The position numbers and the translations under genes were made by a program. Positions 1 to 49,198 of a DNA stretch of 49,198 bases are shown here, one piece after another; position 1 is the first letter of the stretch; each line of letters begins with the position of its first letter. Under the pieces are notes generated by a model. That model was not told the DNA's origin. It saw only the letters and a list, made by a program, of their open reading frames with translations, and searched no databases. Origin of the DNA: Fragilaria crotonensis (taxonomy: Eukaryota > Bacillariophyta > Fragilariophyceae > Fragilariales > Fragilariaceae); assembly GCA_022925895.1 (NCBI GenBank), contig JAKSYS010000482.1:1-49198 (forward strand), in the 5' to 3' direction.

Positions 1-1900
1 TTTCACTGAGGCCGGCCGCCTGCATTCTTCCAGAAACACTTGGAGTTCACGCCGCATCGGGAGGCCAAGATATTCGACACAGGCGCCCTCTACAATGGCT
101 GTGGCAGGTTCAGTCAGACCGTCGTATCCAACAAGATCGAATAGAGCACCATGACCGAATGGGTGTCCTTGGCTTGGCGAAACCATTCCCTATGTACCGA
201 GTGAGTTCCTCTTCGATGGCATCACAGTCGATAAGCGTTGTATATTCAACCGATGTTTTGTCAGCCTGTGCCATAGCAATGAGTTGAGTGGCAGAGACGT
301 GCCCATTCGCATCGCAGAACTTAGAAGCCACTTTATGATTCTGAACTCCAGAAGGGACAAAAGTTTTGATAGACCCCAGCATGCCTCTCCTGCATGGACG
401 CATGGATGACGCTAAAGGGCTTTCTCATTTTCGATGTTAATAAGCGTCAAGCCGACGAATCTTTGTTTCATTTGCGCTGCGAGCGCCAGCTTTGATTTCC
501 TCGGGAGAAGTGTAAGCTGTGGTATCGTTCAAGAGTGCCCAAGAGATGTACTGCGCGATGATCATACGCAGCATTGCGAATTGTGCGGAGCAGTTTAATG
601 GCCTGTTTCCATCTCTGTTTGAGAGTTACCACGTCCGAACACTCGTCGTCATTGAGAGAGATGTTGAGGGACTTGGTTCTAGCAAGTAGACTTGCCAGAG
701 CAGACCGGAGACATACATTGCTTTCAACTTCTCGCAAGCGAAGGTGCCAGTAGCGTGCAGTCAATCCAGCTTCTCGCAGTTTCGGAGACCATGCGTATTT
801 CCCACTTGGCCGACGAGCTTGTTTCTCTGCGTGAAGCATTCCTCTTGTGACATCGCGATCAATTGCATCAAAGCTTTCTTTACATTGCTCTGGTGTGAGA
901 GGACGCCACTGTTGTTAGATCTGCAACACGATCCCATAAACGATGGTCATCCGCATATTGCTTAAAAGATTCAAGATAGCGGTCCACCGACGGTTGATCT
1001 TCTGACCGAAGTGCTCTCGCTTTGGGTGGCGCAATTTTTCGACCGATCCCATGAGTGATGTGAAGTCCAGATCGATAAAGATGCCCCTGTGTTTGAGAAA
1101 ATACCATTATCATATGCAATGTATCCCGCATTCCGGATGACCTGAACGATAGCAGTTGATCCTAACATGTAGTCAATGCGTCGACCGGTTCCATATTTGT
1201 ACGTTGCAGGGGATCAGAAGGTCCAGATGTAGATCTGTAAGTGTGCATTCGTCGATGAGATGTGCTAAGCCACAGGTTGTGTCCTGGCCAAGTATTTCAT
1301 TTGCATCAAGAGAAACAATTACTTCGTGGCCCCTGGATTGCAGATTGTTCACAAAGGTGACCAAATCGGTGATAAACTGCCTTCGTACATTTGGTTTGGA
1401 GACCCCTTGAGATAGTAGGAGAGAGTGCTGTTGATCGAAGAAACCAAAGCCTCCAGAGGGTTGCTGGCGTGGGCTGCGGTACGCCGTGATGATGGCAAGA
1501 AGCTTTCCTCGTTTTCCCAAGTAACAGAGACCCGACCATCGTCCAAGGCCCGAGGGATCCACCAGAGGTGTACCCGTGCTTCGAGTAGCCCATCGGTCTG
1601 CTGTTGTCATAAACGTACCGCCTGGTTGGTATCCACTAGCAGAATCAGGGGGAAGCGTGCTGGAGGAGAAGGCACTGCGTGACGTGCAGAAGTGTTTGCC
1701 GATAGGGCGTTGGAGACTTTGACGGACTATCGGATTGGAGAAATCAAGTCCCGGATCTGCCCAACAGAAGGTACCGATCTTGAGTTGCGCCATACTTGAC
1801 ACATATAGTGATTTCGTCGGCGTCGTTCCTTAGCCCGTCGATGTTCTGAAAGTATATGCGATGAAGGTCTCCAGGGTCGTCATGGATGGAGTCACCCCAT
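1..1900 (-). pseudogene. Decayed apurinic-type endonuclease region of retroelement ORF2
   Basis: Conceptual translation in changing frames gives the endonuclease/exonuclease/phosphatase landmarks in order: QNIDGLRNDADE near 1830-1850, GGTFMTTADRW near 1600, GRWSGLCYLGKRGKLLAIIT near 1500-1550, VIVSLDANE near 1300, and RRIDYMLGS near 1150-1190. These strands normally build a divalent-metal nuclease that nicks target DNA for reverse transcription. The frame changes near 1800, near 1190 and near 1095. The closing catalytic Ser-Asp-His triad is destroyed at about 1086-1098 by a substitution plus a missing base, and the usual catalytic Glu position reads Ala-Asp-Pro. Downstream (835-1) more broken coding sequence continues toward the expected reverse transcriptase outside the window. 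The copy is clearly dead as a nuclease. Confidence 0.7.
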
Positions 1901-2107
1901 GTGTTGTCGTCTTCCTGCAATGATGTTCGGAGGGTGCAGAGGTGAAAAATTAAACAGAGTCTGTGCAGTGGGCGCCGCAGTTTCTTTTTCTGCCAGTGCG
2001 TTGACTGGCGAGAGAAGGAGACGGATTCTGCAGACGAGTCGATGAGGCACGAATCGTGTCACTCCCGAGAGTAGCAACAATCTGTGCCAGCGCTAGAACT
2101 GGGAAGA

Positions 2108-4693
2108 CTAACATGGGTACCCTCCACTGGAGCCCATGTCTTCGTTGTATTGAAGGCTCAAGTTGGATGTTGATGGTGACTTTGTTGGAGTAGAGGCGGC
2201 GCGTCGTTTCAATGGATTGGTGGCTTTCTTTGGCGTACCAAGAAGAGCCAAGACTGTGTTTCCTTGGCTCTCTGGAGGAAACAGTTGAACACCCTGCATG
2301 CCGTGTCCCTCAGATGGAAGTGATTGATGAGATGCTGGTTCGACCCAGAGTGGATCTTCATGAAGCGGAATAATGCCAGTAGTGGTTGGTGACATAGGAG
2401 GAGAAAGTCGCTTGCTGACCATGATGGCCTTGAACATGGCCTTGATTTCTTCTAGCGACGAATCGAATTTGTCCAGTCTACTGTGAGCAGAGGCTGCAGT
2501 GAGCCCAGAGTGCGAGGACGAGCGGGATACCTTCGACTTCGCAGACTTTGACATTTGTGACTCAACTGAATTTGTCCCAGACGGGAGATCGAGTTGAGCC
2601 TCGAGGATGGCAATTTTTTTGCGTTGATTGATCTCGATGGAGGACATTTTTTCTTTCGGGGCGCCTTTCGCTTTCGAGAGCAGAGTTTCCTGAAGAGGTT
2701 TGCGCCATGCAATGGACCCTTTGGAGTGTGTTGTCCCATCGATGGTGTCACCTCCAGTCAGAGACGAGACTGGAGAGAATAGACTAGAAGTGTCATCCGT
2801 AGGAGCGTCCTTTTTCGTCATAATCCTTTTTGCCAGAATCGTGTCGATGTTTTTTGTAAAGACGGTCGTTGGAATGTCTGGATGGGTCACAAGGCTCTCC
2901 GAATAAAGTTTCACTGCTTGCGACAGGGTCGGATTTCGACGTGTCCAATAATTCTGAAGTTCAACCTTTGCCTGGAAAAGTGACGCCGAGGGAACCACTA
3001 ATACTGTTTTTCCGTCATTGGTACCTCCGTTCTCAAGATCCAACTCCAGAGATTCTCCGTCAGGTGATAACAGACTTTTTGCCCATTGGCGAGGCGTTTG
3101 ACTAACGGTTTCACCAGAATCAAAGAACTCAGTGACTTCAGTATCAATTGCTGCAGATGCCGCAAACAGAAGATGAGAAACGTCGTCAAGGTATTCATTA
3201 TGGACCTTGTAGATTCTCTGATAGTCATGTTTAGAGGTCTGCTTGGCTCCAAGTGCAAGACGGGAGATAAAGATTTCCGGGTGGAGACCCTCGCCACATA
3301 AGGCAGTACTGAGATGTTCTGCTAGTTGTGTTGCCGTAGATTTACCACAACGTACGGTGAGGATAGTGATACGGCTGCCTGTCGGGTTGGAATGCCTGAG
3401 TTTGATGTCAAACACCGGCGCATCAGGAGGTAGGACCTCATTGCAAAGATACTTCAAGTACTGTCCTCGATGAGTCACTGATGCATCTTTTAGTAGGATG
3501 TCGCCTCCGTAGGTGAGTTCGCCTTGTGAAGCTGGAACTGCAGATGGGTCAAATGTCAGGTTTTCACCACGTTTGGCAATCGCCAATACCTTCGATTTCA
3601 TTACGTGCGAGAACTGAGCCCCAGTAGCACATATGCGAAAGCTAAAATAGAAGCATTGCTCTTTTGCAACTGGTACGACACGAATGCTGAGGAACTTTGA
3701 GAGCTGTGCCGGGTCGATGTCAGGTGTTGCATCCATTTGATCAACTTGCCATTCCATCATCCATGAGTGATCGGTATTAAAGCAGGAAAGGATCGGTGCA
3801 AGGCGCCGATGCATTGTTGCCGTAGATGACCTAAGCTCATTGAAATCTTTTGGAGCCCAGCGGGTTTCAACACGAACCACGTGCTTAATCGCGGATGGAC
3901 GTCGAACTTGGTGAGTCGGTGATGGTTGATCTGTCGCCTTGGGCTGGTCGGTGGCAGTAGTCGTACTACTGCTGGACGTGACGGTAGCTCCAGTAATAGA
4001 GCTTGTTGTCGTGGAAGACGATTTGGTGCGTTTCGTCGAATAAACAACTGCATCTGCTTGTGTGGTGGGAGGTTCGTCAGAGGAAGACTGAGATAATTCC
4101 TGTAAGACAATCGCAGGCGACTCTGTCGCTGCGGTGCTTAACTTCAAGGTTGCAGCAGTACGAAGCGAGGAGATTATCTCTTTGTCACTGCTGTCAGCAG
4201 AGTCAATATCCATAGCGATGTTTTGTTCCGCGGGCTGCTTAAGGCCGAGGAGGTATGAATCCATGTCGTTCAGAGACAGATCGAAGAAGCTGGGATGAGT
4301 CTGCGCGAGGGCAGTCTCAACAGCAGAGATTGTTTGCATCAGGAAACCATCAATTTTTGCATGATTTTCCAAGTGATTGCGATAATAACGAGCCAATCGA
4401 AGATTTTCGGCTTCGACTGATTCGTGGGCTTTGTGAGAGTAATATTCATCGGGACTAACGAAGTCCTGAATACCGAATGAAACATAGGTGTTCCAAGAGT
4501 TGACAGACAGATTTTTGTATGCTCTGTTGTAGTTTTTGATCCGTAGCGCAATCACAGAAGGGTCGATGGTTTTAAAACCAATAAGGGTGGGGGGAGCCTT
4601 GTACCCTAAAGAAGGTAGGGCGGACAGAGCAGCAGCAGTTTGGGGATGCAGTGAACCCTTAGTACCGCGACTGGATCGTTTGGGATCCACCAT
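2108..4693 (-). CDS. Retroelement ORF1-like protein, 861 aa
   Basis: This is an uninterrupted frame of 861 codons starting at an ATG in a CCACCATGG context at 4693. I recognise no catalytic domain. The N-terminal 200 residues are helical and polar. Residues about 205-265 are a Ser/Thr/Pro-rich low-complexity linker. The centre (about 280-560) looks globular, with segments such as GQYLKYLCNEVLPPDAP, and the C-terminus is basic and Ser/Pro-rich. Its position directly before the endonuclease remnant suggests the ORF1 (nucleic-acid-binding or chaperone) protein of a LINE-like element, but no zinc knuckle or RNA-recognition motif is evident. It has stayed open while the neighbouring ORF2 is wrecked. 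It could instead be an unrelated host gene, which I consider less likely. Confidence 0.6.
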   Translation of the reverse strand: MVDPKRSSRGTKGSLHPQTAAALSALPSLGYKAPPTLIGFKTIDPSVIALRIKNYNRAYKNLSVNSWNTYVSFGIQDFVSPDEYYSHKAHESVEAENLRLARYYRNHLENHAKIDGFLMQTISAVETALAQTHPSFFDLSLNDMDSYLLGLKQPAEQNIAMDIDSADSSDKEIISSLRTAATLKLSTAATESPAIVLQELSQSSSDEPPTTQADAVVYSTKRTKSSSTTTSSITGATVTSSSSTTTATDQPKATDQPSPTHQVRRPSAIKHVVRVETRWAPKDFNELRSSTATMHRRLAPILSCFNTDHSWMMEWQVDQMDATPDIDPAQLSKFLSIRVVPVAKEQCFYFSFRICATGAQFSHVMKSKVLAIAKRGENLTFDPSAVPASQGELTYGGDILLKDASVTHRGQYLKYLCNEVLPPDAPVFDIKLRHSNPTGSRITILTVRCGKSTATQLAEHLSTALCGEGLHPEIFISRLALGAKQTSKHDYQRIYKVHNEYLDDVSHLLFAASAAIDTEVTEFFDSGETVSQTPRQWAKSLLSPDGESLELDLENGGTNDGKTVLVVPSASLFQAKVELQNYWTRRNPTLSQAVKLYSESLVTHPDIPTTVFTKNIDTILAKRIMTKKDAPTDDTSSLFSPVSSLTGGDTIDGTTHSKGSIAWRKPLQETLLSKAKGAPKEKMSSIEINQRKKIAILEAQLDLPSGTNSVESQMSKSAKSKVSRSSSHSGLTAASAHSRLDKFDSSLEEIKAMFKAIMVSKRLSPPMSPTTTGIIPLHEDPLWVEPASHQSLPSEGHGMQGVQLFPPESQGNTVLALLGTPKKATNPLKRRAASTPTKSPSTSNLSLQYNEDMGSSGGYPC

Positions 4694-4799
4694 GGTGGAT
4701 GGCTGACAATTTCGGGTGCAGATTCACGAAAAAACGGACGGACAGACAGAACGTTTCTAAAAATCTCTAAGCTAGGAATTGTGTGAAGAATGAATTGTT

Positions 4800-5300
4800 G
4801 GTGCTCAATCATGATTCACACATAAACCGACTCCTAGCTTCATACTCTATCTTCACGAATAAGAGCCCAATTTTAAATCTGAAACGACACACCTTGAGAA
4901 AAGTTGACCTCGAATAATGTTGGATCCGTGACCTCCGAACAAACGTACCTGATAAGAAAGCAAACAAAATAATGGAGAATGAATTTCGATTTTAATCCTG
5001 ATTCGCACATGAACCAACTCCGCATTACATACTGCATCTTCCCTCGCAATAGTCCCATTTTGAATCTAAAGCAACAGACATTGAGAATTGTTGCCCTCAA
5101 GGAAAGTCGGACCACAGATCTTTGAATATTATGTGAATGTCGAGGAAGAAAACAGCAGGATGGAGCATGAATTTCAGTTTTCAGTCTCTGCATTTCATAC
5201 TGTATCTTCCCTAATAATCATCAAATTGTGAATCTGAAACGACAGATGTTGAGAATAATTTATTCAAAGAAAATGTACCGAAGACCTTTTAACGAATGTA
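4800..5300. repeat. Three diverged tandem copies of a ~170-190 bp unit
   Basis: The core CATACTSYATCTTC-like segment recurs at 4841, 5028 and 5196. Each copy is followed by a diverged block containing AATCTGAAACGACA (or AATCTAAAGCAACA), then TTGAGAA, and then a stretch ending in an ACCTTT/ACCTCC-type motif. Spacings are 187 and 168 bp. No reading frame fits. The repeats lie just upstream of the retroelement ORF1 and may be its 5' untranslated tandem monomers or an unrelated minisatellite. The rest of 4694-5557 shows nothing else recognisable. Confidence 0.6.
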
Positions 5301-5560
5301 CCTTTTGAGGATGCAAACAATGAAATGATTACAACAGAGGGAACAATCCTTTTGTTGGTTGAGTTCCTTGACAGGATCAAGCATATCTTGCCAGTGTTGG
5401 ATGTGTATAGCGTATAGCTAAATGCTCCGTGCTGAGCACGAAGATGAATGCAGCTTCAGATTCACATGAATGATCATACAGTAAGTAGACGCACAGTCCA
5501 AACAGCCAACAGTGTGGGTCATTTCCGTCATCAGTCTCAAGTTTCAACTCACTCCAGTAA

Positions 5561-5586
5561 GAGCATCCTCCAAGGACGATATCAAA
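5561..5586 (+). repeat. Left terminal inverted repeat of Harbinger element 1
   Basis: This is a 26-bp end. The first 16 bases match the right end (8978-9003, minus) perfectly, and the following GATATCAAA is shared with a small offset. It abuts target-site TAA at 5558-5560. Confidence 0.93.
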
Positions 5587-5639
5587 CGTTATCAAATGCC
5601 CGACCGGCGCGCAAAGTCGAGATTTTCGAAAAAGCATCT

Positions 5640-5790
5640 TCCAAGGCTCGATTATCAAATATTTGACCTCCCGCCGGAGGCAACGCGCCGGCAGGGCATT
5701 TGATAAATTTGATAATGCATTTGGTAATATCAAATCTCCCGTGATTTGATAATACCAAATGATATCAAATCTGATATCAAATCACCCAAA
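5640..5790. repeat. Subterminal ATCAAAT/ATTTGAT clusters of Harbinger element 1
   Basis: At least eight copies of ATCAAAT or its complement lie between 5640 and 5790, including tandem GATATCAAATCTGATATCAAAT. A smaller cluster lies near the right end (8803-8835 and 8975-8985). Multiple short motifs just inside the ends are typical transposase or accessory-protein binding sites. That role is inferred from position only. A GC-rich interruption (CCCGCCGGAGG) sits at about 5670. Confidence 0.6.
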
Positions 5791-5909
5791 TTCATGTACA
5801 ACGTACATCGAAGTTGTACTCTCGTATTGTGCTCTGCGTGAAAACCTGTTGCGCCATGCACACAGTTGGTGATTCGCATGATTTTGTAGAACCATCAAGA
5901 TCAACAACC

Positions 5910-6920
5910 ATGACGGACGATGCTGGCTCGTTCACGGCACCGGGTGCGGAGAAACAACTTAGCAAGAGAGGAGGACCAGCCTTCACAAGTGCAGAGGATC
6001 TCATTGTGGCGAGAGCTTTTATTGCCGCCTCTGAGAATGCAATCTGCGGAGCGCATCAAAAGGGTCGCGTCTTCAAAGCCCACATGTTCGAGCTCTACAA
6101 AGACATGATTGCGGATGCAACCAAAACAAACCAGGCTCTCCTTGAGCAATCCTCTCACGCAACTAGAGAGGAGTACATTAAAAGGGGAGTTGGAAATGCG
6201 TTTCCTCTTCGTTCCCCAGAGTCGATCTTCAACAGATTCAAGCAGCAGATTTCGGCGGAGGTCATGAAGTATATGGGCATTACCGAGACAACAGAGATGT
6301 CTTCGGGTTGGAGCATGGACGACCACAAGACAGCCTGCCTAGGATTATTCAAAGACAGGTATGGTAGGGCATTCGATTTCTTTCCATGCTATGAATACCT
6401 CAAGGACAAGAACAAGTTCTCGTCGTTCAGGACAAAGTGCGACGAGGACAACGGTGGAGGAAAGAGACCAATTGGAAAGAAACAAGCACGGCAGACAGAG
6501 CGCGATGCAAAACTCATCAAGGCAATTGTCTCTGAAGTGGTTGTGAAAAAGGAGAAGACGTCTCCTGCAAGTGGCGGTGGTGGTGAGTCTATTCTATCTG
6601 AATTTGATACTGCTATAACGACTGGTGCTCCGGGAAACGTTATGGGCGATGTTTTACAAAACATTTCGAACGTGATTGCAAACGTAGGGACAGCAGTCCT
6701 TGAAAATATGAAGGCTGAGCAAGACATTAGGTTTCTTCAATCTCTGGACACACCGGATCGAAAGATGTATGCCAAGGAACAGTTGGCATTGCGAATGGCT
6801 GAGACTCGCCAGAAGAGGCGTCGCATAGAGTTCTCTCGCAGCTGCGTTATCGTTCTGTCTTCTGCCGAAAAGTCTACCAATGGTGAGGATCATGAGGGCG
6901 ATGAGGAGCAACATACTTGA
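5910..6920 (+). CDS. Harbinger accessory Myb/SANT-like DNA-binding protein, 336 aa
   Basis: In PIF/Harbinger elements a second gene encodes a Myb/SANT-like protein that binds the element ends and recruits the transposase. Here the N-terminal third holds the helical pattern FTSAEDLIVARAFIAASEN, then GAHQKGRVFKAHMFELY, then a conserved region with SPESIFNRFKQQISAEVMKY and FFPCYEYLKDKNKFSSF. This pattern is shared with NAM-associated/Myb-like proteins of plant and algal Harbingers. The C-terminus (about 240-330) is a helix ending in a basic stretch (RQKRRRIEF). I chose the ATG at 5910 (AACAACCATGA context). An in-frame ATG at 5856 would add 18 residues. The frame is intact and converges with the transposase gene. 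Confidence 0.75.
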   Translation: MTDDAGSFTAPGAEKQLSKRGGPAFTSAEDLIVARAFIAASENAICGAHQKGRVFKAHMFELYKDMIADATKTNQALLEQSSHATREEYIKRGVGNAFPLRSPESIFNRFKQQISAEVMKYMGITETTEMSSGWSMDDHKTACLGLFKDRYGRAFDFFPCYEYLKDKNKFSSFRTKCDEDNGGGKRPIGKKQARQTERDAKLIKAIVSEVVVKKEKTSPASGGGGESILSEFDTAITTGAPGNVMGDVLQNISNVIANVGTAVLENMKAEQDIRFLQSLDTPDRKMYAKEQLALRMAETRQKRRRIEFSRSCVIVLSSAEKSTNGEDHEGDEEQHT

Positions 6921-7117
6921 GAACGAGAACAGGATTTAACATTACGAGAGCAACTCACAATACGAGGTCGTAGTAATGATTGATAAGAATGACGACAACA
7001 GTTAACAAACAGCAGCAACATGGAGCGAGACGTAGTAGAATTACTATTACTAGAATGTAGAAGCAAACAACGACAATAGTGCTACTTCTAGTACTAGTAA
7101 GCAAGTATGATTACGTT

Positions 7118-8546
7118 TTACGCTTCTATGTGATCCATTATAGAATCGCGGAGCCTGAGATGCTCGTCTAAGTCGTATAAGCATTCCCAACGTCGCTGCA
7201 CATACTGGAGCCGCAACGATTCAAGAATCCGACGTTCGCGATCTGTCATCGTGTCATCTTGCTGGTTGTTTGTTCCATAAAGTTGAGCATGAAGATGCAT
7301 TTCTGCAGCTCGTCGGTCAACGTATACTTGCTCTGCTTCGTCGGCAACTCCACCTGCTACCGGCGTGTCGTCGCCTCGAGCAAGTCCTGGAAATGCATAG
7401 AAGTCCTCGGATTCTTCTTCGTCTTGTGCCATTCGAGATGCTACCATCATGTTGTGAAGGCACAGACAACACTTCACGACACTAGCAATGTTGCTTACGT
7501 ACCACAGCTCAATTTTTCCAACGAGCAAATGGAATTTACGTTGGAGGACTCCGAAGGCTCGCTCAACATCCTTTCGTGCGGATTCTTGCCACACTGCATA
7601 CCGGCATGCTCTCCTCCCAACTGGCTCCTGCAAGGTTTTGACAAATCTACTCAATTCTGGGTAGATACCATCGACAAGAATCCAAAGACGATTGAAAACC
7701 TTTTCGTCACCGATTGTAAACTCAAAGTCCACGTCTCGTGCAAAGCTTCCGTCCAGGAATGCCTTCAACAAGCAGCTCCGGTTCCAAATGTTTCTGTCGT
7801 TCAAGGATCCAGGCCAACCAAAAGAGTGATGCCAAAACCACAAGTTGTGGTCAGCCATTGCTTCCAAAACAATGGTTGGTTTGCCCAACTTTCCCTTGTT
7901 CGCTCCCTGCCATGCCACTGGACAGTTTTTCCAGCCGACATGCATACAATCAAGTGACCCTACTACCATTCCAGCAACGCCGTGACAAGCCTCATGTAAG
8001 GCAGAAAGTCTCCGAGCATCACTGCGGGTCATCTGTCTCCCATACACACTTTGTAACTCATCTTTGGTCGACACAATTGTAGAAAACTTTATCAAGCTTC
8101 GACGAGCCAAAGTCTCGCTCATTTGGAAGTAATCCATGAACGCAGACGGGGAGCAGCCATATGCAAGCTGCTTGATTGCAACAAGCACCTTTGCCACCGG
8201 AGATATATTGTACCGTCCGGTGACATCCTGTATGTTGGTGAAGAAAGGGTCGGCTTTGCCACAGACCTGAACAAAGAGATTCAACAATTGATTTTGTGAC
8301 ACGAAAGATTCTTTCGAATTGTCTGTCATCAAAGAGAGGTGTCGGCGAGAAATAATCACTTTCAATAGCACGTCTTGCTCGTTCGTAGGAATATGATGAA
8401 AGTCGTGGTTTTTTCTTCATCCGTTCATCGTTGTCACCGCGGCTGATGCGAATCGTCCTCAAAGCAATTCGTGCAATTTGTTCAGCTTTAAGCTTCCGGC
8501 TGTCGTCAGCTCTCTTGGTGGTCTTGATATGTTGTCTCTTCTGCAT
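7118..8546 (-). pseudogene. PIF/Harbinger DDE transposase, one frameshift
   Basis: The product is a DDE superfamily nuclease that cuts and pastes the element. The N-terminal frame (from ATG 8546) gives the helical DNA-binding region including FERIFRVTKSIVESL. A single surplus base in the AAA run at 8273-8275 then shifts the frame, and the remaining 360 or so residues follow in the second frame to the stop at 7118. In the ORF opening at 8371 the catalytic residues are all present: SLDCMH (Asp141), VDGIYP (Asp234) and DVERAFG (Glu270), with the family motifs GWPGSLNDRNIW and LHNMMV. Apart from this indel the coding sequence looks healthy, so the break is either very recent or a homopolymer error in the sequence. 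Confidence 0.85.
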
Positions 8547-8977
8547 ACCACAATAACAAAATAGGAATCAAAGCTGACACCACCAACAACATGAATGCTG
8601 TTGCAGCACTTTGCTGCGGAGCGGAGTTCATTGCGGTCCAATTCGAGCGTTCGACCCTACTGTGAAATTGTGATTTTTGTTGGGGGGAACTCGGCAAAGC
8701 TACTGCAAAGCTACGACGAGATGAGAAGCACGCTGGAGTAGCATTCGTTTTGCTACTCCAGAGTAAAACTTCGTACGTACCGTACCGTCCCTATTCCAAC
8801 GATTTGATATTTGATATCATGATATTTGCAATATGAATCTCCCGCCTTGAAAGTTGCCACTTAAAGAACTTTAATTTCGAGCAGGCCAGCCATTTGGTTA
8901 AACCGTCAGAGAACGCTACGGTTGTGAAAGATACTGTTTTCGTCACTATTACGTTATTTGATCCGGAAATTTGCGAT

Positions 8978-9003
8978 TTGATATCATTCCTTGGAGGATG
9001 CTC
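8978..9003 (-). repeat. Right terminal inverted repeat of Harbinger element 1
   Basis: Read on minus it begins GAGCATCCTCCAAGGA and then ATGATATCAAA, the mirror of the left end. It abuts target-site TAA at 9004-9006. Confidence 0.93.
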
Positions 9004-9390
9004 TAATAGATTGGTACGACGATAGGTCTGTTTGTTGAAACCACAATATCAACACACAGTACCTACGTGCCAATCAGACAACGATACAGTACTGCAGTCA
9101 ACACTGGGAGATTAAATCGCTTGTAAATCGGAAAAATGAATTAGAATGAGACTATCATTCGTTTCCGAAGCTGGTCCGTTTACAATTGACCTTTTCGTTC
9201 ACACGTGATACGTTCTCAATCTTGCCGGCACTCAATCGTGACCGCTTCCGTTTCTCCTTAATGTCTTGTTTAGACTCCACGGTTCTCCATCCGGTATTCG
9301 TTTCGTCGCCGTTCGTCCTCTCACTATGTCCGGTGGTCATTCCGTCAGTTATATTTTATTCAACACTGTTATCTGCTCCTTTGTAGTGTC

Positions 9391-10052
9391 GTGTTAATTC
9401 CCTCTTTTCATTACGTCAACACACAAGCATTCTGTCAGATGTATGCCGACGTAATCTCTCCTAGGTATGGTGTCACCTCTCTTCAACAGAAGAATGAAAT
9501 CGACAATAACCATGCAGAGCGATGCTGTCACGAGACTCAGTCGGTATCTGAGGAGCAACTCTGGAACAGTCCCTCGTTCTCGGTCATTCGTCGTTGGTAT
9601 AAGGTTCGTACTCAGTTGAAAGCCATGGAAGGTAAGATTCAGCAATGGTGCCAGAACGACACGCAGGCAATCACAGATTTTGGATTTCTTGCTCCTTCTG
9701 CCTTTGGGTTTAGAGTGCAACCATTCCCTGCAAAAAGTGCGCTTGCAGTACATGCGATGCCCTCGCCGTGCTGGAAGAAACGTGCAAGACTCTCATTATT
9801 AGTAAGCAGCAACTTGCCAATGCGGAGAAGGAGCATGCTGAAGCAAAGAACGAACATGCTGAAGCTGAAAACAGAATGATGCCGAATTATCGCTCCGCCA
9901 AGAAAGACAGGGCGCTGGAACTGCTTGGTAAAATTCTGGCCGACAAAGCCGAGCTGGTCGCCAGCCATCTCAATTTGATTTCCAAAGATGCCAATTTGGA
10001 GCATTGGGGGCTGCTGGAATGGAACGTCTCTTGTAGCTTTAATCGATCTTGA
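9391..10052 (+). pseudogene. Possible gene relic with Cys cluster and coiled coil
   Basis: Two plus-strand frames can be joined near 9720-9760. The first (9391-9879) holds a polar segment with VIRRWYKVRTQLKAMEGKIQ. The second gives PCKKCACSTCDAL (a Cys-x2-Cys-x-Cys-x2-Cys cluster) followed by a heptad-rich region with EKEHAEAKNEHAEAEN and a leucine-rich helix to the stop at 10052. Such continuity across a frame break suggests a decayed gene, possibly transposon-derived, but I recognise no family. 9007-9390 shows nothing else convincing. Confidence 0.3.
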
Positions 10053-10854
10053 TTTGGCCAAGGTTTCCGATGACCTTTCAAATGCGAGAGTCAATCTCCA
10101 CGTCGGATCCAGCTCATCTTAGTTTGGCATCCTAGCCATCCTTCTCAACTGGAATTGATAAGCTTGACGATCACCAGGTATTGCTTGATCCATTCTTGGA
10201 AAATCAGAAGCGCGTTCTTTCGGAACATCAGCTATGCTAAAGAGCACGGATTTGAATTATCCCAAGAAGATGAATGCGACAGTCAAAGGCATCAATGAAT
10301 GGAACATTGCCAAGTCTACGGGTTGATCTACGCCAAACTTCTATGCGCCTGGTTGTGAACGCCAGGAAAGGGACTGATCACAACCCAGTTTGTATGTCAT
10401 GCCAAAATTTTTCTGGGGCGTGGTGTTAGCACCGCTCTATTGCGAGCGAGTGAATGCGAAAGTGTGCACTAACTACTTAGTACATCGAGGTGTTTAAATT
10501 AATGGTGGATTGTACACCTTATGATACACCTTTTTCATTTGAATTGTTAGGACACGATTCCAATGCACCAACCACAGGTAAAGCTGCGCGATATTGTGGT
10601 CCAAGCCAAGCTTAATGATTTGCATTCATGCTGCCAAGGGCTCACAAGGACTGAGTGGTTTTGTTGCTGAAAGGTGATGCGAACGTGCATGCTATTGCGA
10701 CATGCGAGTCTGTCTGACAAGCTCTCTAGACTAAATGTGGAAGTATCGGACAAACAAGGAATTTACTTCTAAGAAACTCTTTGCAAATTTACGGTTGAGC
10801 AACAATTTTATTTAGCCAATCTATGACACCTACGTAGGGCAGAGTAGAGTGGAG
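10053..10854. other. Intergenic, no gene seen
   Basis: Short frames only. I see no repeats, RNA genes or coding-like composition here. It contains the 3' flank of the minus-strand kinase gene. Confidence 0.5.
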
Positions 10855-13245
10855 CTAGATTGACGCGCTTGTTCTCAGGTCGGCAACGAACACTTTTCGA
10901 AACTCCTCAAACGACACGGTCCCTGTGTTAGTCAGGTCCATGATATTGAACAACTCTGCAATCTCATTGTCTGTGTATTCGGGATCCATATCTCGCATAA
11001 TCTTCGCGACGGACTCGCGTCCGAGAAACCCATTACCGTCCACACCGACAGCAAGGAAGGCTTCCATCGGATTGTTGTACGGGAACTCTTTTTTCAATCT
11101 GTGGACGATGGCCTTCTTCAAATCGCGTCGCAAGCATAATTCACGGAGTGATGCCTTTGCATCGAGATTCAAATCCATGAGTCGGCGGTACTCTCTTCCT
11201 GCCATGACTTGGCAAACACAGGAATCTGATTCACATCGGGCGGTACAGTTTCGCTTCAATCCTGTGATTACCGATTGCTCACCACAAATATTGCCTTTAC
11301 TGGCCGTGAAGACATGCTCACCTTCCACTGTGACCTTGACGTCACCGCTGTCAACAATGTAGAGAGTATCCCCATTCGCCCCCTGGCTGTATATCACGTC
11401 GCCTTTCTTGAAGGTTTGTATTGGATTATTCTGGAGAGTAAGGATCATCTTTGCTCTGTTTCTCCTTCGGATGCGATCCTTCTCCTTGACTGCAAGCATC
11501 AAGCCCAGTTCGGATGATTGCAGGTACTTTTGAAAGTATTCTCGACTTATTTCAATCACGTGGACTGGTGTCTTGCATCGAATCGTACCAGACCGAATAC
11601 TCTTTGGATGGAGCAATGCACCTTCACCAAAGAAATCGCCTTGGCTTCGTTCAGCTCTAGATCCATTTGAAGTCGTGACTTCAATCGTCCCCGAATTGAT
11701 AATGTACATGTGGTTTCCAATGTCGCCCTCATTGTAAACAATATGGTTCTTAGGGAAGAATTTGTGCTTCATGTTCTCAGCAAGCAGACTGCGAAATTCA
11801 GCCATTGATATTGATTCATCGTGGTCCGTATCATCATGTGTCTCTCCATCAGTATGGTGTAGCAGCGGCAAGAAACCGCCATTCTTGGCGTACATTGTTT
11901 TGAATGACTCATCAATTAACGATGTTTGTCGCCGAGTGTGGTTTTCGTTATCGCTCCAGTTCACGACATCCTGCAGAAAATTAGCTTGCAGCCTAGTCTT
12001 CATGGCGCGAATACGGCGCAATCGTTCGTCTGATCCAGTAATGGCGGCGGTAGGCGCAGTCGTTCCGTTGACCCATGGATGCTCCAACATTTCTTCAGCC
12101 GTCATCCTTTTGCTGGCGTCAGGTTCAATGAGTCGTTCCAGTAGTTCTTTCGCACTCGCTGACAAATGAGCCGTCATGGGTGAATCACGAATAGGTGGAG
12201 GCACGCCACTCTTGATGCGAGTTTCCAATTCCTCATCGGTTAGGTTTCCCGTGAGAACAAATGGATGTAGGCCCACGAGCATGATGTAGAGTATTACGCC
12301 AAGAGCCCACATATCCATCGGCGGTTCAAAGGGTTCCGATGCTTCCTTCTTATGAAAGGTTTCGGGTGGAGCGTATGCAGGAGTGAATGCCGTACTCTGG
12401 TTATCTCCGCCTGGTATCTGCGTGCAGCCAAAGTCAACTAATTTGACAATCGAATCTGACGCCTGTTCGGAGCTCAGCATGAGGTTTTCTGGTTTTAAAT
12501 CAGCGTGCACCACACCAATGCCATGGAGAAAGGCCAACGCGGATGCCACTTCCCGAACGAGTCTCGCGGCATCTGCTTCCGAGTAGGCTCCATTCTTGAT
12601 TAAATGATCAAACATCTCACCACCTGATATGTAATCCATGACAACGTGGAAGTAATCCTCGTCTTCAAAATAGGTATGAAGTGATACGATATGAGGATGT
12701 CCTCCGAATTGTAGTACATATTGCATAGCCCTCATTTCTCTTTGAAAGGAGTCCCGATCTGTGTAGGATCGGCTTATGCTCTTGACAGCCACCTGTTCCC
12801 CCGTCTTCTTGTCGACGGCCAGTTGTACCTTGGCATACGCACCCTCGCCCAATCGTTTGCTGGAAAGTGTAAAGTGAGTCTGAAGCATGTTTTCTTCATC
12901 CGTATTTTCACCGTCATTGTGAATACCTCGTTCGCAAGACGAGGCCATGGATAACAACGAAAATGATGGAAAGTGCATTTGGAACCTGGACAATGCGGAC
13001 GCAGTAGCCGTAGTCATTTCATCACGACGTTTTTGCTGTTTCAGAGCAGCATTACAGTTGATCCGCTGCCGTAATGACAGCAGTTTTTCCCCATCTGTGT
13101 CGATGCCATCATTAGCGGAATCGTTGTCGATCCACCAACACAAGAGCGCTGCGGCAGTAGCAGCTGCTGCTGACGCTGTCCAAGGAATTGCCGCAAGAGG
13201 ATCGTGATACATCCGATTCCTTCGTGGAATCAAATGTCGATACAT
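10855..13245 (-). CDS. Ca2+/cyclic-nucleotide-type Ser/Thr protein kinase with EF-hands, 796 aa
   Basis: It phosphorylates Ser/Thr in proteins and is built to sense second messengers. Residues 18-39 are hydrophobic (possible membrane anchor). The kinase domain spans about 126-391: glycine loop GEGAYAKV 133-140, Lys154 in VAVK, HADLKPEN 247-254, DFG 271-273 and APPE 292-295. The usual HRD arginine is Ala248, so it is a non-RD kinase. A canonical EF-hand loop DTDHDESISMAE lies at 473-484. Two cyclic-nucleotide-binding domains follow, about 495-580 (phosphate cassette FGEGALL...RSGT, Arg551) and about 608-692 (CGEQSVI...RNCT, Arg665). A C-terminal EF-hand pair lies at about 725-785, of which the second loop (DLTNTGTVSFEE) is canonical and the first lacks the leading Asp. 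The order resembles CDPK/PKG hybrids of protists. A single exon is predicted, with ATG at 13245. Confidence 0.88.
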   Translation of the reverse strand: MYRHLIPRRNRMYHDPLAAIPWTASAAAATAAALLCWWIDNDSANDGIDTDGEKLLSLRQRINCNAALKQQKRRDEMTTATASALSRFQMHFPSFSLLSMASSCERGIHNDGENTDEENMLQTHFTLSSKRLGEGAYAKVQLAVDKKTGEQVAVKSISRSYTDRDSFQREMRAMQYVLQFGGHPHIVSLHTYFEDEDYFHVVMDYISGGEMFDHLIKNGAYSEADAARLVREVASALAFLHGIGVVHADLKPENLMLSSEQASDSIVKLVDFGCTQIPGGDNQSTAFTPAYAPPETFHKKEASEPFEPPMDMWALGVILYIMLVGLHPFVLTGNLTDEELETRIKSGVPPPIRDSPMTAHLSASAKELLERLIEPDASKRMTAEEMLEHPWVNGTTAPTAAITGSDERLRRIRAMKTRLQANFLQDVVNWSDNENHTRRQTSLIDESFKTMYAKNGGFLPLLHHTDGETHDDTDHDESISMAEFRSLLAENMKHKFFPKNHIVYNEGDIGNHMYIINSGTIEVTTSNGSRAERSQGDFFGEGALLHPKSIRSGTIRCKTPVHVIEISREYFQKYLQSSELGLMLAVKEKDRIRRRNRAKMILTLQNNPIQTFKKGDVIYSQGANGDTLYIVDSGDVKVTVEGEHVFTASKGNICGEQSVITGLKRNCTARCESDSCVCQVMAGREYRRLMDLNLDAKASLRELCLRRDLKKAIVHRLKKEFPYNNPMEAFLAVGVDGNGFLGRESVAKIMRDMDPEYTDNEIAELFNIMDLTNTGTVSFEEFRKVFVADLRTSASI

Positions 13246-14019
13246 TGTATATTGTATCGAGCGCAGTGATGTGAGGTGTGAGGCGTGTGTCGTATATTCA
13301 GTATAATAGATAATAGGCGATCGGCGCCAATGGGTTCGTTCCTTTCTTGTCTTTTTGGACGACTATGAGCGTACCAATACTAGAGTTGGAGCACACCTGG
13401 CACTGAAGTAATCCGCGCGTGTTCGATGAAATCTAGCGTATAGCTTTAGCGTCACAATGAAGATGAAGTAATTAGGAATCCAAGCCGAGCAATCCAGCAC
13501 GTAGCGTCGAGCCTGAGAAGATTCACCCAGTACGATAGGACGATACGACGATTATGAATGCAAGGTGAAAGTTGACTGACACCACCACAACACCAAAGGC
13601 AAACAAAAGAACAAATATGAATTGGTTCTTGTTGCAAATGTGCTCTTCTGCGTGGGCTCAGTGTTCTTACGGATTGTGCAATGTGGACGACAATCAGGAG
13701 AACGGATCGATGTCGTTATTTTTTATGCTCATACCGATTTGTTGGATGTCCTGTTGACTCGTCGGTTTTGTGCGGTGATGAGTCGTCTGGTCCTAGTAGA
13801 GAGTTCTACGAGGAATGCTCGTAGTGGTGCAAAGCATGTCATCCCTCGTATGCATACTTGCAACTTGCATACAAGTCGTACAGTAGATAGGAGGGTTTCT
13901 TTGTGATTCGTGGATGGGCAGGTGGTGACATCGCACATTCCTCAATGCGTGGTCTGTCGTCGGCCGTATCATCATAGTTTGCGCTGCTTGTATGTCATAC
14001 GCTTGTGCTGTGCAGGATC
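13246..14019. other. Intergenic, no gene seen
   Basis: This is the upstream flank of the kinase gene, which is transcribed leftward from 13245. Small frames on both strands have no family resemblance. No TATA box or other promoter motif stands out. Confidence 0.5.
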
Positions 14020-14047
14020 CGATTAGAATGCAAGGAAATGACGTCAA
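14020..14047 (+). repeat. Left 28-bp inverted motif (contains TGACGTCA)
   Basis: It matches the complement of 16511-16538 exactly and the copy at 44134-44161 exactly. The palindrome TGACGTCA, a bZIP/CRE-type site, is at 14039-14046. Confidence 0.85.
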
Positions 14048-14302
14048 CATTATCGTCACAGTAATGAAGCTGCGTGGGACCTTCACGTAGAGCACAAGTG
14101 ACACGCGTAGGCCGAAGAAAACACGGAATCTTCGTTTCTCATTTTTTTCATGGGTTTTCCAATACGCCGGCCCAGCCTCTTCCACGCCAGCCCGTTAATG
14201 TTTGAATGTTGTTATGCGTGGAACAGCATACTTGAAACGACTCTCCGTTAGTACCGAATGATTTCCATTGCCATGTGTTATGTTTGCATATGATATTAGC
14301 CC

Positions 14303-14655
14303 TGTGCCGCCACTCTTATACGACGGCGGCATTTGCGGATTTTTTTCTACCAGTAATGCCGCCACTCGTACAACAGGGCGGCATTTGCGGATTATTTTCT
14401 ACCAGTAATGCCGCCACCACTCGTACAACATGGCAGCATTTGCGGATTTTTTTCTACCAGTAATGCCGCCACTCGTACAACAGGGCGGCATTTGCGGATT
14501 TTTTTCTACCAGTAATGCCGCCACTCGTACAACAGGGCGGCATTTGCGGATTATTTTCTACCAGTAATGCCGCCACTCGTACAACAGGGCGGCATTTGCG
14601 GATTATTTTCTACCAGTAATGCCGCCACTAGTCGTAAACGGCGGCGGCATTTGTG
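14303..14655 (+). repeat. Hairpin-forming 52-bp tandem repeats, array 1a (7 units)
   Basis: Units begin at about 14303, 14355, 14407, 14462, 14514, 14566 and 14618, a 52-bp period with one 55-bp unit. Each unit is AATGCCGCC, a roughly 13-base loop (usually ACTCGTACAACAG), GGCGGCATT, then a linker TGCGGATTATTTTCTACCAGT. The two arms pair perfectly over 9 bp in most units, so every unit can form a stem-loop as RNA or cruciform DNA. Loops vary more than stems. There is no reading frame across the array. Confidence 0.9.
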
Positions 14656-14738
14656 AATAACTATGATAATTCATCACACCTCGATCCATTTCAAGCAATG
14701 TGGTATGAACTACAATACTAATCAGTGTCTCTACCAGT

Positions 14739-14965
14739 AATGCCACCACTCGTACCCGACGGCTCATCTTGTGGATTATTTTCTACCAGTATTAATGCCG
14801 CCACTTGTATACAATGGCGGCATTTGTGGATTTTTTTCTACCAGTAATGCCGCCACTTGTATGCTGTGGCGGCATTTCCGGATTATTTTCTACCAGTAAT
14901 GCCGCCGCCTTCACAAATGGCGGCATTTGCGGATTATTTTCTACCAGTAATGCCGCCAATTGTTC
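14739..14965 (+). repeat. Hairpin-forming 52-bp repeats, array 1b (5 units)
   Basis: After about 80 bp of unrelated sequence the same repeat resumes with units at 14739, 14794, 14846, 14898 and 14948. Loops here differ (ACTTGTATACAAT, ACTTGTATGCTGT, GCCTTCACAAAT). The unit at 14739 has a broken right arm and the last unit is incomplete. Confidence 0.88.
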
Positions 14966-15005
14966 GGAGACATTATATATCTTAGTTTCATCAACAAGAA
15001 AGAGC

Positions 15006-15079
15006 AGCAATGCCTAGGTTAGTAGGTTACAAACTTGTTTTTTGAAACAAGGTCCGGGGTTCGATCCCCGAAAAATGCT
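15006..15079 (+). ncRNA. tRNA-like sequence with Pol III A- and B-box-like motifs
   Basis: The 74-base stretch contains a perfect B-box (GGTTCGATCC at about 15058) within a CGGGG/CCCCG stem. It also has an A-box-like TAGGTTAGTAGG at 15014-15025, one mismatch from TRGYNNARNNGG, and between them an anticodon-like stem CTTGT/ACAAG. The anticodon loop is one base too long and the D and acceptor stems pair poorly. It is therefore not a convincing functional tRNA and no anticodon is assigned. It may be a decayed tRNA or a SINE-like head. It lies between the two inverted hairpin arrays, and a T5 run at about 15288 could end a Pol III transcript. Confidence 0.35.
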
Positions 15080-15269
15080 AAAACCTATTTCTTGTGATAA
15101 TCAAAATTCGGAAACTATCGTGATGCGTAGTACAGTTGTGAAAAGGACACCGCTAGCTGTGACATTGTTCATGGTAGCAGCAGATCCGAGATCAACAGGG
15201 AAACCATCATGAGAAGGAGTACAGTTGTGAAGAAGCAAGAACAAGGCTGCTGTCTATGACGTTGCCATC

Positions 15270-15590
15270 ATTACTGGTAGCACACATTTTTGCAAATGCC
15301 GCCATTTTGGCGCAGTCAGCGGCATTACTGGTAGCGTATTATTCCCAAATGCTGCCATTTTCAAAGTTGGCAGCATTACTGGTAGCATTTCATTTGCAAT
15401 TGCCGCTGTTTGAAAAGTCGGTGGCATTACTGGTAGAAAATAATCCGGAAATGCCGCCTTCGTGAAGGAGCGGCGGCATTACTGGTAGAAAATAATCCGG
15501 AAATGCCGCCACAGCATACAAGTGGCGGCATTACTGGTAGAAAATTATTCGGAAATGCCGCCATTTACAAAGTTGGCGACATTACTGAAA
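15270..15590 (-). repeat. Hairpin-forming 52-bp repeats, array 2, opposite orientation (6 units)
   Basis: This is the same repeat on the opposite strand, with ATTACTGGTAG starts at 15270, 15324, 15375, 15426, 15478 and 15530. The unit at about 15501-15530 has the loop ACAGCATACAAGT, the exact complement of the loop of the unit at 14846, and its neighbours also resemble the complements of neighbouring units in array 1b. The two arrays therefore form a large inverted repeat, with its centre near 15200. Confidence 0.88.
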
Positions 15591-15977
15591 GCAATGCTGT
15601 TTGTCTACGTGAATGCAACAATGATTAAAATTTAGGCCTCTCCCTTGCTTATTCTTAAACGCTACTTCACTACTCCACTGGCTGATTTCTAGAAAGACCG
15701 CTGTGACACCGACAAAGAGATGGCTTCATCTTGCACTTTGTTACAAACTTTGCCACTCCCTACATAGCTTCTGTACGTTGCTCGACCTGTGGCCTGCACC
15801 ATTGCAGCATTGCCTTGCACTTTGGATGTCCTGATTGTCCCACCTTTTCTACAGCAACTACATACTCCTTTCAAAGCAACCGCTCTGATGGAATTATGTT
15901 ATTTGCCATCAGAACACCAGAGTTACGGTACTTCTATAGCATCCTCAACAAAAATATTAGCAAAAGTAAATAAGGAC

Positions 15978-16270
15978 CATGTTGCGTAGCAGTACATCTT
16001 TTGAAGCTACGCATTCTTCTGGATCCTAAGAAAGGCAGGACAATGAATGGCGAGAGTGTCGTGTCAGCATCACAGATTACAGTAAAGCGACAGGGATTGA
16101 AGCGACAAAAACATGTTGCATAGCAGTAAATTTCACTTACAGTTCGTGCTCTTCTTTTGAATCTACCCATTCTTCTGGATCACAATGGCAGGACAATGAA
16201 TGGAGAGAGTTGTGTCATGTCAGCATCACAGATTATGGCAAAGCAACAGGGATTGAAGCAACAAAAACAA
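15978..16270. repeat. Direct tandem duplication, period 134 bp
   Basis: Copy 1 starts CATGTTGCGTAGCAGTA at 15978 and copy 2 CATGTTGCATAGCAGTA at 16112. Both contain CATTCTTCTGGATC, GGCAGGACAATGAATGG, GTCAGCATCACAGATTA and CAACAGGGATTGAAGC-like blocks with small indels. No coding potential is seen. Confidence 0.85.
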
Positions 16271-16510
16271 ACGAACCATGGTATTGACCATGAAATGGTA
16301 AAATTATGGTGTATACGGACGGAAATTGTGGGCATTGCAATGATATCATCACATCAATGCAGGAAGAATTTTATTTCTGTTCAAACTAATGTCGGGCACA
16401 TTTATGCTCTTTATCTACAATGAAGTTTTGAATACAAGCGTCTTGAAAAATTGCTCCAGGTGAAGTGAGAAAATCAAGATTCCAAAAACTCAAATTCTGC
16501 GACAAAAATG

Positions 16511-16538
16511 TTGACGTCATTTCCTTGCATTCTAATCG
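16511..16538 (-). repeat. Right 28-bp inverted motif (contains TGACGTCA)
   Basis: This is the perfect inverted partner of 14020-14047. TGACGTCA lies at 16512-16519. Confidence 0.85.
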
Positions 16539-17187
16539 CTTCCACATTTGACATGTCATGCTATGATATACTACAGTATTCAGCATACTGCATGAATAGC
16601 CTACCCTTGACATGGTGTCGTATGATAACGTCCGCCTGTGAAATACTGGTTCTACAGTATTGTACTGCTACGAGCTACTAGTAGTATAATGCGCCTCTGA
16701 TGGTGCCTTCCAAGTGGAATCGTACAAGTAGTGGCATCGCAGGCGATGGTTGGCAGTATGATACAAGTTCGTACAAGTACTGTACGAACCCGGTATGATA
16801 CTCGTATTTGGGCTATAGGCAGAAGGCCCAGGCGACCTTTTCTTGGGAGATGGCTTTGGCTGGACAGTACTACAGTAAAGTACGGTACAGTACAGGACTT
16901 CAAGTCTACGTGTCCGTACTGAGTACTGCGTACTTCATACTCGCTTGCAGCGTGTACCCTCAGAGTATGCATAATTGTCTACTCGAGTATAGTCTTTGAG
17001 TACCATTCCTACTTACCAGGTACTACTACTGGCGCATAAGTATTCCAGTACAGTACTTTTATGCCTCAGCCACCCACCACCCACCACCCACCGCAAACAT
17101 GAAAATTGTGAAGAAATCATCTCGATGGCTAACCATTAGCTCAATCAAAATCACCTACCGTCATCAACAACTCACAACGGTATCGAC
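16539..17187. other. GTAC-dense intergenic region upstream of DUS3
   Basis: I count 17 GTAC tetranucleotides between 16661 and 17060, against 1-2 expected by chance. Many are in AGTACT or overlapping palindromic clusters. At about 17066-17094 there is a CCACCCACCACCCACC simple repeat, about 95 bp before the DUS3 start codon. No gene is seen. Confidence 0.7.
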
Positions 17188-19191
17188 ATGGAGAACTCCG
17201 TGACAGTTGAAATCGCTGCTGTTGAATGCAAACAAGGCGATGCTGATGCTCAAGATAATGGTCATCCTCATGATATCCAAGTAACAATCAAGAGTGGATC
17301 CTCAACGGGAGCTTCTGCTACCGCTGACAGTGACAGTAACACACAAAACGTCTCTGAAACAGTCACTCGAAGTACAGATCCAGAGCCTGTTCCAAACAAC
17401 GATCGTTCGAAGAATCATCATAGTGATCAATATGAATTGAAAGTCCGTAAGGAATACATCGTCAATGAACGTCCCAAGTGTCTCGATCCTCTTCCTGGTA
17501 CACAACCTGCAACAATTAGTCCTACTGCCGACACTGATGGACTGCACAATGATACTGAAAGGAGTGATTCAGCTGCAGGACAGAAAAAACAGGACAAGAA
17601 TAAGGATAAAAAGGGCATGAACAAGAAACGTCCAAGAGATAAGCGAGCACCAGACAATGAGAAATTGTGCCTTTTTGTCGTTCGAGGCGAACCATGTCCA
17701 CACAACACAACTTGCAAATTCAGTCATGATGTTGATGAATACATTCGAACCAAACCGCAGGACTTGACCAACATTCAAGGCGGATGTCCATCCTTTCGCA
17801 TTCAAGGATTCTGTCGGTATGGCATATGTTGCCGTCTTGCAGGCACTCACACTACCAAGGCAGGAACGAATATCAACGCTACCAACACTAGCATCAATAC
17901 CGACGACAACGATGAGAGCAAAACTACATTAAACGTTTTGGATCGCCAAGTCTTGACACAATTACGCAAGAATCAATTCCCATTCGTATGCCCACGAAAT
18001 CCCTTTCAAGGCAAACAAATGCCGGAAGCCGCACGCAAGATCTTTTCTGCCCCTCTCCCAAAAGATGACAATGACAACAGCCCACGACAACACAAGAAGA
18101 CGATTGATTTCAGTGGCAAGGTGTACATTGCACCCCCCTCACGACCGTAGGAAACTTGCCCTTTCGTCGTATCATGAAACACTTTGGTGCAGATATCACA
18201 TGCGGTGAAATGGCAGTTGCGACATGTCTCCTCGAGGGCAAGCATACCGAGTGGTCTCTCGTCAAGCGACACGTTTCAGAAGATGTCTTTGGCGTCCAAC
18301 TTGCCGCTGGCCATCCAGATCAATTCGTTCGAGCTGCCGAAATACTCAATCAGCATGTTCAAATGGACTTTGTGGATTTGAATCTCGGCTGTCCCCTCGA
18401 TATTCTCTGCAACAAGGGCGCCGGGGCGCACTTGATGTTGCGCGAAAAGCGTCTCAAGGATTCTCTCATTGGCATTTGCAACACCCTTAATGTTCCCGTC
18501 ACCATCAAGATGCGCACAGGATGGGATGGGGCTAAACCAATCGCACACAAACTCGTCCCACACATTCAAAGTTGGGGAGTGGACGGACTAGCCGCCATTT
18601 TCATCCATGGCAGATCCAGATTGCAGCGGTATTCCAAAAGATGCTGATTGGGACTACATCTCCCAAGTTGCCAAGAGCCAATCGGACGATTTTCGTAAGA
18701 TACCAATCATTGGTAATGGAGATATATTTTCATACACTGATTATGAAGAAAAGATTGCCAGAGAAGGAGTGCAAGCGACTGCCATGTTGGCACGTGGGGC
18801 CTTGATCAAGCCGTGGTTGTCTACGGAGATTAAGGAACGCCGCCATTGGGATATATCCGCGACGGAACGCATGGACATTCTCAAAGACTTTGTGCGCTTT
18901 GGCTTGGAACACTGGGGTTCCGATCAACAGGGAGTCAACACAACACGACGATTCTTACTTGAGTGGTTGAGCTTTCTCTGCCGTTATGTTCCCGTGGCCT
19001 TGTTGGAACGAGTTCCCCAGGCCATGAATCAGAGACCACCCACGCATATGGTGGGCCGTTCTGATTTGGAAACGCTTTTCATGTCAACGTGTTCGTATGA
19101 TTGGTTGAAGATCTCCGAAATGCTGTTGGGACCTGTTCCGGTTGACTTTGAATTCGAGCCAAAGCATAAGGCGAGTGCATATCCTAAATAA
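17188..19191 (+). CDS. DUS3: tRNA-dihydrouridine(47) synthase [NAD(P)+]-like, two frame breaks
   Basis: An FMN enzyme that reduces uridine (position 47 in characterised Dus3 proteins) of tRNA to dihydrouridine. The N-terminal 150 residues are disordered and charged. Two CCCH zinc fingers follow: C-x8-C-x5-C-x3-H (CLFVVRGEPC...CKFSH) and CPSFRIQGFC...CRLAGTH. The Dus barrel contains TTVGNLPFRRIMKHFGAD, the catalytic-loop motif NLGCPLD, KMRTGW, HGRSRLQRY, GNGDI and ARGALIKPW, and the C-terminal HWG...RRFLLEWLSFL...KHKASAY characteristic of Dus3. The order and length (about 667 aa) match the family. The frame breaks in a six-C run at 18133-18138 (one C short, or two too many) and in an AAAA run at 18636-18639 (one A extra). 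Everything between is well conserved, so sequence error is more likely than loss. ATG at 17188. Confidence 0.92.
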
Positions 19192-19589
19192 TAAAGCGAA
19201 CATAGGTCAAGAACGTGTGACTTTATGAAAGACAACACCGGAATTCGTGCAATTCGATGAATCATCACTGGCTCGAGCTCTGGTGCAAAAACGAATGGCT
19301 GCAAAACACGGCATGCGACGTTCGGCCTCTTTCGACGAGCAAGGTACATGTAATTGATTTGGAAAACAAGACAAATGGCGCGAGAGTGATGCAACAAAAT
19401 GAGGGGCTGACATAATGTATGACGACCATGAAGTTTATTGAATGCTGGAGACCTACTGATGAAAAGCAACGTGCTTCAGATACGGTAGTGAACTTCCCTG
19501 GCTACCCTACCCTGCGAAATCGGATGTTGCATTAACGTGATCTGAAGAACTACTGCAGTGCTAATGATGCTTCATCTTCGTACTACTAG
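19192..19589. other. Intergenic between converging genes, nothing seen
   Basis: This is the shared 3' flank of DUS3 (plus) and the membrane-protein gene (minus). No repeats, RNA genes or convincing frames. Confidence 0.5.
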
Positions 19590-20471
19590 TTAGTAGATGT
19601 CATTTTGATCACCGATCGAAAGTGCATCTCCACCTCGCGATATTTCACCAGCTGCTGCTGCTGTCGCCTGCAGTTCAGTTCCCACCTCCTCATTCTGACC
19701 ATACTTATCTTGCCACCCTTCCGGCCCGACCACATAATATTCATTGAACTTGACGTACGCATACGTCAGGGCCGCGTACACGACTGCCACGATCGCCTTG
19801 CGCTGCACGGATTTGTCTCGAGTGTGCCAAACGGCTGCGGCACTCGATGCGATCATGAAATTGAATTCATCATTGTCACCGTTGCGTAGCAGACTGACGG
19901 CCGTATCGGTGAATCCCCAAACTGCAAAGACAGGACCCCAGATTTTGGCCCATCGATAGCATTTTCCAGAATATCGTTTGAGACGCATTGGAATCTCTTC
20001 ATTCCAGGGTGTTCCCAAGAGTCCTTCCTTGCGAGTCATGAGATTGGGAAAGCCACGTACTCCGGCAGTGATCAATCCGAATGAAACACCGAGTGCAAAG
20101 TTGGTAGTGGTAACTACAATGATGTTGCGGGTCCCTCTAACTAACTTGCCACCGAATCCAAGTTCCTTGAAGGGTTTAATTACCTTTGTGTGTTGTTTTG
20201 ACGGAACAACTTGAACGACAGTTTCATAATCTTCTGGAATAACTTCATCATCTCCAAGTTCTTCTTCTTCTGCTGCTGCTATGTCATCGACAATGGATGA
20301 TGTAGATGATGCGAACAAATGATAACGTGGTCCAAAGGGACGACTGCGAGGTGCTAGAGCTCGTCTTCGTGACGACACCCCAATCACTCGGATATGGGCA
20401 GGTGACGAAAAGTGTGCGGTTGTTGTCGCTAGAAAGAAAAGGAAGAGAACGGGAGTTCGTACCAGGATCAT
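19590..20471 (-). CDS. Probable plastid-targeted membrane protein, 293 aa
   Basis: From the ATG at 20471 the protein opens with a signal-peptide-like stretch (MILVRTPVLFLFFLATTTA) followed by HFSSP and a basic Ser/Arg-rich segment. That resembles the two-part plastid presequence of diatoms, where a phenylalanine follows the cleavage site. An upstream in-frame ATG at 20561 would bury the signal, so I prefer 20471. After an acidic spacer (EEEELGDDE) come hydrophobic stretches NIIVVTTTNFALGVSFGLIT, WAKIWGPVFAVWGFTDTAVS and AIVAVVYAALTYAYV. The pattern WGPVFA...LLRNGDNDEFNFMIASSAA is reminiscent of Tim17/Tim22/Tim23 family channel proteins, but this is a weak resemblance read by eye. Location in plastid membranes is inferred. 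Confidence 0.7.
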   Translation of the reverse strand: MILVRTPVLFLFFLATTTAHFSSPAHIRVIGVSSRRRALAPRSRPFGPRYHLFASSTSSIVDDIAAAEEEELGDDEVIPEDYETVVQVVPSKQHTKVIKPFKELGFGGKLVRGTRNIIVVTTTNFALGVSFGLITAGVRGFPNLMTRKEGLLGTPWNEEIPMRLKRYSGKCYRWAKIWGPVFAVWGFTDTAVSLLRNGDNDEFNFMIASSAAAVWHTRDKSVQRKAIVAVVYAALTYAYVKFNEYYVVGPEGWQDKYGQNEEVGTELQATAAAAGEISRGGDALSIGDQNDIY

Positions 20472-20784
20472 CTTGGACGCAATCAGTGCCCCGTTCTTGT
20501 ATAGAACTGGAGTTTGAAGAATTGAGATAAAGTGGTTGTGTACGTTTCGTTTTTTTGTCAATCTGTTTCATGTTGTTTGATTGGCAAGATCGTGTATCCA
20601 TGCTCTTGCAGGCCTGTTGTCTTGGCGCTTCCACCTGTCAGCTCCTAGCTATGGTATGATGGAGAATCTTGACACGGTGCGAGAAGCCTGAAATTCAAGC
20701 TAAATTTCAAACGGGTATATAGCGGAAAACTTCAACTTTTTCAGATTCAAGGTTCCCAATTCTTTGGCTCCTCCTACTTGTGCT
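20472..20784. other. Upstream flank of the plastid-protein gene
   Basis: It contains the probable 5' region of the minus-strand gene starting at 20471. No promoter motif is recognised. Confidence 0.4.
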
Positions 20785-21388
20785 CAGGGCTGGCAAAAAC
20801 CTAAAGTTTTCAAAATCAAGATTAGGTTTTTGGGTTTTTGGGCAAAAACCTAGAAAAACCTAAATTTAGGTTTTTGAACTTAGAGTACGTGGTGGCTAGT
20901 ACCTAGTACAGCGTACTGCTGACGTCTGAGACGTATAGTGTACAGTAGAAGCTACTACTAGTAGTCGAAACTCGGATAAAGCCGATGTCTTACGTTTGCA
21001 GTTGCCGCGATGGCGACCAGCCTGGTCCTAGTATCGAGAAGCATCGTCAGCATTGGCAACAAGATCAGCATCATCAGATATCCAGTTGCAATCGCGAAAG
21101 AAGATATAGTTGGTCTTGATGTAAACCAGCTTCTCTATCTTTGCATCGCGCAGGCTGTTTCATCTTAATGATTAGTGCGTATTGCTACTAGGCGTATACA
21201 AGATACCAGACGCAAAACACTCCAAAATCCAGAATACGTCGTTCGCATCTATGCCATGGAATCCGGAATTCTCCCTTGAAACCAGAGCAAAAACCCAAAA
21301 ACCAAAAACCTTGAGTTTTAGAACGATTAGGTTTTTACCAAAAAACCTAAGCAAAAACCTAATCGAAAAACCTAACGTGCCACCCCTG
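20785..21388. mobile_element. Non-autonomous hAT element (MITE), 604 bp
   Basis: The ends are CAGGGCTGGCA at 20785 and, read on minus from 21388, CAGGGGTGGCA. The flanks are a perfect 8-bp direct duplication CTTGTGCT (20777-20784 and 21389-21396). End sequence and duplication length identify the hAT superfamily. Just inside both ends are clusters of AAAAACCTAA and its complement (20794-20875 and 21295-21376), probably subterminal transposase sites. The centre has no frame of interest. Confidence 0.92.
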
Positions 21389-21396
21389 CTTGTGCT

Positions 21397-22121
21397 TTGG
21401 TTCCCGGTGTTCTGTGATAGATCTATGTAGAGCGGGGTATGGGACAAACACACATTTTAAACTTATGACACATTGAAATATATCAATGCATATTCTACTG
21501 GAAGACGTGGTGTGAGATCATACTCTAATCTGCATGATACTTGTATTGCGAGTACTATGGAGTCTATTACGAATTAACCGCTCAACGGTCGAATCCAACC
21601 GACATATTGACGCGTTTTCATGAATAACATGCATACGGATACGTAGGACATGAACAGCACAAGATCGCGGGCCCGGCACTGCGTTGCAGTCCCTTCCCTT
21701 TCTTTTCGACGACCTACTCTCCTCTCTGACTTGATGTGCTCCATACATGCCTGCTTCCCTTGGACTCCAGGTCAAGATTGTATCGTCAACAAACATCAAG
21801 TGTTACGAATTATTACCGCTACGCATTATTAACATTGAACTGCTCACTCTGTGAACAAGTTGTATTGCTTCCAAAGTTCCGAAAACAGTGAGTCGTCGAT
21901 TCGCTACGAGAAACGAAGGAAAGCCATAAACTATAGTACTTGGTCCAGGTAGTCCAAGAACGCTGCGCTCGAATTGAGATTGTGCCAGTGCTGAAACCTG
22001 AGTACTCCGAGTAGGCATTACGAATCAAGGCATCACTAAATCACAACACACGAGGAACAGAATCATCACACGATACTTGTACTCCAGTAACAAGGAACTG
22101 CAATCTTGCACTCATTGAATC
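21397..22121. other. Intergenic, no gene seen
   Basis: Only short frames. This is the flank upstream of the NTF2-like gene at 22122. No clear regulatory motif. Confidence 0.5.
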
Positions 22122-23398
22122 ATGAGCATCCCACCCTACGAATTCCAACGATCTGCTGCAAAAGCACCTTCGTCGGTGGCGGAGTCGAGTCTCGATTATT
22201 CCGAGCCCGTTGATATCGATAACGACTCGTATGTCGATTCCTACATCGCGGGTTCCTCCATCATGACCACGGGTCCTCATCCCTATCCAGATGCCACACG
22301 GACAGTTCACGAAATGCACTTGGCGCTCTTGTACTTACTATCCAATCCAGAAGAATTCCAGAAAGCCTTGCAAGAACGTCCTCCTCGAGGTGCCACAACA
22401 TTGGCACAATGGAATGAAGAATACGATACCGAAGCCAGTGTCAATACAGGTGGCGATACGATATCTGTCATTCCGGGAACATCCACTCCTCTCCCATTCG
22501 TGGTATTTTCCGATGCCGCAGAAGTTGTTCTTCCCCAAGCTCACACGGCGTCGCAATTGTTTGGTGTCGAACGAGTTGAGGGCATTGAACTCGAAGCCGC
22601 AGCGGGTGTTCCAGCCATTTCGCAATTGTTTCTCCGATGGTTGGCACTCATGCCAGGGGCGGACCATTTGAATATTATTGATCCACCAGGATTGACAGTC
22701 ATGAGAATCGCTGGAGGTCGGTATCGCGTGACGGCGGCACATCGCGTGGTGTGGACGTGAGTATCTTTGTGTGTGATGTGGCCGTTGGTGAATTGTGTGG
22801 TGACTCGCACTCTCGTCGATCCTAACCACACATGGCATCTTACTAACACACACTTTGTACTTGCAGATGGATGAATGAGTTTGTGCAAATTGAAGAAAAT
22901 GAATCCGTCCTTGAAGTTGGGGACTTGGTCCACATGACAATTGTCGACGTGTTTTAGACCGATAACAATGGAAGGCTCCTATCCTACTGTCCCACCTTTG
23001 ACAATCGAGACATTCGCAAAACGACCTTGGCCACGGAAACCATTCGCAAATCATCGTCCAAAATCATGTCGCAGTGGTCTGTCATTGCCAATTCGCAAGC
23101 CGCCGCCCGATTGAATCAGGGGGTCAATTATGCTGCCAAAATGGGTATGGAGGCGGCCAAGTCGACCTATGATTCTGTCAAGAACTCCATTGATGAGCGC
23201 ATGGGGACTCCTATGAAGCAGCAACTACAACAGTCGCCGAATTTGAATGCACAGCAACAAGGCAATGCTCTGAGCTTCGAAGAAACCGTAAATGACAGCG
23301 TACAATCGGCCGCGTCGCGACGAACAGAATCCGAAGGGAGCAGTGAAGCAGATCTATCGCGTACCAAGACGGATACTGTTCGAAGGCAAATGGTCTGA
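22122..23398 (+). CDS. NTF2/SnoaL-like domain protein, spliced, in-frame TAG at 22955
   Basis: Exon 1 (22122-22756) and exon 2 (from 22867) are joined by a 110-bp intron with GTGAGT donor and TTGCAG acceptor, restoring VVWT|WMNEF in frame. The fold is suggested by PGLTVMRIAGGRYRVTAAHRVVW, then WMNEFVQIEENESVLEVGDLVHMTIVDVF, then NGRLLSYCPTFDNRDIR, typical of the beta-sheet of NTF2/SnoaL-like domains. Codon 242 is TAG (22955-22957), yet the same frame continues directly with TDNNGRLLSYCPTFDNR and a further C-terminal tail to 23398. With the stop passed, the product would be 388 residues. Without it, 241. The stop falls inside the conserved domain where Glu would be natural, so a point mutation, sequence error or readthrough are all possible. 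Function is unknown. Confidence 0.7.
22757..22866 (+). other. Spliceosomal intron (110 bp) of the NTF2-like gene
   Basis: It begins GTGAGTATC and ends ACTTGCAG. Removal joins AC|A (Thr) and keeps the frame. Confidence 0.8.
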
Positions 23399-23639
23399 AA
23401 TCAAACAAAATAGCCTTGCAGTTGTAAAACGTTGTTAATTCTTGTTTTGATTAGGATCTTCCCCGTATGAGGGAAGCTGCTACTATCTCCTCGCTCTCCA
23501 CACAGCAATGTACTCCAGAAAGGTGGCAGTGCAAGTCGATGAGCTAATATTTGTATGACAGTTCATGAAGCAAAACTGAGCAACTTCTTGTTCTCACGAT
23601 GGCATCCGGTTCATTGTATCTTTCTTGGATAGAAAAATT

Positions 23640-25896
23640 CTAATCTTGATGAGGTCGGGCTTGTCCGCGGCGGCGCTTTTTCAACACGGCGCTGAGGGCT
23701 AGTGTCGCCCCTGCAGCCAACCACAAACCACTAACAAGTCGAATGTCACCAACACATGCATCGGATTCCAACAACCGTTCTGGTGATGCCTTGGATAGGT
23801 GTGGAAAGCATCCCCCATCCTTTGATGTACATAGCAGACTTCGCACTCGGTCATACCGCATTGCAGACTTATCCAAGAGCATAAAGTACGTTCTTGCCGG
23901 GAGCAACACAAACTGCTCCACACCTTTAACGAAACTACTGCTTTCGTAGGATGCTCCCACGACTCCGACACATGCTTCCGGTTCGCCAAACATCCCCCAG
24001 ACAATTCCCCACGAAACATAGACCAACCATGCAGTCATGACTACAACCATGACTTCTAATGCGCGTCCCCGCACATCGACGCCGGCGATTCTCTTTAGCA
24101 CCGATGCCAAGCCTCCACCCAAGACAGCCATGATGTAGAACGAAGGAGGCAGGAACGAGAAAGCCAAATCGTACAGTAGAGGGTCCCTGAGGATGCCAGG
24201 GATCAAAACAAGCAATAAACTGCCATACACAACGACAGACCACCAGAATCTGGATGGTTTGTAGCAGACGTGTTTGTGAACAATGTGCCACGAAACATTC
24301 TGGCATTGTCGTGAGCAGTAATATGAGCGCAAACAGCGAACACACTTCCACCGAGCTCTTCTTCGGCATAGACTGCAGGCCCATCGGCGTCGCGAGACAC
24401 CGCGTTTCTTCAACAAGCGTCGTGCCCGGCAGTAGAGAGCGACGATAGGCGAAACAATAACCGGCGCCATGGGACGAAACCATCGTCGTCGAACAAGAGC
24501 TGCTCCCAGTTGCCATCCAAAGTGCGGCTGACGCAAGGCTGCCATAACATGAGGTGGCATTGCTTCTAGCCATTCCTCTTCGACTTGAGAGACTGGTCGC
24601 GACGATGGTGGTGGAAGAGCGTAGGGTTTGGAGCACGTTTCACAATGAGTTCCATTTCGCGCCTCAGGATGACGCGATCGACATCGCCATTGTTCGACAC
24701 AAAGGTAGTGGACAAATGCCATGGATCCAGAGCATTCACAGGGCGCTAGCAACGGATTGTCACCTGCATCCGTTTCACCATTTTCGTCATCATCGTGAAG
24801 CCCATCGCGACAGATACGACAAAAAACATGCTGGCCTTCGAACGGAATGGTGACGGGTGGGACTAAACCATCATCGTAGTTACTGAGTAGGTTCAAGACC
24901 GTGCTAGAAGGAAATACGACGCCGGTTCGCAAGCATCGCAGTGTTTTCTCGTCAGAATTAACAGCGTAAAATCCTGGAGAAGGGGCCCTAGATCCTTCCA
25001 CAAACGTCTCGTGATTCGACAAAAGCGAGGCAGGCTGAAACTCCGTAGACGATTCAGTCGCGGGAGGCATTTCCTCCGCAGGATTTGCTGGATTTTCGAG
25101 CACTGAAGGATCTGAAATGACGGAAGGAAACATGGTTAGTGCGGCCACCTAGAAGTACGAACCATAGGATACCATGCAGTTAAATCTCACCATCACTAGC
25201 CTTGGAATTTGTCTCTTGCAGCTTTGATTGAATGCTGTTCGTTCCATCTCCATCTCCCGCTCCTGCGTCGAAGGTTTGCTTGATGTGATTCGTGTGCGCC
25301 ACAAGACAGACATAACCTGCAAAACCACCCTTGGTGCCAGGCCAACGGAGTCGCAACCAGTAGTTCGAGTGCATGAAGACAACATCATCGACCAATACCA
25401 CTTCAGAGTGTCTAATTCTCCTAATCGCATTAACCGACTGTGACGACAAGGGCGTGGAAGACGATGCTAAATGACGAGTCGATGGCCCAGTTCGTTCAGG
25501 ACCTCCATGTCCGATATTCACCATAGTTGTACCTGAAGTTTCGGTGCTTGGTTGGTTTCTGGTTTCCTCCCAATCGTCTTCTTCTTCTTGATGCTGTTGC
25601 TGTTCGTCTTCGTGTTGGTCATGTTCTAACTCGTTCATGGCAATCCTGCTTGTAGTATTCACGTTTCCTTCATTGGTTGTGACGGTGACAGTAACCGTAG
25701 ACGACCCGTGCCAAGTGCTCCCAGCGGTGGAACGAGCCACGTCGGATACCTCTCGATCTCGATCAACACCTTCACCCGTACTATTACTATTGGCAGAGGA
25801 CCTGGCATTGAGAGGGAAGGGATGGGGATATACCGGAATGCCATGGCGCCAGGGTTCAACGCTGTTGACGCCAGGTTTGCAAAGATAGATTGGCAT
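23640..25896 (-). CDS. RING-CH + MYND zinc-finger membrane protein, ~725 aa, spliced
   Basis: I join exon 1 (25896-25191) and exon 2 (25111-23640) across a 79-bp intron (GTGAG...TTTCAG) whose removal restores an Asp codon in phase. The N-terminal part is acidic and Gln-rich with a folded-looking patch (SEVVLVDDVVFMHSNYWLRL). Exon 2 carries a RING-CH finger (C-x2-C, C-x-C, H-x2-C, C-x2-C; about residues 333-395), the form of membrane E3 ubiquitin ligases of the MARCH type. A MYND finger (CSLC...KCVRC...YYCSRQCQ...H-x3-C, about 481-518) usually binds proline-rich partners. Three hydrophobic segments follow at about 526-543, 558-575 and 589-608. A role as a membrane ubiquitin ligase is inferred from the fingers. 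If the intron call is wrong, exon 2 alone could start at the ATG for MFPSVISD. Confidence 0.78.
25112..25190 (-). other. Predicted 79-bp intron of the RING-CH/MYND gene
   Basis: On minus it begins GTGAGATTTAAC and ends CGTCATTTCAG. It is phase 1, and splicing removes the TAA at the end of the first frame. Length fits the short introns seen elsewhere in the window. Confidence 0.65.
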
Positions 25897-26873
25897 TGTG
25901 CTCTAAACACTGCGCACTGCGCACCGCACACCAATCAGAAAGAACGATTGCCGAGGCTATACCTACACTCGAACGCAGTGCGATTCACTGAACTCTTCAA
26001 TGATTGAGCTGTTCGTGCGTTCCAGCTATTAGTGAGATTCGTCAATTCAATTGGATGCTACTACTGAGCACTTGAGAATTGTCGATCTTCAAGTCCAAGG
26101 TTGCAACGCAACAGAACCAGCCCAGCTGGAAGGAATGCAAATGCTCCAGTACTTGTCCTCGAGTACGCTAACTCGGAGTACAAAGTACTGTTTGTACAAG
26201 GTACGATACCAATTTCCAATTTCCGATGTCTCGACGGCGCTTGGTCGTATGATAGGTCGTTGCATGCTCACATCAATCAGGTTTGAAAGGTACTGAGTAC
26301 TGAGTATAACAGTACTTTGTGGAATTTGTAGGAGGTACAATACTGCTACGACAGTGGCAGTAGGGTGCCCTTGAGTTCTCTGTCGCACGATCGAACGAAT
26401 GGACAGCCAATTGGCAGCCATTTCCCACATCCGTTCACTCGGGTTTGGTGTGTGCCTGTTTTTTGATTTGCATGCTTGTCCATGCCGTAAATCGTGTTTT
26501 ACAGATGCAACAAGAAACAAATATTGCACGCATGGTACCGTTGTATTAATACTGAGTACTGTAGTACTGGCTAACAGGGAATACGGCATTGCTCTTCATG
26601 TACCACTATGAATACATCATTTTAACTGCAAAAGGATGGCACGCGTCACAATTCGGATTACTCGCATTACACCGACGTTGACTCTATTACAAATCTCAAC
26701 CAATCTTTCAGTTCAGTTTCTTTCACTGCATAGCTCAAGCAACAATAAAGTCCTGGTGCTTCATGAAGCCAAGGTACTCATGGTATTCAATAGCGCGAAG
26801 CTCAGTGGTTGTAGTCCGTCGCCGCCTCTAATGCGAATCTAGGAGTAATTCAATCTTCGCATCATAGCTTGCA
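25897..26873. other. Intergenic, GTAC-rich in its middle
   Basis: This is upstream of the RING-CH/MYND gene (minus) and downstream of the SANT gene (minus). 26140-26330 contains many AGTACT/GTAC motifs like the region before DUS3. No gene recognised. Confidence 0.5.
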
Positions 26874-27686
26874 CTATCTTGGTTTCCCACCATTCGCATG
26901 TGCTGACACTTCGTGAGTGTCCAATATCCAAGAGCTTCCTATATCGTCATCCGGCTGATACTGTCGCTTCCATTCCTTGTAGTGCTTTGTCTTCTTCCAA
27001 ATATAATAAAAAGCAACAACATCCTTCGTTTGCTTGTTGACAAGATGTTTGTGTGCTATTCTTGAAAAGTCTTTCCCATATTGCATCAACGCGGCCTCAA
27101 ACAAGGCAACTTCTCGCGGTGACCAGTCTTCCCATACAGTCCGTTGTCGCAAGGGGCTCGTCAAGTATCCCAACGTTGTGATGCGTTCCAATCCATCCCA
27201 ATAAGGATTCACTTTCCCATCACCACTATTTGTTGGCATCATTAAATGACCAACTGCTTCGGTGTAGTATTCCATCAATACATGCGCGCGCCAGCGTTTA
27301 TTGGTTTTTGTTGATGGAGTTGTTGTCGTTGTTGGTAATGTTGTTGATACTGACGCACTTGATCGTTCTTGGTGAAGGATCTCGTCACTGACCTTTTCGT
27401 CGTTCTTCTCCAAGTTTTTGTTGTCGTTGCTATTAGATATGGACGTGGTCTCAAGAGGTTGCACGTTATTTGGAACATGAAAACCATCCAACGTTGTCGC
27501 AGTCGTCTCTGTCACCAGACCCACTCCTACACCATCAGTCACGTTGTGCTCAAGTTTCATTTTCTTTGAGGATAGTTCAAAAGAATCCTCGTTTTCATCC
27601 TTTACATTGTAACTAATAGTGTGATTGTTGTCTTCCTCATCGGTATGGCTTCGTTTGGTAGTGTTGGTGTTCTGGTCGGTCATCAT
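26874..27686 (-). CDS. SANT/Myb-domain protein, ~270 aa
   Basis: The C-terminal third holds a SANT domain (about residues 185-240) of the chromatin type: W-x2-WSPREVALFEAALMQYGKDF, then RIAHKHL, KTKDVVAFYYIWKKT and HYKEW. FYYxWKKT is the signature of SANT domains that follow ELM2 regions in CoREST, MTA and MIER proteins, which sit in histone deacetylase complexes. Before it, YTEAVGHLMMP...YWDGLERITTLGYL may be a degenerate ELM2-like stretch. The N-terminal 130 residues are disordered, rich in Asn, Thr, Glu and Lys. A nuclear role in transcription or chromatin is inferred from the domain. Start chosen at ATG 27686. A second ATG follows immediately. Confidence 0.8.
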   Translation of the reverse strand: MMTDQNTNTTKRSHTDEEDNNHTISYNVKDENEDSFELSSKKMKLEHNVTDGVGVGLVTETTATTLDGFHVPNNVQPLETTSISNSNDNKNLEKNDEKVSDEILHQERSSASVSTTLPTTTTTPSTKTNKRWRAHVLMEYYTEAVGHLMMPTNSGDGKVNPYWDGLERITTLGYLTSPLRQRTVWEDWSPREVALFEAALMQYGKDFSRIAHKHLVNKQTKDVVAFYYIWKKTKHYKEWKRQYQPDDDIGSSWILDTHEVSAHANGGKPR

Positions 27687-28961
27687 GGACAATCATGGAT
27701 CATCAATCATCAATGATCATGGTCTATCGCCATCACATGAAACACACTCGGTATCGGTCCCATTGTGCCAGTATTACAGAATGGGCCACACAATGAAAAA
27801 CGTAGTACAAGTACTGAAGTACTACAAGTACATGTACCATACATCATACCCCTAACGCACTGTAGCAGCTTGAATTAAAACCTGTGCTGTAGGGAAACGT
27901 ACAGTATGTACGAGTCCATGAGATGGGAGATGTGCAGGGGTGTTTAATTAAGGCGATCCGGCCGGCGCGCCTACTGACGCCTTAATTAGTTAATTAAGGC
28001 GCCAAATTCGGACCTCAAGAAGGCGCAGGGGTTAGGGGTTCGGAAACTTAGAGGGTTGTCATACGATTATACGATTACTTTGGACCAGGGGTTATAGGGT
28101 TAACCCGTCGAGAATGTGACAGCTTAGCAGACATGCTGCAGTACCATGTACCATACATGTACATGTACTGTGTACTAGAAAATGGATAAACTCAAGAACT
28201 TTGTATGCATACACGTTACTTGGTACTACAACGACGTAGAAGTTCCTCCAGCTACAGTACTGTCCCAAACGTGCGAGGTCGAAATCCCAATCAGGCGAGG
28301 GGTCATCATCACAGTACGAAACGTGCAGGATATTACATGGTCGATTCGATTTCCTGTAAGTAAAAAAGTGTGAAAAACCGAGAGAGTCACAGTAATTTGT
28401 GTCAAGGTTATGGCGTAGAGATGTAACTCAGCTCATACATAACGAAACGAGGATAGGGAGTTCATGTTGTACTGCTGCTTTGGGGTTTTGTACACCAGTG
28501 TCAACTCGGAACAAGGAACAAAGGGAGTTAGTTCATGGTGTACATGTTCATGGTACCCAGTGCAGTAGAAAGTTGAACACAACACACAAAACTCATCACT
28601 CTTGTTCGTTTGCGAACTCAGATTGTGATCTCATTGTTTGCACACTTCAAAGGACTGTTTCTTTGAGTACTATTGGACGAGAGAGTAGCCAGAGAGTATT
28701 AGTGAGTGCGGAAGAGATCCGACTCGACAACAAGTATTTTGAACGCAGAGAAGAACAAGAATAGGCATTGCAAGGAAAGAGGAGAGTTCTGTTCTTATCA
28801 CGTTCTCTCCGAGTCTGTGATTCTGCTATCTGCTACTGTTACTACTTGGCCACTTGACACTACGGGTAGTTCGTGTTACTGATCCGCAACTGCCTACTCC
28901 GATTACGGAGAACAAATCTACAAGAACAAACTCCTGCAGATTAAACGATTACACACAGAAG
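27687..28961. other. Intergenic with GTAC clusters and an AT/GC palindrome
   Basis: It is bounded by divergent genes. 27790-27840 and 28130-28175 are GTAC-rich. 27943-28001 holds a compound palindrome (listed separately), and 28030-28105 has several GGGGTTAGGG/GGGTTA-like degenerate runs. No coding sequence recognised. Confidence 0.5.
27943..28001. repeat. Compound palindrome with TTAATTAAGGCG arms
   Basis: TTAATTAAGGCG occurs at 27944-27955. CGCCTTAATTA at 27978-27988 is followed two bases later by its exact complement TAATTAAGGCG at 27991-28001. Between lies a GC-rich block with GGCGCGCC (27964-27971). Confidence 0.8.
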
Positions 28962-30244
28962 ATGGCCAACGCAAGTCGATTCGCAGAACGATCGCGATCC
29001 ATTCCAATACCAATTCAAAGGTTTGGAGAACCGACGCGAGACAGCGGGGACAGCAGCAGTGACGATGATGGAGATCTTAAGAATGACGAACGTAGAGGCC
29101 TGGAAGACGAATTCAGGGCGCTGTCTCTGGCACGTGTTGCTGGCTCCGTTCCTGCGAGACGAACTGGGATTCAGCGACATGCGCCCATCCATCGACCATT
29201 TTCCCTACCACCCAACGCGCCGCTGCTCCGTAGTAGAGGTTCGGGAGACCGAGAATGGTACGTTGAAGATCGTGTCCAACCAGTGAAAAATATGGCACTT
29301 GTTTGCCCGTGTCATGGGAAATCGGAACCATCACACCACGTGACAATGAATTGTGTGCATGTACTGCACTCAATTCGAGCTTCATTCCAGATGGCCCTTG
29401 CTTTGCCCACACACATCCTTTTCTTCCCAATTGAAGTTGCGACGCTTTTGTCCTCGTCAATCATCCTCGTTGCTGTTGAACATGTTGCTTGACTATCACA
29501 CTCACGAAGCTCCATCTCACGTTTTGGCTGTCCTTCATTCACAGTGATCAACCGCCCCCAATAGAACTGACTGAGAATATAGACTCCCATCTGTCACTGT
29601 CTTATGGGTCCTTGCGAGAATCTCAAATGGAAGGAAAGTTCATGGATGGTCCGGCAAGTTACCGCGATCGCACAGGACAGATTCACGAGTTGCGAAACAA
29701 CCAGCAGATTCGCCTCGATGCAACTGCCACTAGCTATCACCTACCCCAACTACTCCCCCCTCTGAATACACTCGCAAAATTCAATGCCGCAGGAAATTTA
29801 GAATCTTCTCTTGGCGAACGGATCAGGCAAGGAGCTACAGCCAATAACGCAAGCAACAATAAATCCCCAACGACGTCGACGCTCGCCAGTATGATGCAAG
29901 GAAAATCACCTCCACCGATCCCTGCCGACTATCTGCCTCAGCCCTATCAAGGTTTGTATGATCATCATGATGGGTATGACAATGCTGCAGTGTTCTCAAC
30001 ATCCTTGACTGGATTGGAAGTCTTGCAAGCCAGCGATCTATGCAGGCGCCAACGAGACGTTCCAAGTCACAAGACCAACGGTCAACGACCATCCAGTACG
30101 CCACATTACTTGCCAGAAATACCACTTCCATTGGCACCACAAGAACAACCACATCTTGCTGTTGTTGGAGATGCGCACTTCTTACCCGATGACAACGATG
30201 AGGAATTTCATCACCATGACATCTTTGAATTAGAAATGGAGTAA
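28962..30244 (+). CDS. Hypothetical protein, predicted spliced, ~331 aa
   Basis: I propose exon 1 from the ATG at 28962 (MANASRFAERSRS) to 29257 and exon 2 from 29545 to 30244, joined across a 287-bp intron with GTACGT donor and CATTCACAG acceptor that keeps the frame. The product is low in hydrophobic content. It has an acidic Ser/Asp patch (DSGDSSSDDDGD), a Pro-rich middle with LPQLLPPLNTLAKF, and an acidic His-rich C-terminus (DDNDEEFHHHDIFELEME). No domain is recognised. Short motifs such as LPQLLPPL and YLPEIPLPL suggest interaction motifs of a regulatory protein, but that is speculation. If the intron is not real, exon 2 could be a separate frame starting at 29489. Confidence 0.5.
29258..29544 (+). 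other. Predicted 287-bp intron of the hypothetical gene
   Basis: Starts GTACGTTG, ends CATTCACAG; phase 2. It is longer than the other introns here, so the call is tentative. Confidence 0.45.
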
Positions 30245-30358
30245 TGTTTTTCGGAAACTACCAATCGTACGAACAATGGCGCGGGTGACGAATATCAATG
30301 TCGACACGGCCCGCACTACACTATGCTCTCACACTAACTCACACAAACACAACACGCG

Positions 30359-30376
30359 CACACACACACACACACA
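30359..30376. repeat. (CA)n microsatellite
   Basis: A run of about nine CA dinucleotides, with further CA-rich sequence just upstream. The rest of 30245-30780 holds no convincing gene. Confidence 0.9.
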
Positions 30377-30780
30377 TATGACGAATGTATCGTGCTTGAT
30401 CTGGCAACCAACACACGGTCCTCCCCATTTGGAAAACATGACGCTCTTCCAAAACTGCAATCTTTGTTATTGTTGTGGTCGATGCACCAGGGAATGTGCC
30501 TACCCAACAATGGAAAATGAAACTTGCGCGGTCTGTTCGACAAGATCCTTCTTTCAGACGAATGGTGAGAACTTTTATTGAATGATTAGTAGCACGCAGA
30601 CAGCAACAGTTTTTTAGCCCTGATTTAAATTGAAAGCAATTTCGTTACCACGCTTAAGGAGTATATAACCGTCGTCCTTGCCAATCACAACCAAGACGAC
30701 ATCCACCAAGAAAGAAATCCACACACTCAATAGTCGCCAAAAATTGCAAAATAATCTGACATAGACTGCATCCTTCCTAT

Positions 30781-32457
30781 TTATGAGTCATTTAACGAAT
30801 CCAATTGCGTTACATCAAGGTCGGGTTCTGGCAGTACTTGCAATTCATGTGATCTGCTTCCGTTGACGGTAGGCGATGAGGACTGGCGCTTATGTCGACC
30901 CCTATCAGTGACCGCCTCCAAAACAGAGAGATCTTTGGCATCCTCCAATGCCTGTTTTGCAACCTTATCGGCAGTGGCACATTCTGCAGCCTTGGACATT
31001 AACATTGCCACGTCGATAGGTGTGGAGGTTCTCAATGCTGCCTCGGCAACCAGCTTTTGCTGGGCAAACTCATGAGCAGTCCTCAAGGCAATCAACTTTG
31101 TTTCGAATGCTTTTGACAGTTTTTCAATGTCGTCATGAAACTTTTTATCATTCGCAATGGAGGGGTGGACTTCCAGCAACTTGGGTGCTCGATACAATTC
31201 CGAGTCTGGGGGAAAGTAGCCATCAACAGTTATCGTCACCAAGTCACCTTCTCGATGAGATTCCGAGGCAGGTATCGTTCCAAATGCATCTCCAGTGTCC
31301 ATGCTAGAGGGGTTCGTCAGTAGGACGCTATTCTCGTTGAAATCATCCTGCTGGTCCATGGCCTTCTTCATTTGTTGCATAAGCCTTTGTAAGGCGGGAA
31401 GGCCCTGTGTTCGATCCATATTTTTGGCACATCTTTCATATTTGGCAGCCGAAGAAAGTTTTGAAAGAGATCCATCGTCTTCGTGCAGGGATCGAAGCGT
31501 GATCACTTCTTGCTTCACAAAGGGGTGCGACGACAACAATGCGGAGTCGTGTCGTTGATTCGGATCCTTTTGACAACAGCACTTAACGAAATCCAACATT
31601 TCCGGTGACCAATTATCAGGATCGGCGAGCGTCGGTGCTGGTTTATTGGGAATGACAAAAATCGCTCTGAGAGGATTGAGATTGGAGTGAGGAGGAGCGC
31701 CCTCTGCCATTTCAATAACAGTAATACCGAGCGACCAAACATCAGCTCGACCATCGTAATGAGACTCTCGAATAACTTCTGGCGCCATCCAAAACGGCGA
31801 ACCGACAACGGTTTTTCGCTTATTAATTGTCTGAGTTAACTCCGCCGAGACACCAAAATCTGCAAGCTTCACACGGGCATCTTCGGTCAACAGCACGTTG
31901 CCGCATTTGATATCTCGATGACAGACATTGGCAACGCCGTGCAAATACTGAAGGCCAAGCACGATCGATGCGGACACGGCACGAATGATATCTTCAGGAA
32001 GCGAACCCTGTTGTTGCTCCAACAGATCCGACATACTACCGCCTTCACAGTATTCCATGACAATCCACATTTCAGATGGTTTGTTCGGCGTATTCTTGAT
32101 AAAGCACTCAAAATATCCCACCACGTAGGGGGAGTCACATCGAGATAGGATATCAATCTCACCCTTAATCTTGTCAAATTCGGCATCGTTAGTGGGTATG
32201 ATTTTGACGGCCACTTCGGCAGATGATGCCTTATGTTCTGCTTTGTACACAGCGCCAAATGAGCCTTCTCCGAGCAAGTTAAGAATCGTGAGATCTGAGG
32301 AGCGATCTTGGGTCTGAAAAGACGGAGGGAGGGATCTTGGGAGTGAGTAATCATCTTTTGCCTCCTTTTCCGCTAGTAACCATGAATAGCGAGGAGAGGG
32401 TTGATACAGCACGGTGACAGCGACAGGATTATTCAGGTCAAGGATGGGCATGGTCAT
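30781..32457 (-). CDS. STE20-family Ser/Thr protein kinase, 558 aa
   Basis: It phosphorylates Ser/Thr of proteins, and STE20-like kinases usually act at the top of MAP-kinase, Hippo-type or cytoskeletal pathways. The kinase domain spans about residues 57-313: GEGSFGAV 63-70, Lys85 in VAVK, CHRDIKCGN 179-187, DFG 200-202, the activation-segment motif GSPFWMAPEVI (219-229) diagnostic of STE20/MST kinases, and WSLGITVIEMAEGAPP. The C-terminal 240 residues are regulatory. They include LEVHPSIANDKKFHDDIEKL and a helical stretch (about 440-510) that may be a coiled coil or dimerisation helix. All catalytic residues are present. Single exon, ATG at 32457 with a second ATG two codons on. The closest animal relatives by motif are MST1/2. 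Confidence 0.9.
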   Translation of the reverse strand: MTMPILDLNNPVAVTVLYQPSPRYSWLLAEKEAKDDYSLPRSLPPSFQTQDRSSDLTILNLLGEGSFGAVYKAEHKASSAEVAVKIIPTNDAEFDKIKGEIDILSRCDSPYVVGYFECFIKNTPNKPSEMWIVMEYCEGGSMSDLLEQQQGSLPEDIIRAVSASIVLGLQYLHGVANVCHRDIKCGNVLLTEDARVKLADFGVSAELTQTINKRKTVVGSPFWMAPEVIRESHYDGRADVWSLGITVIEMAEGAPPHSNLNPLRAIFVIPNKPAPTLADPDNWSPEMLDFVKCCCQKDPNQRHDSALLSSHPFVKQEVITLRSLHEDDGSLSKLSSAAKYERCAKNMDRTQGLPALQRLMQQMKKAMDQQDDFNENSVLLTNPSSMDTGDAFGTIPASESHREGDLVTITVDGYFPPDSELYRAPKLLEVHPSIANDKKFHDDIEKLSKAFETKLIALRTAHEFAQQKLVAEAALRTSTPIDVAMLMSKAAECATADKVAKQALEDAKDLSVLEAVTDRGRHKRQSSSPTVNGSRSHELQVLPEPDLDVTQLDSLNDS

Positions 32458-33249
32458 GGTTTATGCTCACTTTTAGAGACAGCAACAAGACGACAAACCG
32501 ATCCTTCGTTCACGACGAGACACTTCACTTTTCCGTTCGTTGATCGATATTTGTCATAGTATCAACTTCTACTTAACGAAAACATCGAGCATGACGCCAG
32601 TTCAAAGATTAGCATGACTCGGAGGCACATGATACTTTATGTTCCTCAATTAGAGAGTGCCAAAATCGTTACCGAAACCGCAGATCCCGCGTGAGTGAAC
32701 CAAAATAAAGAATACGGAATCCGAACAACACACGAAAACATCGAATGCGAAAATGTTGGTATGAACAGAACCAGATAAACGACAGCAAAAGAGCTGTTGC
32801 CATTTCTCCAGCCCAACCTGAGCAAGAACGATCACTGACGTACCGGTGAGTGTAATTGGCCATTCATTGTGATAGCAGTTTCTTTCAGTACATGTAGCGT
32901 TGAAAGAGTTGCATTATCACAGAGCACTTTCCCCTCTGGAACAATGGTTTTGTTTCTGAGATTCCGTCGAGTAGAATCTTTGTCGAACAATCTTGACTGT
33001 GACGCAGTGTGATCTTTGACGATGTCACCATCCCACCAGCAGCACGTTTGGCGTTTTCTACTGTACTTGTGGCGCCGGTACCAGTATGGAATTTTGCCAG
33101 CAGCAGACAGTACACGTACTCCAAGTACCAGGTCAGTAGTACCAGATGTCACGTAGAAAAGGTGACGTACAGTAGCAAATGGTATCGTACTGCTCCACTG
33201 TAGTGAATAGTGCAAAGTCCTCCAAGTAAAGAAATGTGCCAGCAGTAGC
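32458..33249. other. Intergenic, no gene seen
   Basis: Upstream flank of the STE20 kinase gene. 33060-33200 contains repeated GTAC motifs. The second Harbinger element begins at 33253. Confidence 0.5.
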
Positions 33250-33252
33250 TAA

Positions 33253-33296
33253 GGGCCGGAATTATCCGGAATATTATTTGTACTTTTTGTACTTTT
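33253..33296 (+). repeat. Left terminal inverted repeat of Harbinger element 2
   Basis: 44 bp, one mismatch (position 6) to the right end. It contains tandem TGTACTTTT motifs that continue to about 33310 and recur around 33430. Confidence 0.92.
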
Positions 33297-33550
33297 GTAC
33301 TTTTGTTATTCAAATGAACCCGGAAACCATGTACTTTTGTTTCCGGGTTTTGTACTTTCAAAAGTACAAAAAAAGTACAAAAAGTCAATAACATTTTCAA
33401 TAACATTTTCGATGTTAGTTGAACCCGGAGTGTACTTTTTGTACTTTTTCAAGAATTGGGGTTTCAACTTCGGGCACTCCATCTGCTTCGTCAAGCAATC
33501 ATGTGCAAAAACTGACTGACTATCGGTTGTAGTATTTCAACGCTAATAGG

Positions 33551-35470
33551 ATGGCTGACAACAATTCAGTCCATTGGTGTGCTGCCAAGGAGCTTTGCAT
33601 CTGCAAAGTTGCTGCTGCAACCACAAGACATCTTTGTCCAGTTTGCCAAGGCTGTGTCCATGCAATTTGTGGCGAAATTTGCGAGGATGCGTCAATATTG
33701 TATCACACGACATGTTATCCGTGTTTTGCTCGGTACGAGAGGACCTTTGAAAGCCCTGAGAGCTTTCGGCATTTTATTGCTGCAGCTGAAAAGGATGATT
33801 GTCAGGATGATGATGAGGAAGAACAACCTGGTGGTGCATTGACATCAATTGATGAGGAGGTGGATGAGGTTGGTGCCCTACCAATCAGCCACGTCGTGGA
33901 CTCGGCTTTTGTGCGCGCTGATAAAGTCAAGAAGCGTCGGGAGTTTATCAAGAAACTGACGTTGGCGCAATGTGAAATTGAAAATTCCACAGCGGTCAAT
34001 GGTGTTCATTATGTGAAACTTGTCTCAGTGGGTGGCATTCCGCTTACAAAGTTACTTTTGAGCGATCTGCAACTCTTTTGCGCCACTCACAAAATTTCTG
34101 GTTATCGTCAAAAAAAGAAGGAAGAAGTGTCGCAACTGATTGCTGCGAGAGTCGCGTCAGACAACATTTACGCTTCAATCGGTAGACTTGGGATGACACA
34201 CCCAATTGGACGCAGCAATGAAGCGCCAACCGCCGCTGGAGGTGGCAAGCCACAAAATTACCGAAGCAAAATGGTAAGGCCAAAAGCAGTCACAAAAACT
34301 GGCTCGTATTTCCGCATTATCAATCTATGGTTTTCAGCACAGAATCGGCATTTGGTTCTGCTTACAGGAAAAAAGATGAATAGAGCAGAGTTGGATGTTG
34401 GTGGATACCGTCATAAGTCCATCTGGGACAACCTTGCGGAACAGTACAACAAGAACACTGGCATGGCAGATTGTATCAACGGAGATAACGCCTATTTGGA
34501 TGTCATTCAAACCCCGCATATGCTCTATGATCTTGAAAATCCTGAGGACTTTGATAACCTTGAAGGGCGAGATGTGGCTCAATTTGTGCGATACATCACA
34601 CACCAATATTACGTCACTTACAAGTCGGTTTCTGGCGATCATGCTAGATTCGAAGACAGGGTTGGAGAAAAGTCTTACCTGTTGTATTTCCACAATATGA
34701 TCACAGCAACAGGAGCGGAGAATTTAGAGTCCCTGATGAAGGCAGAGTTGAATGTTGAGGTTTTCGCGGAATCATCAGTACCCGGCTTTCATGCAGGTGA
34801 TGAGACAGCTCCTCCTGTCACACCAACAGCAAAGAAGCACCGAATGAACAGGAAGACAGGACCTCCTTCCAACACGAAGGAACAAACAGATAACGCAATC
34901 CTTCGCTACATTTCCAGGACAGAGCAACAGTACAGTACTGCTGGTGGTGGCTCGGTAACAAGTTCTCGCAGTGGTTTGAGTACTGCATCCACTGCCAAGG
35001 ATGACTACATTCGAGAGAAAAAACGGATGGCCGTTGAGGTATTTGACATTGCGATGGCAAAGGAGATTACCGATGCAGTTGATACAAGCTTGAAGAAGTG
35101 GAAAGCATCACTTTTAGAACTTCGGGAGTTAAAGGAAGACGGTAACACGAGAACCGATCATCCATTCTTCATTGCAACCAAGGCTGCAGTTGACTTACAC
35201 GAGTCTATATTCCACTCGTGCTTGGCTAGGGCAAATGCAAGAGCAGCGCAACAGGAGGAATGTGGGGCCGCGAAAACGAGAAACGAGGAGTCAAAAACAG
35301 AGGATGCAGAGGATGTTGAAGATATTGAGAAAGGACCAGCAGCACACGACGACGATGTGAGTGTCAGCGAGGATGACCTCACAGATGTCAGACTTGAAAC
35401 AGTCAATCTTTCCCTGCACGGTACAAACCACGGTAATTGTGTGTGGAGGTTGCCATACTTGCCATCGTGA
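33551..35470 (+). CDS. Harbinger element 2 accessory protein, 639 aa, Cys/His cluster + SAP-like
   Basis: An intact 639-codon frame inside the element. Residues about 10-60 have a Cys/His-rich cluster (CICK, CPVCQGCVHAICGEIC, CYPCFARY) that probably binds zinc. Residues about 155-195 (IPLTKLLLSDLQLFCATH, then KISGYRQKKKEEVSQLIAARV) match the helix-turn-helix of SAP DNA-binding motifs. The middle (NLWFSAQNRHLVLLTGKKMNR and IWDNLAEQYNKN) could be a Myb-like trihelix. The C-terminal third is Ser/Thr-rich, then charged and acidic. By position it should be the end-binding partner of the transposase, equivalent to the Myb-like protein of the other element but with a different N-terminus. ATG at 33551. 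Confidence 0.75.
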   Translation: MADNNSVHWCAAKELCICKVAAATTRHLCPVCQGCVHAICGEICEDASILYHTTCYPCFARYERTFESPESFRHFIAAAEKDDCQDDDEEEQPGGALTSIDEEVDEVGALPISHVVDSAFVRADKVKKRREFIKKLTLAQCEIENSTAVNGVHYVKLVSVGGIPLTKLLLSDLQLFCATHKISGYRQKKKEEVSQLIAARVASDNIYASIGRLGMTHPIGRSNEAPTAAGGGKPQNYRSKMVRPKAVTKTGSYFRIINLWFSAQNRHLVLLTGKKMNRAELDVGGYRHKSIWDNLAEQYNKNTGMADCINGDNAYLDVIQTPHMLYDLENPEDFDNLEGRDVAQFVRYITHQYYVTYKSVSGDHARFEDRVGEKSYLLYFHNMITATGAENLESLMKAELNVEVFAESSVPGFHAGDETAPPVTPTAKKHRMNRKTGPPSNTKEQTDNAILRYISRTEQQYSTAGGGSVTSSRSGLSTASTAKDDYIREKKRMAVEVFDIAMAKEITDAVDTSLKKWKASLLELRELKEDGNTRTDHPFFIATKAAVDLHESIFHSCLARANARAAQQEECGAAKTRNEESKTEDAEDVEDIEKGPAAHDDDVSVSEDDLTDVRLETVNLSLHGTNHGNCVWRLPYLPS

Positions 35471-35608
35471 AGCAACCACTTATGGTTACAAGTGTAACGA
35501 GGTCATTCAACAAGAATGTGATGAATGAATTTTAACGTAAATTAGTAGTACTCCTGCCATTGCTGGCTGTCATTTTACATCAAATGAATGGTTTCATACA
35601 CTTCAAAT

Positions 35609-36907
35609 TTACCAGGTCGTCCTGTTCCTCCTTTCTGGTTCGATTGTAGCTAGGACAATGGTATCCATTTTTTCAATGTGCTTCACAATAATGTCACGGA
35701 GAAAAGAAGCTCCCGGTGGGCTGCAAAACTTTCTTAAACTAGGTCGGTAGATTTCATTGAGATTACCAACAACATCCTCGGACGTTACTTCTTCCTCATG
35801 CATCCAATCGTTGTCGATGATGAAATTGTGGAGTCTTGCACAAGTCATTAGGACAATGCTAGACGTTGACAACTTTGTCTCAAGTGGCTTGCGAATTATT
35901 CGCCATTTCACGGAGTACTGGCCAAATGCTTGTTCAACTCAAATTCTCAGTTGACTGAGAAAGTAGTTGTAACTGCTGTGTACAGGCATTTGCCTATTAG
36001 AACCAGAGAACGGTATCAACATATGCTCCGACAAAATGTAGGCATTATCGGCGACAACATAAAATCCCGGTGGCAGAGAATCGACCCATTTCTGCAATTT
36101 GGTCAATCCGAGCCTTCGAATCAGGAAAGCTCCTGGAGCAGCCACAGCAAAATACAAAAACTTCCCTCGGTAATCGGATAGAGCCTGGACATTCAAGCTG
36201 TCATGCTTGTAGTGTCCAGAGTAGTATGCCAAGACATTCTCGGCTTCAGCAGCTGTAGGTGCCTTGATGAATATGGTCATCCCATCCTAAGCACCGACAC
36301 ATCCTCTGAACACAGGCACTGATGCATTTCCTTCAAATTGCGAGGCAAGCAACTGCAGAGCCGTGATGTCAGATGCATCTGGAAGTCGGATTTCAAGGGC
36401 TGTGCATGTAACTACTGCATTCATGAACTTTTTCCGCAAGGAATAGAAGTGAGATTTGCTCACTCCATAAACCTTCTTTATATCCTGCCACTGTCCACCG
36501 GCCAACCACCGTAATGACATTGCAACCACCAATTCTGGTAAAACAGGGCCACTCTTCTTGCAAGACCGTCCGGCTTGATCCGCATCAACCTCAAGTTTTA
36601 CCCTCAATGTATCCACCAGCTTGTTGAATGACAAGAGCGACATTCGGAATGTTGCTGCAAACTCGTTTTGCTGGACAAGTTGTGTCACATAATCCGTCCA
36701 GTTCAATCGAAGAGGAGCAAATTTCTTGGAACGTGCGCGGGTGCTGTTCCGGATTTTTGTAATCAACAGAAGATTGAGGTACATTCTCTTGTACTTCTGG
36801 TCGTCATCTTTATTGCTGGAATCGTCGCTGCTAGAAGCAAGAATAGAATCATAAGATGAACGAGATCCTCCTGATGAGATGGAACCAGCATCAGATGATG
36901 ATGACAT
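35609..36907 (-). pseudogene. PIF/Harbinger transposase with two in-frame stops
   Basis: One continuous frame of 433 codons from ATG 36907 to the stop at 35609 is interrupted by TAG at 36287-36289 and TGA at 35939-35941, with no frameshift. Translation otherwise shows the DDE nuclease: SLRWLAGGQWQDIKKVYGVS, VFRGCVGA-stop-DGMTIFIK (first Asp), VVADNAYILSEHMLIPFSG (second Asp) and LRI-stop-VEQAFGQYSVKWRIIRKPL (Glu). The first stop replaces the residue just before the catalytic Asp, and the second lies two residues before the catalytic Glu. The TGA is one C-to-T change from the Arg codon expected there. The enzyme is therefore dead unless the stops are sequence errors. Confidence 0.88.
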
Positions 36908-37193
36908 GATGGTAGTACAGTGTGGGTGCAAACCATCGACACTGAATTTCGGTGTGGTCCAATCAGTAGTACGTCGTACTTGTGCTGTAGTACGACTACA
37001 ATATCATTTGCTTCATAGTTCGCCTTGCAGTCAAGAGTTAACAAGAAGGGATATCAATTATGATATGAACCCCAAAACTTCTTCTCCTTAATCTGAAACG
37101 TCATCCTCGAATACACACTAACATCCGGAGAAGACTCGATGGTCAATTTGTACTTTGCAATAACATTTAGAAAGTACAAAGTACAAAAGTACA

Positions 37194-37237
37194 AAAAGTA
37201 CAAAAAGTACAAATAATATTCCGGATAATTCGGGCCC
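37194..37237 (-). repeat. Right terminal inverted repeat of Harbinger element 2
   Basis: Mirror of 33253-33296. Further inside, AAAAGTACAAAAAGTAC repeats extend to about 37170. Confidence 0.92.
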
Positions 37238-37240
37238 TAA

Positions 37241-38718
37241 GCAGAGAATATAATCAATTAGACGAAACGAACCCAAGGACTAGTACATAGACCTACTGCG
37301 ACACAAATAGAAGAACCAAGGGTACAATGTACAATGTACGACCTCCAAACGGGTTGCAAGTGTACCTCCGGTTCATCTTAAAAAAGTAACAAGAATTGTC
37401 GTACGTGCGAGTACATTTTGTACGTGACGGAAATTAGCGTCATCCGTTTTTCGCCGCATACAGCACCATCTCAGAATAAGGTACTGTAGAACCTGTTACA
37501 AGTACGTGTGTACTAGGCCTCCGAGCACTTCGTCGATCTCATTACTGTTGTATGACGACCTGGTTATCATGAAACACATCATGCTAACTCAATCAAAATC
37601 ACAGCAGTAACTGATTCATAACATATTAAACTACCGCAGTCTCCACTCGACAGAGCTCGCTAAGCATCTTCGAACTTGAGTTATGACTTGAGTCCCCACT
37701 CACTACTGTTAGCTTCATAGAGCCAGGACTACGAAACGTCAGGTCCTTTCCTGCTGCAGGACATTGCCGACACACCAACAGGTATTACATCATTGATGCA
37801 GACAGGGATTCCATAATTCCTTCTCATTGCCTCCGGGGTGCTATGGAGTCGGGCATCAAAATACTCCATTTGACTGGCCAAGCAACGGTACGGCAGGAAG
37901 TCAGTTTGTGATCAAACAAACTCTCCGAAAAGTCGATCAAGAAGTTGAGATTCCCAACATTGCGCCAGGCACAACACCTTCCCGAAGTGTTCAATAGCTT
38001 GCTGAAGTTTCATTGAGTGAGCCTTCAATGATTCCATTGTGGACCTGCCAGTCGGCAATTCAATCCGGCTCTCAGTCTCATATTGTTGGTGGATCAGTCG
38101 GATGAGCACTCAGCAATGCCAATTACACCCAGTGATGTTTTCTCCTACGTTCCATCCCTAATCCAACTCTTTCCTGACACAATGTCATCGTTGTCAACAG
38201 TGATCCCACCTGAATTACGATCAGATACGCCATCTGACATTCCATAACAAGTTCCATCGGGTCCACAGGTATTTCCTCGATTATTGTCGTCGCAATCAGC
38301 AATTCCCTCCAGCCCACCATCGAGCATTCTATCTGACCAGCCAAGTGATGTTCCATAAAAATTCCAATGGTGGTCGAACCAAAAGTCAATCGAGAAGTTG
38401 AGTCTTCAAAACCTCCTTCGCAAGTCCTCCGAGTAAATTGCTTGTAATATGAGTCGCCATTGATTGTGCTGACATCGGTGATTCATCCCGGTTACAAATC
38501 ATAATTGTACATGTGGATTGCTCTCGTCAATCTCTCTAGAATGGGTGATGAGGACGTGATAACTTGTCCCCGAAGGATGCAAGTTGGGTCGAACGTTCGG
38601 TAGTTGTTGTCGATGCTTCAGTGTTGTCATTGCTAATATAAAGCTGGACGTAGTCTACCATACCAGGACGTACGTGCGATACACGTGCTTACAAGTCTAT
38701 ACATGAGTGCCTTTCTGT
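37241..38718. other. Gene-poor region, possible relics
   Basis: 37330-37520 is GTAC-rich. On minus, 38390-38145 reads an Asp/Gly-rich frame (GWSDRMLDGGLEGIADCDDN, then GPDGTCYGMSDGVSDRNSGG), and 38109-37912 another short frame. They could be fragments of a decayed gene, but no family is recognised and both are short. Nothing else seen. Confidence 0.3.
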
Positions 38719-39077
38719 CAGGCTGTGTTATTTTGGGAAAGTTCCCCAAAACACCAAAATAGCTTATTTCGGGACATTTTTGAAACTTATTTTGGGAACT
38801 TTAATTGGGAACTTTACAGTACACAGTACAGTGTGAGTCCTACGTAATTCCTACGTGGATCGTCAGTACATCGATGACATCATACAGTAATACAGTAATT
38901 CATTAATACTATGACCGAGTCCCAGTACGACGCCAATCCAACAAAGATTCGGGCGATGGCCAGTTGATCTCTACTGAATCCTACGTATTCTACACGGTTT
39001 AAATCGGGAACTTTTAAAATGTTTAATTGGGAACAAATTCCCAAAATAAGAAAAAGTTCCCAAAATAACACAGCCTG
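38719..39077. mobile_element. Non-autonomous hAT element (MITE), 359 bp
   Basis: The ends CAGGCTGTGTTATTTTGGGA (38719) and the identical sequence on minus from 39077 are flanked by a perfect 8-bp duplication CTTTCTGT (38711-38718 and 39078-39085). TTTTGGGAA and TTCCC-type motifs repeat inside both ends. The end sequence differs from that of the hAT element at 20785, so it belongs to another family. No coding capacity. Confidence 0.92.
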
Positions 39078-39085
39078 CTTTCTGT

Positions 39086-42000
39086 GCATGACCTTGTCTT
39101 GGTGGGGTGGATTTTAAACTCCTGTAGAGATGTACTAGGTTTGTACGACGGGACCCAGAGTTTTTGGATCCTGTAACTGTTTTTATCGGAGGTACACTTG
39201 CAACCCGTTTGGAGCTAGTAGAAGATACCAGTGAATTGCTATATACTACCGGTAGAAGGAAGACCAAACATATCAAGCACCAAATAAACATGAAGCAGCC
39301 AGCATTGTAGAAGCTGCATAGACCTTTCAATGCTTTGTCGTGTTACTTGCAGGTTTTCCACAAACAGAATCGTCATCCCAAAGAAATAACTACAACGTGA
39401 ACTACTAGTATTTATTGGGATTGTATTTCATGAAACCAATCAGGGGAGGATTCACTGCATAACCCACTCTGGCTGGGAAGCTCAATGTTGTGCGTGAGAG
39501 CTCTATATTGAAGCTAAATACAACACCACAGTTCCTAGCTTGGAACCACGGTATTGCTTAGTAGTGACGGTGATCAACCAGCAGACAACCAGGATAATGC
39601 CCTTTGTTTGCCCTGAAAATGTATGCTGGCTTGTTGTAGTTGCCTAATCAGGCTGGAATCAGATGCTGCCACCAGCACGTGATCCCGCCAGGAAAAGGGG
39701 GAATGGATGAAGTGTTCTACTGGGTTTCAATTAGATTTGCTAAATTTGACTTGCTACTAGATTAAACTTAGCATGTCCCTAGCTAGCAATCCGTTGCCCA
39801 GCATGTGTGTAGCATACTTATGCCCATTTCAAACGTGATGGCTGATAATGGTTGTGGCACTCTTGGTGGAATGCATTTCCTTGTTGGCGGTACGGGTGGA
39901 CTCTACTAATCAGCCATATTGGCTGTTCAATGATTGTATGTCTTGGTTAGAATTGGAGGCTCTGAAAACTTGCGAGGTCTCTATGGCATGATTTGCAAAA
40001 ATAGGGAGTTCTTTGTACCCTCTCTTCAGCCTTAGAATCCATACTCTGGATATACCTCAACATGCAAAGACTTGAAAGCGCCTGTCATACATTTTTACCC
40101 ACCACCAGCATGCTCCAAGCAGTTCTAGTAGGATTTGCCCACAATCCAATGCCACACTTTGATTTGCTTTCTTCCTCAACAGCTTACAGCAGTCTGTTGG
40201 AGAGCGACGGTTGCTTGATTGTGATTTACCACCACATGATCCCATCTGGTAACAGTTGATGATTGTTTTGTAGGTAGTAGAACATTGTAACAAATGCAAA
40301 TTGATTGGCTACTTGGCTTCAAAGCATATTCGTTGACTGTCATGCTTGTAGATGTCAAAAACAGCACAGCACAGCACTTTACAGACACCGTGGAATAGTT
40401 GTTTGTTTCCGCAATCATTGTTGGTCAAAATATCAATTACTTTCTGGGATCTTTATTGCAATTAATTCTTAGCTAATGAAATAATGCCTCATCCGAAATC
40501 TTCCTGCTTCACATCATGAGTCATGGATCTTTGGCCACCAGCTGGTAGGCGGAAAGTAAAAACCTTGACCAGCAATGAGGCTTTATTTAACAGATGCAGC
40601 TGACGTCTGTTGCTAATGTCTGCACACTACTACTATCGTCAGCATGACGCTGGGCTTTCTTTTTTTGACTAGCACAACAATGGTGACTCGCTTACACCCT
40701 TCCTTTGCTTCCAAAGCAAAAGAGCTTTGCATTGTTTGGGTTTTGCTTAGGATACTAGTACTAGGCTCACCTCTTCCTATTTCTTTCCTTCATTCATTTG
40801 AGGAACCATCTGCACCATCATCTTGTTGAAAACTACTAGTAGAGCACTCTTTCGACCAGCCTTGATGGCAAGGTGCATTGAATTAATGTCTTGTTGCTGG
40901 TATACTAGTCTTGTCAGTGTTGTTGAGGTTAACAAGGCTTCAAATTGCCTCTCATTATGGGCATTGTTGTCACCTTGCATGCCTACCTTGAACATCGTTA
41001 ATAAAATTGGTCCTACAATGTCTTACTTGACTAAATCTCTTGCCACTACTCGAAACCGCCTTGTTGTACCTTATAGTAGTAAGAGCGTATAAGTTGCTAA
41101 TCAATGATAGAAAACATTACAAATTCTCTTTGTTACTTCAAGTTCTCGTGCTCTGTAGCTAATCAGCACTTGAAGTAGATCAATTGGATCATTCTTGATC
41201 ATAGTAATCTTCTTGCGTGACCTTGGCGCATTGCTTTGTAGAATAGAATTGCAAACTAGGCATTTATCTTCTTATTCTCGTAAGTCCCTGCTACTAGTAT
41301 CTTGCTGTATGCATTATCATCTTCTTTGAACTCAGCAAGCTTTTGTCAAGTGGTGTGCGAGTTGTATCGCTCAGTCTCTGCTCTATTCACCTCCATAAAA
41401 GGCTTCCATAAAGATATGCCCACTGGGTTCACCACTCAATTGCTGCTCCTCTAATGCTGCCTTGATCAAACACTTACTTGTCGTCATGCTTGATAGGGGG
41501 GAGCTCTATGTTGTTCATCTTGTGGTCAGATTCTTGTTCCTTAGTAGCTGAGACCAGATATAAAAGTTGATATCGGGTAACACTTCAATTGGGAAGCACT
41601 GGTACAAATTGCTGTTGAATCTTCCTATAGAGCATACCACTCATTATTCTGCCACATAGCTAGGACTTCTTCAGCTTCCTTGCACTCCACTGGCACCAGC
41701 ACTCTTGTCATGCATCCTATGACAGCTGTTCTATCTTTCACTGTTTACAATCAAGTCCGCAATGCAATTGTTCCTTAACACCAGGATTAATGAAAACATG
41801 AACTATGTTCTTGCTTATGTTGCTTGTCATGAAATAAAGTGATCTGGACATAATCTGGTGCTGTCAAACATTTGATTCGAATGATTACATGCTGTGTAGA
41901 TAAATCGTATCATTTACTCCAACGCTGCCATTCTAAAAGCAATCCCACAAAATCATTTTGCTTGTGCAGACCAATGGCTGATGCGGTGTCAAATGATACA

Positions 42001-44133
42001 TGTCTGTCAACAAGCAGCCCCGCTTGGCCTTCCATTGCAGGTACAAAAACAAATAATGTTATTTACGCACTGCCGCGGCATCCAACAAAGATGATGTTCA
42101 TCCCACAAAGCCCAACAATATTGTCGAAGCAATAGCATCAGAAAAAACTGGTAGCATGCACAGCAATCATGGGTCATGTTTGACTCCAATGCACTCTATC
42201 ATTACCATTTGTTCATGGTACTAGTATGCAACTGCTGGATGGCTGAAATGGGGGGAACATCGTGCAGGTTGGTGATGTGACTGTGCTCTCGTCAGCACTC
42301 TGAGTGCTGGTAAAGGACTAGCTGCTGATCATGCGCTGACTGCTGGTGATGGCGGTGATCCGATTGCTGATGCTGGTGAGCGATTTGACTGTTGACAAAC
42401 TGACTGATGCTGGGCATTGTGGTATTTCTGGTCTGGAATATGGAATTCATTAAATTGAATGCACAAACTTGTCACCAATTTGTAGCATTGTTTTTCAATG
42501 AAACTGTCAGCTGGGAGTTAGCACTGTTATGCCCACGCTCATCTTGTTGAAAGGGGCCCTGTTCCTCTCGTTTGATAATCGGAGTGCTTATGGGAAACTG
42601 ACTGCAAATGACAGAGTTATGCTCCTGTGGTATGTGCGTACTGCTTGGAGGTTTGGTAATGTAGAAAACACACCAGGTAGTCAAATAGAAGTTTTGTTTC
42701 TTGACCTGGAAAGTCAAGCAAGTCCTTGAACTTTTGACCTTTCTCTCTGCTCTTCTCATTTTCTTTCTTTAAGCGCTCACGGGGGTCACTCTTTATGTTC
42801 GGAAGAAGGAGCGAAACACATTGTGGTAGAAATTTCATGATGTCGATGAAGTCTGCGCGTGGTGTTAGTCAAAGAAACGGTACTAGAGGGCCCACCCTTC
42901 CATGATGCTTAGTTTGCTTCGTCCAGTGCGTCATCAAAACAATTCTAGAAAATCCGGTAGTACTAATGTCAAAGCAAAACTTGAGTTGGCATAAATTCTA
43001 CCTCAATTACAATACTCTTTTTGATAATGGGCCCCATGCCACTTAAATCAGTAAATGTAAAGATTTATGTAGAAATAGCTAGTAAGGAACACCAAAAACA
43101 AATTGTGAACTACATGAACTAGCAGGCAGTTCCTGGTAACAGAATGGGCCTCGTCCTCGTCAGAACACAAGCAATGGGTTTGCCATATGCATTGTACGTA
43201 AGATGATGTGCTGGCTGGGTACTATCATACTTGCGGCTTTGTATACATTCTTAAACATTCTACCTCTTACTCTTACAGTTCTTCTTAGTGACAAGGTTTG
43301 TTCGAGAAGAAGTAGTCTACCTTTTACCTCTACGAAGCTTCTTGGTGACAAGGTTGATCAAGTAGAAGTGGGGGTGAGAGAAGTGCTGTCCAACTCTCCC
43401 AACACTCCAATAACAGCACATTGGATTCCTGATGGCAGATCATATACTGGTGTGCTAAAGAACTGTCAGCCAGCATAGGGGATGCATTGAAGCAAAACTA
43501 TGAAAAAGGCATGCACATGATTGCAGCAGGTGGTGGTCAACAGGCACATTGAAACCAACAGGATATAATTGCCATGGTACTACCTTGGCAACCATGTAGC
43601 CTAGTAGGCTTTGTTATTGGGACTGATGGAAACAAGTTGGCAAAAGCTACAGCACAGGACCCCACCGGAACGGGGAGTCAGGGAGCCAGCAATCCGACAA
43701 TCAAGAAGGTCTGTTCCTTGAGTCACAGCTGATCAACTTTGCAGCCATTGTTTCTCAATATTAGATTGTAGGGAAGCTCAAACAAGTGGAGTTTGCAAAC
43801 AACTCCTGATCTCGTTTTCTTTGTTGTCGTCTGCTTCCAGCCTGTTATACAGTCGGGAGTACCTGTACTATTTACTATAACTCCAGCAACTTCTGAAGTG
43901 GTAGTACCACAGCACAATACTGGAGAAACCTCTACGGTATACTCGAAGCCAACGGTAGTACGGTAGTACTACTAGTAGGTACTTGTACTTGCTCAGTAGC
44001 AAATATTGTACAGTAGTTAGAAAGGAAGGGTGCTGTAGGACGTCGAAGTACTGTAGTACCGTGTAAAACGCTCTAACCAGTAACAGTACTTTTACCCGGT
44101 ACTGTCCTACTTGGAAATACGGGAGTACGGATC
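39086..44133. other. 5-kb stretch without a convincing gene
   Basis: I read both strands and see only short frames with no recognisable family. A minus-strand frame at 40995-40777 has a faint ankyrin-like piece (INSMHLAIKAGRKSALLVVF) and may be a relic. 42270-42420 is rich in GCTGATG/GCTGGTGA-type words. 43860-44130 is dense in GTAC and AGTACT. No TIR pair or LTR was found by eye, but old elements could be hidden here. Confidence 0.45.
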
Positions 44134-44288
44134 CGATTAGAATGCAAGGAAATGACGTCAAGCCGTACCAATCAGCATGCTCTCCCTATGCTACTGTCTT
44201 ACTGGAATACTGTATCACCGTAGGTAGCACTTGAAAACTTCAGTACTGTGACGTCATCCTTGACATCATTTCCTTGCATTCTAATCGA
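44134..44288. mobile_element. Short (155 bp) inverted-repeat element of the 14-kb family
   Basis: 44134-44161 is identical to 14020-14047, and 44261-44288 is its inverted copy with one change (TGACATCA instead of TGACGTCA). The next bases inside the right end (CGTCACAGTACTGAAG on minus) also match those inside the 14-kb left end (CGTCACAGTAATGAAG). This is a minimal, MITE-like member of the same family. TGACGTCA occurs at 44153-44160 and 44250-44257. Confidence 0.7.
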
Positions 44289-44887
44289 AACTTCCCATTT
44301 CTTTGGAGCGTGCGCGCCAGTACTTTCACGCAGGCGCAGGCCCCTCTACCGGTACATCAAGATGGTGCATTGCCAAGACATGCAACGACACAATCAGTGC
44401 TGGAAATTAACTGGATTTTGTGTGTGTAGGCAGTCGCAACAGGTGCCCAATTCGGCCAACGGATTCAAGTATAATTGAAATATATACAGTTCTAGTAATA
44501 AACAAATGGAAATAAGAACCCGTGCGATTGTTGGACAGCCTTCCTCGCAAAGCAGGCAGGCCGGTCGTGGCTTGGGAGAAGGCAAGCGTGTCTTTGAAAC
44601 ACATGTTTTCATCTAATAGATATATACGTAGTAGCATTGCACGAGTAGTGTGGGAACATGATTACTCCGCCTAAAAACGATCTTTATCATACGACATTTC
44701 CTCATTCAGATGAAAGCTATTGCACAGACACGGAACATACCAGACTCCAGATTCGACTCCGCACTCCAGTGTTTGAGGGTATTCCATTTGCCATCAATTG
44801 TCATTCATAGCTCCTGCTCAAGCACCTCCTACCGCTACTAGTTGCTAGAATCTATCATCAAAAGTCCCTGACGGCTGACAGCAAAAC
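44289..44887. other. Upstream region of the long ORF
   Basis: No gene seen. It presumably contains the promoter of the plus-strand gene starting at 44888. No clear TATA or initiator. Confidence 0.4.
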
Positions 44888-47800
44888 ATGTCTGAATTCA
44901 GCGGCATGTCGATTCAGGAGCGCATCCGTGCGATGAACAAAACAATCGACAAAGTCGGCGCGCTTCCAACTGAGACTGCGACTGGCAGTTCCGTACACGA
45001 AGCATCCACGACAAGGACAAGGACAAACGACCCTGCTGGCGAAATCGATACCGACCGAGATGTTGACAATGATATCGATGAGCCCATGAATGTACCACAA
45101 AAACCTCAAGGACGCGCATCGGTTGTTGACATGTGGAGAAGTCGTGAAGCAACAAGCTCCGCGGCGCCAAAGGCCAAGCAGCAACAGCAACAAGCTCAAC
45201 CTCCTCTGAGAAAGAAATCTGTATTGGAAAAGTGGAGCTCAGCTCAGCAGAAATCAGTAGCTCTCGAAAAGGTGGTTGTGGACATGGCTGATGCAGACAA
45301 CGAAGAGAAGAAGGACAGTGATGATTCATCACCAACGTCACCTCCAAAACTATCTGTGGCAGAAATCATTGCTCAAAAGTCACTGGCAATGCCAACCCCA
45401 AAGACATCGAAACAAGTCTCGACAACGCAACACCGACCTGCTGTTGCCAAACCGTCTCCGCAACAACTACAACCAAAGATGTCTGTCGCAGATCTCATTG
45501 CCCAGAGAGCATCCGCTTTAGGCACAGCCACTTCACCTGCACCTGTTCACACCGTCCCAAAAGTATCCGCCGCCTCCGAAATGATTTCGCAGAGAGCAGC
45601 AATGCTTGCAATGACGAATTCAACGATAGGGTTGTCGGCGCATGACGAGGCTGTTGCTGGAAACGACGAGTCACCACCTTTGTCGTCAACTGCTAAAACA
45701 ATGGACGCCGCATCTAATGAGATGCATTCGTCTTCAGAAACTGCAGTGCCACCGTTTACTCGCCCATCAGTATCCGATACTTGGAAGAAACGGGCGGCGC
45801 CTGTGGACTCGGAACAACCATCATCTTCCTCCACGCCATTGCCAGTGGGGAAGGTAAGGTCAACCGGAGATTCGGCTGTCGACTCATCGACTCCGTCTGG
45901 TCCAGTAGAAGAACACTCGTCAGCTTCGAATTCGATTGGATCCTCAAGACCCTCATGGGCCAGAAAGTCAACTCCAGCAGTCAACCTTTCGTCTCCGTCG
46001 CCCATCAAGAATGGGCCAGATGTGGATGCAAAACCCGCGTGGGCAACCGCAGCATTGAAACGCAGAGAACCAAACGCAGTACCAAGCTCTCCCTCCATTT
46101 CATCGGCCGACGACACAAAGTCGGCGGATTCCAAGCCGGCATGGGCACGGAAATCGTTTCAGTCCACACCACCAATCCAGAAATCCGTCACGACTCCAGT
46201 TGCTGATTCCAAGCCTGAATGGGCAAGAAAGTCTTTGAACAGCACAGTGTTGACCTCTCCAACCCTTCCTGCTGTAAGTGCGTCCAAGCCTGTAAACCCC
46301 AAACCTGTGTGGGCCCAAAAGTCTGTTGCAACGTCTTCTGTGAACGATGAAACACCGGGAGAGTCTACTCCTTCCGGCGTGAAACAAGACGCTGCTTCAG
46401 GCACTTTTATGGCGAAGAAGGCTCAGGTCCCAGTTGGTGCATTTTCCTCATCTCCTTCTGTGAATGAGGGAAAACCTGGCGAGTCAGCCTCAGGACCTGT
46501 ATGGGCAAAGAAGTCCGCACAGCCCAACCTACCAACGTTTTCATCGCCTGCGTCAAAGGACTTTCGGTCCACTTCAACTTCCCAGCCGTCCTGGAAACGA
46601 GGTCCGTCAGAAACCGTCGCATCGCCCATGTCCTCAGCACCCGTGTCTGCTTCGGTCACGAAGAAACCTTCTTGGACTGCAGCTTCCTTGCGAAAGACTG
46701 ATATGGTCCCCAACTCAGGAAACGACGACAAGAACATTGAATACGCTCCGAACGAAACACCCGCCCTTGCTCAATCGTCCCCTTTCAGCCTGAAATTGAA
46801 ACCAGCTGTCCGGAAGGGTGTTGACACGACCTCTGCAAAAGACCACCTCACTACGTTGGCAAGCTCAACTGATAATTTGCAAGGTCCAAATGCAGTTAAT
46901 GGTGAGGTTACAACGATTGGATTTGTGGATTCAGGGAATAATGGTGTTCCAGACTCTGCCAAGCCTCTGAACGAAAGCCCCGAAACTTTGCCAGTGGTCA
47001 GACGAGTAACGGCGACGCCAACTGGCATCACCGATGATGAACCAGCGACTAAACTGAATTCCTCAGCTGCTGCTTCTTCTCTTGTCCGAGATCCTTTTGA
47101 AGCGGAAACTGACCATGGCGGCAAAAGGATATCTGTTGTAGACTGGCCAACATCTGATGAGCCAGAGGAGCCTCTGGTCGCCTTGGCGGATCAGCAACAA
47201 GCCAGGCCCCAATTATCAATCGTTGGCCCAACATCCCCGCCCAGGCCGCTGGGTGTCAGGTCGCCGAGTGCGACTGATTTCTGGAACAAGATTGAAGAGG
47301 AACCTGCATCCAACGAGCCAAGTATTGTCCCAACGGGTGTGGATACGCCTTCCCGTACTGCGACACCACTGATGGAACTCGCCATGCGGTACAAATTTTC
47401 GCCTGCGCGAGCGAACGCAGCCGCGACTCGATCTAAGCAGCCTGTCGCTAAAAGTTCTGGACCGCAGCAACAAGGAGAAACGTCCATTGCGAGAAGCGAT
47501 GCAGGTGAATCTCGAGACCTTGCTTCACCTACCCCACCACGCTTTGCGAGAAGGAGAAACAGGGTAGCTCAGAAATATTTGAGTAGCAAGACCATAGCCA
47601 CCAGCGCCTCTTCAGATCTGGAATCTGTTGATGCTCAGGCAACAAGTTCGAAAGCAGCGCTCCCAACTCGATCGTCTACTGGCAAAGCCCAGCGGGCGAC
47701 CGACGCGGACGCGCATGACGAACCAGGCAGAATTGTTATGACTCGTGCAGGTGCCAGTCCTACGCGGACCTACAGTTCGAACCCCGCTGATGCCACGTCT

Positions 47801-49198
47801 CCGAAGAGTTCTAGGCTAAGCCGAACCGAAGAAAAGAAGGAGATCCAGAAACGCCGAAATCGCATGAAAGGAAGGGATGAAGACCCTTCTATTGTATCTG
47901 GAGGCTCAGAATCCGCAATCTCGCAAGGTTCTTCTCTCGGCGGCGGGGAAGAGGCCCTTGATACCCTGCGGAAAGATCGCGCTCGAAGCAGAGTCAAAGT
48001 TGAAGTTCAGACGAGTGCACTTGGGTTGACTCCGGTACGAGTCGATACCCGCCAAACACAGGCTGCATCCCTGAAGAGTTACAACAAGGAACCGAAGTCT
48101 GTTGTCCAGGCTTCAGGTGAAATCGCAGACGCCTCCGGTACGCACTTGAAATCGTCGACTTTCGAGAGCGCCATTTCGAGAATGGCCATGGCCAAGCTTG
48201 CTAATGAGTCTGATAATGAATCTCCTATGTCCGAATTTTCGAAGGAGAAAGGAAGCGGAGGAGCATTTTCGCCATACGTGGTTGCCGTTAAATCATCGAC
48301 TTCAGATGGACCGAGGTACATTCCTGATGTTCTGTCCCCCAGAAAGTTCAATCCCAACTCGCCTGGTCAATTCCACCTGAAGAAAGAGGACGACGGGAAG
48401 AAAGCACGGGCTGTGTCGAGATCCGAGGTTGGAATCTCCGACGTTTGGAGCATGTTGACTGGTGATGTGTCAGGCTCGTGCGATAGCAGATCCGTGGTCA
48501 GTTCAGCTTCGGGAGCTTCGGCACTGGCAGAACGCGCCACCAAAGTCCTGCAACGACGGCGAGGAGCCAAGGCTTCGCCGTCTCCAAAAAATCCGCCCGA
48601 AGCTGCGCTCGCGACTCCTGCCTTTCCATTCCCTGCGTCTGGCAACCTCGTTTCTCGTAAGCAAAAAGAAGGAGCACCTTTCGATGAAGATTTCCTCCCA
48701 GCGTCTCACCATGATGTAGCGGGCGAGTCTTGGACAGGGCCTACATCGGCCACGGCGCAGCATGGCAAGTCGAATAAGAAGTCAAAACGAAGCGCTACTG
48801 ACAGATCTGGATTTGTGAATCGATACAAGTCATCTGAGCGATTCATCGACAGCTCTGGTGCCGACCTCGCAATGGGGCTGACACCGCGTCTTGTTCACGA
48901 TGAGCCCCAACCAGATTTCAGTTACGGGTCTGAAGTAAGCACCACATCTTCAATTGCCGCAGCGTCGAGTGATGATGGCAGCGAACCATACATTAACGAG
49001 CGTACAGCATCCATGAAGAGTGAAAGCACTGCCGGTCCGATGGGTATAGACGAGAACTTTCAACTCGAGAGCTCGACCAACATGTCTGCAATGAAAGATG
49101 CGTACGAGTCTGTGACTGCTGCTGACTTGGCACAAGATTTGACTGAGGAGCTTACTGGCACTCTCTCAGGAAGTCTTGAAGCAATGAAAAGTCTGGCT
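44888..49198 (+). CDS. Very long disordered protein with repeated Trp motifs (5' part, >=1,437 aa)
   Basis: I read the frame codon by codon from ATG 44888 (ACATGTCTG context). It stays open to the last base, 1,437 codons, so the C-terminus is outside the window. The protein is rich in Ser, Pro, Ala, Thr and Lys and has no obvious globular domain. Three related segments occur near 156 (SVAEIIAQKSLAM), 199 (SVADLIAQRASAL) and 227 (SAASEMISQRAAML). A (K/R)PxWAxKS motif recurs with Trp at 357, 385, 419, 445, 475 and 539, plus shorter forms at 569 and 596. A third type, SVxDxW, has Trp at 83, 116, 299, 799 and 1187. Such repeated short motifs suggest a multivalent scaffold or cytoskeletal adaptor. 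The role is inference and no homologue is recognised. Confidence 0.9.
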   Translation, partial: MSEFSGMSIQERIRAMNKTIDKVGALPTETATGSSVHEASTTRTRTNDPAGEIDTDRDVDNDIDEPMNVPQKPQGRASVVDMWRSREATSSAAPKAKQQQQQAQPPLRKKSVLEKWSSAQQKSVALEKVVVDMADADNEEKKDSDDSSPTSPPKLSVAEIIAQKSLAMPTPKTSKQVSTTQHRPAVAKPSPQQLQPKMSVADLIAQRASALGTATSPAPVHTVPKVSAASEMISQRAAMLAMTNSTIGLSAHDEAVAGNDESPPLSSTAKTMDAASNEMHSSSETAVPPFTRPSVSDTWKKRAAPVDSEQPSSSSTPLPVGKVRSTGDSAVDSSTPSGPVEEHSSASNSIGSSRPSWARKSTPAVNLSSPSPIKNGPDVDAKPAWATAALKRREPNAVPSSPSISSADDTKSADSKPAWARKSFQSTPPIQKSVTTPVADSKPEWARKSLNSTVLTSPTLPAVSASKPVNPKPVWAQKSVATSSVNDETPGESTPSGVKQDAASGTFMAKKAQVPVGAFSSSPSVNEGKPGESASGPVWAKKSAQPNLPTFSSPASKDFRSTSTSQPSWKRGPSETVASPMSSAPVSASVTKKPSWTAASLRKTDMVPNSGNDDKNIEYAPNETPALAQSSPFSLKLKPAVRKGVDTTSAKDHLTTLASSTDNLQGPNAVNGEVTTIGFVDSGNNGVPDSAKPLNESPETLPVVRRVTATPTGITDDEPATKLNSSAAASSLVRDPFEAETDHGGKRISVVDWPTSDEPEEPLVALADQQQARPQLSIVGPTSPPRPLGVRSPSATDFWNKIEEEPASNEPSIVPTGVDTPSRTATPLMELAMRYKFSPARANAAATRSKQPVAKSSGPQQQGETSIARSDAGESRDLASPTPPRFARRRNRVAQKYLSSKTIATSASSDLESVDAQATSSKAALPTRSSTGKAQRATDADAHDEPGRIVMTRAGASPTRTYSSNPADATSPKSSRLSRTEEKKEIQKRRNRMKGRDEDPSIVSGGSESAISQGSSLGGGEEALDTLRKDRARSRVKVEVQTSALGLTPVRVDTRQTQAASLKSYNKEPKSVVQASGEIADASGTHLKSSTFESAISRMAMAKLANESDNESPMSEFSKEKGSGGAFSPYVVAVKSSTSDGPRYIPDVLSPRKFNPNSPGQFHLKKEDDGKKARAVSRSEVGISDVWSMLTGDVSGSCDSRSVVSSASGASALAERATKVLQRRRGAKASPSPKNPPEAALATPAFPFPASGNLVSRKQKEGAPFDEDFLPASHHDVAGESWTGPTSATAQHGKSNKKSKRSATDRSGFVNRYKSSERFIDSSGADLAMGLTPRLVHDEPQPDFSYGSEVSTTSSIAAASSDDGSEPYINERTASMKSESTAGPMGIDENFQLESSTNMSAMKDAYESVTAADLAQDLTEELTGTLSGSLEAMKSLA

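Follow-up and report, generated by a model that had tools for sequence, protein, structure and literature searches.

The hairpin-forming repeats at positions 14303–15590 of the window (the whole 49,198-bp stretch of Fragilaria crotonensis DNA that was analysed) very probably form the interior of a degraded cut-and-paste DNA transposon of the Mutator-like (MULE) type, in a copy that is non-autonomous. Arrays of this general kind are already known, the family that carries them is unusual, and its most interesting aspect is the insertion pattern: as read from sequence alignments, at most sites for which an unoccupied relative is available exactly 6 target bases have been replaced by the terminal bases of the element, without duplication. 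What was an unexplained hairpin array can thereby be studied as a transposon family that is open to tests and includes copies bearing a transposase.

Structure of the window copy

The features of the copy are listed in Table 1. The flanks around different copies are unrelated to each other, while the inverted ends are constant. The terminal inverted repeats are 32 bp long, which is short for a MULE, and their 26-bp core (GATTAGAATGCAAGGAAATGACGTCA) is invariant in 17 aligned miniatures and has 265 matches with up to 2 mismatches in the 62.1-Mb genome (134 forward and 131 reverse), the reversed control giving none. The initial annotation had proposed a search of other contigs for the array unit and had allowed for its occurring nowhere else in the genome; copies do exist elsewhere, with at least 82 array matches on 29 contigs (best 40 of 43 candidates scored). 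An assembly artefact is an unlikely source of the arrays, since other contigs carry a near-identical copy (C768; 97.5% identity to the window copy over 2070 columns) as well as related ones. The left flank of C768 matches the window at 99% over 831 columns.

Table 1. Features of the transposon copy and its arrays in window coordinates
Feature	Position	Strand	Remark
Whole transposon copy, read as non-autonomous and internally deleted, 2529 bp	14015..16543	+	similarity to other copies starts at 14015; inverted ends
Left end, GGATCC + 26-bp core GATTAGAATGCAAGGAAATGACGTCA	14015..14046	+	
Plus-oriented array	14303..14974	+	12 hairpin units, ~52 bp each
Non-repeat interruption of plus array	14652..14730	+	
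75-bp exact inverted repeat, first arm	14834..14908	+	unit common to both arrays
Centre between arrays	14975..15263	.	middle near 15120
Minus-oriented array, including outer spacer	15264..15591	-	6 units; hairpins 15295–15583
75-bp exact inverted repeat, second arm	15470..15544	-	partner of 14834–14908
Right terminal 385 bp	16159..16543	+	common to large copies C54, C114 and C270, 80–81% identity
Right end, GGAAGC + inverted GATTAGAATGCAAGGAAATGACGTCA core	16512..16543	-	

The distance from the left end to the first array is 288 bp, and about 950 bp separate the second array from the right end. The arrays contain 18 hairpins, 12 in plus and 6 in minus orientation, in agreement with the two oppositely oriented arrays of about 18 units reported for this place before, and the commonest hairpin spacing of 52 bp agrees with the repeat length first given. 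Units of the plus array have the order CTACCAGT-AATGCCGCC-loop-GGCGGCATT-TGCGGATTATTTT, where the arms AATGCCGCC and GGCGGCATT pair at 9 of 9 positions in 11 of the 18 hairpins and at 4–8 of 9 in the remaining 7, so that the description of every unit as perfectly pairing was too strong. The loops are indeed variable in length, at 8–16 bases rather than the 12–16 first stated, and the centre of the two arrays, earlier placed near 15200, lies instead near 15120, in the middle of the gap given in Table 1. The complementarity noted for the loops of the units at 14846 and about 15501 is more extensive than claimed, as these units (at 14846 and 15502) belong to the exact 75-bp inverted repeat. Perfect 9-bp arms with 8–18-base loops occur 17 times in the 1290-bp array region against 19 times in the rest of the window (47.9 kb), and the hairpins of the arrays are thus not due to chance. 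Single-strand folding of 1289 nt, which the initial annotation had suggested, predicts one long imperfect duplex with a minimum free energy of −592.9 kcal/mol, a value given without a shuffled control.

Both ends of the window copy can be aligned with those of four large copies, C388, C54, C114 and C270. As aligned with C388, positions 14015–14606 correspond to the left end and the first array, 15269–15587 to the minus array (6910–7480 in C388, flanked by the second ORF and the transposase), and 16174–16543 to the right end, with 79–89% identity in the matched stretches outside the minus array. These matches to the array and end segments of C388 indicate that the window copy is related to the large copies and has undergone internal deletion, its two opposed arrays having been inherited. 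Positions 14663–14730, at the interruption of the plus array, match C388 1175–1245 (79%), a stretch reaching from the first array to the 3′ end of ORF1, which suggests that the interruption (14652–14730) probably marks the place where ORF1 was lost. Between the arrays, 15109–15235 is a single copy of a ~135-bp unit that stands in tandem beside the second ORF in large copies (3 units in C388, 2 in C54 and 2 in C270).

The element centre at 15007–15080, which is present in other copies, contains the string GGTTCGATCCCCG, presumably a tRNA-like B-box motif. ARAGORN (bacterial code) finds no tRNA at this string near 15055 and Rfam gives no match there; throughout the window, Rfam, including miRNA precursors, gives no match at the gathering threshold and sub-threshold scores only. 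A free-standing satellite and a tRNA-derived element are both rejected as explanations, because the arrays are enclosed in a repeat that has ends of its own.

Family copies and coding capacity

Copies with the same core fall into three size classes, comprising miniatures, which are mostly 164 bp long and have the same ends without arrays (17 aligned, further ones found), array copies of 1.9–2.8 kb (the window copy, C328, C586, C241 and C248, the last with a sister array type), and copies of about 5–10 kb (C130, C270, C198, C114, C54 and C388). The window contains a second family copy, a 164-bp miniature at 44129–44292 with the ends GGATCC and AGTTTC.

The transposase frame of the large copies reads inward from the right end, and the window copy itself is without transposase. 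The MULE domain PF10551 exceeds its cut-off (27.6 bits) in 2 of the 8 proteins scanned, those of C114 (E 4e-12, 46.9 bits) and C198 (E 1.1e-6, 29.5 bits), where PF21056 (ZSWIM1-3_RNaseH-like) scores slightly above it at 49.2 and 44.4 bits, respectively (cut-off 27.2). Residues of the MULE domain are legible by eye in translations of C388, C54, C786, C57, C860 and others, C114 and C198 alone being supported by profile HMM. FAR1 scores 14.1 and 14.9 bits, under its cut-off of 28.1, and the C-terminal frame gives no Pfam match to a SWIM zinc finger, a C-terminal feature of many MULE lineages, its SWIM-like Cys/His pattern (CxC..CxH-like) being seen by eye only. The transposase frames are interrupted in the large copies and no intact gene was established, the frames having been read without intron models. 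A different transposon family is represented in the window by an open frame at 7118–8371 on the minus strand, which matches Plant_tran (E 7e-54) and DDE_Tnp_4 and which we take to be, probably, a Harbinger-type transposase.

The order of genes and arrays was mapped in C388, C54, C270 and part of C860, with C130, C198, C114, C786 and C57 left out. C388 consists of the left end, a plus array, ORF1 (−), a plus array, tandem ~135-bp repeats, the second ORF (+), a minus array, the transposase (−) and the right end; C54 and C270 have this order minus ORF1, C860 matches it in part, and C388 and C860 carry a further plus array on the far side of the extra ORF. The long ORF1 of C388 and C860 is 98% identical between the two. 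In C388 it contains DUF6824, a diatom-rich domain, above cut-off (61 bits versus 27); a literature search by this domain name found no paper. OrfB_IS605 in ORF1 reaches E 0.0016 at 19 bits, under its cut-off of 30.5, and an assignment as acetyltransferase is unproven, as the match to N-alpha-acetyltransferase 60 (E 0.2) falls short. The second ORF, aligned from C388, C54, C786 and C270, has no significant family match, and its assignment as a 2-oxoglutarate oxygenase is likewise unproven, the indications being Cupin_2 (E 0.23) and the oxidoreductase 8acv (E 2.3), which fall short.

Two further arrangements of arrays were observed. One array set occurs twice in C57 (C57:19930–22307 and C57:39328–41717) as mirror images about 17 kb apart, which suggests that a large stretch was duplicated in inverted orientation or that the contig was joined there in assembly. 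The C54 copy (L013, C54:76000–80600, 582–667; C54:74884–75587) adjoins the sister array type with the palindromic spacer CATTAGTGG..CCACTAATG, and here an element with arrays may lie within a second one.

Possible roles of the arrays

Arrays of palindromic ~52-bp units separate the genes of the mapped large relatives, with a plus array inside the left end and a minus array between the second ORF and the transposase. In the window copy, loss of the ORFs and of most of the transposase region has left the arrays nearly facing each other. Mobility would depend on the ~32–50-bp inverted ends rather than on the arrays, because array-less miniatures with the same ends exist. Four partly overlapping readings of the arrays are considered, as recombination joints, as protein-binding sites, as sequences without a role and as sources of RNA, in this order of probability.

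The first of these, placed at the head with a confidence a little short of even, is that the arrays act as recombination joints, at which units are exchanged between arrays and the modules lying between are lost or swapped; hairpin formation would favour such exchange. This reading is suggested by the position of the arrays at gene borders, by the unit common to both arrays, by the unequal unit numbers, and by C270, where the open frame of a shortened transposase stops about 10 bp before an array.

A total of 251 array units were extracted and 184 distinct ones of 46–60 bp were aligned. Ten stem pairs are Watson–Crick in 1499 of 1818 cells, against 296–686 of 1805–1819 when the partner column is slid by 1–3. 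Of the 120 double-changed stem cells, 78 belong to a single C-G/T-A pair by which two subfamilies differ and 28 to the pair that closes the loop; independent compensatory events are therefore few. Arm mismatches of the A-C type are, by eye, no rarer than those of the G-U type, so that pairing in RNA is not singled out over palindromes in DNA.

This last observation tells against a model in which the arrays would be transcribed into stem-loops or long double-stranded RNA, products that the initial annotation had thought possible, and would feed small-RNA silencing of the family, as it gives no sign of selection on RNA pairing. The long duplex predicted by folding is consistent with such a model, as are miRNA-precursor-like scores below threshold (for example 31.4 bits against a gathering threshold of 80), of a kind that chance hairpins can give, and the model is considered quite improbable.

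The arrays may instead be selected sites at gene borders for an element-encoded DNA-binding protein, either the transposase or a VANC-like anti-silencing factor, serving expression control or protection from silencing. The palindromic units are kept through the C-G to T-A double change between subfamilies, and C248, which has the family ends, carries the sister array (CATTAGTGG..CCACTAATG spacer), whose palindromic spacer CATTAGTGGTAGAAAATTATCCACTAATG is found 64 times forward and 39 times reverse when up to 3 mismatches are allowed, the control giving none. In the available passages of PMC5735166 and PMC10398659, VANC is moreover reported as a sequence-specific anti-silencing factor of VANDALs. 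However, the miniatures are without arrays, so the arrays seem dispensable for mobility in cis, and no VANC-like protein was found, the second ORF having no significant family match and ORF1 containing DUF6824 only. We regard binding sites as unlikely, second in rank to recombination joints.

A little less likely again are arrays without any role, produced by selfish tandem expansion of a palindrome within the transposon, with similarity kept by conversion. Such expansion would agree with the 7 imperfect hairpins among the 18 of the window and with the variable unit number between copies (8–12 plus-oriented anchors, namely 11 in the window copy, 12 in C768, 8 in C586, 11 in C328 and 11 in C274), but diverged copies again have arrays at their gene borders, and two subfamilies have kept the palindrome.

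Insertion sites and comparison with known elements

MULEs normally leave target-site duplications of 8–11 bp, and such duplications are absent from this family. No duplication of at least 3 bp is found among 46 copies that have both ends, counted after removal of exact duplicates; the adjacent direct repeats measure 0, 1 and 2 bp in 35, 9 and 2 copies, respectively, and 8-bp near-repeats near the ends occur in 1 of the 46, the mean after shuffling being 1.04. An ordinary insertion whose duplication is hidden is rejected, as none is present in 27 copies, where the mean longest shared word is 3.59 against 3.58 after shuffling, nor in the 46.

Unoccupied sites were searched with the joined flanks of 46 copies in sets of 18 (the first of 26), 23 (of 23) and 5 (the first of 8), and the best 40 of 279, 40 of 224 and 40 of 64 candidates, respectively, were scored. 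L045 was left out, its right flank being shared with L043; L078 and L086, and probably L098 and L107, represent the same insertion entered twice, and in a repeat query of 3 joined flanks a few end letters are missing from the queries. At least 11 insertions have an unoccupied relative, a lower bound since the best 40 candidates were scored per search, and at 8 of these 11 the flanks stand exactly 6 bp apart in the relative. The six target bases are gone at 7 of the 8 sites, while at one, five of the six seem to be kept.

The 6-bp spacing is given by alignment at L047 (AGTAAG replaced, 5 unoccupied relatives), L054 (AATGCT replaced, 1 relative), L095 (1 relative), L080 (CGTGCG, 3 of 4 relatives clean), C328 (AATGGT, 5 relatives read) and C241 (AGAACT), the last two being array-bearing relatives of the window copy. 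At L102 (TGTAGT), the seventh site with the spacing by alignment, one of 3 relatives is clean by alignment and a second by hand reading, and at L079 (TGCAGC) the spacing comes from hand reading of the alignments, the aligner having placed it otherwise. Among 37 listed relatives of the C328 site, 24 are longer than the query stretch by 6 bases and the others differ by −1 to +12. The sites that do not fit or are unreadable are L085 (8 bp), L056 (6 bp with a 4-bp shift) and L107. For the window copy's own insertion, the genome search found no unoccupied site.

The exceptional site is L080 (C98), whose right end reads GGTGCG, as compared with CGTGCG in the unoccupied site and the usual end GGATCC; five of its six bases are read as target, so that five target bases seem to have been kept. 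At least one odd 6-base end is present in 14 of 42 tabulated copies. A target origin of such ends, backed by an unoccupied site at L080 alone, is not claimed for all of them, and L079, listed as odd, has on hand reading the normal end GGATCC, with a 3-bp insertion after it. L098 and L107 (C476 and C877) are miniatures in one repeated context with the ends CATACC and CACACC instead of GGATCC, whose outer bases may be target-derived, the unoccupied relative L121 being too diverged to tell.

The replaced 6 bases stand at the position of a would-be 6-bp duplication. A MULE-type transposase would join the element to a target cut with a 6-base stagger, of a polarity opposite to that of described relatives. 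The 6-base single-stranded ends of the element would pair with the 6 target bases lying between the cuts and in most cases overwrite them. Six base pairs would thereby be replaced and none duplicated, and occasionally target bases would survive at one end. That a stagger of opposite polarity, with element overhangs filling the gap, explains the insertion pattern is proposed tentatively, as a possibility that we hold to be on balance somewhat doubtful. If the replacement is general, it would be a departure from the Mutator-group rule of 8–11-bp target duplication and might explain the "No TSD" listing of diatom MULEs, and searches demanding target-site duplications would miss such families. Some bacterial conjugative transposons use coupling sequences, and these are closer to the proposed insertion than classical DDE insertion is.

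VANC proteins bind short repeats in non-coding parts of VANDALs, and such repeats are a feature in common with the present family. VANDAL MULEs with VANC, as described in the available source passages, resemble the present family in being MULEs that carry a non-transposase gene; unlike them, the Fragilaria crotonensis family has no VANC relative that we found. Long inverted repeats of tandem sub-repeats, as in Foldback elements, are present in the window copy and in other copies, whereas in textbook Foldback elements the arrays are terminal and here they are internal and do not form the termini. The FARE foldback elements of Arabidopsis, as cited in the passages of PMC3169594 at hand, combine a foldback structure with a MULE-domain transposase, and FARE/FB elements have composite terminal repeats according to the same source, in contrast to the internal arrays here.

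Among the matches listed, no title or opening of an abstract describes a 6-bp replacement in the literature on MULEs or transposons without duplication, on target-site deletion, or on diatom Mutator-like or foldback elements. An earlier diatom survey mentions Mutator-like families without detail of such a replacement in the passages available (PMC2806351). MULE-Diatoms, group 37 of a 2019 Mutator survey, is a stramenopile group with a SWIM zinc finger that is listed as "No TSD and not indicated" (PMC6446971, available passages). This group agrees with the present family in the "No TSD" entry and is set apart by its description, with terminal inverted repeats of 123–124 bp against ~32–50 bp here; the passages available describe no arrays or 6-bp replacement (PMC6446971).

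A further close comparison is with the Mutator/Foldback family Tm1 of Meloidogyne, which, in the available passages of PMC3169594, has a MULE-type transposase, repeat-laden inverted repeats, and miniature and gene-carrying derivatives. The initial annotation knew of no described element with the layout of two opposed arrays; since Tm1 was already published with inverted-orientation tandem repeats (PMC3169594), the layout is not new in kind. The two families share the MULE transposase, repeat arrays in inverted orientation, miniatures, and short motifs at the termini, asymmetric and lying outside the inverted repeat, of 7 bp in Tm1 and 6 bp in the Fragilaria crotonensis family (PMC3169594). They differ, as far as these passages describe Tm1, in that its ~14-bp repeats lie in the terminal repeats, whereas the ~52-bp palindromic units here are internal, and in that 45 of 53 Tm1 copies have duplications of 8–10 bp (PMC3169594), against 0 of 46 with at least 3 bp here.
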